Shown here piece after piece: positions 1-64,000 of a stretch of 64,000 nt of DNA. Made by a program: the position numbers and the translations under genes. The DNA comes from Mycolicibacterium nivoides (GTDB lineage Bacteria; Actinomycetota; Actinomycetes; Mycobacteriales; Mycobacteriaceae). The notes beneath the pieces are model-generated. The model was given only the letters and a program-made list of their open reading frames with translations, made no database searches and was not told the DNA's origin. Position 1 is the first letter of the stretch. The number at the start of each line of letters is the position of its first letter. The stretch is taken from contig NZ_CP034072.1 in NCBI RefSeq assembly GCF_003855255.1, positions 1,910,240-1,974,239 of the forward strand, in the 5' to 3' direction.

Positions 1-482
1 GCCGCCCAGAACAGCGGTGCCACCTGGGCGTCAGAGGTGTTCTCGGCCAGCGATTCCACGGTGGCCCGCGTCAGGCCCGAGACATCCAGCGCGGCGGGAT
101 CCCGCCCGCACAGGGAGGGCAAAAGTCGACGGGCTCCGGCCACGTCGTCGGTGGCCAGCAGCGTCGCCATCTGATGCCCGACCCGGTTGAGCGATGTGCC
201 GCCGAGTGCGACATAGGTGGCCGCCGCCGTCACCCAGACCCGGTCACCGCGCCCCGCTGCCCAGCCCAGCCCGGCCAGCCCGCCGAGCAGCAGCCCGGTG
301 TGCAGGACGCCTGCCCCGCGATTGTCGGCGTAGGTCAGCTTTTCCAACCGTGCTGCGCCAGTGCCGAACCCGGCCACCGGATGTCCGCGGGTCGGGTCCC
401 CCAGCAGCAGGTCGGCCAGGAATCCCACGGCGATACCAGCGGCCCGACCTTGCCAGGCTCGTCGGCTTCTACGCGCAAACAC
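1..482 (-). CDS. cobD: Adenosylcobinamide-phosphate synthase CobD/CbiB (partial, C-terminus off the left edge)
   Basis: Membrane enzyme of cobalamin synthesis that joins cobyric acid to aminopropanol (phosphate) to give adenosylcobinamide (phosphate). Only the first ~160 codons are in the window. The reading begins with GTG at 482 and gives [16 protein letters not shown], followed by a family-typical segment [20 protein letters not shown] and, further on, [20 protein letters not shown], all recognisable as CobD/CbiB. An in-frame TGA lies a few codons upstream of this GTG, so the start is well bounded. The gene is divergent from the MpaB-like gene, with 36 bases between starts, as cobD (Rv2236c) and Rv2237 are in M. 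tuberculosis. Confidence 0.88.
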
Positions 483-518
483 CTCGGCAGCGTCTCACAA
501 AGTGGTCTACTCGAATTC

Positions 519-1355
519 ATGAGGCTGGGTCCGGCACCACGCCCGCGACGGGTCACCGATCTGCTCAACCCGGCGGCGGCGCTGCTGCCCGCGGCCAATG
601 TCATCATGCAGTTGTCCGCCCCGGGTGTCGGTTACGGCGTCCTGGAGAGCCCGGTGGACAGCGGCAACGTCTACAAGCATCCGTTCAAACGGGCCCGCAC
701 CACCGGCACCTACCTGGCCGCAGCCACCATGGGCACCAATGCCGACCGTGCGCTGCTGCGCGCGCAGATCGACAGGGTGCACGCCATAGTCCGCTCACGG
801 GAGTCAAGCCCGGTGTCCTACAACGCTTTCGACCCGCGGTTGCAGCTGTGGGTGGCGGCCTGCCTGTACCGCTACTACGTCGACATGCACGAGTTCCTCT
901 ACGGGCCGCTCGACGAGGAATCCGCCGACGCGATCTATGCCGATGCCCGCACCCTGGGCACCACTCTGCAGGTGCGCGACGAGATGTGGCCCGAGGACCG
1001 CAACGCCTTCGACTCGTATTGGAAGCAGTCGCTGCAGGACCTGCGGATCGACCCGCCGGTGCGCGAGCATTTGTATGGAGTGGCCACTTTGGCGTTCTTG
1101 GCGTTTCTGCCCGCGCCGATACGGCTGCTGGCCGGGCGGTTCAACCTGTTCGCCACCACCGGGTTCCTGCCCGCGGAGTTCCGCGGTCATATGCGGATGA
1201 GCTGGACGGCCGATCAACAGCGGCGGTTCGAGCGGTTGTTGACCGGGCTGCGGGTCGCCGATCGCGTGATCCCCCACGAGGTGTGGTTGCTCGGCTATCA
1301 GCTTTATCTGTGGGACATGCGGATCCGTGACCGCTTCGGCAAACGGGTGGTCTGA
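519..1355 (+). CDS. DUF2236 / MpaB-type (latex-clearing-like) oxygenase family protein
   Basis: Protein of 278 residues, homologous in position and content to M. tuberculosis Rv2237. It belongs to the DUF2236 family (MpaB/Lcp fold), whose characterised members are b-type haem oxygenases that cleave polyisoprenoid chains or oxidise related substrates. The family signature with an Arg-Thr rich helix ([17 protein letters not shown]) is near residues 50-66, and a conserved helix [15 protein letters not shown] near 120 supplies a histidine that could ligate haem. The frame is open upstream to 174 but that part overlaps cobD on the other strand, so ATG 519 is preferred. The substrate is unknown; the family assignment is firm, the oxygenase activity is inference. 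Confidence 0.82.
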
Positions 1356-1368
1356 TCGAGGAGGCGAA

Positions 1369-1761
1369 ATGACGTTCCCAGCGCTCGCTCATGTGGCGGT
1401 CACCGTCCGCGATCTGGCGGTCAGCGGCCCGTGGTACCGCACGCTGTTCGACGCCGATCCGGTGCTCGACGAGGACACCGACGCCGGCTTCCATCACCTG
1501 GTGTGGCTGCTGGAGGGCGGCACACTGTTCGGCATCCATCAACACCGGAATCCCGCGCCCGACGAGCGTTTCAGCGAGTTCCGGGTGGGCCTGGACCACG
1601 TCGGCTTCGGCTGCGCGTCGCGTGCGGAACTGCAGGCCTGGGTGGACCGGCTCGACGGGCTGGGCATCGCCCACGGCGGGATCGTCGACGCGCCGTACGG
1701 GTCGGGGCTGAGTTTTCGCGATCCCGACGGCATCGCCCTGGAGTTCTTCGCCGGGAACTGA
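1369..1761 (+). CDS. VOC-superfamily (glyoxalase/dioxygenase-fold) protein
   Basis: Small protein of 130 residues with a single vicinal-oxygen-chelate domain: it opens with the LAHVAVTVRDLAVSGPWYR strand-helix motif and closes with FRDPDGIALEFFAGN, both standard for the family. Candidate metal ligands are the first His (HVAV), the DHVGF His and the terminal Glu (LEFF). The start ATG 1369 is chosen because GAGGAGGCGAA stands directly in front of it; a longer in-frame reading from 1327 would overlap the preceding gene. It follows that gene by 13 bases and is probably cotranscribed. VOC proteins include glyoxalase I, extradiol dioxygenases and antibiotic-binding proteins; nothing here separates these. 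Confidence 0.85.
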   Translation: MTFPALAHVAVTVRDLAVSGPWYRTLFDADPVLDEDTDAGFHHLVWLLEGGTLFGIHQHRNPAPDERFSEFRVGLDHVGFGCASRAELQAWVDRLDGLGIAHGGIVDAPYGSGLSFRDPDGIALEFFAGN

Positions 1762-1824
1762 ACTCCGGTGGTACCGCAGAGTATCGAGGGTTGGCGCGGA
1801 TATGATCCGTCGCGGAGGTCCCTT

Positions 1825-2328
1825 TTGAAAGACGCCATTGTCCTGGTTGCTGTTTCGCTGGCAATCGGATTCGCGCTCGGCGGCCTGCAGTCATCCGGCC
1901 CGCCGGCCGCCGCCCCTGAGCCACCGGTTCCGCCGCTGCCCCGGCCGGGCGTCTACACCGTCACCGAGACCTCGGGCAACGCCGCGCCGCACCCCTACGA
2001 CTGGACCCTGACGGGCTGCGGGCCCGAATGTCTGCGCGTGCACTCGCCCGCGCCGGAGGGCGACTGGCAGCTGGACCTGTCGTGGGATGCCGCCGCCGAC
2101 CGGCACAAGGGCGCCTGGGTCGGTGAACGCGTCAACCCCGGCGTGCAGTGCCGGCCCGGCAGCTCCCAGCCGAAGACGGGCCCGGTCGCGTTCAAGTACG
2201 TCATCAGGCGCGATCTCACGGGGTTCGTCAACATGAAGTACTCCCGGGAGAGCCCTTCGTGCTGGGGTGAGACCGTCATGCGCGGCCAGGAACTCGCACT
2301 GAAACGCGCGAAGCCGGTGTGGTCCTAG
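1825..2328 (+). CDS. Membrane-anchored or secreted hypothetical protein
   Basis: About 167 residues: an N-terminal hydrophobic segment (DAIVLVAVSLAIGFALGGL), a Pro/Ala-rich linker, then a globular domain with four cysteines (C near TGCGPECLRVHSP, then VQCRPGS and SCWGE) that could form disulfides outside the membrane. The layout resembles mycobacterial secreted proteins with a Cys-paired beta domain, but I do not recognise a named family. TTG 1825 is preferred as start since CGGAGGTC lies 6 bases upstream; GTG 1768 is an in-frame alternative with a weak ribosome site, adding 19 residues. It is followed closely by the convergent tRNA gene. Confidence 0.7.
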   Translation: MKDAIVLVAVSLAIGFALGGLQSSGPPAAAPEPPVPPLPRPGVYTVTETSGNAAPHPYDWTLTGCGPECLRVHSPAPEGDWQLDLSWDAAADRHKGAWVGERVNPGVQCRPGSSQPKTGPVAFKYVIRRDLTGFVNMKYSRESPSCWGETVMRGQELALKRAKPVWS

Positions 2329-2343
2329 GACCGGGGAATTTGA

Positions 2344-2418
2344 TGGTGGGCGCGGACGGTATCGAACCGCCGACCGCTGGTGTGTAAAACCAGAGCTCTA
2401 CCACTGAGCTACGCGCCC
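2344..2418 (-). tRNA. tRNA-Val (anticodon UAC)
   Basis: Read on the minus strand, the sequence folds as a complete cloverleaf: acceptor GGGCGCG pairing with CGCGCCC, D-stem GCTC/GAGC, anticodon stem CTGGT/ACCAG around the loop TTTACAC (anticodon TAC), and T-arm GGCGG-TTCGATA-CCGTC. The discriminator base is A and CCA is encoded in the DNA (2344-2346). It lies between the membrane protein gene and ahpE, the place where M. tuberculosis also has a valine tRNA gene. Confidence 0.95.
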
Positions 2419-2484
2419 CGTCGCAGGCACGGTACACGCCGATACGCCGTGACCGGAAATCCCGCAAAGGAAGGACAGACTACT

Positions 2485-2946
2485 TCACCCTTTCAGCGCG
2501 GCCAGTGCCTCCCGCCACACGGCCTGATCGCGTGCCTGACCCGGGTCCATCATCTCGGCGAAGCGGATCTGGCCGGCCCGGTCGACGACGAACGTGCCCC
2601 GGTTCGGGTATCCGGCATCGGAGTTGAACACGCCGTAGGCCTGGGTGACCGCGCCGTGCGGCCAGAAATCCGACAGCACCGGGAACGTGAATCCGCTTTC
2701 GATCGACCAGATCTTGTGCGTCGGAGGCGGTCCGACCGAGATGGCCAGCGTCGCCGTGTCGTCGTTCTCGTACAACGGCAGCTTGTCGCGGATCTCTCCG
2801 AGTTCGCCCTCACACACGCCGGTGAAGGCCAGCGGAAAGAACACCAGCAGCACGTCCTTGGCGCCGCGGTACCCGCTGAGGGTGATCGGCCTGCCGTTCT
2901 GGTCCCGGAGCGTGAAATCGGGCGCCGGGGCGCCGACAGCGAGCAT
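2485..2946 (-). CDS. ahpE: One-cysteine peroxiredoxin AhpE
   Basis: Thiol peroxidase of 153 residues that reduces hydroperoxides (fatty-acid-derived ones in the characterised M. tuberculosis enzyme) and peroxynitrite; mycothiol/mycoredoxin-1 can recycle it. The peroxidatic motif PLAFTGVC holds the catalytic Cys45, and GPPPTHKIW and SDFWPHGAV are AhpE-specific stretches. No resolving cysteine is present, as expected for a 1-Cys enzyme. A GTG codon directly precedes the ATG; ATG 2946 matches the M. tuberculosis start and length. The downstream end faces the tRNA; upstream (29 bases) is the DUF3052 gene on the same strand. Confidence 0.93.
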   Translation of the reverse strand: MLAVGAPAPDFTLRDQNGRPITLSGYRGAKDVLLVFFPLAFTGVCEGELGEIRDKLPLYENDDTATLAISVGPPPTHKIWSIESGFTFPVLSDFWPHGAVTQAYGVFNSDAGYPNRGTFVVDRAGQIRFAEMMDPGQARDQAVWREALAALKG

Positions 2947-2974
2947 CACCGTTTGTTCTTCGCGCGAGCGCTCA

Positions 2975-3415
2975 TCACGGCGCCCGCTTGCCCGCTGCCT
3001 TCGATTTCGGCTGCACCAACCGACTCGCCGCCCAGTCCCCCAAGGTGGCCGACGAGGTCTGCATCAGACCCGCCGTCGGCGCCGATTCGGCGATCTCCGC
3101 GGGCTGCACGTGCCCAGGCTTACCGGTCTTGGGGGTCACCACCCAGATCACGCCGTCCTCGGCGAGTGGAGTGATGGCGTCCATGAGCCGGTCGACCAGA
3201 TCCCCGTCGTCGTCTCTCCACCAGAGCAATACGACATCTACGACTTCGTCCGAATCCTCATCGAGCAGCTCGGAGCCGCACGCTTCCTCGATGTCGGCCC
3301 GGATGTCGTCGTCGCTATCCTCGTCCCAACCCAGTTCCTGGACTATCTGATCCTTCTGGATCCCCAGGATGTGGGCGTAGTTCGGGCCTGAGTCCGTCCC
3401 CGCCGCCGCGACCAC
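2975..3415 (-). CDS. DUF3052 family protein (Rv2239c-like)
   Basis: Acidic cytosolic protein of 146 residues, conserved in actinobacteria as DUF3052 and matching Rv2239c in position. The core shows an acidic stretch (WDEDSDDDIRADIEEACG), a strand EVVDVVLLWWRDDDGDLVD and a strand-loop IWVVTPKTGKPGHVQPAEI. No catalytic motif is evident. In the published genomes it travels with ahpE; a shared transcript with ahpE is likely from the 28-base spacing. Biochemical role not known to me. Confidence 0.85.
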   Translation of the reverse strand: MVAAAGTDSGPNYAHILGIQKDQIVQELGWDEDSDDDIRADIEEACGSELLDEDSDEVVDVVLLWWRDDDGDLVDRLMDAITPLAEDGVIWVVTPKTGKPGHVQPAEIAESAPTAGLMQTSSATLGDWAASRLVQPKSKAAGKRAP

Positions 3416-3534
3416 CGTCGTCCTCCTTAACCTTTCTTCGAGCCTCTCTCAAGACCTGTCCGTTGCCCGCCTCATTCGCGCGTGCGATGCGTGTTGTGCC
3501 CTATCGTCGCACGCCGACCCACCGGTGCGGGTGT

Positions 3535-3562
3535 CCGGCGGGCGAGTTTGTCCGCCCGCCGG
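3535..3562 (-). terminator. Hairpin after the lipoprotein gene
   Basis: Perfect 10-bp stem CCGGCGGGCG / CGCCCGCCGG with an 8-base loop, starting immediately after the stop codon (3563-3565) of the minus-strand lipoprotein gene. There is no long T-run, which is usual for mycobacterial terminators. Confidence 0.6.
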
Positions 3563-4135
3563 TCAGTAAGCCTTGTCGCATCGGGTCAGTGCGTTCTCTC
3601 GGGCGGTGTTCGATCGGTTGGACGCCGCGTTGAACTGATCCGGGCCGACATGGCCCGAAATGGCGGCCACAAGGGCTCGCGCCGAGTCGATCCACTCGGT
3701 CAGCGCGGTGCGCAGATCCGGTGACAGCGCATCTGACAGGCCGGAACTGACCAGATCGGCGCTGCGATTCAGCCCGTCGATCGCGGGGCCCGCCTTGGCC
3801 GCGGTGTCGCCATTGTTGTTGACGGCCTCGACATAGCCGTTGACCGCATTGACCGCGTCCACTGCCGAGGTGCTGAGGTCCTCGCACACGGTGTGCACGG
3901 CGCGCGTGGTCAGGGAGGCCTGCCGTTCGGATTCGCGGGTCACCGAGCTCGCCGAGGACTCCTCGATCGACGCCTTCACCGACGCCCGGTACTCGGGCGC
4001 CGCGGCGGAATCCACCTGTGCGGTACCGCCGGTAACGGCCGAACAACCCACCACGACCATCGCGATCACCGCGGCACCACCTAGTGCGCGCGCGGCGATC
4101 CGCGCCTTTGCCCCAACCCGCCCATCAACCGGCAC
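3563..4135 (-). CDS. Putative lipoprotein (Rv2240c-like)
   Basis: Protein of 190 residues with a positively charged N-terminus, a hydrophobic segment and a lipobox-like VVVGC at about residues 27-31, so the mature protein would carry a lipidated Cys31 on the outer face of the membrane. The rest is predicted helical and Ala/Ser/Asn rich, with two further cysteines (VCEDLS and TRCDKAY) that may pair. Its location between the DUF3052 gene and aceE matches Rv2240c. The start is GTG 4135, without a clear ribosome site. It is divergent from aceE, with 145 bases between. Function unknown. Confidence 0.8.
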
Positions 4136-4280
4136 GATCTGCAGACGTTACCGGTTCAGAAAGCAACTGATGGGTAACTTCCGCAGCGCCACCCCCAGCG
4201 ACACCGAGACGGCAAGATGGGTGGACGATAGAAGGTGCCACAAGCACTGTCAGTTGTTACCGCCTAACAAGGAGCGGAAG

Positions 4281-7070
<2,790 letters not shown>

Positions 7071-7078
7071 TTTCTTTG

Positions 7079-7142
7079 GCGCGAGCAGACGCCGAGGTAC
7101 CCCGAATCGCGACAAATCGGGTACCGGAGCGTCTGCTCGCGC
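7079..7142 (+). terminator. Long hairpin after aceE
   Basis: Outer arms GCGAGCAGACGC (7081-7092) and GCGTCTGCTCGC (7129-7140), extended by two pairs outside, enclose an inner stem GGTACCC / GGGTACC with one bulged base. It starts nine bases after the aceE stop, consistent with termination. The same 12-mer recurs at 14035-14046. Confidence 0.7.
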
Positions 7143-7189
7143 AGGGGTGGTTGGAGGAATCCACCAGAATATTGGCGTAGCTTTTAGGG

Positions 7190-8473
7190 ATGGCTGACAA
7201 CCGGTTCGTTCCGCCGAAGTCGACGGTCGAGGTCCTTGAGACCGTGCCCGACTCGGTGCTGCGCCGGTTGAAGCAGTATTCCGGCCGGCTGGCCACCGAG
7301 GCGGTGCACGCCATGGCCGAGCGCCTGGACTTCTTCTCCGATCTGGACGCGTCGCAACGGGCCAGCGTGCAGTTGGTCGTACAGACCGCCGTGGTCAACT
7401 TCGTCGAATGGATGCGGGACCCGGAAAGCGACGTCAGCTACACCGCCCAGGCCTTCGAGGTGGTGCCGCAGGACCTGCGGCGTCGCATCGCCCTGCGGCA
7501 GTCGGTCGAGATGGTGCGGACCTCGATGGAGTTCTTCGAAGAGGTGGTGCCGCTGCTGGCCCGCTCCGAGGTCCAGCTCAACGCGCTGACGGCCGGCATC
7601 CTGCGCTACAGCCGCGACCTGGCGTTCGCGGCGGCCAGCGCCTATGCCGATCAGGCCGAGGCCCGCGGGGCCTGGGACCTCCGGATGGAGGCCAACGTCG
7701 TCGACGCGGTGGTGCGCGGCGACACCGGGACCGAACTGCAGTCCCAGGCCGCGGCGCTGAACTGGGACGCCACCGCGCCGGCCACGGTGATCGTCGGCCT
7801 ACCGCACCCGGACCGGCTGGATCTGGCCCGGGACGACATCCACGACGTCACCAAGCGCCACAACCGGGCGGCCCTGTCTGATGTCCACGGAACGTGGCTG
7901 GTCACGATCGTGTCGGGCCCGCTGTCAGCAACCGATCGCTTCCTGGTCGACGTGCTGTCGGTATTCGCCGACGGCCCGGTCGTGGTCGGGCCGACAACCC
8001 CGACGCTGACGGCCGCCCACCGCAGCGCCACCGAGGCGATCTCGGGCATGAACGCGGTGGCCGGATGGCCCGGCGCACCCCGCCCGGTGTCGGCGCGCGA
8101 ACTGCTGCCGGAACGGGCCCTGCTGGGCGACGCGACGGCGATCGCGGCGTTGGAAAGCGAGGTCATGCGCCCCTTGGCCGATGCCGGACCGGCGCTCACC
8201 GAGACCCTCGACGCGTTCCTGGATTCCGGGGGCGCCATCGAAGCTTGCGCACGCAAATTGTTCGTTCATCCAAACACGGTGCGTTACCGGCTGAAACGGA
8301 TCGGCGACTTCACCGGCCGCGACCCCGCCGTGCCGCGGGACGCCTACGTGCTGCGCGTTGCGTCCACGGTGGGCAGACTGAGCAAACAGGCGTACCAGCC
8401 GAGCACGCCAAATGCCGGAACCGTCGTGATACCGGCGATTCGCCCGCCACATTCCGCCAGACAGCGGGCCTGA
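7190..8473 (+). CDS. mabR: PucR/CdaR-type transcriptional regulator MabR
   Basis: 427-residue regulator in the position of Rv2242, described as MabR (mycolic acid biosynthesis regulator), which binds upstream of the FAS-II operon in response to long acyl-CoA. The C-terminal PucR-type helix-turn-helix is visible at about residues 355-385 (GAIEACARKLFVHPNTVRYR); the N-terminal half is helical, and a GGDEF-like middle domain lies between. ATG 7190 follows a short leader. The gene ends 160 bases before fabD, and that gap contains the inverted repeat annotated separately. MabR is reported essential in M. smegmatis; the C-terminal extension of ~40 residues after the DNA-binding domain is Pro/Ala rich and probably disordered. 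Confidence 0.9.
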   Translation: MADNRFVPPKSTVEVLETVPDSVLRRLKQYSGRLATEAVHAMAERLDFFSDLDASQRASVQLVVQTAVVNFVEWMRDPESDVSYTAQAFEVVPQDLRRRIALRQSVEMVRTSMEFFEEVVPLLARSEVQLNALTAGILRYSRDLAFAAASAYADQAEARGAWDLRMEANVVDAVVRGDTGTELQSQAAALNWDATAPATVIVGLPHPDRLDLARDDIHDVTKRHNRAALSDVHGTWLVTIVSGPLSATDRFLVDVLSVFADGPVVVGPTTPTLTAAHRSATEAISGMNAVAGWPGAPRPVSARELLPERALLGDATAIAALESEVMRPLADAGPALTETLDAFLDSGGAIEACARKLFVHPNTVRYRLKRIGDFTGRDPAVPRDAYVLRVASTVGRLSKQAYQPSTPNAGTVVIPAIRPPHSARQRA

Positions 8474-8546
8474 ACTGGCCCCACCGGACGTCGGAGCGGC
8501 TGTGACATATTTCGCTGCGGTGAAGGCAATGTCGCATCACATGCAC

Positions 8547-8606
8547 TTTTGTGGGGAACCTACAAAAACATAAGACAAGGTTCATAATCTCTTACACCCC
8601 ACAAAA
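8547..8606 (+). promoter_or_regulatory. FAS-II operon control region with a 10-bp inverted repeat (probable MabR site)
   Basis: TTTTGTGGGG (8547-8556) and CCCCACAAAA (8597-8606) form a perfect inverted repeat 40 bases apart; another ACAAAA at 8562-8567 makes a shorter TTTTGT-N9-ACAAAA pair with the left arm. A -10-like CATAAT lies between the arms at 8583-8588. The region is unusually AT-rich and directly precedes fabD. Binding by MabR is inferred from the known operator location in related species. Confidence 0.6.
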
Positions 8607-8633
8607 CCGTCTTCACAGTGTTCTCTTAATGAC

Positions 8634-9575
8634 GTGCCTCAACCCGTGCTCGCATTGCTTGCTCCCGGACAGGGATCGCAGACCCCCGGCATGCTCTCCC
8701 CTTGGTTGGAGCTGCCCGGTGCGGCCGATCGCCTCGCCACGTGGTCGCAGATCAGCGGCCTGGATCTGGCACGTCTGGGAACCACCGCCACCGCGGAGGA
8801 GATCACCGACACCGCGGTGACGCAGCCGCTGGTGGTGGCCGCCACGCTGCTGGCCTATGAGGAACTGGCCAAGCGCGGCGTTCCCATCGCCGCCGATCCG
8901 GCCGCGACACTAGTCGCCGGCCATTCGGTCGGTGAGATCGCCGCCTACGCCATCGCCGGCGTCATCTCCGCCGACGACGCGGTCAAGCTGGCCGCCACCC
9001 GTGGCGCCGAGATGGCCAAGGCCTGCGCCGTCGAGCCGACCGGCATGTCGGCGGTGCTCGGTGGCGACGAGGCCGAGGTGCTGGCCCGGCTGGAGTCACT
9101 GGACCTGGTCCCGGCCAACCGCAACGCCGCCGGCCAGATCGTGGCCGCCGGTGCGATCGCGGCGCTGGAGAAGCTCGCCGAGGATCCGCCAGCCAAGGCC
9201 CGCGTCCGTCAGCTGGCGACCGCAGGCGCGTTCCACACCCATTACATGGCTTCCGCGCTGGATGGCTACGCCGCCGCAGCCGCGTCTGTAACGACCTCCG
9301 AGCCCACCGCGACACTTCTGTCGAACGCGGACGGCCAGCCGGTCGCCTCGGCTTCCGATGCGATGGAGAAGTTGGTGTCCCAGCTGACCAAGCCGGTGCG
9401 CTGGGATCTGTGCACCGCCACCATGCGGGACCGTTTCCAGGGCGCCGAGCGCGCCGGGATCGTCGAATTCCCGCCGGCAGGCACCCTGGTCGGCATCGCC
9501 AAGCGTGAACTGAAGGGCACACCCACCCGCGCGGTCAAGGCCCCCGCAGACCTGGATGGCTTGGACGAGCTGTAA
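8634..9575 (+). CDS. fabD: Malonyl-CoA:ACP transacylase FabD
   Basis: 313-residue cytosolic enzyme that moves malonate from CoA to AcpM, supplying the extender for FAS-II. The catalytic serine motif GHSVGE (Ser98) and the partner motif GAFHTHYM with the active-site His are present; N-terminal LLAPGQGSQ and VPANRNAAGQIV are typical of the family. The start is GTG 8634 with no clear Shine-Dalgarno sequence, 28 bases after the right arm of the putative MabR repeat, so a short leader or leaderless mRNA is possible. First gene of the five-gene operon. Confidence 0.95.
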   Translation: MPQPVLALLAPGQGSQTPGMLSPWLELPGAADRLATWSQISGLDLARLGTTATAEEITDTAVTQPLVVAATLLAYEELAKRGVPIAADPAATLVAGHSVGEIAAYAIAGVISADDAVKLAATRGAEMAKACAVEPTGMSAVLGGDEAEVLARLESLDLVPANRNAAGQIVAAGAIAALEKLAEDPPAKARVRQLATAGAFHTHYMASALDGYAAAAASVTTSEPTATLLSNADGQPVASASDAMEKLVSQLTKPVRWDLCTATMRDRFQGAERAGIVEFPPAGTLVGIAKRELKGTPTRAVKAPADLDGLDEL

Positions 9576-9587
9576 GTCCAGCAAAAC

Positions 9588-9617
9588 CGAATAACGCAGT
9601 AACGAATAACGCAGTAA
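9588..9617 (+). repeat. Two tandem 15-bp repeats between fabD and acpM
   Basis: The unit CGAATAACGCAGTAA occurs twice head to tail (9588-9602, 9603-9617) and is followed by a further CGA. It sits in the 107-base gap before acpM and is more AT-rich than its surroundings. Confidence 0.9.
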
Positions 9618-9682
9618 CGACCGAACGTCCCGAAATGTCCTCCGCACCCGGAGGGCACTATCAACAACAAGAAGGAGCCATT

Positions 9683-9979
9683 GTGGCCGCCAGTCAAGAA
9701 GAAATCATCGCCGGTCTCGCAGAGATCATCGAAGAGGTCACCGGCATCGAGCCGTCTGAGGTGACCCCGGAGAAGTCGTTCGTCGACGACCTGGACATCG
9801 ACTCGCTGTCGATGGTGGAGATCGCCGTGCAGACCGAGGACAAGTACGGCGTGAAGATCCCCGATGAGGATCTGGCCGGCCTGCGCACCGTCGGTGACGT
9901 CGTCTCCTACATCCAGAAGCTCGAAGAAGAGAACCCCGAGGCTGCCGCCGCCCTGCGCGAGAAGTTTGGCTCGGAATGA
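9683..9979 (+). CDS. acpM: Meromycolate extension acyl carrier protein AcpM
   Basis: 98-residue acidic carrier protein holding the growing meromycolate chain as a thioester on 4'-phosphopantetheine. The attachment motif DIDSLS places the modified serine at Ser41, the same number as in M. tuberculosis AcpM. A C-terminal extension beyond the ~80-residue bacterial ACP core ([18 protein letters not shown]) is the mycobacterial hallmark; here it is shorter than in M. tuberculosis and similar to M. smegmatis. GTG 9683 is chosen because AAGGAG stands 7 bases upstream; a longer in-frame reading from 9635 has no support. It overlaps kasA by four bases (ATGA), indicating translational coupling. Confidence 0.96.
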
Positions 9980-11226
9980 CCAGACCTTCCACTGCTAACG
10001 GAGGCTTCCCGAACGTCGTGGTGACTGCCGTGGAGGCCACCACGGCGCTCGCTGCTGACATCGAGAGCACGTGGAAGGGCCTCCTGGCCGGAGAAAGCGG
10101 CATCCGTGAGTTGACCGACGACTTCGTCACCAAGTGGGACCTCCCGGTGCGTATCGGTGGTCACCTGGTCGATGACGTCGACAGCCACCTGACCCGCATC
10201 GAGCTGCGCCGCAATTCCTATGTGCAGCGCATGTCGTTGGTGCTGGCCCGGCGGCTGTGGAAGAACGCAGGTGCACCCGAGGTCGATCCCGACCGGTTCT
10301 CGGTCGTGATCGGCACCGGCCTCGGTGGCGGCGAGAAGATCGTCGAGACCTACGACGCGATGAACGAGGGCGGGATCCGCAAGGTCAGCCCGCTCGCCGT
10401 TCAGATGATCATGCCCAACGGTGCCGCTGCGGTCGCCGGCCTGGAGCTGGGCGCCCGCGCCGGGGTCATCACCCCGGTGTCGGCGTGTTCGTCAGGGTCC
10501 GAGGCCATCGCCCACGGCTGGCGGCAGATCGTGATGGGTGACGCGGACTTCGCCGTTGTCGGCGGTGTGGAAGGCGGCATCGAGGCACTGCCCATCGCGG
10601 CGTTCTCGATGATGCGTGCCATGTCGACCCGCAACGACGATCCCGCCGGAGCGTCGCGGCCGTTCGACAAGGATCGCGACGGCTTCGTGTTCGGTGAGGC
10701 CGGCGCGATGATGATCATCGAGACCGAGGAGCACGCCCTGGCCCGTGGCGCCAAGCCGCTGGCCCGCCTGTTGGGTGCAGGTATCACCTCGGACGCGTTC
10801 CATATGGTCGCTCCCGCGGACAACGGTCAGCGTGCCGGTGCCGCGATGAAGCGGGCGATGGAAACCGCGGGTCTGGAAGCCAAGGACATCGATCACATCA
10901 ATGCCCACGGCACGGCCACCCCGATCGGTGACACCGCCGAGGCCAACGCCATCCGCGTTGCCGGATGCGAGAACGCCGCGGTCTACGCGCCCAAGTCGGC
11001 GCTGGGTCACTCGATCGGTGCGGTCGGTGCGCTGGAGTCGGTGTTGACGGTGCTCGCGTTGCGCGACGGGGTAATCCCCCCGACGCTTAACTATGAGACA
11101 CCGGATCCTGAGATCGATCTCGATGTGGTTGCGGGCGAGCCTCGTTATGGCGACTACAAGTACGCCATCAACAACTCGTTCGGATTCGGTGGCCACAATG
11201 TGGCTCTGGCGTTCGGGAAGTACTGA
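9976..11226 (+). CDS. kasA: Beta-ketoacyl-ACP synthase KasA
   Basis: 416-residue condensing enzyme of FAS-II that extends AcpM-bound acyl chains by two carbons, working on the earlier elongation steps. The catalytic set is complete and in the known positions: Cys171 ([10 protein letters not shown]), His311 ([13 protein letters not shown]), Lys340 ([10 protein letters not shown]) and His345. Length equals that of the M. tuberculosis enzyme, the target of thiolactomycin-type inhibitors. Start ATG overlaps the acpM stop. A 78-base gap to kasB contains that gene's ribosome site. Confidence 0.97.
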
Positions 11227-11304
11227 CATCGGGTAGAAGAACCCGATAGGTAACCCCGGACGACACCCACCGAGGGAAAGCACGGAAGGAAGAACACAGC
11301 AAAT

Positions 11305-12558
11305 ATGGCGGGATTGTCCACTGGGAATGGTCTTCCCAATGTGGTTGTCACCGGCGTAGCCATGTCAACGGCGCTGGCAACCGATGCTGAAAGCACCTGG
11401 AAGAAGCTGCTCGACGGTCAGAGTGGCATACGCACTCTCACCGATTCGTTCGTCGAGGAGTACGACCTGCCGGTTCGCATCGGCGGGCATCTTCTCGAGG
11501 ATTTCGATCACGAGCTGACGCGGGTCGAACTGCGCCGGTTGTCATATTTGCAAAAGATGTCGACGGTGATCGGCCGCCGGGTCTGGGCCAACGCAGGCTC
11601 CCCGGAGGTCGATACCCGTCGCCTCATGGTGTCCATCGGCACCGGCATGGGTTCCTCCGAGGAACTCGTGTTCGCCTACGACGGCATGCGGACCAAGGGC
11701 CTGCGCGCCGTGTCACCACTGGTCGTGCAGATGTACATGCCCAACGGTGCGGCAGCGGCTGTCGGGCTGGATCGCAAGGCCAAGGCCGGGGTGTGTACCT
11801 CGATCTCGGCCTGCGCCTCCGGTTCCGAGGCCATCGCCAACGCCTGGCGCCAGATCGTGCTCGGCGAGGCCGACATCGCGATCTGCGGTGGCGTCGAGAC
11901 AAAGATCGAGGCCGTGCCGATCGCCGGCTTCGCGCAGATGCGCATCGTGCTGTCGAACACCAACGACGATCCGGCGGGCGCGTGCCGCCCGTTCGACAAG
12001 GACCGCAACGGTTTCGTGTTCGGCGAGGGCGGTGCCCTCATGGTCATCGAGACCGAGGAGCACGCCAAGGCGCGCGGCGCCAACATCCTGGGCCGTCTGA
12101 TGGGTGCGAGCGTCACGTCGGACGGCTACCACATCGTCGCGCCGGACCCCAACGGCGAGCAGGCTGGTCACGCCATGACCCGCGCCATCGAACTGGCGGG
12201 CCTGCAGCCCACCGACATCGATCACATCAATGCGCATGCCACGGGCACCAGCGTCGGCGATGTGGCCGAGGGGAAAGCGATCAACAACGCGATGCGCGGC
12301 CACGTGCCCGCTGTCTACGCGCCCAAGTCCGCTCTCGGACACTCGGTCGGCGCGGTCGGCGCGGTGGAGTCCATCCTGACGGTCATGGCGCTGCGGGACG
12401 GCGTCATTCCGCCGACGCTCAACCTGCGCAACCTCGATCCGGAGATCGATCTGGACGTGGTGTCCGGTGACCCGCGGCAAGGCGACTTCAAGTACGCGAT
12501 CAACAATTCGTTCGGATTCGGTGGGCACAACGTCGCGCTCGCCTTCGGAAAGTACTGA
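11305..12558 (+). CDS. kasB: Beta-ketoacyl-ACP synthase KasB
   Basis: 417-residue paralogue of KasA that completes full-length meromycolate chains; loss in other species shortens mycolates and removes acid-fastness. Catalytic residues: Cys170 ([10 protein letters not shown]), His311 ([13 protein letters not shown]), Lys341 and His346 ([14 protein letters not shown]). The C-terminus [21 protein letters not shown] repeats that of KasA, showing the tandem duplication. It lies in the same operon, 31 bases before accD6. Confidence 0.96.
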
Positions 12559-12589
12559 GACCCGGCGCTTTCCATCAAAGGAGACCTTT

Positions 12590-14011
12590 ATGACGATCAT
12601 GGCCCCCGAAGCTGCGGCTGAATCGCTAGACCCCCGCGATCCACTGCTGCGCCTGCAGACCTTCTTCGACGACGACAGCGTCGAGCTGCTGCACGAGCGG
12701 GACCGGTCCGGCGTGCTGGCCGCGGCCGGCACCGTCAACGGTGTCCGCACGGTGGCGTTCTGCACCGACGGCACCGTGATGGGCGGTGCCATGGGCATCG
12801 AGGGCTGTGCCCACATCGTCAACGCCTACGACACCGCGATCGAGGAGCAGAGCCCGATCGTGGGTATCTGGCACTCGGGCGGCGCCCGGCTGGCCGAGGG
12901 CGTCAAGGCGCTGCATGCGGTCGGCCTGGTCTTCGAGGCGATGATCCGGGCGTCGGGCTACATCCCGCAGATCTCGGTGGTCGTCGGCTTCGCCGCCGGC
13001 GGTGCGGCTTACGGTCCCGCCCTGACCGACGTCATCATCATGGCTCCGGACAGCAAGGTGTTCGTCACCGGTCCGGACGTGGTGCGCAGCGTCACCGGTG
13101 AGGACGTCGACATGGTGTCTCTCGGCGGCCCCGACGCCCACCACAAGAAGTCCGGTGTGTGCCACATCGTCGCCGACGATGAGCTCGACGCCTACGAGCG
13201 CGGCCGTCGCCTGGTCGGGTTGTTCAGCCAGCAGGGCCATTTCGACCGGAACAAGGCCGAAGCAGGCGACACCGACCTGGCCGCGCTGATGCCCGAGTCG
13301 GCCCGCCGCGCCTACGACGTGCACCCGATCATCGAGGCGCTGCTCGACGAGGGCGTGCCGTTCGAGGAATTCCAGGCCAAGTGGGCACCGTCGATCGTCG
13401 TCGGTCTCGGTCGGCTCGCCGGCCGGTCGGTCGGCGTGATCGCCAACAACCCGCTGCGTCTAGGCGGTTGCCTGAACTCCGAAAGTGCCGAGAAGTCGGC
13501 ACGTTTCGTGCGGCTGTGCGACGCGTTCGGCATTCCGCTGGTGGTCGTCGTCGACGTCCCGGGCTACCTGCCCGGCGTGGACCAGGAGTGGGGCGGTGTG
13601 GTGCGCCGCGGCGCCAAGCTGCTGCACGCCTTCGGTGAGTCCTCGGTCCCCCGCGTCACCCTGGTGACCCGCAAGATCTACGGCGGCGCCTACATCGCGA
13701 TGAACTCGCGTTCGCTCAACGCCACCAAGGTGTTCGCCTGGCCGGACGCCGAGGTCGCCGTCATGGGCGCCAAGGCCGCCGTCGGCATCCTGCACAAGCG
13801 CAAGCTGGCCGCCGCTCCGGATCACGAGCGTGAGGCGCTGCACGAGGAGCTGGCCATCGAGCACGAGCGCATCGCCGGCGGTGTGGATTCCGCGATCGAG
13901 ATCGGCGTGGTCGACGAGAAGATCGATCCGGCGCACACCCGCAGCAAGCTGACGCAGGCGCTGGCCGAGGCCCCGCACCGGCGCGGCCGCCACAAGAACA
14001 TCCCGCTGTAA
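12590..14011 (+). CDS. accD6: Acyl-CoA carboxylase carboxyltransferase (beta) subunit AccD6
   Basis: 473-residue carboxyltransferase that, with a biotinylated AccA3-type alpha subunit encoded elsewhere, makes malonyl-CoA for fatty acid and mycolate elongation. Both crotonase-like halves are seen: the N-terminal one with GIWHSGGARLAEGVKALH and GFAAGGAAYGPALTD, the C-terminal one with VVDVPGYLPGVDQEWGGV and TRKIYGGAYIAMNSR. ATG 12590 is preceded by AAAGGAG; an in-frame extension upstream would overlap the kasB end. Last gene of the FAS-II operon; Rv2248 of M. tuberculosis has no counterpart after it. Confidence 0.95.
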   Translation: MTIMAPEAAAESLDPRDPLLRLQTFFDDDSVELLHERDRSGVLAAAGTVNGVRTVAFCTDGTVMGGAMGIEGCAHIVNAYDTAIEEQSPIVGIWHSGGARLAEGVKALHAVGLVFEAMIRASGYIPQISVVVGFAAGGAAYGPALTDVIIMAPDSKVFVTGPDVVRSVTGEDVDMVSLGGPDAHHKKSGVCHIVADDELDAYERGRRLVGLFSQQGHFDRNKAEAGDTDLAALMPESARRAYDVHPIIEALLDEGVPFEEFQAKWAPSIVVGLGRLAGRSVGVIANNPLRLGGCLNSESAEKSARFVRLCDAFGIPLVVVVDVPGYLPGVDQEWGGVVRRGAKLLHAFGESSVPRVTLVTRKIYGGAYIAMNSRSLNATKVFAWPDAEVAVMGAKAAVGILHKRKLAAAPDHEREALHEELAIEHERIAGGVDSAIEIGVVDEKIDPAHTRSKLTQALAEAPHRRGRHKNIPL

Positions 14012-14041
14012 CTCTTCAGCACGGAGTTTCCTCCGCGAGCA

Positions 14042-14087
14042 GACGCAAATGTCCCCCAAAACCACGGTTTTGGGGGACATTTGCGTC
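14042..14087. terminator. 46-base perfect palindrome, probable bidirectional terminator
   Basis: A perfect 22-bp stem (left arm 14042-14063, right arm 14066-14087) with a two-base loop lies between the convergent ends of accD6 and the SDR gene. The arms begin and end with GACGCAAATG / CATTTGCGTC. The position suits termination from both sides. Confidence 0.75.
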
Positions 14088-14099
14088 TTGTCGGCAGAT

Positions 14100-14849
14100 C
14101 TAACGAGTGGTGTAACCGCCGTTGGCGAAGAGGGTCTGCCCGTTGATCCAGTGCCCCTCGTCGGTGAGAAACACCACCAGCGGGGCGATGTCGGTGATCT
14201 CGGTCAGCCGGTTACCCATTGCCTGCGACTTGTGGAACTCGACCCGCTCCGGGGTCTCCTGCGGATAGAAGAACGGTGTGTCCATCGGACCGGGCGCCAC
14301 GTTGTTGACGTTGATGCCGCGGACGCCGAATTCCTTGGATGCGGCCCGGGTGAAGTGTTCGACGGGGCTCTTGGAGCCCGCGTAGGTCGAGTAACCGTCG
14401 GTGTATGCCGCCAGCAGCGCGGTCACGATGGTGACCACCGAGCCGTTGTCGTTGAGCCGCTTGCCCGCCTGCTGCAGGAAGAAGTAGGCCGCCTTGGCAT
14501 TGATGTCGAACATGGAGTCGTATTCGGCCTCGGTGGTTTCCACGAACGGCTTCCGCAACACCTTGCCCACCGTGTTGATCGCGATGTCGACGCTGCCGAA
14601 CGCGTCGACGGCGGTGTCGAAGAGCCGCTCGACATTCGCCGGCACCGTCAGGTCGCCCTGCACCTTGACGGCCTTGACGCCCGCGTCCTGCACTGCGGCG
14701 ACCGTCTTGTCGGCATCCGCCTCGCTGGCAGCGCTGTTGTAGTGAACGGCGACGTTGACACCCCTCGAAGCCAACGTCGTGCTGATCAGGCCGCCGAGGT
14801 TCTTGGCCCCGGCAGCAACTATCGCTGATTTGCCTTCCAGTTTGCTCAT
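14100..14849 (-). CDS. Short-chain dehydrogenase/reductase (SDR)
   Basis: 249-residue classical SDR. The nucleotide-binding turn is atypical (VAAGAKNLGGL in place of TGxxxGxG), while the catalytic YAGSK motif, the NTVG strand (usually NNAG) and the WINGQTLFANGGY C-terminus are present. Substrate unknown. ATG 14849 begins MSKLEGKSAIVAAG. It is divergent from the LysR gene with an 87-base intergenic region, the classic arrangement of a LysR regulator with its target, so I infer control by that regulator. Confidence 0.85.
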   Translation of the reverse strand: MSKLEGKSAIVAAGAKNLGGLISTTLASRGVNVAVHYNSAASEADADKTVAAVQDAGVKAVKVQGDLTVPANVERLFDTAVDAFGSVDIAINTVGKVLRKPFVETTEAEYDSMFDINAKAAYFFLQQAGKRLNDNGSVVTIVTALLAAYTDGYSTYAGSKSPVEHFTRAASKEFGVRGINVNNVAPGPMDTPFFYPQETPERVEFHKSQAMGNRLTEITDIAPLVVFLTDEGHWINGQTLFANGGYTTR

Positions 14850-14870
14850 AGGTCGCAGCGTAGCTACATG

Positions 14871-14884
14871 ATTCACACATGAAT
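14871..14884. promoter_or_regulatory. Palindrome in the SDR/LysR divergent promoter
   Basis: ATTCA-CACA-TGAAT (14 bases) lies in the AT-rich gap between the two divergent starts, 22 bases from the SDR start. It is a plausible LysR operator; assignment is inference. Confidence 0.4.
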
Positions 14885-14936
14885 AACGCAAAATTCCGAT
14901 GTTTCCACAAGCCATACTTGTAGATAGATTTGAAGG

Positions 14937-15815
14937 ATGTCATCGAACATCCCTGATCTGCGACGTTTACGTCAGTTCATCGCGATCGGTGAAGCAGGCA
15001 GTGTCACCGCTGCGGCGGCCGCCCTGCACGTTAGCCAACAAGCTCTCAGCAGCTCGATGCAGCAACTTGAGAAGGAACTCAACGCCAGGCTGTTCCGGCG
15101 CGAGGGTCGTCGCCTGACGCTCACCCCGGCCGGCGAACTGCTTCTCGCCGAAGGCCGAACACTGCTGGCAGCGGCGCATACGGTGGCCGACCGGGTGGAA
15201 CAGACCGCCGGCGGCGCCGCCGAGGTTTTTGTCGTCGGCCATACCCCGGCACTCAGTGGCAGCGAAGCCTATACCCGCCTCGAACCGGCCATCACCGCGT
15301 TCCCGGAGACCTCCTTCACCTTCCGTCAGCTCTACCCCGATCAGCTCGCCGCCGCGGTGCTGGGCGGCGAGGTGCACCTCGGCCTACGCCGCGGAGTCGT
15401 CCCCACCAACGAATTGGCCACGGCCGTCCTGGGTTACGACCGGGTACGGCTGGCCCTGCCCCGCGAGCACCGGCTGGCCGGCGCGCCCACCGTCGACATT
15501 CACCAACTCGCCGGGGAGCGCATCGCTCTGTGGGCACCCCCGGGCGGGTCGTACTACAGCGACTTTCTGATGGGCGCGTGCCGCCGTGCCGGTTTCGAAC
15601 CCGACTATGTCGTGAGCCGGGTCCAGGGGGCGGCCACGGTCGCGGCCCCGCTCACGACCGGCGCCGTCACGTTCGTCACCTCTCCCCCTGGCCCCGCCAT
15701 GGACGGACGGGTGGTGATCACCGAACTCGAGCCACCATTGCTCGTGGGCGCCCAGGCAATGTGGCAGCGCCACACCGGTTCAGCGGTGCGCGACGCGCTG
15801 CTGTCGCAGGTCTAG
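14937..15815 (+). CDS. LysR-family transcriptional regulator
   Basis: 292 residues with the N-terminal winged helix-turn-helix (residues ~9-65: LRRLRQFIAIGEAGSVTAAA and LHVSQQALSSSMQQLEKEL) and a C-terminal substrate-binding domain. The start ATG 14937 has GAAGG just upstream. Probably regulates the divergent SDR gene and itself; inducer unknown. Its stop codon overlaps the end of the convergent DUF2235 gene by four bases. Confidence 0.88.
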   Translation: MSSNIPDLRRLRQFIAIGEAGSVTAAAAALHVSQQALSSSMQQLEKELNARLFRREGRRLTLTPAGELLLAEGRTLLAAAHTVADRVEQTAGGAAEVFVVGHTPALSGSEAYTRLEPAITAFPETSFTFRQLYPDQLAAAVLGGEVHLGLRRGVVPTNELATAVLGYDRVRLALPREHRLAGAPTVDIHQLAGERIALWAPPGGSYYSDFLMGACRRAGFEPDYVVSRVQGAATVAAPLTTGAVTFVTSPPGPAMDGRVVITELEPPLLVGAQAMWQRHTGSAVRDALLSQV

Positions 15816-16936
15816 CCGACCCGGGTCAGGTCGTTGCCCAATGCGACCTGCACGATCCGGCGCTCCGGATCGTCGTTGGGGACGGGCGCTCTCCACCAGC
15901 CGCGTGACCGCTCTTGCCGGCACACCGTCGAGGCGATGTACTCGTTGCCGCCTTTTCCGCCCTCGCGCGAGTGTGGTGGCAGGAAGCGGTAGATGCCCTT
16001 CCGTGAAGGGTCCACCTCCTGCGCGGGATTCGGGTTGATGCGGGTGTACTCCTCGACGATCTCGTCGCCGGAGACCGGCTCTCCACCGGCGGGCGGCTCA
16101 CGCAGGAACGATCTTTCGACGAACGCCAACCCCGCGCCGCGGGCCTTTTCCAGCATCCAGCACAACGCGATGTCGCTGAGCCCATGTTGACGGTTGCCGC
16201 CGCCGACATCGGAGTGCGATCCGGTGAACCACACCTGTTCCAGACGTTGCGTGGGTGGAGCCATGTCGGATTTGGACCAGATCGTAGGCACGAACGGACC
16301 GCGCCGCTCGTCGATCGCGAGTGCCTGGTAGGCCTCCCCGACCTTCGAACTCAGAGTGGTGTCGTGAAATTCGTACCTCCGGTTGAATCGGCGGGCCAGC
16401 CACCCGCCTGCTGACGGAATCCCCAGGGCGCCAACGGTATCCCAGACCCCGATGAACCGGATGTCGGTTTCGTAGGAGTACATCTTCCGGAACAGCGCCG
16501 CCGCGACACTGCGCGGATTCGTGTTTGTGTTGCCGCCTCGGTACAACGCGTACGCCTGTCCGATCTGATCGGCATTGTCACGATGCAACACTCCCGAGTT
16601 GCGGATCAGCCCCGCGGTGCTGCGTGCGGTGAACGCCCCGCGGCTGAATCCGAAGAAGTACAGTTCGTCGCCGGGTTGGTAGTTCTGGACGACGAATCGG
16701 TAGGTGTCGCAGACATCGCGAAACAGGCCGGCACCGAAGGCCCCGCCGAGCAGGCGGTCCGACCGGGTGGTGCCCACCCCCCGGTGGTAGAACAGCCGCT
16801 GCTCTCGCCCCTCGTCGTCTTGGGAAGCCAGCGCCATCGCCACTTTGGCGACATTGGTCGGCGTGGGCTTGCCCTCCGTTGTCTGATCAGGTGTGTTCCA
16901 CGTGCCGTCGCAGCACACCACCAGTCGCTTCGCCAT
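15812..16936 (-). CDS. DUF2235 alpha/beta-hydrolase family protein
   Basis: 374 residues. The family signature is clear: LVVCCDGTWNTPDQ at the N-terminus, the nucleophile elbow FFGFSRGAFTARS, WDTVGALG and WFTGSHSDVGGG with the catalytic Asp/His candidates. DUF2235 proteins have an alpha/beta-hydrolase fold; some are phospholipase effectors of type VI secretion systems (Tle1 type). No T6SS genes are near, and mycobacteria generally lack that system, so a stand-alone lipase/phospholipase role is more likely. ATG 16936 is preceded by GGGAGA. No signal peptide seen. Confidence 0.85.
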   Translation of the reverse strand: MAKRLVVCCDGTWNTPDQTTEGKPTPTNVAKVAMALASQDDEGREQRLFYHRGVGTTRSDRLLGGAFGAGLFRDVCDTYRFVVQNYQPGDELYFFGFSRGAFTARSTAGLIRNSGVLHRDNADQIGQAYALYRGGNTNTNPRSVAAALFRKMYSYETDIRFIGVWDTVGALGIPSAGGWLARRFNRRYEFHDTTLSSKVGEAYQALAIDERRGPFVPTIWSKSDMAPPTQRLEQVWFTGSHSDVGGGNRQHGLSDIALCWMLEKARGAGLAFVERSFLREPPAGGEPVSGDEIVEEYTRINPNPAQEVDPSRKGIYRFLPPHSREGGKGGNEYIASTVCRQERSRGWWRAPVPNDDPERRIVQVALGNDLTRVG

Positions 16937-17016
16937 GATCGGTCTCCCTCGCCGCACAGGTTTGCGCCTCTCGGGTCAGTGTGCTCGCGGCGACCGGCCA
17001 CGCCATGCGTAGTGAA

Positions 17017-18564
17017 CTACTCGACTTCCCCGAATTCGCCGATCATCTCGGCAGCCGCCTCGGCCGCGAGGTCCCGGTCGCCGCTCACCAGCCCGATCCG
17101 GGTGCGTCGGTCGAGGATGTCATCGACGGACAGCGCGCCTTCGTGGGTGACGGCGTACTCGAACTCCGCTCGCATGACGTCGAGTCCCTCGGCCACCGGG
17201 TCGGTGGGGCGTGCGCACCGGGCCCGGGCGATCACATTGGGCGCCTCGGACCCGTACCGGGCGACCAGCGAGGACGGCAGTGCATGCTCAGATCGCAACG
17301 TGGACACCGGATTGGCCGGGGCGCCGACGAGCGGCAGGTTGGCCGTGCGGCAGCCCGCGGCGGACAGCCCGCGCAGGTTCAGCGCCCGGTCCAGGACGTC
17401 CTGGGCCATGTACCGGTATTCGGTGAGTTTCCCGCCGATGATGCTGATCACGCCGCTCGCCGACTCCACCACCGCGTGCTCTCGGGAGACATCGGCCGTG
17501 CTGCCTTCGCCGGTGTCGATCAGCGGCCGCAACCCCGCGTAGGCGCCCCGCACATCCGCGGTGGTCAGATCGGTGGCCAGGGCGGTGTTGACGGTGTCGA
17601 GCAGGAACGCGACCTCGCCCGGAGTCGGTTGTGGCACATCGGGAATCGGCCCCGGGGCATCCTCATCGGTCAGCCCCAGGTAGACGCGACCGAGCTGCTC
17701 GGGCATCGCGAAGACGAACCGGTTCAACTCCCCCGGTATCGGAATGGTCAGTGCCGCGGTGGGATTGCCGAACGCCGCGGCGTCGAACACCAGATGTGTG
17801 CCGCGGCTGGGCCTCAGTGTGATCGCCGGGTCGAGATCGCCGGCCCATACCCCGGCAGCGTTGATGACCACCCGCGCGGTCGCGTCGAAGGAGTCCCCGG
17901 TGAGTTCGTCGGTCAGGCGCACCGAGGTGGCGCCGGCTCCGCCGGCGGAGACTCGCGTGAGGATGCGGGCCCCGTGTTGCGCGGCGGTGCGGGCGACGGC
18001 GGCCACCAGCCGGGCGTCATCGACGAGCTGACCGTCGTAGGCGAGGTAGGCCCCGTCGAGGCCCTCGGTGCGCACCGTCGGGGCCAGCTCGACCGCGCAT
18101 CGCGCGTCCACCCGACTCGACCGCGGCAGGGTCGACGCACTCGTGCCCGCCAGCCTGCGCAGGCCGTCGCCGGCCACGAATCCGGTGCGTACCAACGCTC
18201 GCGACGCGCGTCCCATCGACGGCAGCAGCGGTACCAGCTGCGGCATGGCCGTGACGAGGTGAGGCGCGTTGCGGGTCATCAGGATTCCGCGTTCGATCGC
18301 GCTGCGGCGGGCAATCCCGATATTGCCGGTGGCCAGGTAGCGCAGACCGCCGTGGACCAGTTTCGAACTCCACCGGCTGGTGCCGAAGGCGAGATCGTGT
18401 TTCTCCACCAGTGCCACCTGCAGGCCGCGGCTGGCGGCGTCCAGCGCGATGCCCGCACCGGTGATCCCGCCGCCGATGACGATCACGTCGAGCTGTTCCC
18501 CATCGGCCAGCGCGGCCAGTTCGGTTGCGCGCCTGGCGCGGTTGAGAGCTGTCGGTCCGGTCAC
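17017..18564 (-). CDS. glpD1: Glycerol-3-phosphate dehydrogenase, FAD-dependent
   Basis: 515-residue membrane-associated flavoenzyme that oxidises sn-glycerol 3-phosphate to dihydroxyacetone phosphate and delivers electrons to the respiratory chain. The FAD-binding motif VIVIGGGITGAGIALDAASR is at residues ~24-43, followed by LVEKHDLAFGTSRWSSKLVH and GGLRYL, and the C-terminal GGKLTEYR motif. GTG 18564 starts the protein and overlaps the TGA of the upstream tetR gene (GTGA), so the two are coupled. Matches Rv2249c in the conserved order. Confidence 0.93.
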   Translation of the reverse strand: MTGPTALNRARRATELAALADGEQLDVIVIGGGITGAGIALDAASRGLQVALVEKHDLAFGTSRWSSKLVHGGLRYLATGNIGIARRSAIERGILMTRNAPHLVTAMPQLVPLLPSMGRASRALVRTGFVAGDGLRRLAGTSASTLPRSSRVDARCAVELAPTVRTEGLDGAYLAYDGQLVDDARLVAAVARTAAQHGARILTRVSAGGAGATSVRLTDELTGDSFDATARVVINAAGVWAGDLDPAITLRPSRGTHLVFDAAAFGNPTAALTIPIPGELNRFVFAMPEQLGRVYLGLTDEDAPGPIPDVPQPTPGEVAFLLDTVNTALATDLTTADVRGAYAGLRPLIDTGEGSTADVSREHAVVESASGVISIIGGKLTEYRYMAQDVLDRALNLRGLSAAGCRTANLPLVGAPANPVSTLRSEHALPSSLVARYGSEAPNVIARARCARPTDPVAEGLDVMRAEFEYAVTHEGALSVDDILDRRTRIGLVSGDRDLAAEAAAEMIGEFGEVE

Positions 18565-19148
18565 GAGGCGAGGTATCCGTTCAATGCGTAGGACAGTTCC
18601 GTGGCCAGCGCATCGGCGTCGAGAATCGGCTCGACCATCTGGGCGGACTGGATGGCGGACTGGGTGATCAGCAGGCACATGGTGGCCAATTGCCGGGGAT
18701 CCCCGGCCCGGACGCGGTTGTCCCCCAGGCCGGCCTCTTGGGCGAGCTTGAGTTCCCCGGCAAGCGCATCGATCAGGATTTGCTGGCTGGTGCCCAGCCG
18801 CTCGGCGATGTACACCATCGCCACGTCCGGAGCGGAGTGCAGGACCGCCATGATCACCTCGTCGTCACGCAGCCGCGCGGCGACCGTCACGATGCGGCTG
18901 ACCAGGGCCGCACGGCCAGGACCGCCGACCTCGGTGGTGTCGAGAACGCCGACGACCCGCGCGGTGAGCAGCGCGGCCAGGATCGACTGGGTGTCGGGGA
19001 AACGCCGGTATACGGTCGGGCGGCTGACCCCGGCCCGCCGGGCGATCTCGGCCAGTGTCACCCGGTCCACGCCGAAGGCCAGCACGCAGCTGGCGGCGGC
19101 CTCCAAGATCTGGTCGCTCAGCGATCTCTCGTTACTGATTGACATCAT
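18561..19148 (-). CDS. TetR-family regulator upstream of glpD1 (Rv2250c-like)
   Basis: 195 residues with an N-terminal TetR helix-turn-helix (DRVTLAEIARRAGVSRPTVY, residues ~30-50). Two successive ATG codons (19148 and 19145) are possible starts; open frames further upstream run antisense through the next gene and are rejected. The start is only 17 bases from the divergent flavoprotein gene, so one operator would control both directions. It is translationally coupled to glpD1. Ligand unknown; a glycerolipid or fatty acid signal would fit the neighbours. Confidence 0.88.
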   Translation of the reverse strand: MMSISNERSLSDQILEAAASCVLAFGVDRVTLAEIARRAGVSRPTVYRRFPDTQSILAALLTARVVGVLDTTEVGGPGRAALVSRIVTVAARLRDDEVIMAVLHSAPDVAMVYIAERLGTSQQILIDALAGELKLAQEAGLGDNRVRAGDPRQLATMCLLITQSAIQSAQMVEPILDADALATELSYALNGYLAS

Positions 19149-19165
19149 GTGTAATACTGTAACGC

Positions 19166-20779
19166 ATGACTCAGCCGGCTGAACAGTTTCTGCCTCCGAT
19201 GAAGTGGAATGCCTGGGGCGACCCGCATGCGGCCAAGCCGCTGTCCGACGGAATCCGATCCCTGCTGCAGCAGGCCCTGGGCGTCGAAGCCGCACCGGCG
19301 GCGGAGCCGACACCCGACCACGTGCAGTTACGGCCGTCCGCCCTGTCCGACGCCGACCGAGACGCCCTGACTGCCATCGTCGGCGCAGCACACTGCGGTA
19401 CCGACACCATGTCGCGACTGTTGCGCGCGGGCGGCAAGTCGACGCTGGACCTGCTGCGCCGCAATGATTCCGGAATCCAGGACGCGCCCGACGCGGTGTT
19501 GCTCCCGGGCTCGGACGACGAGGTGGCCGCGATTCTGGCCCACTGCGTCGAGCACCGGATCGCCGTCGTCCCGTTCGGCGGCGGCACCAGCGTCGTGGGC
19601 GGGCTCGATCCGCTTCGCGGCGATTTCGCCGCGGTCGTCGCGCTCGACCTGCGCCGGTTCGACGCATTGCACACCCTCGACGAGGTGGCCGGTGAGGCCG
19701 AGCTCGGCGCCGGCGTCACCGGACCGCAGGCCGAGGCATTGCTTGGCGCACAAGGCTTCTCGCTGGGCCACTTCCCGCAGAGCTTCCAGTTCGCCACGAT
19801 CGGCGGTTTCGCCGCCACCCGGTCCTCAGGGCAGGATTCGGCCGGATACGGCCGCTTCGACGACATGGTCCGCGGTCTGCGCGCCATCACGCCCGCAGGC
19901 ACACTCGACCTCGGTCGCGCTCCGGCCTCGGCTGCCGGACCGGACCTGCGTCAACTGCTTCTCGGCTCGGAAGGGGTGTTCGGTGTCATCACCCGGGTCC
20001 GGGTTCGAGTGCATCCGGTGCCCGAGACCACGCGCTACGAGGCCTGGTCCTTCCCTGATTTCGCCACCGGCGCAGCGGCGCTACGGGCCGTCACCCAGAC
20101 CGGCACCGGCCCGACGGTGATCCGGCTGTCCGACGAGGCCGAGACCGGGGTGAACCTGGCGACGACGGAAAGCATTGGCGAGCAGAGCATCACCGGTGGC
20201 TGCCTGGCCATCACGCTGTTCGAGGGCACCGCGGCCCACACCGAGAGCCGCCATGAGGAGACCCGCGCCGTCATGCAGGCCCACGGCGGTACCTCGCTGG
20301 GTGACGCGCCGGCCCGCGCCTGGGAACACGGCCGATTCAACGCACCGTACCTACGTGATTCGCTGCTGGCCGCCGGCGCACTGTGCGAAACCCTGGAGAC
20401 CGCCACGACGTGGTCCAACCTGACCGTGCTGAAGGCCGCGGTCACCGAGGCACTGACCACCGCGCTCGCCGAATCCGGCACGCCGGCCCTGGTGATGTGT
20501 CACATTTCGCATGTGTACCCCACCGGCGCCTCGCTCTACTTCACGGTCGTCGCCGCCCAGCGCGGCAATCCGATCGAGCAGTGGCAAGCCGCCAAGACCG
20601 CGGCCTCCGACGCGATGGTGCAGAACGGCGGCACCATCACCCACCATCACGCAGTCGGCGCTGATCACCGGCCGTGGATGCGTGACGAGATCGGCGACCT
20701 CGGCGTCGAGGTGTTGCGGGCCGTCAAGGCCACCCTCGATCCGGCCGGAATCCTCAACCCGGGCAAGCTGATTCCGTGA
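19166..20779 (+). CDS. FAD-binding oxidase, alkyldihydroxyacetonephosphate-synthase-like (Rv2251-like)
   Basis: 537 residues of the vanillyl-alcohol-oxidase fold. The FAD pyrophosphate loop VVPFGGGTSVVGGL, the segment LGHFPQSFQFATIGGFAATR and the C-terminal ITHHHAVGADHRPWM (His-rich, as in alkylglycerone-phosphate synthases) identify the AGPS-like branch. Eukaryotic AGPS forms ether lipids from acyl-DHAP; whether mycobacterial members do so is not established to my knowledge. Start ATG 19166. It overlaps the lipid kinase gene by four bases (GTGA), and with glpD1 across the promoter suggests a glycerol-phosphate/glycerolipid setting. Confidence 0.88.
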   Translation: MTQPAEQFLPPMKWNAWGDPHAAKPLSDGIRSLLQQALGVEAAPAAEPTPDHVQLRPSALSDADRDALTAIVGAAHCGTDTMSRLLRAGGKSTLDLLRRNDSGIQDAPDAVLLPGSDDEVAAILAHCVEHRIAVVPFGGGTSVVGGLDPLRGDFAAVVALDLRRFDALHTLDEVAGEAELGAGVTGPQAEALLGAQGFSLGHFPQSFQFATIGGFAATRSSGQDSAGYGRFDDMVRGLRAITPAGTLDLGRAPASAAGPDLRQLLLGSEGVFGVITRVRVRVHPVPETTRYEAWSFPDFATGAAALRAVTQTGTGPTVIRLSDEAETGVNLATTESIGEQSITGGCLAITLFEGTAAHTESRHEETRAVMQAHGGTSLGDAPARAWEHGRFNAPYLRDSLLAAGALCETLETATTWSNLTVLKAAVTEALTTALAESGTPALVMCHISHVYPTGASLYFTVVAAQRGNPIEQWQAAKTAASDAMVQNGGTITHHHAVGADHRPWMRDEIGDLGVEVLRAVKATLDPAGILNPGKLIP

Positions 20780-21675
20780 ATCAGGTAACCGTCCTGACCA
20801 ATCCCATGTCGGGGCACGGCAATGCGCCACATGCGGCCGAGCGGGCGGTCGCGCAGCTCCAGCGGCGCGGCATCGACGTGTGCGCGATCGTCGGCACCGA
20901 CGCCGCGCACGCCCGCCGCCTGGTCGACGAGGCGCTCGACCGTGGCACCGACGCCCTTGTGGTGGTCGGCGGCGACGGGGTGATCTCGTTGGCCCTGCAG
21001 GCGCTGGCCACCGGAGATGTCCCGTTGGGCATCGTCCCGGCCGGGACGGGCAACGATCATGCCCGCGAATATCGTCTGCCGACAGGCGATCCCGAGGCCG
21101 CGGCCGATGTCATCGCCGACGGCCACACCGAGACGGTCGACCTCGGCCGCATCGAGGATGCCTCCGGTGCGGTCAAGTGGTTCGGCACCGTGATGGCCGC
21201 CGGGTTCGACTCCCTGGTCAGCGACCGGACCAACCGGATGCGCTGGCCGCACGGCCGGATGCGCTACAACGTCGCGATGATCGCGGAGATCTCGAAGCTA
21301 CGACTGCTGCCGTTCCGGCTCACCTTCGACGACGGACCGGAGATCCGCACCGACCTCACCCTGGCGGCATTCGGCAACACCCGCAGCTACGGCGGCGGCA
21401 TGTTGATCTGCCCCGGCGCCGACCACTCGGACGGTCTGCTCGACGTCACGATGATCACGTCGGCATCCCGCACCCGATTGATCCGCCTGTTCCCCACGGT
21501 TTTCAAGGGCACCCATGTCGACCTCGACGAGGTGACCACCAAGCGCGCCAGGACGATCCACGTCGAATGCCCCGGCATCAACGCCTACGCCGATGGGGAT
21601 TTCGCACTCCCGTTGCCGGTCACGGTGTCCGCGGTGCCGGCCGCACTGCGCTTACTCGTGCCCAAGCAGTCCTGA
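20776..21675 (+). CDS. Diacylglycerol kinase-type lipid kinase (Rv2252-like)
   Basis: 299 residues, DAGK/YegS family. The catalytic domain carries LTNPMSGHG at the N-terminus and the nucleotide motif VVGGDGVISLAL at residues ~70-80, with VPAGTGNDHA following. Rv2252 phosphorylates diacylglycerol and influences phosphatidylinositol mannoside synthesis. GTG start overlaps the upstream TGA. The last 91 bases are also coding on the opposite strand for the esterase gene, an unusual antisense overlap. Confidence 0.9.
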   Translation: MNQVTVLTNPMSGHGNAPHAAERAVAQLQRRGIDVCAIVGTDAAHARRLVDEALDRGTDALVVVGGDGVISLALQALATGDVPLGIVPAGTGNDHAREYRLPTGDPEAAADVIADGHTETVDLGRIEDASGAVKWFGTVMAAGFDSLVSDRTNRMRWPHGRMRYNVAMIAEISKLRLLPFRLTFDDGPEIRTDLTLAAFGNTRSYGGGMLICPGADHSDGLLDVTMITSASRTRLIRLFPTVFKGTHVDLDEVTTKRARTIHVECPGINAYADGDFALPLPVTVSAVPAALRLLVPKQS

Positions 21676-22634
21676 ACGAACTCCACGATGCAGTCGCGGG
21701 CCTCCCGGCTCTCCGGCAGAAACGGCAGAAACGCCGGGAAAGCGTGGAGCTGACCGGGCCAGATCTTGAGAGTGCACGACCGCCCCGCATCGGTCAGCAC
21801 CTCGTGCATGCGTTCGGCGTCGCAACACAGCGCCTCCGATTCCGCCGCGATGATCAGGCTCGGCGGAAAGGTGTCGAGCACGCCGTTGACCGGTGACAGG
21901 GCGTGACCGTCCGAGTCCTTGGGGCCGACGCATCCGACGACCATCGGCAGGACCAACCCGATTCCCATCCGATCCGCGGCGAAGTTGGGATGACCGGAGC
22001 GGCGTTCATTGTCGAGTTCGAGTAGGGGGCTGATGCCGACGACGCCGGCCGGCGCCTCGACCCCCTGCGCCTGAGCGGCGAGAACGGTTGCGAAGGCGAG
22101 GAATCCGCCTGCCGAATCGCCTGCCACCACGGTCTTGGCAGGCTCCACGCCCTGGTCCGACAGCCAGCGATAGGCGCGCAGGCAGTCCGCGATGGACTCG
22201 TCGACGGTCACGTCCGGGTGCTGCCGGTACTCGACGTGCACCACGGGAAGTTGGGTCCGCCGGGCAAGGGCGATCACGACGTGCTGGTGGGTGTCGAAGC
22301 CACCGAGGACGAACCCGCCACCATGTAGGTAGAGGATGGCGCCGTCGGCGAGCGGACGGTGAGCTGATTCGACCGTACGGATGGTCTCGACGGTGACTCG
22401 ACCGAGCGTGATCCGGCTGACCTGCAGGCCCCTCCGCGGGCGGAGGCGCTGAAGCCGCGCGAGCCCGTTGATGCGGCGACCGATCGTGGTGAGGCGATCC
22501 TCGACGGATCGATCTCCTTGGTAGGCAACTGATCTGCGCACCTGGACGAGGAGAGTTCGGCGGGCGATGGCATAGCACGCGCGGGATCTGCGACTGGGAC
22601 GTCGTGTCGACAGTGCGGCGGCCGGTAATACCAT
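21585..22634 (-). CDS. Alpha/beta-hydrolase, hormone-sensitive-lipase (LipR/LipW-like) family
   Basis: 349 residues. The HSL-family oxyanion motif LYLHGGGFVLG and the nucleophile elbow VVAGDSAGGFLA are intact; the third-residue regions SLIIAAESEALCCDAERM and GQLHAFPAF supply Asp/Glu and His. Likely hydrolyses carboxyl esters. ATG 22634 is chosen because GAAGGAGTTGGG stands just before it; in-frame ATGs further upstream lack a ribosome site. It lies 37 bases after the tetR gene on the same strand and may be in its transcript. The 3' end overlaps the lipid kinase gene by 91 bases. Confidence 0.87.
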   Translation of the reverse strand: MVLPAAALSTRRPSRRSRACYAIARRTLLVQVRRSVAYQGDRSVEDRLTTIGRRINGLARLQRLRPRRGLQVSRITLGRVTVETIRTVESAHRPLADGAILYLHGGGFVLGGFDTHQHVVIALARRTQLPVVHVEYRQHPDVTVDESIADCLRAYRWLSDQGVEPAKTVVAGDSAGGFLAFATVLAAQAQGVEAPAGVVGISPLLELDNERRSGHPNFAADRMGIGLVLPMVVGCVGPKDSDGHALSPVNGVLDTFPPSLIIAAESEALCCDAERMHEVLTDAGRSCTLKIWPGQLHAFPAFLPFLPESREARDCIVEFVQDCLGTSKRSAAGTADTVTGNGSAKSPSA

Positions 22635-22671
22635 CCCAACTCCTTCGGTCCTCGGATACGACATTGTGGTT

Positions 22672-23319
22672 TCAGTCGACTGGTTGCTTCGGCGATCCCA
22701 GGGCGGCAAGCAGTTTCACCAGGTGGCCGAAGGCGTCGGTGAACGGTCGCGCGGGCACCGACGGATCGATGGCCCGCTGGATGCCGAGGCCGATGCCGGC
22801 ACTGAGCAGGAGATTGCCGAGATCCTCCAGGCTCGATGCGACGTCGCTGTTCGCCAGCTGCGCTTCGGTGAGGCCGAGTTCCACCGACATCGACTGCAGC
22901 ACGTCGATGACCATCTGCGCGGCCTCGTTGCGCAAGCTCGTGATCATCTGGCCGAGCTCGGGATTGTTCCGTGACAGCACCGCGAACTCGAGTTCGAGCA
23001 TGGTCCAGCCGACATCGCCTGCCGTGCGCTCCAGCCACGCGCTCAAGGCCGCTACCCGGCTGTCCAGCTCGGCGTCGGACATCGCGAGTTCGGCCATCTC
23101 GGCGAACTTCTCACGGTGGATCAGCTCGAGGACATCGCGGCACAGGTTGGGCTTGCTGCCGAAGTTGGAGTACACGGCGCCCTTGGAGAAACCCGCGTCG
23201 TCGGCGATGTCTTCGAGGCTGGTGGCGGCGTACCCGTGGGCCAGGAAGCGCTGTTTGGCGGCCTCCAAGAGTTCGGCCCGCGTCCGTTCCTGGCGTTGAG
23301 CCCTGGTCAGCCGCGGCAT
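22672..23319 (-). CDS. TetR-family regulator
   Basis: 215 residues: basic N-terminus, helix-turn-helix at ~33-55 (TSLEDIADDAGFSKGAVYSN), and a helical ligand domain. It is divergent from the SDR-patatin-monooxygenase operon and upstream of the esterase, so it probably controls both; an inverted repeat lies in the gap. Ligand unknown, perhaps a hydrophobic ketone or ester given the enzymes. Confidence 0.88.
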   Translation of the reverse strand: MPRLTRAQRQERTRAELLEAAKQRFLAHGYAATSLEDIADDAGFSKGAVYSNFGSKPNLCRDVLELIHREKFAEMAELAMSDAELDSRVAALSAWLERTAGDVGWTMLELEFAVLSRNNPELGQMITSLRNEAAQMVIDVLQSMSVELGLTEAQLANSDVASSLEDLGNLLLSAGIGLGIQRAIDPSVPARPFTDAFGHLVKLLAALGSPKQPVD

Positions 23320-23342
23320 GCGCTGATGATAGTTCGGAGTGG

Positions 23343-23369
23343 ACTTTGGGTATTGAATTAACTCAAAGT
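23343..23369. promoter_or_regulatory. Putative TetR operator (imperfect inverted repeat)
   Basis: ACTTTGGG and CTCAAAGT match as inverted arms at 7 of 8 positions around an 11-base AT-rich spacer, in the 106-base gap between tetR and the divergent SDR gene. Confidence 0.45.
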
Positions 23370-23425
23370 ATTCAGATACCGTCAGTATGCGAAAGGTCGC
23401 GAGACGACTCCAGGGGAGGCATGAC

Positions 23426-24310
23426 GTGCGGTTTTCACATCAACAGACGTCGGCGAACGGGGCGGTGGTCATCGTCACCGGCGGGGCGCGTGGCATCGGC
23501 GCCAAGACGGCGGAGCTGTTCTCCGCCCGCGGCGCCACGGTATGGATCGGCGACGTCGATGCCGATGTGGCCGCGACGACCGCGGCCGGCATCCCCCGCT
23601 GCCGGGCGGCATACCTCGACGTCACGCAGCGGTCTTCGTGGGAGCGCTTCGTCGCCGAGGCCGTCCGCGAATCAGGCAGCATCGACATCCTGGTCAACAA
23701 CGCCGGGGTCATGCCACTCGGCGCGTTCGACGCCGAATCCGAGGCCACCACCGACCTGATTCTCGACGTCAATGTGCGTGGCGTCCTGAACGGCATGCGG
23801 GCCGTGGTCCCGTCGATGGTGGACCGCGGACACGGTCACGTCGTCAATGTGGCGTCGATGGCGGGCATGATCCCGATCCCCGGCATGGTGACCTACAACG
23901 CCAGCAAGTTCGCCGCACTGGGCGCCTCGCTGGCGGCCCGGCGCGAGTACGCGGGCACCGGGGTCTCGGTGTCGGCTGTGCTGCCGTCGGCGGTACGCAC
24001 CGAGCTCGCATCGGGTGTGCAGCTCGGAAATGGCCTTCCCACCGTGGATCCCGACGACGTCGCGCGGGCGATCCTCAGGACCCTGCACACCCGGGCTGCG
24101 CGCACGTCGGTCCCCGGTTGGGTCGCGCCCGGGTGGGCCCTTGTCGACGCCCTGGTACCCGAGGCGATCCAGCGCGCGGTGCGAGACAGGATCGATGACC
24201 GCCGTGCCCTGACCGCCCTCGACGAGCAGGGCCGGTCCACATACCTGCAGCGCATCGCTCGCCAATCGAAAGCTCATGCCGCGCAGCCCGATTCCGGGGT
24301 GACGCCATGA
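23426..24310 (+). CDS. Short-chain dehydrogenase/reductase
   Basis: 294-residue SDR: TGGARGIG cofactor turn, NNAG, VNVASMAG and catalytic YNASK are all present; the C-terminus (~60 residues after the fold) is longer than in minimal SDRs. GTG 23426 is taken as the start because CAGGGGAGGC lies 6 bases upstream; ATG 23387 is an in-frame alternative without a ribosome site. First gene of a tightly coupled three-gene operon with patatin and monooxygenase genes, so it may make or use the ketone handled by the monooxygenase. Confidence 0.87.
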   Translation: MRFSHQQTSANGAVVIVTGGARGIGAKTAELFSARGATVWIGDVDADVAATTAAGIPRCRAAYLDVTQRSSWERFVAEAVRESGSIDILVNNAGVMPLGAFDAESEATTDLILDVNVRGVLNGMRAVVPSMVDRGHGHVVNVASMAGMIPIPGMVTYNASKFAALGASLAARREYAGTGVSVSAVLPSAVRTELASGVQLGNGLPTVDPDDVARAILRTLHTRAARTSVPGWVAPGWALVDALVPEAIQRAVRDRIDDRRALTALDEQGRSTYLQRIARQSKAHAAQPDSGVTP

Positions 24311-25236
24311 CCACGGCATTGGCGATCGGCTGCGGTGGCACCATCGGAGGCGCTTGGACAGTCGCGGCGCTACACGCGCTGGCCGAACAGACCGGATGGG
24401 ATCCGCGCGACACGGCCGTGCTGCAAGGAACCTCGGCCGGTGCTGAACTCATCACGATGCTGGGCGGCGGTGCCACGGTGGACGATCTCGTCGCGATGCA
24501 CCGCGGTACCGCCACCGATGAGCGCCTGCGTCGGCATATCGCGGACACCCCGTCCAGCATGCCGCCGATCCCGGCGCCCCGCCTGCTCAACCCGCGCCTG
24601 CTCGGGAGTCAACGGGGCCTCGCCGCCGCCACCGGCATCGCTCCGGTGGGACGAGGCAACGCGGACTGGTTGCAGCGCCTCGCCGACGGATTCTCCGATC
24701 CCGATGGGTGGTCGGCACACCCCGGTATCCGGATGGTCGCCTTCGACTACCGGCGCGGCGAGCGTGTCGTGTTCGGGGCGCCCGGCGCGCCGAAGGCCTC
24801 CGCAGGCGAAGCGCTACGCGCATCCTGGGCGGTGCCCGGCTGGATGCCACCGGTCACGATCGGCGGCAGGCAGTTCGTCGACGGCGGGGCCGCATCGACC
24901 GCGTCGGTCGATCTGATCGCCTCCGACGAAGCCGAGATCATCTACGTGATCACCCCCATGGCCTCCGAACCAGGCACGCGTGCACCGGGACTGGGTGGAA
25001 GGCTGGAGCACCGGCTGCTGCGCCGGCCGATGTCGGCCGGACTGGACCGCGAAGTGGCCGAGGTGCGGGCGCGGGGAACGCAGGTCGTCGTCATCCGTCC
25101 CGACACCGCAGATCTCGCGGGCCTCGGTTCACATTTCATGCGGCGCGGCCGACGACAGTCGGCATTCGAGGCATCGATGCGCACAGCACCTGCCACGGTC
25201 CGACGTGCGCTCGCCGTCAGTGAGGAGGCACGATGA
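24307..25236 (+). CDS. Patatin-like phospholipase/esterase
   Basis: 309 residues with the patatin Ser-Asp dyad: oxyanion loop IGCGGTIGGAW, nucleophile motif LQGTSAGAE (Ser ~46) and catalytic Asp in FVDGGAAS. Expected to release fatty acid from a lipid or ester. ATG overlaps the SDR stop and its own stop overlaps the monooxygenase start, indicating coordinated translation. No signal peptide is evident, so a cytosolic place is likely. Confidence 0.88.
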   Translation: MTTALAIGCGGTIGGAWTVAALHALAEQTGWDPRDTAVLQGTSAGAELITMLGGGATVDDLVAMHRGTATDERLRRHIADTPSSMPPIPAPRLLNPRLLGSQRGLAAATGIAPVGRGNADWLQRLADGFSDPDGWSAHPGIRMVAFDYRRGERVVFGAPGAPKASAGEALRASWAVPGWMPPVTIGGRQFVDGGAASTASVDLIASDEAEIIYVITPMASEPGTRAPGLGGRLEHRLLRRPMSAGLDREVAEVRARGTQVVVIRPDTADLAGLGSHFMRRGRRQSAFEASMRTAPATVRRALAVSEEAR

Positions 25237-26687
25237 GCCGCGAAGTCCGCATCGTCATCATCGGCGCGGGGATGGCCGGTATCGCCACCGCGTACACGCT
25301 CAAACAAGCCGGGTTCACCAACTTCACGATCCTGGAAAAGGGTTCGGACGTCGGCGGGGTCTGGCACTGGAACCGCTACCCGGGTCTCACCTGTGACGTG
25401 CCGTCGCAGATCTACCAGTTCTCGTTCGCACCCAAACCGGACTGGAGCCACATCTGGGCCAACGGCGAGGACATCCAGAGTTATCACCGCGACGTCATGG
25501 AACGTTTCGGGCTCGACGCCCATCTGCGGTGCGACACCGAAGTCGTCGACGCCCGTTACGACAGCACTACCACGTCGTGGACGCTCACAACAGGCGACGA
25601 AGCCACCCTGACAGCCGATTTCGTCATCTGCGCCACCGGCGTGTTGCATCACCCGTCGATCCCCGAGATTCCCGGCATGGACACGTTCGCCGGACAGATC
25701 GTGCACACAGCACGGTGGGATCCGGAGGTGGTGACCGACGGCAGGTGCATTGCCGTGATCGGAACCGGATCGACCGGTGTCCAGGTGGTTTCGGCCCTCC
25801 AACCGAAAGCCCGCACCCTGATGCACTTCGCGAGGTCACCGCAGTGGATCCTGTGGGCACCGATGTCGCTGAGGCAGTCGTCGATCCTCGCCAAGGTGCT
25901 GAACCGGAAGCCGGGGTGGCACGACTTCCTCTACCGACGGCTGCAGTGGGGGGCCGGAATCCTCGCCGATGTCGTCACCACGCCGTCGTGGCGGCGCAAG
26001 CTGGTGCAGTCCTATGCCAGGTGGAGCCTGGCCGCCCAGGTCCGCGACCGTGCGCTCCGCGCGAAACTCACCCCGGACTACGAGCCGCTGTGCAAACGGC
26101 AGGTGGTCTCGGGCTCGTACTACCGCGCCATCAAGCGTCCCAACGCGAGCCTGATCGACGACCCCATCCAGGAGTTCACCGCTACGGGCATCCGCACCGC
26201 TGACGGCACGCACCACGACGTGGATGTCGTGGTGCTGGCCACCGGATTTCAGGCGCACAACTACATGCGCCCGATGAACATCGTGGGCCGCGACGGCATC
26301 ACGCTCGACGATGCATGGGTCAAAGGCCCACGGGCGTACCGCATGACGGCGATTCCCGGGTTTCCCAACCTGTTCACCGTGTTGGGTCCGAACTCGCCGA
26401 CCGGGTCGATTCCGCTGCAGTACTCCGCCGAACTCACCGCCGGCTACATCGTGGCCTGGCTCAAGCGGTTTGAGAACGCGGAACTCTCCGAGGTCGAGGT
26501 CACCGAACAGGCCACCGACGAATTCAACGCCGCGGTCGCCGACGGGCTCGGTCCTACGGTGTGGAACACCGGGTGCAACTCGTGGTACTTCACCGACGCC
26601 GGAACCATCGACCTGTGGCCGTTCGACCGGGCCACCCTCACCCGCATGCTGTCCGAACCGAACCCCGCGCACTACCGGATCCGGTGA
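25233..26687 (+). CDS. Flavin-containing Baeyer-Villiger-type monooxygenase
   Basis: 484 residues. First Rossmann motif IIGAGMAGIATAY at the N-terminus binds FAD, second VIGTGSTGVQV binds NADPH, and the Baeyer-Villiger fingerprint FxGxxxHxxxW[D] appears as FAGQIVHTARWD between them. Such enzymes insert oxygen next to a ketone, giving an ester that the neighbouring hydrolases could cleave. The operon resembles in content the MymA-type loci of mycobacteria, though the gene set differs. Last gene of the operon; 121 bases follow before the next gene. Confidence 0.9.
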   Translation: MSREVRIVIIGAGMAGIATAYTLKQAGFTNFTILEKGSDVGGVWHWNRYPGLTCDVPSQIYQFSFAPKPDWSHIWANGEDIQSYHRDVMERFGLDAHLRCDTEVVDARYDSTTTSWTLTTGDEATLTADFVICATGVLHHPSIPEIPGMDTFAGQIVHTARWDPEVVTDGRCIAVIGTGSTGVQVVSALQPKARTLMHFARSPQWILWAPMSLRQSSILAKVLNRKPGWHDFLYRRLQWGAGILADVVTTPSWRRKLVQSYARWSLAAQVRDRALRAKLTPDYEPLCKRQVVSGSYYRAIKRPNASLIDDPIQEFTATGIRTADGTHHDVDVVVLATGFQAHNYMRPMNIVGRDGITLDDAWVKGPRAYRMTAIPGFPNLFTVLGPNSPTGSIPLQYSAELTAGYIVAWLKRFENAELSEVEVTEQATDEFNAAVADGLGPTVWNTGCNSWYFTDAGTIDLWPFDRATLTRMLSEPNPAHYRIR

Positions 26688-26808
26688 CGGCACGCCACGC
26701 ATCGGGCCCTCTTCCTGCGATTCGGCGTGTTTGCCCGACACCGTGAACGGCACACGGTACGTTGCGTCTGGGCCGGGGTTGTGACTGAGTGGACTGGTAC
26801 GGAGCGTC

Positions 26809-29073
26809 ATGGAATCGACCAAATACATCGGCCGCGTCGGCGCACTGGCCGTTGCTCTCGGCATCGGCACGGCCCTGACCTCCGGGACCGGAATCGCCTG
26901 GGCCGAAGGCGGGTCCGGCGATCCTGGCAAATCGACAGCGGGAAGTCCCGGGGGCCCCACCGCGAGCTCGGGGACGAAGAAGAATTCGGGCAAACCCTCC
27001 GACACCAAGAAGCCGGCGACCACTCCGTCCGGCGCGCTGTCGAAGATCGGCGAGCGGATCCGCAAGGACGTCGAGTCGGGCCTGAATGACGTCGGTGACG
27101 CGATCAAGCAGACGCAGAACCGGCTGGACTCCGCGCGGACCCCGCTGCGGACCCGGACGACCAAGGCCCGGAGCAAGATTCAGGGCACACTGACCAATGC
27201 CCCCGAGACGGGCAACAAGGCCGACGCCGGCGAGAAGACCGATACCACCCGGATCGTCCCGGAGGCCGTGACCACTGCGCCTGATCTGCGGCGCGCGCAA
27301 CGGCCCAACACCGTTGTCGTCCGGATGCGGGACGCCGCCGAGGACATCGACCAACGCAGCCGCGAAGCCCTCTCGACGCTGCGAACGGAGGTCACGTCGT
27401 TCGAGGTTCCCGCCGTCGTGAAGGAGAGCGTCATCCCGGCGGCGCCGGTCCCGACGCCCGAGCCCACCGCACCCAAGGTCGCCGCTGCGCCGGTGGTCTC
27501 GGCGCTGCTGGGTGTCGCCGGGCTGGCACCGTTCGGCGCGGGCACCAGCCCGGTCGCCCCCGGCCAGTCCCCCGCCCTGTGGGCCATGATGGCTTGGACC
27601 AGAAGGGAATTCGAGCGGACGATCAATCCGTTGAGTTCCCGGGTCACCTCGGCCAAGGACGCCGCCTCGGTGGTCGCCGAGGGTGAGATCCAGCCGATGG
27701 CGGCCGCCGCCCCCAACGCCGCTGTGCAGACTGATGACCTGACGCCCAAGCCCCAGGTCCCGTCCTCCCTGGCCGGCGCCACCACACCGCTCGGGTGGGT
27801 GACCGGAGTCGGCATCACCGACCACTGGTATGTCGCGGGCACGGATCTGGGCATCATGTGGAACAGCGGCTACACCGATCCCGTGACCGGAAAGCCGATC
27901 ATCTACACGTTGTTCGGCGACACCTACAGCGAGCCGGGGATGGCCGGCGACTGGCGCAACAACGTGTTGTTCCGCACCATCGACACCGATCTGTCCGACG
28001 GCCTGCAGTTCAACGGTGCGGTGATCAACGCCGGAGCGCAATATCCCGGCGATCCCAACGGGGTTCATCAGTGGTACGGCACCGGAGGCGCCCCGGCAGG
28101 CGCCACCCAGATCATCTACGACCCGGGCGGCCTCAACGGACTGTTCGGCACCACCTACACGATGATCCCGACCTCGGCGATCGCGATCGAAAACCCTGAT
28201 GCCGAGGGCGGTTACACGCAGTACGCCACCGTGATGTCGATCCGCACGTGGGACAACCCGGGTAGCTGGACCACCAACTACTCGGCCATCGCCTACTCCA
28301 ACGACGGCGGCAAGACCTGGACCGTCGACCCTGACACCGTGCGCTCGTCGGGGTGGTTCCGTGCGGGCCCGGCCTATGTTCCCGGCGACGAGCATTTCCA
28401 GCAGAACGCCCTCGTCATGTCGGACGACCCGACCGACCCCTACGTCTACGTGTACGGGACTCCGTCGGGCAGGCAGGGTTCGGCGTACGTGGCCCGCGTG
28501 GAAAAGGACCAGATCACCAACCTGGATGCCTACGAGTACTGGTCGGGTGAGAATTCCAGCGGCGCCGGGCAGTGGGTTACCGGTGATCCGTCGGCGGCGG
28601 TTCCGGTGTTCGGCTCCAGCAGCACCGATTTCCTGCCGACGCTCTACAAGGTCGCGGACTTCTTCACGTTCGGGTTGTTCACCAAGATCGCGAACGGCAT
28701 CTGGGTCGGCGGACTGCCCACCAACGGCAATGTCAGCGAGATGTCCGTGCAGTACAACCAGTATCTGGGCAAGTACGTCGTGCTCTACACCGATGGCGGC
28801 AACAACGTCGTGATGCGGGTGTCGGATTCACCGCAGGGCACATGGTCGGATACGACGACGCTGGTGAACAACAACCTGACGACCAACACCGGCATGTACG
28901 CGCCCATGATCCATCCGATGTCGGGCACCGACTACTTCAACAAGGTCGACGCCAACGGCAATGTCGTGCAGGACAACTCGCAGTACCTGTACTACAACCT
29001 GTCCTACTGGGGTGACTACAACGTCCGGTTGATGCAGACCGACCTGTCCACGATGAAGACAGTCTCGGTGTAG
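26809..29073 (+). CDS. Secreted DUF4185 protein, probable GH183-type endo-D-arabinanase
   Basis: 754 residues. A signal peptide (about residues 1-31, ending TGIAWA) is followed by a ~290-residue low-complexity, Lys/Thr/Pro/Ala-rich region and a C-terminal DUF4185 domain (~residues 325-754). The domain shows the family's GTDLG and TLFGDTYSE motifs and many aromatic beta-propeller-like strands (NWTTNYSAIAYSNDGGKTW type). DUF4185 members were recently shown to be endo-acting D-arabinan hydrolases (GH183), so a role in trimming arabinogalactan or lipoarabinomannan is likely but inferred. The long linker could span the cell wall. ATG 26809 has GGAG upstream; three bases separate its stop from the next secreted protein gene. 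Confidence 0.85.
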   Translation: MESTKYIGRVGALAVALGIGTALTSGTGIAWAEGGSGDPGKSTAGSPGGPTASSGTKKNSGKPSDTKKPATTPSGALSKIGERIRKDVESGLNDVGDAIKQTQNRLDSARTPLRTRTTKARSKIQGTLTNAPETGNKADAGEKTDTTRIVPEAVTTAPDLRRAQRPNTVVVRMRDAAEDIDQRSREALSTLRTEVTSFEVPAVVKESVIPAAPVPTPEPTAPKVAAAPVVSALLGVAGLAPFGAGTSPVAPGQSPALWAMMAWTRREFERTINPLSSRVTSAKDAASVVAEGEIQPMAAAAPNAAVQTDDLTPKPQVPSSLAGATTPLGWVTGVGITDHWYVAGTDLGIMWNSGYTDPVTGKPIIYTLFGDTYSEPGMAGDWRNNVLFRTIDTDLSDGLQFNGAVINAGAQYPGDPNGVHQWYGTGGAPAGATQIIYDPGGLNGLFGTTYTMIPTSAIAIENPDAEGGYTQYATVMSIRTWDNPGSWTTNYSAIAYSNDGGKTWTVDPDTVRSSGWFRAGPAYVPGDEHFQQNALVMSDDPTDPYVYVYGTPSGRQGSAYVARVEKDQITNLDAYEYWSGENSSGAGQWVTGDPSAAVPVFGSSSTDFLPTLYKVADFFTFGLFTKIANGIWVGGLPTNGNVSEMSVQYNQYLGKYVVLYTDGGNNVVMRVSDSPQGTWSDTTTLVNNNLTTNTGMYAPMIHPMSGTDYFNKVDANGNVVQDNSQYLYYNLSYWGDYNVRLMQTDLSTMKTVSV

Positions 29074-29076
29074 TCC

Positions 29077-29601
29077 ATGCACCGCGTGTTTGCATCGACC
29101 GCGGCAGCCCTCACCGTGGCCGCCGCACTCTCCACCAGCGCCTGCGCACACGCCGATCCCGAACCGGTGCCGCAGGGGCCGTCCGAAACCGCGGCTCCTC
29201 AACCTGACTCGTCATGCACGGAAAGTCTTGCCGGGGCGCTGACTTCCGCCGATCCCAAGCAACTCGGCAACAACCGGCTGCTGCTGCAATGTAAGGACGA
29301 CATTTGGCAGCGGTTCGCCGAGGCCTATCCGTCGTCGGACCGCTGGCTGACCACGGGCCCCGAAATGATCCTGCACGGGCAAGGCCGGCGGAACCCGGAA
29401 GCCGCGGCGGGCACCTGGACCGGCACGCCGCGGACTGCTGAGGCCCATTGTGGCGCCGAGGTCGTCGACGTCCTGGGCGCCGGCAAGACGTCGGAGCCCG
29501 AGACGTTCAGCGCCGAACCGGGTCGACCACTGACCTTTGAGGTCAGCGATCACATGTTCACGACGAAGCTCAGCGGCTATTGCCTCTGGGCGCGTAGCTG
29601 A
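29077..29601 (+). CDS. Secreted hypothetical protein (Rv2253-like)
   Basis: 174 residues with an N-terminal export signal (FASTAAALTVAAALSTSACA); the SAC could serve as a weak lipobox, otherwise signal peptidase I cleavage is likely. Four cysteines remain in the mature part (SSCTES, LQCKDD, AHCGAE, GYCLWA), suggesting two disulfides. Position matches Rv2253, a secreted protein of unknown function. Probably cotranscribed with the DUF4185 gene, 3 bases upstream. Confidence 0.82.
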   Translation: MHRVFASTAAALTVAAALSTSACAHADPEPVPQGPSETAAPQPDSSCTESLAGALTSADPKQLGNNRLLLQCKDDIWQRFAEAYPSSDRWLTTGPEMILHGQGRRNPEAAAGTWTGTPRTAEAHCGAEVVDVLGAGKTSEPETFSAEPGRPLTFEVSDHMFTTKLSGYCLWARS

Positions 29602-29605
29602 CGAG

Positions 29606-30118
29606 CTACCCCACGCCCCGGTTCAACCACGACACCTCAGCGCCGTCACCGCCGTTGCGGTAGGGCTCGAGGGACTCGTCCCACGCGGTGCCCAGCACGG
29701 TGTCGAGTTCGGCTGCCAACATGTCGGCGCCGCCGGCCATCAGGGAGCGCAGCCGCATCTCGCCGACCATCACATCGCCGTTGGCACTCATGGCACCGCT
29801 CCACAGACCGAGCTGAGGGGTATGGCACCAGCGGTGCCCGTCCACTCCGGCACTGGGGTCCTCGGTCACCTCGAAGCGCAGCACGGACCAGGAACGCAGG
29901 GCATTGGCCAACTGCGCCCCGGTGCCGACCGGCCCAACCCAGTTGGTGACCGCGCGCAACTGGCCAGGCATGGCCGGTTGCGGGGTCCACTTCAGGTTGG
30001 CCCGCGCCGACAGGGTCGACGACAACGCCCACTCAACATGCGGGCATACCGCCGCGGGTGAGGCATGGACATACACCACGCCCGTCGCCGCGTCGGCGAA
30101 CTGGTTCGACGCACGCAT
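29606..30118 (-). CDS. DUF3145 family protein (Rv2256c-like)
   Basis: 170-residue actinobacterial protein of the DUF3145 family, in the position of Rv2256c. The N-terminus GVVYVHASPAAVCPHVEWAL and the segment WCHTPQLGLWSGAMSANGDV are the recognisable conserved parts. No catalytic motif is known to me. ATG 30118 is preceded by GAAGGAG. Its stop lies four bases from the convergent secreted protein gene. Confidence 0.87.
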   Translation of the reverse strand: MRASNQFADAATGVVYVHASPAAVCPHVEWALSSTLSARANLKWTPQPAMPGQLRAVTNWVGPVGTGAQLANALRSWSVLRFEVTEDPSAGVDGHRWCHTPQLGLWSGAMSANGDVMVGEMRLRSLMAGGADMLAAELDTVLGTAWDESLEPYRNGGDGAEVSWLNRGVG

Positions 30119-30231
30119 CTGCTACTCCTTCGGATACGAGGGACGTCTTCCCCAACGGCCTGGTATTCCGATCGAGCATGCAGTTGTGTGTGCCGCGCGT
30201 GTCTATTGTGCCTTGTGTGGCCAGTGTTGCG

Positions 30232-31062
30232 CTAGTCTGTCCCGCTTTCTCTCAGCACTCCATCAGATATCGCCGGCCACAGCGGGTAGGTCCAGTCCCC
30301 GAAGTCGCGGTCGGTGAGCACCACCAAGGCCAGGTCAGCGGCCGGATCAACCCACAGAAACGTCCCCGACTGACCGAAATGTCCGAACGTGCGTGCAGAG
30401 TTTGCCGAGCCCGTCCAGTGCGGGGATTTACCGTCGCGAAGTTCGAAGCCCAGTCCCCAGTCATTCGGCCGCTGCACACCGAACCCAGGCAACACCCCAT
30501 CCAGCCCGCGAAACTGCACCGTCACGGCCTCGTCGTGCAGTTGCTGAGACACCAGTGCCGGCCGCAACAACTCCCGGGCGAACACCGCCAGGTCGGCAAC
30601 GGTCGACACGCCGCCGAACCCGGCCGCCTCCGCCCCGCCCAACAGCTTGGACGCCGACATCTGCAGCGGCTCGAACACCGCCTCGGTCAGATAGGTACCG
30701 AACTCGATGTCGGCGGCGTCCTCGACCGCACGGGCCAGCAGTTCGAATCCGTAGTTGGAGTAGATGCGACGCTGACCCGGCTGCGCGAGCACCTCAGCCG
30801 AACGCATGGCCACCCCCGACGCGTGCGCCAACAGGTGACGGATCGTCGAACCGGGCGGGCCGGCCGGGGTGTCCAGGTCGACCGCGCCTTCTTCGATCGC
30901 GATCTGCGCGGCCCGCGCCACGAGCGGTTTGGTCACCGAGGCCAACGTGAACGACTTGTCCGTATCGCCGCGGCTGGCCAGCACCCCAGATGGGCCGACC
31001 ACCGCAGCGGCCACCGAGTCCACCGGCCAGGTATCGATAATGTCGAGAACGTCGGCATCCAT
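30232..31062 (-). CDS. Serine beta-lactamase-like hydrolase (Rv2257c-like)
   Basis: 276 residues of the class C beta-lactamase/DD-peptidase/EstB superfamily. Catalytic motifs: SxxK as SVTK, YxN as YSNYG, and a HxG-type third motif as HFGQSG. No signal peptide is visible, so cytosolic esterase or peptidase activity is more likely than antibiotic hydrolysis. ATG 31062 is chosen over a TTG at 31101. It sits downstream of the TPR-like gene on the same strand (43 bases). Confidence 0.85.
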   Translation of the reverse strand: MDADVLDIIDTWPVDSVAAAVVGPSGVLASRGDTDKSFTLASVTKPLVARAAQIAIEEGAVDLDTPAGPPGSTIRHLLAHASGVAMRSAEVLAQPGQRRIYSNYGFELLARAVEDAADIEFGTYLTEAVFEPLQMSASKLLGGAEAAGFGGVSTVADLAVFARELLRPALVSQQLHDEAVTVQFRGLDGVLPGFGVQRPNDWGLGFELRDGKSPHWTGSANSARTFGHFGQSGTFLWVDPAADLALVVLTDRDFGDWTYPLWPAISDGVLRESGTD

Positions 31063-31104
31063 CAGGACCGTCCGCTCTTCGCGCAAGCGCTCATCCCGCA
31101 AAAT

Positions 31105-31989
31105 CTATCGGGCGCGCCCCACACTCCGGGAAAGCAACTCCTCGACCATGCCCGCTGCCACCGCATCCACGTCGGCGACCAGGCGACGCAGACCGACCAC
31201 CTGCCGAACGAGATCTCGCGGATCGGCGTCGGTGACCGCGGAGAGCCGGTGTACGTCGCAGACCGCCCGATATGCCGACTGGGTCGATTCCGGTTCGGTG
31301 GCATCACACCACCGCTGCATGGACTGCGCCCAGGACCTCACCCGGTCGTCCGCGTTCTGCCGGTGCGCCAGGCTCAACGCCCGCCGGTACACATCGGCCG
31401 CCCACTCCACCGGCACGGGTTCGTCGAGCACCGGCATCAGGACATGGTCGAGAGTCTGGTACCCGGCAGGGTCGCCGGCGACGACGGCAGCTGTGCCGGC
31501 GAGCGCTCGCGCCAGCGCGACCAGGGCGGCATCGTCCAGGTTCTCCGCGATGGCGGCCAGTTGTCGTGTCGCAGATCCGAATTGCTCGCGATCTCCGGCG
31601 TCGGCCGCAGTCACCGCGAGCAGATAGGCCAGGTAACCGTGTGCAGCGGTCTCGGGGACACCGTCGAGCAGCACCTGAGCTCGCTGCGCCCAACTGCGCG
31701 CCAGCGCGAGGTGGCCGCGGGCCAGCCACGCCAAGCCGAGTTCGGCGGCCTTCATCGCCGCCTGCACGGGGTCGGTGCGCAGCAGACGCGTGTGCACCTG
31801 TTCGTTGATCCGTACGGATTCCCGACCGTGCCCCTGGCGCCAGGCCGCCGAGGCGTACACGGCAAGATCGTCGGTGTCGAGGGTCTGCACCCCGTCGACG
31901 AGGCTGAAGGATTCGTAGCTGGTGCGCCAGTCATTTCGGCGATACGCCGTGCGGGCCACCACCAGCAATTGGGTTCGATCGTCGGCCAC
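31105..31989 (-). CDS. TPR-like alpha-helical hypothetical protein
   Basis: 294 residues, almost entirely helical and Ala/Leu/Arg rich, with repeats of ~35 residues such as DWRTSYESFSLVDG, LGLAWLARGHLALARSWAQR and VYRRALSLAHRQNADDRV that suggest tetratricopeptide repeats. Comparable segments occur in the sensor part of LuxR-type and helper proteins of mycobacteria, but there is no DNA-binding domain here. GTG 31989 is the start. Divergent from mscR. Function unknown. Confidence 0.7.
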   Translation of the reverse strand: MADDRTQLLVVARTAYRRNDWRTSYESFSLVDGVQTLDTDDLAVYASAAWRQGHGRESVRINEQVHTRLLRTDPVQAAMKAAELGLAWLARGHLALARSWAQRAQVLLDGVPETAAHGYLAYLLAVTAADAGDREQFGSATRQLAAIAENLDDAALVALARALAGTAAVVAGDPAGYQTLDHVLMPVLDEPVPVEWAADVYRRALSLAHRQNADDRVRSWAQSMQRWCDATEPESTQSAYRAVCDVHRLSAVTDADPRDLVRQVVGLRRLVADVDAVAAGMVEELLSRSVGRAR

Positions 31990-32090
31990 AACTCACCGTA
32001 TCCCGGAGATGGGTGAGCAGACCGAGATTCGGCGCCGACGATATCCGACCACTAATTGGACACCTGTCCGGTTTGCATTAAGTTATAGGC

Positions 32091-33179
32091 ATGCCTCAGA
32101 CAGTGCGTGGTGTGATCTCCCGGAGCAAGAAGCAGCCCGTCGAGTTGGTCGACATTGTCATTCCTGATCCGGGTCCCGGTGAGGTGGTGGTCGACATCAT
32201 CGCCTGCGGCGTGTGCCATACCGACCTGACCTACCGCGAGGGTGGGATCAACGACGAATACCCGTTCCTGCTGGGCCATGAGGCCGCGGGCACCGTCGAA
32301 TCGGTCGGCGAGGGCGTCACCCACGTCGAGCCCGGCGATTTCGTGATCCTGAATTGGCGCGCGGTGTGCGGGGAGTGCCGCGCCTGTAAGCGGGGTCGCC
32401 CGCATCTGTGCTTCGACACCCACAACGCCACCCAGAAGATGACGCTGACCGACGGCACCGAGCTGACCCCGGCGCTGGGCATCGGCGCGTTCGCCGACAA
32501 GACACTGGTGCACGAAGGGCAGTGCACCAAGGTCGATTCGGAGGCGGACCCGGCGGTGGCCGGTCTGCTGGGCTGCGGTGTGATGGCCGGCATCGGCGCA
32601 GCCATCAACACCGGCGCGGTGACCCGCGACGACACCGTTGCGGTGATCGGCTGCGGCGGTGTGGGCGATGCCGCGATCGCCGGTGCCGCACTGGTCGGCG
32701 CCAAGAAGATCATCGCCGTCGACACCGACAACAAGAAGCTCAATTGGGCGCGCGACTTCGGCGCCACCCACACCATCAACGCCCGCGAACTCGACGCGGT
32801 CCAGACCATCCAGGACCTGACCGACGGGTTCGGCGCCGACGTGGTCATCGACGCGGTCGGTCGCCCCGAGACCTGGAAGCAGGCGTTCTACGCGCGCGAT
32901 CTGGCCGGCACCGTGGTGCTCGTGGGTGTGCCGACCCCGGACATGAAGCTGGAGATGCCGTTGGTCGACTTCTTCTCCCGCGGCGGGTCATTGAAGTCCT
33001 CCTGGTACGGCGACTGCCTGCCCGAGCGCGACTTCCCCACCCTGATCTCGCTGTACCTGCAGGGTCGGCTGCCGCTGGAGAAGTTCGTCTCCGAGCGCAT
33101 CGGCCTGGACGCGATCGAGGACGCGTTCCACAAGATGCACTCCGGTGAGGTGCTGCGTTCGGTGGTCGTCCTCAAATGA
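32091..33179 (+). CDS. mscR: S-nitrosomycothiol reductase / mycothiol-dependent formaldehyde dehydrogenase
   Basis: 362-residue zinc-dependent medium-chain alcohol dehydrogenase. Catalytic zinc ligands lie in IACGVCHTD and [11 protein letters not shown]; the structural zinc site is the Cys cluster [15 protein letters not shown]. The NAD motif is [15 protein letters not shown]. Close to Rv2259 MscR, which reduces S-nitrosomycothiol and oxidises S-hydroxymethylmycothiol, so it protects against nitric oxide and formaldehyde. ATGA overlap with the following MBL-fold gene, as in M. tuberculosis, indicates a two-gene unit. A GGACA-CC-TGTCC inverted repeat at 32058-32069 upstream may be an operator. 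Confidence 0.93.
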
Positions 33180-33808
33180 CCGCGGCATCCAACATCCAGC
33201 GGGTCGTCACCAGCGGCACCTTCGAACTCGACGGCGGCAGCTGGGACGTCGACAACAACATCTGGATCGTCGGCGATGACTCCGACGTCGTGGTGTTCGA
33301 CGCCGCCCACACCGCCGCCCCGATCATCGAGGCCGTGGGCGGTCGCAACGTCGTCGCGGTGGTCTGCACCCACGGCCACAACGACCACATCACCGTCGCG
33401 CCCGAACTGGGCAAGGCGCTGGACGCGCCGGTGCTGCTGCATCCCGCTGACGAGATGCTGTGGCGAGTCGTCCACCCCGACAAGGAATTCCGAACCGTCG
33501 AGGACGGCCAGGTGTTGCGCGCCGGCGGCATCGAGTTGCACGCCCTGCACACCCCCGGGCACTCCCCCGGATCGGTCTGCTGGTCGATCCCCGAACTGAA
33601 CGCGGTGATCTCCGGCGACACCCTGTTCCAGGGCGGCCCGGGTGCCACCGGACGGTCGTTCTCGGATTTCCCGACCATCCTGGATTCCATCTCCAAGCGC
33701 CTGGGACTGCTGCCCGGTGAGACCGTGGTCTACACCGGTCACGGTGACACCACCACCATCGGCGATGAGATCGTGCATTACGACGACTGGGTTGCGCGCG
33801 GTCACTGA
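33176..33808 (+). CDS. MBL-fold hydrolase (Rv2260-like), partner of MscR
   Basis: 210-residue metallo-beta-lactamase-fold protein. Metal ligands: THGHNDH (HxHxDH), the later His in TPGHSPGS, Asp in ISGDTLF and His in YTGHGD, the glyoxalase II pattern. In this operon context a hydrolase for a mycothiol thioester, such as S-formylmycothiol made by the dehydrogenase, is the natural inference. Overlaps mscR by four bases. Its last codons and stop form the beginning of the 59-bp tandem repeat. Confidence 0.9.
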
Positions 33809-33985
33809 CGATGAGCCGCGAGGGACGAGCGGCGAGGAGGAAGGGACCCAACCAGCCCGGTCACTGACGATGAGCCGCGAGGGACGAGCGGCGAGGAGGA
33901 AGGGACCCAACCAGCCCGGTCACTGACGATGCGCCGCGAGGGACGCGCGGCGAGGAGGAAGCGGCCGCACACGCCCCGGCATTAG
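33801..33985 (+). repeat. 59-bp tandem repeats, each holding an 18-codon micro-ORF
   Basis: Copies begin at 33801, 33860 and 33919, each with GTCACTGACGATG. The first two are identical over 59 bases, the third is diverged and departs after ~43 bases. Each contains an ATG ORF of 18 codons: 33811-33867 and 33870-33926 give MSREGRAARRKGPNQPGH, 33929-33985 gives MRREGRAARRKRPHTPRH. Every stop is two bases before the next ATG. The first copy's GTCACTGA is the end of the MBL gene. An SD-like GAGGAGGAAG is inside each unit. Expression is unproven. Confidence 0.85.
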
Positions 33986-34021
33986 CGCTTGCGGCCGCGC
34001 CTGAGTGGCTAACCTGGGGCA

Positions 34022-35164
34022 ATGGTCGGCAGACCAGTTCGCACCGTGGTGTCGCTTTGTGTGGCACTGCTGGTCTCGACGGCCTGTTCGCCATCCACGC
34101 CCGAGCCGATGCCGCCGCTCACCACTCCGGCCGCCTCACCGACCGTCGGTCAAGCAGCGCTGCCCAAGTTCGGCGTCTCAGGGACGTCGTTGACGCTCGA
34201 TGGCAGGCCCTGGTGGCCGATCGGTATCAACGCCTACCAACTGGCCACCAACTGGTCCGTCAATGCCGGGTGCGGTGCACAGGTCGATCTCGACTCGTAT
34301 TTCGGCAGCCTGCCGCCGCACTCGCTGACCCGTTTCAACGCCTATTCCAGTTTCGCGGTGAACAAGTACACCGGGCAGCTCGATTTCACCTCGCTCGACG
34401 CGGTGTTCCGGGCGGCCGAACGACACGGGCAGCTCCTGATCGCGGTGCTCACCAGTGACGACGGCGGTTGCGAGAACGACTATTTCAAGGACTACGACTG
34501 GTACGCGGGTGGCTGGCGCAGCGACGTGTCACACGGTCTGCCGATGACGTTCGCCGCGTGGCTGGACACCGCGGTCAAGCGGTGGGGTGGCTCTCCATCC
34601 CTTGTCGGTTGGACGGCGGTGGGCGAACCCGAGCCGTCCTACTGTCTGGATCACACCTGCCATTGGACCAAGCGCAGTTGCCATGCCACCGCGCCGGTGA
34701 CGCTGCGCGCGTTCCTGGATGTCGCCGGCGCCCGGATCCGTGAATTGGACCCTGGCACCGTCATCTTCAGCGGTCACGCAGGCGGTGGGCAGTGCGGGTC
34801 GGCGGGACACGAGTTCGAGACGGTGGCCGCGTCCCCCGGTGTGGATGTGCTTGAGTACCACTTCTACGAGGAGACCGACTATCTGCCCGGAGACGTGTAC
34901 GACGGCCTACAGCGCCGCGTCGCGCAGACACGTTCTGTGGGCAAGCCGTTGTTTGTCGCCGAGATCGGGATGGAGGCCGGTTCCTGCGATTCGCTGGAAC
35001 AGCGGCGGAAATTCCTCGGTGATGCCATCGCCCAGATGCGCACGATGGGCACCGCGGGCGCGATGTTCTGGGCCTTCGTGCCGGATCCTCGGACCCACGA
35101 ATGCACCCTCGACATCGGTCCCACCGACCCGTTGTTCTCCATGATCGGGGCCGCGGCAGCCTGA
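34022..35164 (+). CDS. Lipoprotein glycoside hydrolase, GH5/cellulase-like TIM barrel
   Basis: 380 residues with a lipoprotein signal (lipobox VSTAC, Cys ~22), a short Pro/Thr linker and a TIM-barrel domain. Typical GH5/GH-A clan landmarks are LDGRPWWPIGINAYQLA near the N-terminus, the acid/base glutamate in GWTAVGEPEPS and the nucleophile glutamate in LFVAEIGMEAG. Cysteines such as CLDHTCHWTKRSC suggest disulfides outside the cell. Beta-mannanase or endoglucanase-like; the natural target may be a host/soil polysaccharide or a cell-wall glycan. Starts at ATG 34022 right after the tandem repeats. Confidence 0.82.
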   Translation: MVGRPVRTVVSLCVALLVSTACSPSTPEPMPPLTTPAASPTVGQAALPKFGVSGTSLTLDGRPWWPIGINAYQLATNWSVNAGCGAQVDLDSYFGSLPPHSLTRFNAYSSFAVNKYTGQLDFTSLDAVFRAAERHGQLLIAVLTSDDGGCENDYFKDYDWYAGGWRSDVSHGLPMTFAAWLDTAVKRWGGSPSLVGWTAVGEPEPSYCLDHTCHWTKRSCHATAPVTLRAFLDVAGARIRELDPGTVIFSGHAGGGQCGSAGHEFETVAASPGVDVLEYHFYEETDYLPGDVYDGLQRRVAQTRSVGKPLFVAEIGMEAGSCDSLEQRRKFLGDAIAQMRTMGTAGAMFWAFVPDPRTHECTLDIGPTDPLFSMIGAAAA

Positions 35165-35229
35165 GGGCATTGCGATCACGCTGAGCAAGTTCCTTAACGC
35201 GAGGTCACCGGGCGCCCATAGTGGCAGCC

Positions 35230-36603
35230 ATGACGAGTTCGGATGGGCGTACCGCGGCGGTGATCGGCGCCGGCCAGACCGGGGTGACCGCGGCTCTCGG
35301 GCTGTTGGACAACGGGTTTGACGTCACCCTCTACAGCGACCGGGACCAGCGCAGCCTGCGCGACGACGTTCCGGCCACGGGTACCGCGCTGATCTTCGGC
35401 GAGGCGCAGCGGGCCGAGGAGTCCCTGGGCCTCAACACCTACCTGGCCACCGCGCCGACCTCGACCGGCCAGAGCGTGCGGGTGCTCGACGGCTCCGGTC
35501 CGGACCGTGCGGAGGAGATCGCGTTCGACGCCGACTTCGACGGGTTCGTCGGGGTTGCGGTGGACACCCGCCTCAAGGCCGACGACCGGCTGACACTGTT
35601 CTTGCAGCGGGGCGGCCGGTTCGTGGTCGAGGCCGTCGACCCGGCCCGGCTGGACGCCATCGCCGCGGGTGTCGATCTGACGCTGGTGGCCACGGGCCGC
35701 GGCGGGTTGTCCAGCCTGTTCCCGGTCGACGCCGCGCGCTCCGCCTACGACCGTCCCCAGCGCAGTCTGCTGACCGTCACCTTGGCCGGGTTGCCGTACG
35801 GTCCCGATGTTTTCGCCCATCGCGGCGGTGCGGGCGGGCGCCACAACGCATTCACCGTGGTCACCGATCAGGGTGAGTCCTGGTGGGGTGGCTACCTGCA
35901 CAAGGATGCCGGGCCGACGTGGACATTCCTGGGCTGGGCCCGCCCCGGCAGCGATTGGGAACGCCGTTTCGCCGGTGCCGACAGCGCGCAGTCCGCACTC
36001 GACGTCGTCACCGCGCTGCACCGCGACTACATCGACTGGGACCTGCCGGAGGTGGGTGCGCTCCGGATTCTGGAGGACGATCCGCACTCCTGGCTGAAGG
36101 GCGCCGTCACCCAGGTGGTCCGGTCCGGGGTGGGCCGCACCGCGAGCGGTCATCCCGTGGCCGCGCTGGGCGATACCGCGGTGTCGTTCGACCCGATCGC
36201 CGGCCAGGGCGCCCAGGGCGGGCTGGTCCACGCCGCCGCCTTCGTCCGCAGGGCCGCCGCACACGACGGCCGGTTCGACGAGGCCTGGCTGCGCGGCGCA
36301 TTCGAGGACTTCTATGACCACCGGGCTCGGTCCGCGCAGCTGGTGACCCGGTTGTTCCTGTCCGATCCCGAGCTGGCCGAGTACGGCAACCTGTTCTTCG
36401 CGGCGGCGCAGGGCAGCCCCCGGTTCGCCTCGAAACTGTTTGGCCTGCTGGATGATCCACGACCGGTCGAATCACTCACCTCACTAGCGGCGGCCAAACA
36501 GCTGATCACCGAATTCGCCGGCGAGCCCGCCGACGCCCTGTTGGAGAGATTCGTCCCGGCCGGGTCCTTCCGACGGTCCGACTGGGCAACCCAGGCGGCG
36601 TAG
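35230..36603 (+). CDS. Styrene/indole monooxygenase (StyA)-type flavoprotein
   Basis: About 457 residues. The N-terminal AAVIGAGQTGVTAALGLLDNG Rossmann motif binds FAD; VALGDTAVSFDPIAGQGAQG is the second FAD segment, typical of group E two-component monooxygenases. Such enzymes epoxidise styrene-like alkenes or indole with FADH2 supplied by a StyB reductase. No StyB is adjacent. ATG 35230 is preferred; GTG 35221 is in frame just upstream. Ends 15 bases from a convergent membrane protein gene. Confidence 0.82.
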   Translation: MTSSDGRTAAVIGAGQTGVTAALGLLDNGFDVTLYSDRDQRSLRDDVPATGTALIFGEAQRAEESLGLNTYLATAPTSTGQSVRVLDGSGPDRAEEIAFDADFDGFVGVAVDTRLKADDRLTLFLQRGGRFVVEAVDPARLDAIAAGVDLTLVATGRGGLSSLFPVDAARSAYDRPQRSLLTVTLAGLPYGPDVFAHRGGAGGRHNAFTVVTDQGESWWGGYLHKDAGPTWTFLGWARPGSDWERRFAGADSAQSALDVVTALHRDYIDWDLPEVGALRILEDDPHSWLKGAVTQVVRSGVGRTASGHPVAALGDTAVSFDPIAGQGAQGGLVHAAAFVRRAAAHDGRFDEAWLRGAFEDFYDHRARSAQLVTRLFLSDPELAEYGNLFFAAAQGSPRFASKLFGLLDDPRPVESLTSLAAAKQLITEFAGEPADALLERFVPAGSFRRSDWATQAA

Positions 36604-36618
36604 CGGGCTGCGGCTTCC

Positions 36619-37359
36619 TCAGTTCTCCAGGATGCGGCGCTTCTCCGCCTCGAACTCCGCCTCGGTCAGTGCCCCGGTATCACGCAGGGCAGCAATCGTT
36701 TTGAGCTGTTCGAGCCTGACCGCCTGGTCGGTGGGCTGGTAGCTAGTGGGCTGGTAACCGCCGGGCACCGCTGGTTGTGGCGGTATCGGCCCCAGCCCCA
36801 CGGCTGAAATGGGGCGGGCGCGCTTGCCCTCCCGCGCCGACCACGTCACTCCGGCGATCAGTCCCAGCACGCCCAGTGCGGTCAGTCCGCCGAACAGCCA
36901 GAGCAGCCAGCCGTATTGGCTGCCGTGCCCGAAGGCCAGCCGCGGATTGATGTAGCCCTGGACCTGGCCGTCGACGCTCATCTCGTAGACACCCGCGGTG
37001 GACACCTGCATGACCCACACCCGCACCCGGGCGTCGTTGTTCACTGTGGTTGTCCCGCCGATGCTTTCGGTCAGCACCGGATCGGCGGCGCCGTCGGGCG
37101 CGGACACGTGCAACCGCAGCGGCGGCACCGGCAGCCCGCTTCCCGATCCGGTGACCATGGTGTGGAGGCTGACGGTCACCTCGCCCTGTGGCAACTCCAG
37201 GCCGGCGCTGCCAGGGATGGGTACCTCGCCGTAGGCGTCGTACTCGTCCAGGACGAACGCGTTGAGGAACACCATCACGAACAGGCCGACAGCGCCGATG
37301 ACGAGGGTGCAGATCGATGTCACGATCGCGACGCGCGGTGCAGACCGACGGCTGTTCAT
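36619..37359 (-). CDS. Membrane protein with C-terminal SHOCT domain
   Basis: 246 residues: an N-terminal membrane segment (VAIVTSICTLVIGAVGLFVM), an extracytoplasmic beta-rich domain of ~110 residues, a second membrane segment (LLWLFGGLTALGVLGLIAG), a Pro-rich linker and a SHOCT motif (IAALRDTGALTEAEFEAEKR) at the C-terminus. SHOCT modules are thought to mediate oligomerisation or nucleic-acid/protein contacts. Function unknown; divergent from the LapA-like gene. Confidence 0.8.
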   Translation of the reverse strand: MNSRRSAPRVAIVTSICTLVIGAVGLFVMVFLNAFVLDEYDAYGEVPIPGSAGLELPQGEVTVSLHTMVTGSGSGLPVPPLRLHVSAPDGAADPVLTESIGGTTTVNNDARVRVWVMQVSTAGVYEMSVDGQVQGYINPRLAFGHGSQYGWLLWLFGGLTALGVLGLIAGVTWSAREGKRARPISAVGLGPIPPQPAVPGGYQPTSYQPTDQAVRLEQLKTIAALRDTGALTEAEFEAEKRRILEN

Positions 37360-37405
37360 AGCCGAAGTTTGTCATGGCCGACGACTCACGAGCTACCGTC
37401 GGGGT

Positions 37406-37648
37406 ATGCCTCGCGACGAGACCGACGCCCCCGCGACCACCGGCCCGGTCCGGCGGTTCGCGCTGCGCTATTGGGTGGCCCTGATCCTGGTCACCCTCGC
37501 GGCGATCTTCGTCGCCCAGAACCGTGATCGGGTGGGCGTGCACGTGCTCTGGGTGACCGTCGAGTCGCCGATGTGGTTCATCTTGGTCATCATCTTCGTC
37601 ATGGGTCTTCTCATCGGACTGCTGCTGCGCCGGCGGCGGCGCAACTAG
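37406..37648 (+). CDS. LapA/DUF1049 family small membrane protein
   Basis: 80 residues with two transmembrane helices (YWVALILVTLAAIFVAQN and WFILVIIFVMGLLIGLLL) and an Arg-rich C-terminus (RRRRRN). The FVAQN motif after helix one and the two-helix layout identify the lipopolysaccharide-assembly-protein-A domain family, which in mycobacteria has no proven function. ATG 37406 follows GGGG. Two bases separate it from the methyltransferase gene, so they are likely cotranscribed. Confidence 0.82.
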   Translation: MPRDETDAPATTGPVRRFALRYWVALILVTLAAIFVAQNRDRVGVHVLWVTVESPMWFILVIIFVMGLLIGLLLRRRRRN

Positions 37649-37650
37649 CC

Positions 37651-38688
37651 ATGCCCGCACCACGCCGGACGACGCCCCGCCCCCATACCGCCGGAATCAG
37701 TTCGGCGATCAAGCTTCTGGAGCTGGCGGCGCGCACCGTACCGATCCCGGACCCGCCACTGCCCATCGTCATCGCCGATTACGGGGCGGGTACCGCACAG
37801 AATTCGATGCAGCCGATCAATGCCGCGATCACGGCCGTTCGCGGCCGCACCCGTCCCGAACACTCGGTCCTGGTGACACACACCGATGTCGCCGACAACG
37901 ACTTCTCCACGATGTTCCGGATCCTCGAAGAAGATCCGGAGTCCTATCTGCACAAGGATTCGGCCACGTTCAGTTCGGCGATCGGCCGGTCGTTCTACAG
38001 CCAGATCCTGCCGTCGAACAGCGTGCACCTGGGTTGGTCGGCCTGGGCGGTCGTACGCTTGGGCCGGGTGCCGATGCCGGTCACCGACCACGTCGTCGCG
38101 GCGTGCAGCCGCGATGACCGGGTGCGCACCGCCTATGCCAGGCAGGCGGCTCACGATTGGCACGAGTTCATCGCTTTTCGCGGCCGCGAGCTGTACCCGG
38201 GTGGCCGCCTGGTGGTGCTGACGACCGCGCTGGACGACGACGGTGACTTCGGTTATCGACCGCTGTTCGGGTCCGTGGCCAGCACGCTGGCGGAACTGGT
38301 CACCGATGGTGTGGTCAGTGCCGACGAGGTCGCCCGGATGTCGCTGCCGATCGCTGGGCGGCGTGCCGCCGATTTCGCCGCACCGTTCGCCCCGTCGGGC
38401 CGGTTCGAGCGGCTGGAGGTCCAGCATGTGGAGGTGTTCGACGCCGAGGACCGAATCTTCAACGCCTACCGCTCTGACCGCGACGCACACGCTTTCGGCA
38501 CCCGCTGGGCCGATTTCTGCCGGTTCACGGCGTTCGCCGACCTGGGCGCGGCCATCGGCGCCCCCGACCGGTTACCGGCGTTCTACGACCGGTTGCATGC
38601 CGGCATCGCGGCCCGGCTGTCCTCTGAGCCCGAGGAGATGCGGATACCGATCGCGGCGGTGGTGCTGGAGAAGCGCCGCCCGAAGTAG
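37651..38688 (+). CDS. SABATH-family carboxyl methyltransferase (fatty-acid O-methyltransferase-like)
   Basis: 345 residues. The SAM-binding stretch IVIADYGAGTAQNSMQPI and the family segment LPSNSVHLGWSAWAVVRL mark the SABATH fold, best known for plant salicylate and jasmonate methyltransferases. The mycobacterial member studied in M. marinum methylates free fatty acids. A carboxyl methyltransferase acting on a fatty or other small acid is therefore the likely activity. ATG 37651 is taken as the start, two bases after the LapA-like gene. The 3' end faces the IlvX-like gene with a perfect 16-bp palindrome between. Confidence 0.85.
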   Translation: MPAPRRTTPRPHTAGISSAIKLLELAARTVPIPDPPLPIVIADYGAGTAQNSMQPINAAITAVRGRTRPEHSVLVTHTDVADNDFSTMFRILEEDPESYLHKDSATFSSAIGRSFYSQILPSNSVHLGWSAWAVVRLGRVPMPVTDHVVAACSRDDRVRTAYARQAAHDWHEFIAFRGRELYPGGRLVVLTTALDDDGDFGYRPLFGSVASTLAELVTDGVVSADEVARMSLPIAGRRAADFAAPFAPSGRFERLEVQHVEVFDAEDRIFNAYRSDRDAHAFGTRWADFCRFTAFADLGAAIGAPDRLPAFYDRLHAGIAARLSSEPEEMRIPIAAVVLEKRRPK

Positions 38689-38705
38689 TGATCGGCCCGG
38701 CCGCC

Positions 38706-38721
38706 GGTCACCCGGGTGACC
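38706..38721. terminator. 16-bp perfect palindrome between convergent genes
   Basis: GGTCACCCGGGTGACC lies 17 bases after the methyltransferase stop and overlaps the last codons of the convergent IlvX-like gene. It may stall both polymerases, but there is no loop or T-run. Confidence 0.4.
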
Positions 38722-40258
38722 ACGTCGGCAGTGCGGCATCGATCAGGTGCGGCCCAGGCTCGGCCAGCGCCGCGCGGAATTGCTCGGCAAGTTCCTCCGC
38801 GGTGCCGGCCCGGGTGGCCGGAACCCCGAATCCCTGTGCGATCGAGGCGAAGTCGATGTCGGGCCGACTCAGATCGAGCAGGGAGCGCGACCGTTCCCCA
38901 TCGGCGTGGGTGCCCACCCGCAGCAACTCAAGCTGCAAGATCGCGTAGGCGTGGTTGTTGAGGATCACCACGGTGACGTCGAGTTGTTCACGGGCCATCG
39001 TCCACAGTGCCGAAATGGTGTATGCGGCACTGCCGTCTGACTGTAGGGCGATAACCGGGCGGTGCGGCGCGGCGATCGCGGCTCCCACTGCCACCGGCAG
39101 GCCCTGTCCGATCGCGCCACCGGTCAGGGTGAGGACATCGTGCACCGCCGCACCTGCGGTGGCGGCCGGCAGGAACATCCCGCTCGTGTTGGCCTCATCG
39201 GAGATGATGGCGTTCTCGGGCAGCAGCGTGCCGATCACCTGTGCCAGGTTCTGCGGATTGAGCGGCCCCGTCGGCAGGGCGGCCGGATCGGGTTGCGGTG
39301 CTGTCGGCACGACCCCGCCCAATTCGTCTGCGAGGCCGGCCAGGCCGTCGACGGCCAGGGATCGGACTTCGGCTCCGTCGGGTACCAGCACGCTCGGCTT
39401 GCCCGGATAGGCGAAGAACGACACGGGCGATTTCGCGCCGACGAGCACCAGATACGTTGCCCCGGAGAGCTGTTGAGTGGCCTGTTCGGCCAGGTAGCCG
39501 AGGCGTTCGATGGCGGGCACCCCCTGCCCGCGGGTCAGCCGGGCCGGGAAGGTTTCCACCAGGACACGCGCCCCGGTGGCCGAGTGGATGCGTGCCGCCG
39601 CCTGTAACCCGTCGGCGCCGGTGGCCGCGCCGCCGAGCAACACCACCACCCGCTCCCCCTGTGCGCGAAGCAGTTCAGCGGCGCCGGCCACATCGATGTC
39701 ATCGCCGGAGGCCGTCTCATGGGGAGGCGCTTTGTGCGGCAACGGGTTCTGCGGTGCGCTGCCCCAGGAGTAGTCGGCGGGCAGAATCACCGTGGCGACC
39801 CGTCCGGGCGCGCCGGTCGCGCTCTGCACGGCGCTGTGGACTGCCGCGTCGAGATCGGCGGCCGATTCCGGTCGGTGCACCGAGCCGTGCGTCCAGTACC
39901 CGAGCGCATCGATGTCGGATTCCAGTGGCGCGTCCAGGGGCTGGTGGTAGGTCGCATGGTCGCCGACGACATTGACCACGGGGCTGAACGCCCGCCGGGC
40001 GTTGTGCAGGTTGGCCAGGCCGTTGGCCATACCGGGTCCGAGGTGCAGCAGTGTCGCCGCGGGCCTACCGGCGATGCGGGCGTACCCGTCGGCGGCTCCG
40101 GTGGCGACGCCTTCGAACAGGCACAGCACCGGGCGCATGTCCGGAGCGGAATCCAGCGCGGCGACGAAGTGCATCTCCGAGGTGCCCGGGTTGGCGAAGC
40201 ACACGTCGACGCCCTCGGCGAGCAGACGATTCACCACCACTTCGGCGCCGGTGCTCAT
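38708..40258 (-). CDS. ilvX: ThDP-dependent acetolactate-synthase-like enzyme (IlvX type)
   Basis: 516 residues of the thiamin-diphosphate family with all three domains: the N-terminal PYR domain with FANPGTSEMHFVAAL and catalytic Glu in CLFEGVATGAADGYAR, a central domain, and the C-terminal PP domain with QSDGSAAYTISALWTM (GDG-like SDG motif). This set of features fits the IlvX branch (Rv3509c-like) rather than the true catalytic IlvB1; whether it makes acetolactate or decarboxylates a benzoylformate-like acid is not clear. No regulatory subunit is adjacent. ATG 40258. Confidence 0.78.
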   Translation of the reverse strand: MSTGAEVVVNRLLAEGVDVCFANPGTSEMHFVAALDSAPDMRPVLCLFEGVATGAADGYARIAGRPAATLLHLGPGMANGLANLHNARRAFSPVVNVVGDHATYHQPLDAPLESDIDALGYWTHGSVHRPESAADLDAAVHSAVQSATGAPGRVATVILPADYSWGSAPQNPLPHKAPPHETASGDDIDVAGAAELLRAQGERVVVLLGGAATGADGLQAAARIHSATGARVLVETFPARLTRGQGVPAIERLGYLAEQATQQLSGATYLVLVGAKSPVSFFAYPGKPSVLVPDGAEVRSLAVDGLAGLADELGGVVPTAPQPDPAALPTGPLNPQNLAQVIGTLLPENAIISDEANTSGMFLPAATAGAAVHDVLTLTGGAIGQGLPVAVGAAIAAPHRPVIALQSDGSAAYTISALWTMAREQLDVTVVILNNHAYAILQLELLRVGTHADGERSRSLLDLSRPDIDFASIAQGFGVPATRAGTAEELAEQFRAALAEPGPHLIDAALPTWSPG

Positions 40259-40382
40259 GCGCGCCTGGCCATCACGGGCCTGGTGATTTCGAAGCTGTGG
40301 TCATGTTTCTGCCAGCCGTTGTGCACCCGTCCATATTGATCGGCCGCAGGCCGTGATGCCAGTACCGGCTCCCATCGATAGT

Positions 40383-40399
40383 TGACTGATTATCAGTCA
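40383..40399. promoter_or_regulatory. 17-bp palindromic operator, probable TetR site
   Basis: TGACTGATTATCAGTCA is a perfect 7-3-7 palindrome 47 bases before the SDR start. It overlaps a TTGACT that could be a -35 element. The downstream tetR gene is the natural candidate regulator. Confidence 0.65.
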
Positions 40400-40445
40400 G
40401 TCTGTCACTGTTGACCTGGCCACAACGCACGGAGCGGAGCCACGC

Positions 40446-41273
40446 ATGCGAGACCGGGAAATGGACCTGTCCAGCAAGAAGGTGGTGCTCACCGGGGCAT
40501 CGAGCGGGATCGGCCGCGAGTTGGCCCTGGCCCTCGCCCGCCGGGGAGCAGTGCTCGCACTGGCGGCGCGCCGTGTAGACCTGCTGCACGCCCTCGCCGA
40601 CGAGATAGCCAACGAGGGGACACCGCGCCCCACAGTATTCCCCGTTGATCTGGCCGAACCGGGTTCGGCGGCCGAACTGGGCCACCAGGCCCTGGAGACC
40701 CTCGGCGGGGTCGACATCGCCATCAACAACGCCGGCAACAACCTGACTGGGGCTCAAACGGTCGTGTCCGACTCGTCAGCCGCCCGGCAGGTGTTCGAAG
40801 TCAACCTCTGGTCCCCTCTCGCCCTCATCGCAGCAGTGCTGCCCGCGATGCGTGCCGCGGAGACCGGCGTCATCGTCAACGTCACCTCCACCGTGCAGGC
40901 GGTGCCGCTGCCCTTGCTCGGCTACTACGCCGCTTCCAAAGCCGCACTGGCGCAGGCCACGAGATCGCTGCGGCTCGAGCTGGCCGGCACCGGCATCCGG
41001 GTGTTGGAGGTGGTGCCCGGCGCCACCGATACCGCACTGCGCGATATCGACGAGCTGCCGTGGAAGACCACGCCGCCACCGACATTTCCACCGGTCACAC
41101 CTGCCTCCACCGCGTCAGCCATCGTCCGCGCACTCGACCGCGGTGCGAGACGCGTTGTCCACCCTCGCTATTCGCTGCTTCCCCTGGAGATTCCGGCGCT
41201 GGGACGACTGGTCGCCGCACTGGGTGGCCGACGGATCGATACTCACAGCGCACTGGCCGGGCCGAACCGATGA
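40446..41273 (+). CDS. Short-chain dehydrogenase/reductase
   Basis: 275-residue SDR with TGASSGIG cofactor turn, NNAG, VNVTSTVQ and catalytic YAASK. A C-terminal tail (PRYSLLPLEIPALGRLVAAL) suggests membrane association, as in DltE-type SDRs acting on lipids. ATG 40446 has GGAG 6 bases upstream. It overlaps the TetR gene by four bases and has a perfect palindrome in its promoter, so it is likely repressed by that protein and induced by its ligand. Confidence 0.87.
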   Translation: MRDREMDLSSKKVVLTGASSGIGRELALALARRGAVLALAARRVDLLHALADEIANEGTPRPTVFPVDLAEPGSAAELGHQALETLGGVDIAINNAGNNLTGAQTVVSDSSAARQVFEVNLWSPLALIAAVLPAMRAAETGVIVNVTSTVQAVPLPLLGYYAASKAALAQATRSLRLELAGTGIRVLEVVPGATDTALRDIDELPWKTTPPPTFPPVTPASTASAIVRALDRGARRVVHPRYSLLPLEIPALGRLVAALGGRRIDTHSALAGPNR

Positions 41274-41920
41274 GCACTCGAACCAAGCCGGTCGACCGGC
41301 GTCAGCTCATCGTCGACACGGCCCGAAAACTATTCGCGACAAGGCCGTACGACCAGGTCACCACCGCGCAGGTCGCCAAGGACGCCGGCGTGGCCTACGG
41401 ATTGATCGCACACCACTTCGTCAACAAGCGTGGCCTGTACCTGGCGGTGATGAACGAGATCGCGGCGCAGATCGCCGCTGCGCAGACGGCCCCGGCACCC
41501 CCGGATGCGCCGCTGGCCGACCAATTACGATATGCGCTGCGCGGCCACATCACCCACATCGATTCGCACTCCGACAGTTTTGTCGCGTTACTGCGCGGCA
41601 CGCTCGGGGCCGATGCTGAACACCAGGCGGCGATCGAGCATCTCCGTTGGCTGGGCGCCCAACGAATTCTGTTGGCACTGGGTGTCGTCGATCCCATCGC
41701 GCCCACCCTGCGCACCGCCATGCACGGATGGATCGGCTTGCTCGACGAGATGATGATCGACCGCATCACCCATCGCGATGTAGACGTCGATGCCCTGGTC
41801 GAACTCGCCTCCGCGGCGTTGGCCACAGCCTTACGCACCGCGGCCACTCTCGACACAACGATCAACTACGCGCCCGAGGCAGTAGAGGCGCTGGAGTCCA
41901 TCGCGATCGCAGCGAGGTGA
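41270..41920 (+). CDS. TetR-family regulator
   Basis: 216 residues; helix-turn-helix at ~30-52 (DQVTTAQVAKDAGVAYGLIA) followed by HHFVNKRGLYLAVM. ATG overlaps the SDR stop (ATGA), so both are one transcript, and the operator at 40383-40399 gives autoregulation. Ligand unknown. The 241 bases after it contain no gene that I can support. Confidence 0.88.
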   Translation: MSTRTKPVDRRQLIVDTARKLFATRPYDQVTTAQVAKDAGVAYGLIAHHFVNKRGLYLAVMNEIAAQIAAAQTAPAPPDAPLADQLRYALRGHITHIDSHSDSFVALLRGTLGADAEHQAAIEHLRWLGAQRILLALGVVDPIAPTLRTAMHGWIGLLDEMMIDRITHRDVDVDALVELASAALATALRTAATLDTTINYAPEAVEALESIAIAAR

Positions 41921-42161
41921 TTTAGCCTGGGCGACAGGCGGTTTTTGGTTGTCTGCGCGCTTCCGGCCGAGAGTTTGTGTGTCGCCCCGGTCTGCAGGAT
42001 CTGATGCTCAGGATCCTATCCGGCATCCCCCAACCACACCTCGAACGGGCTGGTTGAACTACCCGTCGACATCACGCCTACTTCGCTACTCAAAAAGACT
42101 GATGCAATACTTGCCGTGATTCGGGCAACAAGTTTCGGTTGGTCGCGGTGCATTCGGGGGC

Positions 42162-42956
42162 TCAGACTGCCACGAACCGACGCTGGCCACCCGCCTTGAT
42201 CACGCGCCCGAACCGCATGCCGGGGAAGTGCGCGGCGACAAGGAAATCACCTGTGTCGGCCGCCTCGTCGGCGATTCGGTTCCGTGCGGCTGACGCCGCT
42301 GACGGGTCGAGATCCCAGATCACCTGCCAGTCCCTCTCGCTGAACTGGACGACAGAGTGCGCGATGTCGCCGAGAAGCAGCGCCCGCTCGCCCCGTGACG
42401 ACACTACGTACATCACCGAACCGGGTGTGTGTCCAGGCGTATGGATTGCGTCGATCCCGGGTGCCACGGTGAAATCGGTATCGAACAACTCCAGTTGCGA
42501 TTCAATCGGGGTGAGCTTCTCGATAGCGGCGTCGGTCGCATCCGGACCGGTTACGAAATACTCCCAGTCGGCACGATGTACTCTGAAAGTCGCTCTGGGG
42601 AAAACGATCTCACCCCGATGACTCGCCCAGCCGACATGATCAAAGTGTAGATGAGTGAAGACGACGTCGGTGACATCGTCCGGCGCTATTCCGCGATCAT
42701 GCAGACTGTCCAGCAGTCCGCCGCCGACATACTTCCCGTCGTCGTACGCACCTACCCCTGCGTCGACAAGGACCACCTGATCGCCGGTCGTGATACAGAA
42801 CCCACCCAATGGAAGCTCCAGGGTCCCATCTGACCCGACTTCATCAGGGTGACACGCCCATGCATCAGCGACGTCCGGGCGACTGAGGATCTCGGCCGCG
42901 ACTTCGACCCCGATGCCGTCGTGAACGGGCAGAATCCTGAGTTCACCGATTTTCAC
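42162..42956 (-). CDS. MBL-fold metallohydrolase (lactonase/arylsulfatase-like)
   Basis: 264 residues. Zinc ligands: THLHFDHVGW (HxHxDH), TPGHTPGS, LLLGDIAHS and AAHFPG. The spacing and the N-terminal segment LPLGGFCITTGDQVVLVDAG resemble N-acyl-homoserine lactonase-like and related MBL proteins, but a substrate cannot be named. ATG 42956. Isolated by gene-poor flanks on both sides (241 and ~510 bases). Confidence 0.85.
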   Translation of the reverse strand: MKIGELRILPVHDGIGVEVAAEILSRPDVADAWACHPDEVGSDGTLELPLGGFCITTGDQVVLVDAGVGAYDDGKYVGGGLLDSLHDRGIAPDDVTDVVFTHLHFDHVGWASHRGEIVFPRATFRVHRADWEYFVTGPDATDAAIEKLTPIESQLELFDTDFTVAPGIDAIHTPGHTPGSVMYVVSSRGERALLLGDIAHSVVQFSERDWQVIWDLDPSAASAARNRIADEAADTGDFLVAAHFPGMRFGRVIKAGGQRRFVAV

Positions 42957-43412
42957 CTATGGCCCCGCTTGCTTGCCGGGCTGGGACGCTCAGATCCCGC
43001 CGACGGCTGAATACCGAGATTCGGTGAACGGTCCGACGTAGCCACTGTCGCGTTGCGCGAAGAGGTCACCGCCGTTGGGGTCGAATTGCTTTCGTGGACG
43101 ACTGGCACGCCTCCACGAACCTGGTTGGTGCGCGCCTTATTCCTCCCGCCGGAGTCAGAGATGTCCCTTCGTGTTCTTTCAGCCCGGACATGTTGCTCCA
43201 CAGCACAACCCCGTTTCCGCGAAAGCCGGTGGACCTGTGGTCGGGTGTTCTCCGCACAGCCACGTATCACCGCAACGGTGGTGGATTGCGATTGTCACAC
43301 CCGGACTCGAACGCGGCCCGCCGACAGCTTCGCGCGACGGGGTCCGAAGCTGGCCGGGTAACGTTGCTCAGCAAACCATGATCCACTACCCTTCCACCTG
43401 TTAGCAAACAAA
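42957..43412. other. Gene-poor stretch without supported feature
   Basis: About 450 bases with lower GC than the surroundings. Open frames of up to ~105 codons exist on both strands but none has a ribosome site, codon pattern or recognisable motif. It may be an old gene remnant or plain intergenic DNA. Confidence 0.6.
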
Positions 43413-43471
43413 CCAAGCCGCTCGTGCGGCTTGGAGGAGACTTGAGTTCGAGATTCGGGGACAAAGCATGA
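43413..43471 (+). promoter_or_regulatory. 5' leader with hairpin and coupled 9-codon leader ORF
   Basis: A perfect 9-bp stem CCAAGCCGC / GCGGCTTGG with TCGT loop (43413-43434) runs into GGAGGAGAC. Seven bases later TTG 43442 opens a leader ORF (MSSRFGDKA) whose TGA at 43469-43471 overlaps the ATG of the lipoprotein gene at 43468 (ATGA). The hairpin covers the first bases of the ribosome site, so it could control entry. Confidence 0.45.
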
Positions 43472-44133
43472 AAACTCGTACGACCTGGGTAGTGTCCGCT
43501 GTTCTGGCTTGTATCACGCCGATCGCCGCCGCGTGCGGCAGCGAGGCCGCCAGCAACGAGCAATCGATCCCCGCAGCGTCAACTCCGCAACAAGCAGCCC
43601 TGCCACCCAGTACAGCAACCGTGTCTGCGCCGGAAACCGATGAGCAGCAAATACGTGGACTGTATGCGCAAATGAGCTCGGTCTTTGGATCCTGGGATGG
43701 GCAACAAGCCGCGAATCTGACATGTGCGAAGTTTCGCGAGAAGGCGCTGCACGTTTTCGACAACGCTGCGCCCCCGATCAGTGCATTCGGGTCGCCAGAA
43801 CAGCTCAAGGCCACCGGTGTCGATCAGCTCACAGTCAATCTCGCCCCGAAGTTCAGTCCCGCTTCCGAACCCGCAGTCCGCCAGGTCGCCCAGGCCCTCG
43901 TTGCCAATGACACCAATGCCTACTCCGCCGCGATGCGGCAGGTAATGAAGGAAGGCAGCTCGATCACCGTCGATAAGGTCGACAACATCGTCATCAACGG
44001 TGACACAGCCACTGCGGACTCCACCACCACACGCAAAGCGTTCACCCAACCTGCCCAGACCCAGATCTCTCACGACCAACTCGTTCGCGAAAACGGTCAG
44101 TGGAAGGACTGCTCCCCACCTGAAAGCCAGTAG
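43468..44133 (+). CDS. Putative lipoprotein, NTF2/SnoaL-like domain
   Basis: 221 residues: signal peptide with lipobox IAAAC (Cys ~23), a Ser/Pro/Thr-rich linker, then an alpha+beta domain (DEQQIRGLYAQMSSVFGSWD through NIVINGDTATADSTTTRK and QLVRENGQWKDCSP) with the strand pattern of NTF2-like mycobacterial lipoproteins. Cysteines in LTCAKF and KDCSPP probably pair. The ATG has no ribosome site of its own and overlaps the stop of the leader ORF. Function unknown. The 256 bases after it hold nothing that I recognise. Confidence 0.75.
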   Translation: MKTRTTWVVSAVLACITPIAAACGSEAASNEQSIPAASTPQQAALPPSTATVSAPETDEQQIRGLYAQMSSVFGSWDGQQAANLTCAKFREKALHVFDNAAPPISAFGSPEQLKATGVDQLTVNLAPKFSPASEPAVRQVAQALVANDTNAYSAAMRQVMKEGSSITVDKVDNIVINGDTATADSTTTRKAFTQPAQTQISHDQLVRENGQWKDCSPPESQ

Positions 44134-44389
44134 CGTGGAGCGCAACTCACGGGTCGATGGCCTGTTCGCTCAGTATCGGTTGCCCGAGCTCGAGGTGGTT
44201 GTAAGGCGCGATCGATGCCCCTGTATCCATCACTAGGTACGGCAGGGGCCACCCGTCACGGGTGATCGGTTGTCAACAGCCGGTCCTGCAGCCAAAGACG
44301 AAGCGAGACAAGCTGATCGAGGGCTGTGGAGCTCACCGTGCAACGGCAGCACCGAGTCGGCTCCCCGGTGACCATCGAAACTGAAAGCG

Positions 44390-46177
44390 TCAACCCCCGG
44401 TGTGACCGCCACCAGGCGCCGGAACCCACGGCAGGCCTGGGATCGTCGGGTACGGGGCGGCGGGGCTCCACGGCGCCTGAGTGGTCGTCGGCGCCTGAGT
44501 GGTCGTCGCCGGAGCTTCGGTCGTCGTGGTCGGCGTCGGCGTCTCGGCAGGCGGCGGGTTCTCGGTCACCGGCGGAGCCGCTGGGGCCGGTTGCTCCACG
44601 GTCTGCGTCACGGTGTGCGGGGCCGGAGCCTCATGCGTGACGGTCTGCGGTGCGTCGACGGTCGCGGGTTCGTCGACCGGCGCGGCAGGTGCGCTCTCGT
44701 CCGGGGCCGCGGTCGTCGACGGGACCGCCTTGGTGTTGGACGCCGGACGGGTGGGCTCATCGCTGCCGGTGATGGTGATCAACACCGCCACGACGGCCAC
44801 CAGTACCGCCGCGGCTCCGGCACCCAGGATCACCGGGGGCCGGCGGTACCAGGGCAGCGCCGCGATCTCGTCGCGTTCGGTCAGCTCACGCTCGCCGAAC
44901 TCGAGCTGGGGACGCGCCGTGGTGCGCCCGCCCGCTGGTTCGAATCCGGTGTCGAAGTCGGTGCCGTAATCGTCGCCGTACCCCTCGGGGCTGTAGTCAT
45001 CGACCGGTGCGACATCGGGAACGTTCTGGGCATCGGACCAGGCCAGCGCCTGAGGCGCGGCCGGAGGCTCGGGCGCCACCAACGCCGCCGCAGCGGTCGG
45101 CGGGGGCCCGGCTGAGGCAGGCGCCATCGCGGTCATGCCGTCATCGGTGGTGCCGCGGACCGCGATCAGGCCACCGCCGATGGCCGGGGTGAGCTCTGGC
45201 TGCGGCGCGGTGATCACCGGCACGCGCAGGTGCTCGGACAGCGATGTGGTGATCGCCGGGATCCTGGCCCCGCCGCCGGTGGTGGCCACCGCCACGAGCT
45301 CACCGGGGCGCAGGCCGGCACGTTCCACCGCACCGTGCAGCACCGACACAAATTCGCGCAGCGGTTCGGCGATCACGTCGTCGAGTTCGTTGCGGTTCAG
45401 CCGGACATCGCTGCGATGCCCGGGCAATTCGGCGACCAGGGCCGTGACGGACTCGGTGGACAGGCGCTCCTTGGCGCGCCGGCACTCAGCGCGCAGGCGG
45501 CCCAGGGAACCGATGGCCGAGGTGCTGGCCAGGTCGATCGTTCCGGCCGCGGACAGGTCGTTGACCACATGGGTGAGCAGCCCCTGGTCCATCAGGTCAC
45601 CGGACAGGTCGGGGTGCCGCATCGTCGGCGCGATCGGCTGATACCCGTTGTCCGCGTCGGCGAGGGTGATGCTGGTGCCGCTGCCCCCGAAGTCGCACAC
45701 GGCGATCACACCGCGCGTGGGCACCCCGGGGTTGTCCTGCAGCGCAACCAGCGCTGCCTTCGCGTCGGGCACCAGGACCGGATCACCGAAGCCGCCGACG
45801 GCGGCCAGTTCGGCGCGCAACGCCTCGACCTGGTTGGGCCGCCAATGCGCGGGATGGGTGACGGCGATCGGATCAACCGGCGGGCGTCCCCCGGTCAGCG
45901 TGCGCAGCAGCGCCGCCAGGGCGTCGGCCAGAACGGTCTCGCCCCGGTGCGACGAGCCGTCAGGGGCCAGCATCCCGACGGGGTCCCCCACCCGCTCGAC
46001 GAAGTCGGTGAGGATCAGACCGCGCTCGTTCAGGTTCGGGTTCTCGCTGGGTACACCCACTTCGGCGGGCCGGTGCGGGAAGAGCGTCAGCACCGGCGAC
46101 CGTGTCAACGCGGTGCGGCCCACCACTACCGCTGTGAGGTTCGTCGATCCAATCGACAACCCGATCCCGTCAGCCAT
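44390..46177 (-). CDS. Hsp70-like ATPase fused to membrane segment and Pro/Thr-rich tail (Rv2264c-like)
   Basis: 595 residues. The N-terminal ~350 residues are an actin/Hsp70-type ATPase: LSIGSTNLTAVVVG phosphate-1 loop, VCDFGGSGTSITLAD phosphate-2 and VATTGGGARIPAI adenosine motif. A ~90-residue linker with acidic repeats leads to a single transmembrane helix (VILGAGAAAVLVAVVAVLI) and an extracytoplasmic tail rich in Pro, Ala and Thr, including a short repeat TTQAPTTTQAP. There is no peptide-binding Hsp70 domain, so a chaperone role is doubtful; cell-wall sensing is possible. ATG 46177 is chosen over a longer reading. Matches Rv2264c. Confidence 0.83.
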   Translation of the reverse strand: MADGIGLSIGSTNLTAVVVGRTALTRSPVLTLFPHRPAEVGVPSENPNLNERGLILTDFVERVGDPVGMLAPDGSSHRGETVLADALAALLRTLTGGRPPVDPIAVTHPAHWRPNQVEALRAELAAVGGFGDPVLVPDAKAALVALQDNPGVPTRGVIAVCDFGGSGTSITLADADNGYQPIAPTMRHPDLSGDLMDQGLLTHVVNDLSAAGTIDLASTSAIGSLGRLRAECRRAKERLSTESVTALVAELPGHRSDVRLNRNELDDVIAEPLREFVSVLHGAVERAGLRPGELVAVATTGGGARIPAITTSLSEHLRVPVITAPQPELTPAIGGGLIAVRGTTDDGMTAMAPASAGPPPTAAAALVAPEPPAAPQALAWSDAQNVPDVAPVDDYSPEGYGDDYGTDFDTGFEPAGGRTTARPQLEFGERELTERDEIAALPWYRRPPVILGAGAAAVLVAVVAVLITITGSDEPTRPASNTKAVPSTTAAPDESAPAAPVDEPATVDAPQTVTHEAPAPHTVTQTVEQPAPAAPPVTENPPPAETPTPTTTTEAPATTTQAPTTTQAPWSPAAPYPTIPGLPWVPAPGGGHTGG

Positions 46178-46240
46178 GTCACCCCGTTTCGAGAAGAACC
46201 CTATCCGGTAGTCCATCTCGATTGACGGGGCTGGCGTTAC

Positions 46241-47314
46241 CTAGCGAATGGTGCCGAAACCTGGAATCAGAGGTAGATCGAGTGCCGTCACCCATCCTGG
46301 CGAATGTTCGTTGACCGCGGGCACGGCGTTGAGCGCGCGCAATCCGGTGGCCAGGCAGCCCGCGGCGGCCGCATCGCGACCGGAACCGTCGGTGAACCGG
46401 AACGCGGTCTCCTGAGAGATGCTCGGGGTGCCCTCGATGTCGACGCGGTACACGTCGTTGTCGTTTCCGGACGGCCAGTCCGGCGCGGCGTCCAGACCAA
46501 TCCGGTTGACGTGCTCGAGCTGGATCCGGGTCTCGCCGCGGTACACGCCGTTGATCGTGAAGCGGACGGCGGCGACGTTGCCGGCCGGGATGATGCCCTT
46601 GGCCGATTTGCGTTCGTCGGGGGTGATCCACTTGTCCCACGTGGTGGTGATCTCGTCGAGCTCGATGCCCGCCGCGTGGGCGATCATCGGAACCGTTGCA
46701 CCCCAGGCGAAGATGAGAATGTCCGGAGTTTCGAGCAGGGCACGGTGCTCGGGCGGTTTACCGATACCCATCTCGAATTCGTAGTCGCCGGTGTAGTTGG
46801 TGTAGTCCAGCAGTTCCGAGGCCCGCACGCGGCGCACCTCCGCGCACAGGCCCATCAAGGTCATCGGGAACAGGTCGTTGGCGAAGCCCGGGTCGATTCC
46901 GGTGGTGAAACACGACGTCCCTCCCGCCTCGCAGGCCTCGGTGATCGGATCGATCCAGGCCGGCGGGTTGAGGTGCATCTTGGGCCAGACCCACGGCGTC
47001 ATCGCGGTAGAGCAGACATCGATACCGGCCCGTAGGAAACGGGTGATCACGTCGATGTTGACGTCGGCGTGGGCGGCCGTCGGCCCGTAGTGCACCAAGG
47101 CGTCGGGCTTCAGCGCGATGAGCGCCTCGATGTCGTCGGTGGCCCGGACACCGACGGCGGCACCGAGGCCGCAGATCTCGCCGACGTCGCGGCCGACCTT
47201 CTCCGGATTGCTGACCCCCACCCCGACGAGTTCGAACAACGGATGCTTGATGATCTCGGCGATCACCATCTGTCCGACGAAACCGGTACCCCAAACCACT
47301 ACGCGCTTGACCAT
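46241..47314 (-). CDS. NAD(P)-dependent dehydrogenase, DapB/2,4-diaminopentanoate-dehydrogenase-like
   Basis: 357 residues with an N-terminal Rossmann motif (VVVWGTGFVGQMVIAEIIKH) and the two-domain layout of dihydrodipicolinate-reductase-like proteins that mycobacteria carry in many copies. It is longer than true DapB (~245) and lacks its catalytic pattern, so it does not belong to lysine synthesis. ATG 47314 is preferred; longer in-frame readings extend into the divergent promoter. Divergent from an SDR gene with 125 bases between. Substrate unknown. Confidence 0.78.
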   Translation of the reverse strand: MVKRVVVWGTGFVGQMVIAEIIKHPLFELVGVGVSNPEKVGRDVGEICGLGAAVGVRATDDIEALIALKPDALVHYGPTAAHADVNIDVITRFLRAGIDVCSTAMTPWVWPKMHLNPPAWIDPITEACEAGGTSCFTTGIDPGFANDLFPMTLMGLCAEVRRVRASELLDYTNYTGDYEFEMGIGKPPEHRALLETPDILIFAWGATVPMIAHAAGIELDEITTTWDKWITPDERKSAKGIIPAGNVAAVRFTINGVYRGETRIQLEHVNRIGLDAAPDWPSGNDNDVYRVDIEGTPSISQETAFRFTDGSGRDAAAAGCLATGLRALNAVPAVNEHSPGWVTALDLPLIPGFGTIR

Positions 47315-47439
47315 CCGAACACCTTGGCACAGAGTGAGGCCGGTCACACCGGGAATCTCCGCTCGAACACGGCCCTTTACCAAGCGTGGCCCGCGGTCGA
47401 TCAGACCGGAAAAGCCTTGAATGCGTGGAAGGAAACCAA

Positions 47440-48186
47440 ATGACATCTGCAACCCTGGCCGGGCGGCGCGCACTGGTGACCGGAGGATCGCGCGGTATCG
47501 GCGCGGGCATCGTTCGACGGTTGGCGGCCGACGGCGCCGCGGTGGCGTTCACATACGGGTCCTCTGCCGCTGAGGCTGACAAGCTGGTCGCGGAACTGAC
47601 TGCCGATGGGGCGAAGGCGGTGGCGATCCAGGCCGACAGCGCCGACCCGGTGCAAGTAGCCAACGCCGTCGAGCAGGCGGTGTCCGCCCTCGGCGGCTTG
47701 GACGTGTTGGTCAACAACGCCGGAACCGCCTACCTGGCACCGATCGACGAATTCCCGCAGGAGGAGTTCGATCGCGTGGTCGCGATCAACATCGGTGGGG
47801 TGTACTCGGCGATCCGCGCTGCGGTGAGCCACCTCGGTGATGGATCACGGATCATCAACATCGGCAGCATCAACGCCGACCGAGTTCCGACCGGTGGAAC
47901 CGCGGTCTACGCGATGACCAAGGGGGCAGTCTCTTCCCTGACTCGCGGCCTGGCCCGCGAACTGGGACCCCGCGGCATCACCGTCAACAACGTGCAACCA
48001 GGTCCCATCGCCACCGATATGAACCCCGACGAAGGCGAATTCGCCGATGCCGTAAGGCAAACCACTGCCTTGGGCCGTTACGGGCACACCAGCGACATCG
48101 CCGCCGTGGTGAGCTTCCTGGCTGGCCCGGAGTCGGGGTACGTCACCGGGGCGAACTGGAACGTCGACGGCGGATTCACCGCCTGA
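47440..48186 (+). CDS. Short-chain dehydrogenase/reductase (FabG-like)
   Basis: 248-residue classical SDR: TGGSRGIGAG, NNAG, INIGSINAD with catalytic Ser, YAMTK catalytic pair and the C-terminal GANWNVDGGFTA. Closest in look to FabG-type 3-oxoacyl reductases, but many such paralogues have other substrates. ATG 47440 is preceded by GGAAGG. Its stop is three bases from the convergent DUF4185 gene. Confidence 0.87.
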   Translation: MTSATLAGRRALVTGGSRGIGAGIVRRLAADGAAVAFTYGSSAAEADKLVAELTADGAKAVAIQADSADPVQVANAVEQAVSALGGLDVLVNNAGTAYLAPIDEFPQEEFDRVVAINIGGVYSAIRAAVSHLGDGSRIINIGSINADRVPTGGTAVYAMTKGAVSSLTRGLARELGPRGITVNNVQPGPIATDMNPDEGEFADAVRQTTALGRYGHTSDIAAVVSFLAGPESGYVTGANWNVDGGFTA

Positions 48187-48189
48187 GGG

Positions 48190-49260
48190 TCACAGGTTGA
48201 TGCGGTCGGGCCGGCTCTGCGCCTTGGAGGTGTCCTTCAGCCCGGCTTTGAATTGCATTGCCCGGTAGGGCCATCCGGTGTCTGTGCGCCATTGCGAGAC
48301 CACTAGCCCGACGCCACCGGTGATGCCGAAGCGCGAGCCCGGCAAGAGGTAGCCGCCGTAGAGCTGGGCGACCTTGCTGCCGGCGTGGTCCTCGGCCTCC
48401 CACGACGACCCGACGATGGGCGTCTGGATCGGGGTGGTGTACATGTTCGCCACCGGGGAGGACACCACCCGGTAGCCCAATGCGTATGAGGACGCCAGGA
48501 ATCCGCCCAGGACCCATCTTCCGGGTCCGGTGCGGCGGAACGTCAGTTCACCCCAATGCTCGTCCGGTGGGGTGATTGGCGTGGCCTGCCGCCCCCACTC
48601 CCAGCGTCCGTTGGTGAAACCCCAGCTCGCGTATTGCGACCGTCGGCCGATCTGATCGGGACGGACCCGCATCAGGATGATGCCCTTGTCACGCTGAAAT
48701 CCCGTTGCCACCACGTACACCCAGCCGTCGTGCGCATCGAAGTCCCACGACCAGCACTGAGCGTGACCGTCGTGCAGATCGGCCGGGAATTTCGCCTCTT
48801 CACCCAGATGGGTCCAGGTCACCCCGCTGTCGTCGGAGCGCCAGATCTCGGTCCAGATGACCGTGCCGAAGCCATGATTGACGATCGCGTGCAGGTACAG
48901 CGAGTCGCCCACCCGTAGCAGATCCGACGGGATCACGGTGCTGATGCCGCCGCGCCGCCACCCGGATGCTTCGTCATCGTGGATGTAGTGCCACAGTTGC
49001 CGCGCGTAGTCAGGGTCGGCTCCCCCGGCGGATTCGTAGACGATCTCGTGGTTGGCGTCGCCGGTGCCGATCAGCACCACCGGCGAGCGCCAGTCGCCCT
49101 TACCGACCCGGCTCCCCGAGAACGTGTCGCCGAAGACCGATACCAGCTTGCCGTTCGGGGCGATGATCGACGCGCCGAGGTCGGTGGCGGTGACCCCGAA
49201 CCGGTCGGTACGGCCCGGCCCCGTGATGTCGACGACCTTGCCGTCGATCAGCGGCAGCAC
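48190..49260 (-). CDS. DUF4185 protein, probable GH183-type D-arabinan hydrolase (Rv3707c-like)
   Basis: 356 residues consisting almost only of a DUF4185 domain. The family motifs FGVTATDLGASI and LVSVFGDTFSGSRVG are at the N-terminus; they line up with GTDLG and FGDTY of the other DUF4185 protein at 26.8-29.1 kb. No signal peptide is seen from GTG 49260, which follows AAGGAG; a stop codon 16 bases upstream prevents extension. Similar in size to M. tuberculosis Rv3707c. Endo-D-arabinan hydrolysis is inferred from family data; export without a classical signal, or a cytosolic role, is open. Confidence 0.83.
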   Translation of the reverse strand: MLPLIDGKVVDITGPGRTDRFGVTATDLGASIIAPNGKLVSVFGDTFSGSRVGKGDWRSPVVLIGTGDANHEIVYESAGGADPDYARQLWHYIHDDEASGWRRGGISTVIPSDLLRVGDSLYLHAIVNHGFGTVIWTEIWRSDDSGVTWTHLGEEAKFPADLHDGHAQCWSWDFDAHDGWVYVVATGFQRDKGIILMRVRPDQIGRRSQYASWGFTNGRWEWGRQATPITPPDEHWGELTFRRTGPGRWVLGGFLASSYALGYRVVSSPVANMYTTPIQTPIVGSSWEAEDHAGSKVAQLYGGYLLPGSRFGITGGVGLVVSQWRTDTGWPYRAMQFKAGLKDTSKAQSRPDRINL

Positions 49261-49278
49261 CCCCCTGCTCCTTCGGGC

Positions 49279-49818
49279 CTAGGTGCACCACCGCAATCCG
49301 CCCGGCTCGCAATCGAGCGGGTACACCTTCACCTGGGTCTTCAGTGGCTCCTTGTAGGCCAGCGTGAACGGGAAAGTGTGGATCGCGGGCGCCACTGTGC
49401 CGCCGCAGGCCTCGTTGTTGGACACGTTGCGGGTACCCCTCAGCGCGATGTCGTCGAACTTGTAGGTCTCGGTGATCGGCGCCCAACTACCGTCGGCGCA
49501 CTGGAAACCTTCCTTGACGCTCGTCGAATACGTCCACTGCCCACCGACCAGCCTGGCGTCACCACCGACGCTGACGCGCTGGGTCTCCACATGCAGCCGG
49601 CAGGCCACCGCCAGCTCCAGCGGCTCACGCAAATCCCCGACCGTCGGGACACAGGACGGCCACACGCCCCAGGTGTCGGTCCTGCCATCCTCCTGGGTGT
49701 AGGTGTAGATGCCCAGCATGACGGGGTCAGCCTGCGCCGGGGTGGCAATCCCCAGGCTGAGTCCGATTCCGACCGACGAGAACAGGGCGGCTGCAGAGGC
49801 CATGCGCTTGAACGTCAC
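49279..49818 (-). CDS. Secreted hypothetical protein
   Basis: 179 residues with a signal peptide (MASAAALFSSVGIGLSLGIA, cleavage likely after TPAQA) and six cysteines in the mature part (PSCVP, VACRL, FQCAD, EACGG, LDCEP, RWCT), suggesting three disulfides. GTG 49818 is used as start; ATG 49803 is an alternative. 18 bases before the DUF4185 gene, so both are probably cotranscribed, which puts another secreted Cys-rich protein next to a DUF4185 gene, as at 29.1 kb. Function unknown. Confidence 0.8.
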   Translation of the reverse strand: MTFKRMASAAALFSSVGIGLSLGIATPAQADPVMLGIYTYTQEDGRTDTWGVWPSCVPTVGDLREPLELAVACRLHVETQRVSVGGDARLVGGQWTYSTSVKEGFQCADGSWAPITETYKFDDIALRGTRNVSNNEACGGTVAPAIHTFPFTLAYKEPLKTQVKVYPLDCEPGGLRWCT

Positions 49819-49946
49819 AATGGGTGAGTATCGCAGTCTTCATCAGCGTCGTCACCGGTATGGGTCGGTATCCCTCAGACCAGCCCCCGTGACGGCCCCA
49901 GCGGGTGAGCGTACGGCGGATCACCCGCGGTGATCCTGGAGTAATC

Positions 49947-51476
49947 GTGACCACACGACCAGCGATAAAAACGTTGGCGGCAGTCCTGGTGTTCGTGCTG
50001 GCGGCCTGTTCCACCGGCAGCCGGGTAGACCTCGGCGACGAATCGTCGGGCAATCTCATCGCGGCCATCGCGGGGGAACCCGATCAGCTCGACCCGCACC
50101 GGACGAGTGCCTATTTCTCGTTCGAGGTGTTGGAGAACGTCTTCGACACCCTGGTCGAGCCCGACGAGGACCTGCAGATGCGCCCGGCGTTGGCGCAGTC
50201 CTGGGAGGTCAGCGATGACCAACTCACCTGGACCTTCCACCTGCGCGACGGCGTGCGCTGGCATGACGGCACTCCGCTGACCGCCGACGACGTGGTGTAT
50301 TCGTACCGCCGCATCATCGACGAGCAGCTGACCAACGTCGACAAGTTCAGTGCCGTCAGCAGTGTCACCGCGCCCGACCCGGCGACCGTGCGGATCACCG
50401 TCCGTCAGCCCACCCCGAACCTGCTGACCAACCTCGGCGGGTTCAAGGGCATGGCGATCGTGCAACGCGCCAACGTCGAAAGCGGGCAGATCGCCACCCA
50501 TCCGATCGGCACCGGCCCCTTCTCGTTCGCCGGCCGCCGCAGCGGCGACTCCATCACCCTGACGGCCAACCCGCACTATTGGGGAGGTGCTCCCCCGGTG
50601 TCCGGGGTGACGTTCCGGTTCATCTCCGAGCCGACGACGGCGTTGTCGGCGCTGCAGGCCGGCGAAATCGACTGGACGGATTCGGTGCCGCCGCAGCGGG
50701 TGGCCCAGTTGCGCGACGACGACTCGCTGACGCTGGCGGTCACACCGGGCAACGACTACTGGTATCTGGCGCTCAACGAAGCCCGGCCGCCGTGGAATGA
50801 CCCACGGGTTCGCGAGGCCATCGCATACGGCATCGACCGTGACGCGATCGCCGCCGCCACCAGCTACCGCACCGCGGAGGTCAATCAGCTGGCGATCCCG
50901 CGCGGCAGCCCGTGGTTCACCGATTATCAGCGCTACCGCTACGACGTGAACGAGGCGCGAAGCCTCCTCCAGGCGTCCGGCGCCGCACCCCAGGACCTCG
51001 ACATGCTGGTCACCAGCGAGTACCCCGAGACCGTCACCGCGGCTCAGATCATCGCCGACAACCTTGCGCCCCTTGACATCACGGTGAACATCCGCACCGT
51101 GGACTTCGCCACCTGGCTCGACGAGCAGAACAACGGCCACTTCGACATGCTGATGATGGGCTGGCTGGGAAACATCGACCCGGACGACTTCTACTACGCC
51201 CAGCACCACACGCACGGCCCGAGCAACGCGCAGAAGTTCTCCGACCCCGAGGTCGACCGCCTGCTGGACGCGGGCCGCACCGAAACCGATGTCGCCGAGC
51301 GAAAGGACATCTACGCCAAAGCCGCGACGCGGATCGCCGATCAGGCCAGCTACATCTACCTGTACAACCCGTCGGTGATCCAGGCCTGGGCCAACAACCT
51401 GTCGGGGTATCAGGTGCGCCGCGACGGCGCCGTCCGGTTCCGCACCGCCGACCTTGATCGAGGTGAAAACTCTTGA
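49947..51476 (+). CDS. ABC transporter substrate-binding lipoprotein, peptide/nickel (SBP_bac_5) family
   Basis: 509 residues. Lipobox LAAC anchors the protein; the SBP_bac_5 domain shows PDQLDPHRTSAYFSFEVLEN, WTFHLRDGVRWHDGTPLTAD and YWYLALNEARPPWNDPRVRE. It captures oligopeptides or similar cations and hands them to the two permeases encoded next. GTG 49947 has GGAG 6 bases upstream. The order SBP-permease-permease-double ATPase matches DppABCD of M. tuberculosis (Rv3666c-Rv3663c). Ends in a four-base overlap with the first permease. Confidence 0.9.
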   Translation: MTTRPAIKTLAAVLVFVLAACSTGSRVDLGDESSGNLIAAIAGEPDQLDPHRTSAYFSFEVLENVFDTLVEPDEDLQMRPALAQSWEVSDDQLTWTFHLRDGVRWHDGTPLTADDVVYSYRRIIDEQLTNVDKFSAVSSVTAPDPATVRITVRQPTPNLLTNLGGFKGMAIVQRANVESGQIATHPIGTGPFSFAGRRSGDSITLTANPHYWGGAPPVSGVTFRFISEPTTALSALQAGEIDWTDSVPPQRVAQLRDDDSLTLAVTPGNDYWYLALNEARPPWNDPRVREAIAYGIDRDAIAAATSYRTAEVNQLAIPRGSPWFTDYQRYRYDVNEARSLLQASGAAPQDLDMLVTSEYPETVTAAQIIADNLAPLDITVNIRTVDFATWLDEQNNGHFDMLMMGWLGNIDPDDFYYAQHHTHGPSNAQKFSDPEVDRLLDAGRTETDVAERKDIYAKAATRIADQASYIYLYNPSVIQAWANNLSGYQVRRDGAVRFRTADLDRGENS

Positions 51477-52459
51477 CCCAACAGGCTTTGCGCACGATCC
51501 GCGACAAACATCCGATCATGGAGTTCCTGGCCCGGCGGCTGGTGTACTCGGCGGTGGTGCTCATCGGGGTCCTGATCGTGGTGTTCGCCCTGGTGCACCT
51601 GGTGCCGGGCGACCCGGTCCGTATCGCACTCGGCACCCGCTACACACCGCAGGCCTACGACGCTCTGCGTGCGGCCAGCGGCATGGACCGGCCCATCGTC
51701 GAGCAGTTCTTCTCCTACCTCGGCTCGGCACTGACCGGCGACCTCGGCGTCAGCTTCCGCAACGGCGACCCGGTCACCGTGACCCTGCTGGATCGGTTGC
51801 CGGCCACGTTGTCCCTCGGGGTGGTCGGCATCCTCATCGCGCTGGTGATCGCGCTGCCCGCCGGGATCTTCTCGGCGCTGAGGGAGGGCCGGGTCAGTGA
51901 TGCGATCGTGCGGGTCGCCAGCCAGTTCGGGGTGTCGGTGCCGGATTTCTGGTTGGGCATCCTGCTGATCGGCGTGTTCGCCTCGACACTGGGCTGGCTG
52001 CCCACCTCGGGATACCGCCCGCTGCTGGGAGATCCGGGCGGCTGGCTGCGCCACATCGTCCTGCCCGGGCTGACGGTCGGCCTGGTGGCCGGCGCCATCA
52101 TGACGCGCTACGTGCGCTCGGCGGTGCTGGAGGTGGCCGCCATGGGCTACGTCCGTACCGCGCGGTCGAAGGGCCTGGCGCCACCGGTGGTCACCTTCCG
52201 GCACATCGTGCGCAACGCGTTGCTGCCGGTGTTGACCATCACCGGGATCCAGCTGGCCACGATCCTGGGCGGGGTGATCGTGGTGGAAGTGGTGTTCGCC
52301 TGGCCGGGCCTGGGCCGGTTGGTGTTCAATTCGGTTGCCGCACGGGACTATCCGGTGATCCAGGGTGCGGTGTTGTTGATCGCCGTGTTGTTCCTGCTGA
52401 TCAACCTGCTGGTGGACCTGCTGTATGCGATCGTCGACCCGAGGATCCGGCTGTCATGA
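51473..52459 (+). CDS. ABC transporter permease, DppB/OppB type
   Basis: 328-residue membrane protein with about six helices and the inner-membrane-component signature region YVRTARSKGLAPPVVTFRHI, preceding the EAA-loop contact with the ATPase. TTG 51473 overlaps the stop of the binding-protein gene and has GAGGTG upstream; ATG 51518 is an alternative shortening the protein by 15 residues. The N-terminal helix LVYSAVVLIGVLIVVFALVH and LVPGDPVRIALG are typical of DppB. Confidence 0.9.
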   Translation: MTQQALRTIRDKHPIMEFLARRLVYSAVVLIGVLIVVFALVHLVPGDPVRIALGTRYTPQAYDALRAASGMDRPIVEQFFSYLGSALTGDLGVSFRNGDPVTVTLLDRLPATLSLGVVGILIALVIALPAGIFSALREGRVSDAIVRVASQFGVSVPDFWLGILLIGVFASTLGWLPTSGYRPLLGDPGGWLRHIVLPGLTVGLVAGAIMTRYVRSAVLEVAAMGYVRTARSKGLAPPVVTFRHIVRNALLPVLTITGIQLATILGGVIVVEVVFAWPGLGRLVFNSVAARDYPVIQGAVLLIAVLFLLINLLVDLLYAIVDPRIRLS

Positions 52460-53337
52460 CCACCACCGAGGATTCCAGGGTCGCATCCTGGCGGTTGCTG
52501 TTGTCGAATCCGGTGACCGCGATCAGCGCCGCGGTGCTGATCGCGGTGCTGGTCGTCGCGGTGTCCGCATCGTGGATCGCCCCGTACGGCATCAACGACG
52601 TCGACGTGCCCAGCGCGCTGCAGGGCCCGGGTACCGCGCACTGGTTCGGCACCGATGAGCTCGGCCGCGACGTGTTCTCCCGCGTGCTGGTGGCCATCGC
52701 GGCCTCGCTTCGGGTCGCGGTGGTCTCCGTCGCGCTGGCCGCGGTGATCGGCGTGCTGGTCGGTGTGCTCGCCGGTTATCGGGGCGGCTGGATCGACACC
52801 GTGGTGATGCGCGTCGTCGACGTCATGTTCGCGTTCCCGGTGTTGCTGCTCGCGCTGGCGATCGTGGCGGTCCTCGGCCCCGGCATCACCACCACGATGC
52901 TGGCCATCGGGATCGTCTACATCCCGATCTTCGCGCGGGTCGCCCGGGCCTCGGCGCTGGGCGTGCGGGTGGAGCCGTTCGTCGCGGTGTCGCGGAGTAT
53001 GGGCACCGGCGACGGCTACATCCTGATTCGGCACATCCTGCCGAACATCGCCGGGCCGTTGATCGTTCAGCTCTCGCTGTCGCTGGCGTTCGCGATCCTG
53101 GCCGAGGCCGCGCTGTCGTTTCTGGGGTTGGGCATCCAGCCACCGCAACCGTCGCTGGGCCGGATGATCTTCGACGCCCAGGGATTCGTCACGCTGGCCT
53201 GGTGGATGGCGGTGTTCCCGGGTGCGGCGATCTTCGTGATGGTGTTGGCGTTCAACCTGTTCGGTGACGGTCTCCGCGACGTGCTCGATCCGAAACAGCG
53301 GACCTCGATCGAGGCGAGAAGGGCGGGCCGCGGATGA
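52456..53337 (+). CDS. ABC transporter permease, DppC/OppC type
   Basis: 293-residue partner permease: N-terminal helix (AISAAVLIAVLVVAVSASWI), the DppC segment HWFGTDELGRDVFSRVL and the signature SRSMGTGDGYILIRHILPNI. Forms the membrane pore together with the DppB-type subunit. ATGA overlaps at both ends show strict coupling in the operon. Confidence 0.91.
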   Translation: MTTTEDSRVASWRLLLSNPVTAISAAVLIAVLVVAVSASWIAPYGINDVDVPSALQGPGTAHWFGTDELGRDVFSRVLVAIAASLRVAVVSVALAAVIGVLVGVLAGYRGGWIDTVVMRVVDVMFAFPVLLLALAIVAVLGPGITTTMLAIGIVYIPIFARVARASALGVRVEPFVAVSRSMGTGDGYILIRHILPNIAGPLIVQLSLSLAFAILAEAALSFLGLGIQPPQPSLGRMIFDAQGFVTLAWWMAVFPGAAIFVMVLAFNLFGDGLRDVLDPKQRTSIEARRAGRG

Positions 53338-54899
53338 ATCAGCCGGTGCTGAAGGTCGATGACCTCCGGGTGACGATCGGTCGCCGCGAGATCGTGCGGG
53401 GTGTGTCGTTCGAGGTGCACCGTGAGCAGACCGTCGGCATCGTCGGCGAGTCCGGGTCCGGCAAGTCGATGACGGTGCTGTCCGCCACGGGGCTTTTGGA
53501 CGCGCCGGGGGCGGTGGTCGCCGGGAGCAGCCTTCTGACCGGTGGCACCCAATTGGTCGGGGCCTCGGCCCGGGCTCTGCGGGCCGTGCACGGCAGCCGG
53601 ATCGGGTTCGTCTTCCAGGATCCCGGGACGTCTCTGAACCCGCTGCTGACCCTGGAACGCCAGATCACCGAAACCCTTGAGACACACCGCAAGATGACAC
53701 GGCGGCAGGCCCGGGTGCGGGCCGGTGAGCTGCTCGAGGCGGTCGGGCTCTCCCCTGATCGGCTCGATGCGTACCCACATCAACTGTCCGGCGGGCAGCG
53801 CCAGCGGGTGATGATCGCGATCGCCCTGGCCTGCGATCCGGAACTGCTCATCGCCGACGAACCGACGACCGCGCTCGATGTCACCACCCAGGCCCAGATC
53901 ATCGACCTGGTGGCCGATCTGCAGCGGGATTTCGGTACCGCGGTGGTGTGGATCAGTCACGATCTCGGGGTCATCGGCCAGGTGGCCGACGAGGTGACCG
54001 TGCTGCGTGACGGCGAGGCCGTCGAGCAGGCGCCGATCCTGCAGGTGTTCGACCACCCGCAGCACTCCTATACCCGCGAGTTGCTGGCGGCCCGCCCGTT
54101 GCTCGACGGCGCGGGACCCGAACCCGCGCCGGCTGATGCACCGGTTCTGTTGCAGGCCAACGGTCTTGATGTTCGGTACGGCCCGGTGCATGCCGTCAAG
54201 GGCGTCTCGTTTCAGCTCCGGCGCGCGACAACGCTGGGGATCGTCGGCGAATCGGGCTCGGGCAAGTCGACGGTAGCCGCCGCGCTGACCGGGCTGGCCA
54301 CACCATCGGCGGGCACCGCCACCCTGGACGGCGAAGACGTGCTCGCCGGCGGGCGTGCACTGCGCCGACGGATCAGCTTGGTGTTCCAGGATCCGTTCGC
54401 CTCGCTCGATCCGCGGGCCCGGGTCAGCGCCGCGATCGGTGAGCCGCTGCGCGTGCACCGGCTGGCCGCAGGGGGCCAGGCGCGCGCCGCGCGGGTGGCC
54501 GAGCTGCTCGAACTCGTCGGCCTGCCTGCCGATTTCGCGTCGCGCTATCCGCACGAGCTGTCCGGAGGTCAGCGTCAGCGCGTCAGCATCGCCCGGGCGC
54601 TGGCCACCGAACCCGATGTGCTCATCCTCGATGAGTCGACGGCGTCCCTGGATGTGTCGGTGCAGTCGCGAGTCCTGGACCTGTTGTCCGGGCTGCAGCG
54701 CGAGCTGGGGTTGACCTACCTGTTCATCGCCCACGACTTGGCAGTCGTGCACCGGATGTGTCACGACGTGCTGGTGATGCGGGCCGGTGAGGTGGTCGAA
54801 TACGGCCCGGCCGCCGAGTTGTTCACCGCCCCCGAGCACTCCTACACCCGCACCCTGCTGGCCGCGGTTCCGCCCGCGAGGCCGCGTGAGAAGGTGTGA
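53334..54899 (+). CDS. Fused double ATPase of the peptide ABC transporter (DppD+DppF type)
   Basis: 521 residues with two complete ABC domains. Domain one: Walker [13 protein letters not shown], signature [12 protein letters not shown], Walker [14 protein letters not shown]. Domain two: [28 protein letters not shown] and [13 protein letters not shown]. In the second Walker B the usual catalytic Glu is kept (DE), so both sites may hydrolyse ATP. The fusion replaces separate DppD and DppF proteins, as in other mycobacteria. Three bases before the following SDR gene. Confidence 0.93.
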
Positions 54900-54902
54900 G
54901 CC

Positions 54903-55643
54903 ATGACTGCTCTGAATGGAAAGGTCGCGTTGGTCACCGGTGCCTCATCGGGTCTCGGCGCGGCGGTCGCCCAACTGTTCGCCGCCCGCGGCGCCTCGGT
55001 GTTCGGTGTCGCCCGCGACGCCGAACGGATGGCGACGGTGTTCGAGGACGTGCCCGGCGGGGCCTACGCCTCGGTGGACATCTCTTCCTCGGATGCCTGC
55101 CGCGACGCGGTGGCGCAATGCGTCGAGAAGTTCGGCCGCCTCGACGCCTTGATCAATGTCGCCGGGTTCCACCAGATGCGCCACACCGCGTCGGTGACCG
55201 ACGAGGACTGGGACAAGGATCTCGCCGTCAACCTCAACGGGCCGTTCTTCCTGTGCCGGGCGGCCCTGCCGCACTTGCTGGAGGCCGGCGGCAACATCGT
55301 CAATGTCGCGTCCATCGCCGGAATCGAGGGCGAGGTCTACTCGGCGGGATACTGCGCCGCCAAGCACGGCCTGGTCGGTCTCACCCGTGCCCTGGCCATC
55401 GAGTTCACCTCGGAGCGGCTGCGCGTCAACGCGGTGTGCCCGGGCGGCATGCTCACCCCGCAGACCACCGAGTTCGCCGCACCGGAGAACGCCGACTGGA
55501 ATCTGATCATGAGGATCGCCGCGCCTCGCGGAATGATGGACGTGGCCGATGTCGCCAAGACCATCGCCTTCCTGGCCAGCGACGACGCCGCCGCCGTGCA
55601 CGGCGCGGTCTACATCGTCGATGCCGGCAAGACAGCGGGATGA
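54903..55643 (+). CDS. Short-chain dehydrogenase/reductase
   Basis: 246-residue SDR with TGASSGLGAAV, INVAG in place of NNAG, VNVASIAG and catalytic YCAAK. Starts three bases after the ATPase gene and is probably read from the transporter transcript; whether it acts on the imported compound is unknown. Confidence 0.86.
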   Translation: MTALNGKVALVTGASSGLGAAVAQLFAARGASVFGVARDAERMATVFEDVPGGAYASVDISSSDACRDAVAQCVEKFGRLDALINVAGFHQMRHTASVTDEDWDKDLAVNLNGPFFLCRAALPHLLEAGGNIVNVASIAGIEGEVYSAGYCAAKHGLVGLTRALAIEFTSERLRVNAVCPGGMLTPQTTEFAAPENADWNLIMRIAAPRGMMDVADVAKTIAFLASDDAAAVHGAVYIVDAGKTAG

Positions 55644-55742
55644 GCGCGGGCATTCCCGTGTGAATCTCCCCGCACGGTTCCTTCCGCGGCCCGACGCGCG
55701 CACGATAGGAGTGTCCGCCGGGTACGGCGAAGGGAGCGGACG

Positions 55743-55982
55743 ATGAAAGCCCATGTCGGCGATTTCCTGGTAGTCAAAGGCACCACCACCGACCAGCACG
55801 AACAGCACGCCGAGATCCTCGAGGTGCGCACCGAGGACGGATCCCCACCGTTTGTGGTGCGCTGGCTGGTCACCGGCCACGAGGCGACGGTCTATCCCGG
55901 CCCCGACGCGGTCGTGGTGTCGGCCGCCGAGCACTCCCGAGCGGCCGAACGCGCGGCAGAGCGCCAGGGCCGCCGAGGCTGA
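55743..55982 (+). CDS. DUF1918 family protein
   Basis: 79 residues; the ~58-residue DUF1918 core (MKAHVGDFLVVKGTTTDQHE, EILEV, PFVVRWLVTGHEATVYPGPD) is a small SH3-like beta barrel, followed by an Ala/Glu/Arg helix. Common and often multicopy in actinobacteria; function unknown. ATG 55743 has GGGAG just before it. A 13-bp hairpin lies downstream. Confidence 0.87.
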   Translation: MKAHVGDFLVVKGTTTDQHEQHAEILEVRTEDGSPPFVVRWLVTGHEATVYPGPDAVVVSAAEHSRAAERAAERQGRRG

Positions 55983-56052
55983 CCGCCCGGCACCACCGGG
56001 TCCGGCTGCGACCCGCGGTTGGCCACGTCCGGCCATCGAGAGCGCGCACGAG

Positions 56053-56090
56053 ATCAGGCGGGCTACGCAACCGTGCGTAGCCCGCCCGAT
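56053..56090. terminator. Hairpin between DUF1918 and the NCS1 permease
   Basis: Perfect 13-bp stem GGCGGGCTACGCA / TGCGTAGCCCGCC with ACCG loop (56057-56086), continued by three more pairs after one mismatch. It lies between convergent genes and probably stops both. Confidence 0.75.
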
Positions 56091-56103
56091 CGGTCCGCGG
56101 CGC

Positions 56104-57636
56104 TCAGCTGGGTTCGAGCGCCGCGGCGGGAGCGCCCTCGGCCGGAGGCTGCGCCAGGAGGGGTTCAGGCGCATAGACTTCCGGGCCGTCCGGCCAGAGC
56201 CGATGGATGATCGGGCAGCCGATCAGGGCCACCAGGCCTGAGGCGATCAGGCCACCGTCGATGCCTCCGATCCAGGGCGCCAACAGCCCGGTATAGGCGT
56301 CGTTCACCGAGAACAGCATGCCGACCAGCGCCGCGACGGACCACAGGGCGAGCGTTCGTGGATTCAATCCGCCCTTGTACCAGTAGATTCCGCCACGCAA
56401 CCGACGGTTGAACACCTGCAGGTCGTCGACGTCGTAATACCCGCGTCGCTTCACGTGCCCGTAGACCACGATCACCACCCACGGGATGGAGAAGCACACC
56501 AGCAGCTGCAGATAGATCGACATGCCGCTCTCGATCTTGTCGTAGAAGTGCCCGACGTAGACCAGGACGGTCGCCAGCCCGCACGCCAACAGCGTGGCCT
56601 GGACGCGGTTGAACCGCGGGATGATGGCGCTGGTGTCCAGCCCGGTGCCGTAGGTGTTGATGACGGCTTGCGTGGTTCCCGAGGCCAGACCGAGGTAGAG
56701 CAGGGCCGGGATGTACCACAGCGGCACCACGTTGACGATGCCGAACACGAACGGTGTGCCGGCGTCGGCGAAGCCGGCGTTGAAAGCCGCCGCCGAGGTG
56801 AACGCACCCCACAGGAAGCAGACGCCCATTCCGAAGATGCCGCCGAGGAACAGGGTGAGCACGATGCGGCGGTCGGAGTACTTCGCCGGGGAGATATGGC
56901 GGGTCCAGTCGCCGGCATAGGCGGCGTACGACGACACCGTCGCCGCGCACAGCAGCGCCGACACCAGCCAGGTGCTCAGGTGCGAACCGAACGCGTAGTG
57001 TCCGGTGCCGGCGTACGACGCACTGAAATCGCGGCTGTAGACGAACAATCCGACGATCATGCACAGCCCGGCCGTCGGCAGGATGAACTTCAGCGAGGCC
57101 ATCATGCTGTGGTGTCCGTAGACGGAGATGACGGTGACGATGATGCTCAGCACCGCATAGGCGATCAGCCGCACGACCTCGTTGTCGGGCATGTCGAAAA
57201 ACCGGATCAGTGCCGATGCCAGTGCGTCGCCTCCGGTCCAGATCGAGATGGCCGCGAAGGCCAGACTGGCCGTGCCCTCGAGAATCGATCCGATCAATCG
57301 ACCGGCCACCCCGAAGTACGCGCCGCTGGACACCGGATTGTTGGTACCCGAGTGCGGGCCCATCAGACCGGACAGGCCGAGGAACACCGCCCCGACCGCG
57401 GATCCGGCCATGATGGCGGTCGCAGCCGACCACCACCCCAGACCGAACGCGATCGGGTACCAGCCGATGATGAACAACCCGAACGTCATGCTGCCGCCGA
57501 GCAGCAGAATGTAGAGGTTTCTGGGCCGCGAGCGTCGTTCGCCCTCGGGGATGAAATCGATGCCATGTTGCTCCATGCGCGGGAGCGAAAGGCGGGACGC
57601 AGTGGCCAGGCCCTTGTCAAAGTCCTTGTCTACCAT
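56104..57636 (-). CDS. NCS1-family nucleobase/hydantoin-type permease
   Basis: 510-residue permease with ~12 membrane helices; the N-terminus HGIDFIPEGERRSRPRNLYI and GWYPIAFGLGWWSAATAIMA are typical of the cytosine/purine/allantoin/hydantoin (NCS1) family. It probably imports a nitrogen-rich substrate by cation symport. ATG 57636 is taken as start; the longer reading overlaps the upstream gene. Last gene of the operon with DUF1116, GS-like and amidotransferase-like genes (8-base gap), so the imported compound is likely their substrate. Confidence 0.87.
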   Translation of the reverse strand: MVDKDFDKGLATASRLSLPRMEQHGIDFIPEGERRSRPRNLYILLLGGSMTFGLFIIGWYPIAFGLGWWSAATAIMAGSAVGAVFLGLSGLMGPHSGTNNPVSSGAYFGVAGRLIGSILEGTASLAFAAISIWTGGDALASALIRFFDMPDNEVVRLIAYAVLSIIVTVISVYGHHSMMASLKFILPTAGLCMIVGLFVYSRDFSASYAGTGHYAFGSHLSTWLVSALLCAATVSSYAAYAGDWTRHISPAKYSDRRIVLTLFLGGIFGMGVCFLWGAFTSAAAFNAGFADAGTPFVFGIVNVVPLWYIPALLYLGLASGTTQAVINTYGTGLDTSAIIPRFNRVQATLLACGLATVLVYVGHFYDKIESGMSIYLQLLVCFSIPWVVIVVYGHVKRRGYYDVDDLQVFNRRLRGGIYWYKGGLNPRTLALWSVAALVGMLFSVNDAYTGLLAPWIGGIDGGLIASGLVALIGCPIIHRLWPDGPEVYAPEPLLAQPPAEGAPAAALEPS

Positions 57637-57643
57637 GCGGTTG

Positions 57644-58321
57644 TCACTTTCGGACGAGCCATTCGAATGGCTTGAGATGTGCTGGGTTTTCGGTGTAGAT
57701 GAGCTCGGGGTGCCATTGGACCCCGAAGCAGTTCTCACCTTCGATTGCCTCGACGACACCGTCGGGGCTCCACGCAGTCGCCGTGAGCGATCCGGTGTCA
57801 GAAACTGCCTGGTGGTGTTGGGAATTCACCTCGATCAGGTTCGGGAACAACTCGCCTGCCAGTGATCCCGGCTTGATCTCGACGCCGTGCCGGATCGAGG
57901 CGTATCCCCCGTCGACGGTGTCGACCATGTGCTTGCGCACACCGTAGGCACGCAGATCCTGGTGCAACCGCCCGCCGTGGGCCACCGCGAGCATCTGTGC
58001 GCCGCGGCAGATTCCGAACGTCTTGATGCCACGCCGGATCGATCGTTCGAGGATCGCGAGTTCCACCTGATCTCGCTGCTCGTCGACACCCATGAGCGTG
58101 GCCCGGGTGGTTTCGCCGTAGCGGCGGGGATGGATATCCCCGCCGCTCAGCAGCAACAGCGCGTCGATCCGATCGGCCAGCCGCAGCGCCCGCGCGGGCT
58201 CGAGCGTCGCGGGGATCAGAACTGGTACACCTTCGGCCCGCACGACTGCGTCGATATGGGTCCGGTGGCTCGCCAGGAAGCCATCGGGACCGAGGCCACA
58301 GACAACGCCGACGACTGTCAT
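57644..58321 (-). CDS. Class I glutamine amidotransferase-like gamma-glutamyl hydrolase (peptidase C26, PuuD-like)
   Basis: 225 residues. The catalytic triad is visible: Cys in FGICRGAQML, His and Glu in FGVQWHPEL; LLLSGGDIHPRRYGE is the family's oxyanion region. PuuD-type enzymes cut gamma-glutamyl bonds, releasing glutamate from gamma-glutamylated intermediates. Coupled by ATGA to the GS-like gene, the same pairing as Rv2859c with glnA4 (Rv2860c) in M. tuberculosis. Confidence 0.87.
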   Translation of the reverse strand: MTVVGVVCGLGPDGFLASHRTHIDAVVRAEGVPVLIPATLEPARALRLADRIDALLLLSGGDIHPRRYGETTRATLMGVDEQRDQVELAILERSIRRGIKTFGICRGAQMLAVAHGGRLHQDLRAYGVRKHMVDTVDGGYASIRHGVEIKPGSLAGELFPNLIEVNSQHHQAVSDTGSLTATAWSPDGVVEAIEGENCFGVQWHPELIYTENPAHLKPFEWLVRK

Positions 58322-59700
58322 AGTTCCAGCAGGTACCTTGCGCGTTCAGCGTCGGAGACCAACAGGTGGTCGGACTCCCACTCCTTGAGTTTCATCTCCG
58401 TGTACTCGCTGACGAACGCCGGTGAGAACGTCTTGTGCACCAAGGGATCCGCCTGGAAGGCCTCGACCGCCTCCAACAGCGTGCGGGGTAGTACCGGCGC
58501 ATCGGAGTTGTGCGACGCCTGCTCGAGCGGTTTCCCCGGATCCAGGCCTTCCCGGATGCCTTCCAGGCCGGCGGCGATCATGAGCGCCGATGCGAAGTAG
58601 TAGTTCGCGGCGCTGTCCGCGGCCCGGTATTCGATGCACGCCCGGTTCTGCGGCAGCCGCACGGTGCACGAGCGGTTGTTCGATCCGTAGCTGACGCGCG
58701 TCGGAGCCCAGGAGATCTGGCCGTCGGCCAGCCGCGGTGTGAGCCTCCGATAGGAGTTGGTGGTGGGGTTGCCCAGCGCGGTGAACGCGGGCGCGTGTTT
58801 GAGGACGCCCGCGATGAACTGGTAGGTGGTCTGCGTCCACTCCCCCGCGGTGTCACCGAGCCGGAACGCATTGCGTCCGGTCTCAAGGTCCACCAGGCTC
58901 ATGTTCAGGTGTGCACCCGATCCCCACATGCTGGCGTACGGCTTGGGCATGAAGCTTGCGAGCAGGCCGCATTCCTTGGCGATCTGCTTGACCGCGAAGC
59001 GGAACAGCGTCATCCGGTCGGCCATCTCCAGGACCGGGGCGTGGCCGATACTGAGCTCGTACTGCCCGTCACCGCCTTCGTGGCCGAACGCGTAGACACC
59101 GAAATCGAGCTCGCTGAGGTAGCCGACGAGCTTGTCGAGAAACTCCGAGGCATCCAGGGTCGCCTCGACGTCGTAGGCCGGTGAGGGCTTGAGCGATCCA
59201 CTGCGCGCGACCGGAACCAGCCGGTCACGCTGCCCCTCGAGGGATTCCGGCCGGAACACGTAGAACTCGGGCTCCACACCCAGGTGCACCGAATAGCCCT
59301 GCGCGGCAGCCGCTTCGACCTGCCCACGCAGTGCGTTGCGCGGACACAGCGCGAAAGGTTCGCGGCCGCCATAACTCATGTCGGCGATCATCCATGCATA
59401 CCGGCGATCCCACGGCAGGATCTTCAGAGTGCTCAGGTCCGGCACCCCGACCACCTCGTCCTCGGTGGGGTTCATGTTGCCGATACCGCCGAATCCGCGG
59501 GGCGTGTACCGCTCGGCGCCGGCGACCAGATCAGCGAAGTGCGTCATCGGGACGACTTTCGACTTGGGCCGGCCGAGGACGTCGATCCAGTTCGCCATGG
59601 CGTACTTGACACCTTGAGCACCAAGCTCTTTCGCAACACGCGAATGCTCGGGATCGAGGCTGTACAAGGTGTCGTTGCGTTCGAAGATGGTGTCGGTCAT
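58318..59700 (-). CDS. Glutamine-synthetase-family gamma-glutamyl ligase (GlnA4/PuuA-like)
   Basis: 460 residues of the GS fold: MANWIDVLGRPKSKVVP in the beta-grasp domain, LGVEPEFYVF with metal-binding Glu, GSGAHLNMSL, NPTTNSYRRL and NNRSCTVRLPQ followed by CIEYRAADSAANYYFASALM. The features resemble GlnA3/GlnA4-type enzymes that glutamylate polyamines or ethanolamine rather than ammonia-using GlnA1; the adenylylation-site Tyr of GlnA1 is not evident. It would activate an amine substrate with glutamate and ATP. ATGA overlaps with both operon neighbours. Confidence 0.87.
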   Translation of the reverse strand: MTDTIFERNDTLYSLDPEHSRVAKELGAQGVKYAMANWIDVLGRPKSKVVPMTHFADLVAGAERYTPRGFGGIGNMNPTEDEVVGVPDLSTLKILPWDRRYAWMIADMSYGGREPFALCPRNALRGQVEAAAAQGYSVHLGVEPEFYVFRPESLEGQRDRLVPVARSGSLKPSPAYDVEATLDASEFLDKLVGYLSELDFGVYAFGHEGGDGQYELSIGHAPVLEMADRMTLFRFAVKQIAKECGLLASFMPKPYASMWGSGAHLNMSLVDLETGRNAFRLGDTAGEWTQTTYQFIAGVLKHAPAFTALGNPTTNSYRRLTPRLADGQISWAPTRVSYGSNNRSCTVRLPQNRACIEYRAADSAANYYFASALMIAAGLEGIREGLDPGKPLEQASHNSDAPVLPRTLLEAVEAFQADPLVHKTFSPAFVSEYTEMKLKEWESDHLLVSDAERARYLLEL

Positions 59701-60965
59701 GCGTTTCTCTCCTTTGTGATGTGGATGAGGGCTTCGGCTGCGCGCAGGAATGGTTCCAGCGGGGCACGCGCGACCCCGCCGCCGATCTGTCCGCCTCCGG
59801 CACCGGCGATACCGATGTCGAGGTAGGGGGTGATGCCGGTCGCGGCGATGCGCCGCACGTCGAATCCGACGGGGGTGCCCCGGTAGTCCAGGGCGGGGAT
59901 GCGCAGGTCGGGATGTTCGCCCGCACAGATGTCGTACATCTCGACCGTGCGCGCGATCATGGTCGCGGCGTTGCCTCCGCTGGAACGTTGCAGTGGCAGG
60001 GCGGCGGCCTGCGCCACGCCGCCGAGTCCGACGACCTCGGTGATGACGCTCTCGCCACCCATGAACTCCATGTCCTTCTCGGTGAATCCCGGGTACAGCC
60101 GCGCAGCCTCGAAAGTCGGCAGCGGACCGCAGAACCAGCGGTCCCCGAGGCCGGCCACTTGGACACCGAACTCCTTGCAGGAGAAAGCCATCGATGTGAC
60201 CAGGCTGCTGGCGCCGCTGCCTCGCATGGCATCCGCCATCACCTTCGCCGCGGCCATCGCCAGACGCAGGAAGAAGTAGTCACCGCCGGAGAGGTAATCG
60301 GCCAGCACCCGGGCGTCCTCCGCATCGGCCGCGGTGATCGCCGTCAGAAGCGCGCGGGTGAACAGCGTCGTCGCCGCGGTATTGCGGCTGTGCAGCTCGT
60401 CGCCCATGGTCAACGCCCGCTGGATGATCGGCTTGAGCAGGACGCCGCCGTGCGCCCGTACCACCCGGTCCAGCGCTGGGCCCACGTGGTCACGCAGGAA
60501 GTCCAGGTTGATGCGGGTGTCGTCGCTGTAGGTGCCGTAGTTGAGCCGGTCGGCGGTGTCACCCTCGTACAGCGTGCAGTACGCGCGGTTGCCGGTGCCG
60601 GCATCCTCGACGACAAGGACCGGCATCGACGCGGTGGTCACGCCGGCCAGTGAGCCCACCACACCCAGCGTTTGGCAGCCGGCGACGACGACCTCGCCGC
60701 GTTCAAACGCCCGTTCGGCGCCGGCGCGGTCGGTGGCGAAACCCTCGTAGATCGCAGCACCGAGCAGGCCGTCACGCTGGCCACCGGTGTAGGCGGCGAA
60801 GGGCAGGGTCGGACCCGAAGTCAGGATGAGATCGCGCCGCATCCCGGCGACCTCCTCGATCGCGGGACGAACTCCCGTCAGCCGCGGTTCGGCGGTGAAC
60901 AGGTTCTCCAACGCCGCGGCGTTTGCGTCCGTGGTGGTCACCGATGGGTGAGCGGTCTGGCTCAT
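59697..60965 (-). CDS. DUF1116 protein, AllG (YlbE)-like
   Basis: 422 residues, the full length of the DUF1116 family. Conserved-looking parts are GEVVVAGCQTLGVVGSLAG, MGDELHSRNTAATTLF, FLRLAMAAAKVMADAMRGSG and GGGQIGGGVARAP. E. coli YlbE (AllG) is one of three proteins (AllF, AllG, AllH) needed for oxamate carbamoyltransferase in allantoin breakdown. No AllF or AllH partner is in this window; instead it leads an operon with GS-like and amidotransferase-like enzymes. ATG 60965 has AAGGGA upstream. It is divergent from the LacI gene and has a LacI-type operator just ahead. Confidence 0.84.
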   Translation of the reverse strand: MSQTAHPSVTTTDANAAALENLFTAEPRLTGVRPAIEEVAGMRRDLILTSGPTLPFAAYTGGQRDGLLGAAIYEGFATDRAGAERAFERGEVVVAGCQTLGVVGSLAGVTTASMPVLVVEDAGTGNRAYCTLYEGDTADRLNYGTYSDDTRINLDFLRDHVGPALDRVVRAHGGVLLKPIIQRALTMGDELHSRNTAATTLFTRALLTAITAADAEDARVLADYLSGGDYFFLRLAMAAAKVMADAMRGSGASSLVTSMAFSCKEFGVQVAGLGDRWFCGPLPTFEAARLYPGFTEKDMEFMGGESVITEVVGLGGVAQAAALPLQRSSGGNAATMIARTVEMYDICAGEHPDLRIPALDYRGTPVGFDVRRIAATGITPYLDIGIAGAGGGQIGGGVARAPLEPFLRAAEALIHITKERNA

Positions 60966-61008
60966 GCGGTCGTCCCTTCTCTGGATCCGGCGGAACAGCT
61001 GGTGTGCA

Positions 61009-61029
61009 AAAACCTTTTGGCATATGTTG
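61009..61029. promoter_or_regulatory. LacI-type operator, copy 1
   Basis: AAAACCTTTTGG followed by CATATGTTG, 44 bases from the DUF1116 start; nearly the same sequence recurs at 61098-61118. Confidence 0.6.
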
Positions 61030-61096
61030 GGCACAACGAGCTGAACAAACGGATCTTCTGAGCTTGCTGCCCGACATGAGCGGAAGTTCCGTTTGA

Positions 61097-61119
61097 CAAA
61101 ACGTTTTGGCTTATGCTGG
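61097..61119. promoter_or_regulatory. LacI-type operator, copy 2 (perfect palindrome)
   Basis: CAAAACGTTTTG (61097-61108) is a 12-bp palindrome with central CG, the hallmark of LacI-family sites, followed by GCTTATGCTGG as in copy 1. It overlaps a TTGACA -35-like element at 61093-61098 in front of the lacI gene. Confidence 0.65.
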
Positions 61120-61214
61120 TATGGAACCGTAGCGCAGTGGCTCGCGACGGGTCAAGGGTCAAATGTGATCGCAAGCACAACAAGGTCAACCGACCGGGAG
61201 ATGGAGCAGCGCAA

Positions 61215-62261
61215 GTGGCAAACATCAAGGACGTGGCGCGCTACGCCAACGTGTCCCCAACGACGGTGTCGCACGTCCTCAACGGCCGCGGTCGCGTCGC
61301 ACCGGAGACCAGGGACCGGGTGCTCGAGGTCGCCCAGCGGCTCGGCTACACGGCCAGCGCCCATGCCCAGCAACTTGTCACGCGCCGCAGCAGGATCATC
61401 GCGATCCAGATGCCCGACCTCGACGCGAACGGGCGGGGTACCGCACTGGTGCCCAAGTCCGAGTCGGAGTACTTCCTCGAATTGATCAACGGGGCCGCCG
61501 CCGCGGCCACCGACGCGAAGTACGCGCTCATCGTCGTGTCACCCGGGGTGGACGCATCGTCGATGCGAAGCTTCGGTGTCGACGGCATGATCATCGTCGA
61601 CCCCAAGGGCTCCGAACAGTTCCTGCAGTCGTCCTTCGCCGACCAGTACCCGGTGGTCACCACCGGTGAACCGGTCGTCGCGGCGGGCCGGCCCTGCTTC
61701 GTCGTCGACAACGATCACGAGGCGGCCGCCCGTGAAATCTTCGATCACTTTGCCGCCCAGGGACGTTCGCAACCCGCCATCATCACCGACACCACGTCGC
61801 GGTCCTACATCCGCGATATTCAGCACGCCTACGGGGAATGGTGCAACGCCAACAACGTCCGGCCGGCGTCGGTCGCGGTGGCCGAGGCGTCACCGACCGA
61901 AATGGGTAAGGCGCTGGCATCTCTGCGCAACGGGCCCTCCCCCGCCGACGCCATCTACACGAGCTCCGACGAGTGCGCCATCGCGCTACTGGACGCGGCC
62001 CGCGAAGCGGGGGTGTCGGTGCCGGGCGAGCTGGCGTTGGCCAGCGCCGTCGACAGCTCGATCCTACGAGTCACCAATCCTCCGGTGACCGGAGTCTTCC
62101 TGCACCCCAGGGACATCGGGGCGCGGGCAGTGGAAAGCCTGACCGATCTGATCGCACGAAAGGACCCCGACTGCCAACTGCCACCGTTGGACAGCACACG
62201 AACCCTGATCCCGACGCGTGTGGTGGTGCGCGCGTCCACAGCCATGGAAGCGAGTCGATGA
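61215..62261 (+). CDS. LacI-family transcriptional regulator
   Basis: 348 residues with N-terminal helix-turn-helix and hinge (NIKDVARYANVSPTTVSHVL, residues ~3-22; RVLEVAQRLGYTASAHAQQL) and a periplasmic-binding-protein-like effector domain. GTG 61215 is chosen by the family start MANIKDVA and GGAG upstream; a longer reading begins at the promoter. It is divergent from the DUF1116 operon and followed by the coupled reductase gene. It most probably represses both directions through the paired operators; ligand would be the pathway substrate. Confidence 0.88.
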   Translation: MANIKDVARYANVSPTTVSHVLNGRGRVAPETRDRVLEVAQRLGYTASAHAQQLVTRRSRIIAIQMPDLDANGRGTALVPKSESEYFLELINGAAAAATDAKYALIVVSPGVDASSMRSFGVDGMIIVDPKGSEQFLQSSFADQYPVVTTGEPVVAAGRPCFVVDNDHEAAAREIFDHFAAQGRSQPAIITDTTSRSYIRDIQHAYGEWCNANNVRPASVAVAEASPTEMGKALASLRNGPSPADAIYTSSDECAIALLDAAREAGVSVPGELALASAVDSSILRVTNPPVTGVFLHPRDIGARAVESLTDLIARKDPDCQLPPLDSTRTLIPTRVVVRASTAMEASR

Positions 62262-62899
62262 AAGTTCTGGTGATCAGCGCGAGCCCGCGCGAGGACGGCA
62301 ACTCCCACCTGCTGGCCGAATCCGCCTGCGCCGGTGCGGAATCAGTGGGCCACGAAGTGGAGCATGTGTTCCTCGACCAATACGTGGACCGCATGTTGGA
62401 CAACTGCAGAAGCTGCCGAACGGCAGCCGGCTTCTGCTCGCTCGCCGACCGTTACGAATCGCTCCTCCTAGACAAGATGCTGCCTGCCGACGGCATCATC
62501 TATGCGATGCCCCTGTACTTCTACGGCATGCCGGCACGGCTCAAGACGGTCTTCGACCGGCTGTTCTGCTATACCGCCAACAGTGCGCCGCAACAGGAGC
62601 AGGTGGTCGGAGGCATCACCGACAAGACCGTCGGCGTGCTGATCTCCTGCGAAGAGAGCTACGTCGGGGCCACGGCGGGAGTCATCGCCCAATTCCAGGA
62701 GCTGACAAGGTATCTCGACCAGAGCCTGGCCGGAGTGGTGGTGGGCAATGCCAACAGCCGCGGAGAGATCGCATGCGACCCGACCGATCCCCTGTCCCGC
62801 GCGCGGGATCTGGGTGCGCGACTGTTCGACATCAGAGTCACCGACTACCGGCTGACCACTGTGCGGTCGAACAAGGTGTGGGATCCAGTGGGTTGCTGA
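62258..62899 (+). CDS. Flavodoxin-fold NAD(P)H-dependent FMN reductase family protein
   Basis: 213 residues, flavodoxin-like fold: VISASPREDGNSHLL binds FMN phosphate, and AMPLYFYGMPARLKTVFDR is the conserved second region. A CxxC-like pair NCRSCRT plus CSLAD recalls iron-sulfur flavoproteins, with cysteines C47, C50 and C57 approximately. ATGA overlap with lacI shows they form one transcript, so a redox step in the regulated pathway is possible. Confidence 0.86.
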   Translation: MKVLVISASPREDGNSHLLAESACAGAESVGHEVEHVFLDQYVDRMLDNCRSCRTAAGFCSLADRYESLLLDKMLPADGIIYAMPLYFYGMPARLKTVFDRLFCYTANSAPQQEQVVGGITDKTVGVLISCEESYVGATAGVIAQFQELTRYLDQSLAGVVVGNANSRGEIACDPTDPLSRARDLGARLFDIRVTDYRLTTVRSNKVWDPVGC

Positions 62900-62939
62900 A
62901 CTATCGGGACGGTGACCCCCGGTGCCGCCGGGTGAGCCG

Positions 62940-63767
62940 CTAGCCGCCCGGCACCACCAGGACCGGCCGGTACGTGCGCTGCAGTGTCGCGGCAGCCACA
63001 CTGCCGAGCAGCACCTTCTTCAGCGCCGACCGGCCGCGCGAGCCCACCACCACAACCCCGGCCCGTTGATCTTCGGCGAAGGCGACCAGCGCATCAGCGG
63101 TGGCACCGGCACCGGACCCGCGGAACCTCGGCACGCGATGTGCCGGCTGGTCTGCGGCAACGTCGACCGCACTGCCGTCATCCACCCCGACAGTGACCAC
63201 CTCGCGGGTCGGGAACAGGGTGTGGGCCGCGCTCAGCGCCCGCTCCGCACCGGCTGAGCCGTCCACACCGACCACGACGGGCCCATCGGCCAACGCGTCG
63301 TATTCAGCCGAGATCATGTTCTGGGACACCACGAGCACCGCGCGGGCCGCATGGTGCACCACGAGGTCCGAGACACTGCCCAGCTTCGAGTCGCTCGCAC
63401 CGAGCCCTCGGGCGCCGACGATCAACACATCGGGTCCGAGTTGTTCGGCCACCTGCGCCAACCCCAGGCCCTCTCCCGCCCAGGTGCGCTTGACCAGCGG
63501 CTCGGGATTCCAGCCTGCGGCCCGCGCCAGGGTGACACCGGTATCGACCAGCCGGGCGGCCTCACCGTCGCTTTCCCGGTCGACCAGATCGATCAGCTCG
63601 TCGACGTTGCGCGCCGAGTGGCGCAACCGGGCGCGCAACCCCTTGCTGCCGAACGGCGGTGTGCACAGATAGACGACCACGGCATCGGCGGCTGGGAACA
63701 ATGCGGCACCACTTCTGATCGCCGCATTGGCCGCGAGCGACCCGTCATAACCGAGCACTACCTTCAT
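62940..63767 (-). CDS. Universal stress protein, two tandem Usp domains
   Basis: 275 residues made of two Usp domains (~1-145 and ~160-275). The first has VVLGYDGS and GARGLGASDSKLGSVSDLVVH, the second VVVGVDGSAGAERAL and GSRGRSALKKVLLGSVAAAT; the G-x2-G-x9-G(S/T) ATP-binding pattern is best kept in both C-terminal halves. ATG 63767 has AAGGGGAC upstream. A DosR-box-like sequence lies 32-48 bases in front of the start, matching the known presence of tandem Usp genes in mycobacterial dormancy regulons. Confidence 0.9.
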   Translation of the reverse strand: MKVVLGYDGSLAANAAIRSGAALFPAADAVVVYLCTPPFGSKGLRARLRHSARNVDELIDLVDRESDGEAARLVDTGVTLARAAGWNPEPLVKRTWAGEGLGLAQVAEQLGPDVLIVGARGLGASDSKLGSVSDLVVHHAARAVLVVSQNMISAEYDALADGPVVVGVDGSAGAERALSAAHTLFPTREVVTVGVDDGSAVDVAADQPAHRVPRFRGSGAGATADALVAFAEDQRAGVVVVGSRGRSALKKVLLGSVAAATLQRTYRPVLVVPGG

Positions 63768-63798
63768 GCGTGTCCCCTTGCTCCGTTCGTGCGTCCGA

Positions 63799-63815
63799 TT
63801 CCAGACTAAAGGGCC
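63799..63815 (-). promoter_or_regulatory. DosR-box-like site upstream of the universal stress gene
   Basis: Plus strand TTCCAGACTAAAGGGCC matches 13 of 17 positions of the DosR consensus form TTCGGGACTAAAGTCCC, with the central GACTAAAG intact. Placement 32 bases before the Usp ATG suits activation by DosR under hypoxia or nitric oxide. Confidence 0.65.
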
Positions 63816-63923
63816 GCTCGCAGTACCCATCAGGGGTTCGCGCCGACGGCTCACGGCGCCGAGCAGGAAACAGGTAGCGCGCTACCCTATCGAGCGCCCT
63901 GCTTATGCGCGCAAGCTCTGCTC

Positions 63924-64000
63924 ATGGACGCCACCGTCAACGGCTTGGCACACCTCGACACACCCGTCGCAGTCGCCCCCGCAACCGGCACCCCCAATGC
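63924..64000 (+). CDS. Possible 5' end of a gene leaving the window
   Basis: An open frame from ATG 63924 runs to the right edge (MDATVNGLAHLDTPVAVAPA...). It is divergent from the Usp gene with a 156-base gap and could share the DosR-like control. With only 25 codons and no clear ribosome site, the product cannot be named. Confidence 0.35.
   Translation, partial: MDATVNGLAHLDTPVAVAPATGTPN

Follow-up and report, generated by a model that had tools for sequence, protein, structure and literature searches.

The 64,000-nucleotide stretch of the Mycolicibacterium nivoides genome analyzed here (the window) contains a minus-strand operon whose first gene encodes an AllG/DUF1116 protein (Table 1). 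Its first three genes are joined by two ATGA overlaps (AllG/ligase at 59697-59700 and ligase/C26 at 58318-58321), as the original prediction had it, and the NCS1-type permease gene does lie downstream of the C26 gene, although its start is 7 bases past the C26 stop and not the 8 that were claimed. Also in agreement with that prediction, the lacI and reductase genes, which overlap by 4 bases, form a divergent pair on the plus strand. ABC transporter and SDR genes at 49905-55643 were considered as part of the unit and rejected because no operator copy is found there.

Table 1. Genes and predicted operators of the AllG/DUF1116 locus (positions within the window)
Feature	Position	Strand	Basis
AllG/DUF1116 protein, GS-linked subfamily	59697..60965	-	PF06545, 222.8 bits (cut-off, 27); ATG at 60965, open frame up to 61034
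GS-like gamma-glutamyl-amine (organic amide) ligase	58318..59700	-	PF00120 (Gln-synt_C), 286 bits
C26 gamma-glutamyl hydrolase, PuuD-like	57644..58321	-	PF07722 (Peptidase_C26), 165 bits; GICRG nucleophile motif and HPE
NCS1-type permease	56104..57636	-	PF02133 (Transp_cyt_pur), 164.6 bits; ATG at 57636
LacI-family regulator	61215..62261	+	PF00356 and PF13377 (Peripla_BP_3); GTG start
Flavodoxin-like NAD(P)H/FMN reductase	62258..62899	+	PF02525 (Flavodoxin_2), PF03358
Predicted LacI-type operator, promoter-proximal copy GCAAAAACCTTTTGGC	61006..61021	.	operator pattern
Predicted LacI-type operator, second copy GACAAAACGTTTTGGC	61095..61110	.	operator pattern; 89 bases from first

The DUF1116 protein of the window carries the AllG domain and shares 38% identity with E. 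coli YlbE/AllG over 411 residues. Like the AllG subunit of the E. coli oxamic transcarbamylase AllF-AllG-AllH (OXTCase; fdrA, ylbE, and ylbF), it has the core GDxxHxR, K243, and E312, which is kept in the GS-linked DUF1116 proteins. Residues conserved among AllF-linked proteins (that of E. coli included) are altered in the window protein, the changes being H51T, P64G, Q185R, N236R, RNG263-265 to FSC, D304M, and D307E; the corresponding signature of the GS clade is T51, G64, R185, R236, FSC263-265, M304, and E307. In this comparison, L014, L051, and L006 join the 28 GS-linked rows in the GS column, and the AllF column comprises 39 of 45 rows (L040, twice, L069, L070, L071, and L073 are left out), while L025, L066, and other partner-less rows stand in neither. 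Since R142, N144, R185, and R236 are invariant in the GS-linked subfamily, where they differ from the AllF-type letters, and the core is retained, the GS-linked proteins appear to be active enzymes with a new ligand. All 28 GS-linked proteins fell into a single clade (support, 100/100) with the 45 AllF-linked rows outside it, in a tree that carries a long-branch warning, one such branch meeting the GS-linked clade; when a larger quick tree was built, support was weak (0.467) for the smallest clade with all GS-linked rows.

With DUF1116 type assigned by score and not by tree, a GS-like gene was found within 7 kb in 36 of the 40 loci of the window type, which are not 36 independent events because related rows have common ancestry; AllF and carbamate kinase were each found in 0 of the 40. 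Among the AllF-type genes (n = 59, spread over 58 stretches), AllF lies nearby in 46 and GS in none. A random gene is expected to have a GS gene within 7 kb in ~3% of cases (from 12 GS-family matches in 6.9 Mb), and a chance neighborhood was rejected on this comparison; the DUF1116-GS association is strong, and the pairing highlighted by the original prediction recurs. The four loci without GS are L006 and L051, on short contigs, and L014 and L109, which are real exceptions to the linkage and do not have R236. Collectively, the GS-linked DUF1116 proteins are no lone oddity: they form a subfamily that recurs, has a sequence signature of its own, and occurs in three or more operon layouts. The same-genus sample covered 198 genomes (44 places, 41 of them used, 2 belonging to the window's own genome and the partial match G172 omitted), and the phylum outside the genus gave 49 places, of which 40 were used (all 20 low-scoring and 20 of the 29 high-scoring); 3 of the 188 plasmid records with a match were examined. 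A plasmid of Rhodococcus opacus 1CP carries orthologues of the DUF1116, GS-like, and C26 genes (L094). Further GS-type loci were picked by sequence rather than context, with class-level matches of ≤413 bits omitted, six having been taken in previously.

In the part of the 7-kb surroundings of the window DUF1116 gene that the window covers, no AllF or carbamate kinase gene was found. Across the M. nivoides genome, two AllF queries returned no match (control genomes G098 and G009 were positive with one search), nor did PF11392, on which all of our AllH statements rest (the E. coli control was positive). The predicted lack of all three partners is thus upheld, that of carbamate kinase within the 7 kb inside the window. 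As to the alternative raised with it, that AllF/AllH and allantoin genes reside elsewhere in this genome, AllF and AllH were not found, and allantoinase homologues are present at three places above the TIGR03178 cut-off. A second AllG gene of the same genome (C1:1475807) likewise adjoins GS-like genes. AllH was not found by Pfam in any of the 13 mycobacteria that have only an AllF-type AllG locus, so subunit make-up varies.

In both window residues of the ammonium site, the ligase departs from ammonia GS: the Asp is Thr in all 24 ligases of types B and C (A to D are labels coined in this analysis), and the Ser, which we take to belong to this site, is Gly in 19 and Ala in 5, the window ligase having Thr/Gly. 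The GS catalytic domain is present and several GS motifs are retained (NSYRR, GSGxH, and NNRS), and the protein looks complete. Loss of Asp50' is expected in organic-amine ligases, according to the available part of PMC11335346. The best PDB relatives, 9qur and 7cql, are glutamate-methylamine-type ligases, and a quick tree, for which support values are not given, places the window lineage beside the methylamine ligases; the same tree assigns the DUF1116-paired ligases to more than one GS lineage, with two others in the L003 layout, and separates the two GS genes of layout D from one another. The window ligase falls in with the methylamine type, not with PuuA (NF045547, 221.5 bits versus a cut-off of 650) or ammonia GS. 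GMAS (GlnT, type III) is its closest family in the PDB and the quick tree; it differs from GMAS in that the window clade forms a sister branch of its own and falls under the TIGR03105 cut-off (393.4 versus 469.6 bits).

The C26 hydrolase is 35% identical to E. coli PuuD, and its PF07722 domain has both the Cys motif GICRG and His-Pro-Glu. Among the type-B operons (n = 18), C26 occurs in 14 and glutaminase in 4, with both in none; in L024, the glutaminase gene is next in the same-strand gene row. As these are different families, their common job is probably hydrolysis of a gamma-glutamyl amide or glutamine. Ten of the 40 loci, some of them contig ends, showed neither family within 7 kb. The permease, a PF02133 member, scores 71 bits with TIGR00800 versus a cut-off of 353, and a sequence search revealed no PDB relative.

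The LacI-type operator pattern was found in 18/18 type-B operons versus 0/17 comparison loci of our own selection; the window and its close relatives lend no independent support here, because the consensus was derived from them, and a nineteenth type-B locus (the 3.4-kb fragment L020) stands outside this table. Two copies occur in 16 of the 18 loci, and LacI would presumably bind such paired operators. The reductase gene does not overlap lacI in L019, L021, L101, and L105, and is directly preceded there by an operator-like copy (3-4 mismatches). A search of the window's own genome (≤2 mismatches) returned four places, including the two copies at the operon's promoter, and the reversed control pattern returned one; the idea that the pathway extends over a broader LacI regulon was rejected. 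Of the other two places, C1:4297875 has a permease gene on one side, a nitrilase-like gene (a name given by eye) on the other, and its own LacI-type gene nearby, and was found in three of six genomes searched; the fourth is C1:6311005.

We tentatively propose, as a reading that is possible though short of probable, an inducible catabolic gamma-glutamylation operon in which DUF1116 splits the conjugate and leaves glutamine or a gamma-glutamyl amide. The NCS1 permease would import a small nitrogen compound, which the GS-like ligase would join, with ATP, to glutamate at its gamma-carboxyl. DUF1116, as a recruit from the OXTCase family, would then cut the conjugate's C-N bond on its substrate side, leaving glutamine (probably) or a simple gamma-glutamyl amide, from which the C26 hydrolase (or, in some relatives, glutaminase) would yield glutamate and ammonia; LacI would govern the operon and its reductase via the paired operators. 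The order of steps, bond cleaved, glutamine product, and nature of the substrate are what we infer from this gene set. C26 enzymes of aniline-type pathways are thought to reverse ligation (PMC11335346, available part), and therefore the hydrolase need not come last. GS-linked DUF1116 may have split from an AllFGH-type carbamoyltransferase subunit, altering many of the most conserved residues; AllFGH itself converts oxalurate and Pi to oxamate and carbamoyl phosphate (PMC11326118, available part), which on our reading of that text breaks the bond between amide nitrogen and carbonyl carbon. Since layout D has two GS genes, SDRs, and an esterase, other enzymes could perform the C-N step there.

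It is somewhat unlikely that the locus simply degrades an amine in the manner of the Puu, Ipu, or Atd operons, with DUF1116 catalyzing a later, unrelated reaction of the carbon skeleton once it is freed. A ligase, a C26 hydrolase, and a permease also come together in the E. coli puu cluster, and redox genes are present in several layouts: oxidoreductases in layout D, an alcohol-dehydrogenase-like gene after DUF1116 in L107, and the reductase of the window layout. Yet DUF1116 stays with the ligase even where layouts differ in permease, regulator, and GS lineage, which fits a conjugate-linked step better than a skeleton-linked one. Compared with PuuADP (putrescine), AtdA/NpaA (aromatic amines), and GlnA4 (ethanolamine), as covered in the sources available, the window operon shares the Asp-less GS-like ligase, C26-type hydrolase, and permease; unlike them, it has by Pfam no PuuB/PuuC or ring-dioxygenase type gene, its permease is of the NCS1 type, and DUF1116 is a constant partner.

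Unlike AllFGH, the window operon has a GS-like ligase and a gamma-glutamyl hydrolase, and the ligase might replace AllF as the physical partner, making gamma-glutamyl phosphate from which DUF1116 would transfer gamma-glutamyl onto a nitrogen (amide or ureide) beyond the reach of GS alone, a possible parallel to AllFGH acting on carbamoyl phosphate and oxamate. The partners of DUF1116 include AllF, GS-like ligases, and an ATP-grasp protein (L109), and enzymes of these types work through acyl phosphates. AllF was formerly annotated as an acyl-CoA synthetase/CoA ligase (Pfam 00549), and the OXTCase reaction is reversible (both from the available part of PMC11326118); the ATGA overlap between the AllG and ligase genes points the same way. 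Considering, however, the apparent completeness of the ligase and the two dissimilar GS genes of layout D, we regard this replacement as unlikely. A retained oxamate-type carbamoyltransferase working without AllF and AllH is very improbable: the identity to E. coli AllG and the variable subunit make-up would allow it, but AllF and carbamate kinase are missing near all 40 loci, the AllF-type residues H51, Q185, N236, RNG263-265, D304, and D307 are changed, and E. coli OXTCase requires all three genes (PMC11326118, available part).

Within the proposed conjugate-splitting pathway, we also considered ureide breakdown (urea, ureido acids, or hydantoin-type compounds) unlike that by urease or urea amidolyase, which seems decidedly unlikely. 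Glutamate ligated to a ureido nitrogen would give an N-acylurea resembling oxalurate; DUF1116 would split it to glutamine plus either carbamate or carbamoyl phosphate, with glutamate and ammonia then recovered by C26 or glutaminase. A search for gamma-glutamylurea in bacteria returned, by titles and abstract openings, only imaging and radiolabelling probe work. The literature searched held no description of the pathway either, as anticipated; the broader prediction of a gamma-glutamylation/de-glutamylation operon with DUF1116 under LacI control is backed by the co-occurrence and operators, and as an interpretation it is supported in part.

The current Pfam name for DUF1116, "Oxamate carbamoyltransferase subunit AllG", is very probably wrong for the GS-linked subfamily, which the residue marks given here tell from the AllF type and which is tied to glutamate-tagged nitrogen catabolism. 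Because the pairing of a divergent AllG with glutamylation genes recurs in related bacteria, it suggests an undescribed route for stripping nitrogen from amine-like nutrients. If DUF1116 does cleave gamma-glutamyl conjugates, this would be a new C-N cleavage reaction and would inform the role of AllG in OXTCase.

Layout D also encodes a 358-aa protein with no Pfam domain, which is a "hypothetical protein" or nameless among the 120 relatives listed. In one relative of the locus, L009, neighboring genes are homologous to E. coli AllE, GlxK, and AllW, the last an allantoin permease.

The association between DUF1116 (AllG) and GS-like ligases is real and recurrent. We scored neighbors within 7 kb of DUF1116, using a single query set for all loci, in a sample made up of same-genus loci (33 of 198 genomes carry DUF1116, with M. 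nivoides counted in), a phylum sample, sequence matches from the order and from named genomes, and three plasmid records. Among the 40 loci assigned to the GS-linked subfamily (GS-type), 36 hold a GS-like gene, 20 a C26 gamma-glutamyl hydrolase, 12 a glutaminase, and 30 either hydrolase, with neither AllF nor carbamate kinase at any locus (0/40 each). The AllF-type comprised 59 genes, accompanied by AllF in 46 cases, by carbamate kinase in 38, and by GS in none (0/59). Two of the four GS-type loci without GS are short contigs (L006 and L051; such handles denote fetched neighborhoods of other DUF1116 loci), and two are real exceptions (L014 and L109). In L109 (4576-10181, plus strand), the neighbors of DUF1116 are ATP-grasp, asparagine-synthase-like, and Asp/Asn-hydroxylase-like proteins, and the group may be a small biosynthetic cluster.

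In M. nivoides (6.9 Mb, one contig), the window DUF1116 protein shares 92% identity with that of M. porcinum and 91% with that of M. peregrinum. The gene set, ATGA overlaps, and divergent LacI-reductase pair described earlier were all recovered, but the permease follows after 7 bases rather than 8, such that the junctions are two ATGA overlaps and one 7-base gap.

Coordinates of the DUF1116 operon and the divergent gene pair in the window
Feature	Position	Strand	Arrangement
AllG/DUF1116	59697-60965	minus	operon member
GS-like ligase	58318-59700	minus	operon member
C26 hydrolase	57644-58321	minus	operon member
NCS1 permease	56104-57636	minus	operon member
LacI regulator	61215-62261		divergent from DUF1116 operon
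Flavodoxin-like reductase	62258-62899		divergent from DUF1116 operon

A second M. nivoides DUF1116, at C1:1475807, belongs to a differently built operon that runs SDR, DUF1116, SDR, unnamed protein, a pair of GS-like genes, esterase, SDR; nearby are a GntR regulator, an amino-acid permease, and a glutaminase. Operons of layout D, which has two GS genes, contain a protein of 358 aa that includes a Cys-rich stretch and has no Pfam match (L003:5620-6696, minus strand); of its 247 database relatives, all among the 120 listed are unnamed or "hypothetical."

The two subfamilies also separate by sequence. Maximum likelihood on 90 DUF1116 proteins places all 28 GS-linked rows in one 31-row clade (support 100/100) that contains none of the 45 AllF-linked rows, with a warning of long branches, one of which (L040) meets that clade. 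A quick tree of 109 rows again placed 36 GS-linked rows together, with weak support (0.467), along with 11 database proteins and the context-poor L006 and L051, and left L014 and L109 outside. AllF-type proteins carry H51, P64, Q185, N236, R263-N264-G265, D304, and D307, and E. coli AllG has these letters at the type-splitting positions; GS-type proteins carry T51, G64, R185, R236, mostly F-S-C at 263-265, M304, and E307. Both share G190, D191, H194, R196, K243, and E312. An alignment of 45 members (44 of them chosen among the 120 matches listed of 2148 database matches) has 77 invariant columns, as expected if these proteins are active enzymes. The only solved DUF1116 structure found, 3clq, is named "uncharacterized protein."

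The best solved relatives of the window ligase are 9qur (glutamate-methylamine ligase) and 7cql (named type III glutamate-ammonia ligase), yet it scores below the cut-offs of the curated GlnA, type III, and PuuA models. In a quick GS tree (support values not shown), ligases of type B (the window layout) and type C (a second layout) form one branch beside the 9qur/7cql enzymes, and those of layout D fall into two other lineages; by this placement, the GS-like ligases that accompany DUF1116 stem from more than one lineage. In 24/24 type B and C ligases, Thr replaces the ammonium-site Asp, a residue whose loss in organic-amine ligases is described in PMC11335346.

A palindrome near GCCAAAACGTTTTGGC (at most 3 mismatches) lies by the DUF1116 start in 18/18 type-B loci, with two copies in 16, spaced 79-90 bases apart in 13 of those; it was found at 0/17 other DUF1116 loci, and at least one site occurred in 1/900 shuffled control promoters. 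The reductase gene, present at 13/40 GS-type loci (including a remnant in L024) and hence not universal, does not overlap lacI in L019, L021, L105 (directly after lacI), and L101 (before DUF1116). Since all four have a copy of the palindrome, mismatched at 3-4 positions, immediately upstream of the reductase gene (at ≤4 mismatches, chance alone would give 0.73 sites in 16.6 kb), the reductase is probably part of the LacI regulon. Pairwise distances of DUF1116, GS, NCS1, and LacI over the 18 type-B loci correlate at 0.80-0.96, shared ancestry not removed, consistent with these genes traveling as one unit. A CRP-like palindrome (TGTG..CACA) is present at window 61164-61179 and near L017:9124 and L018:7520, either in the stretch separating lacI from the DUF1116 gene or where lacI begins. 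A LacI-type palindrome similar to that of the type-B loci, at G000:C1:4297875 (L144:9876) in M. nivoides, is flanked by an amino-acid-type permease and a nitrilase-like gene, with its own LacI gene nearby and an arginase-like gene beyond (all named by eye).

The 18 type-B operons scored for the LacI palindrome carry either C26 without glutaminase (14) or glutaminase without C26 (4; L022, L023, L024, and L104). The latter retain the same DUF1116, GS, NCS1, and LacI genes in rearranged order (on one strand in L024: LacI, DUF1116, NCS1, GS, glutaminase). Given that unrelated enzymes with one job are swapped, the alternation suggests glutamine or a closely related gamma-glutamyl amide as the molecule hydrolyzed. 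On the best reading, a compound would be imported and ligated to glutamate, DUF1116 would cleave the conjugate and release glutamine, and the glutamine would be hydrolyzed to glutamate and ammonia. We infer the bond cleaved and the step order from the OXTCase analogy and the glutaminase alternation, the latter being the chief argument that glutamine is what DUF1116 leaves. Against this proposal, 10/40 GS-type loci, some at contig ends, have neither hydrolase within 7 kb. E. coli OXTCase, which requires AllF, AllG, and AllH, produces oxamate and carbamoyl phosphate from oxalurate and phosphate (PMC11326118). The lack of a nearby carbamate kinase makes carbamoyl phosphate a less likely product here. 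The boldest reading, a less likely one, is glutamate-activated cleavage of a ureide by the module: the type-C locus L009 adjoins relatives of AllE, GlxK, and AllW, but the fetched stretches of the four remaining type-C loci (L016, L044, L106, and L107) gave no AllE match. The chemistry of the operon is directly testable.

The operon is a new combination of known families, undescribed in the literature searched. No DUF1116-GS-like link was found in the paper passages and search listings covered, most subscription papers lying outside the search. The passages describe allFGHK in nitrifiers (PMC12625717), put these genes forward as candidates (PMC3364942), and use ylbE, the E. coli AllG gene, simply as a site of insertion (PMC7677707). 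M. nivoides has allantoinase homologues above the curated cut-off at C1:6373437, 269880, and 4738704. The type-A (AllF-type) mycobacterial loci L026-L039 are AllF-AllG-carbamate kinase-isochorismatase operons. AllH (PF11392), which E. coli OXTCase requires, was not found in 13/13 mycobacterial genomes with a type-A locus as the sole AllG locus. In addition, an Aminobacter sp. SR38 plasmid (L096:5851-19110) carries fdrA, DUF1116, a ring-opening amidohydrolase, carbamate kinase, and DUF2877, a gene row which suggests an additional role of AllFGH relatives in the use of barbiturate or cyanuric-type ureides.
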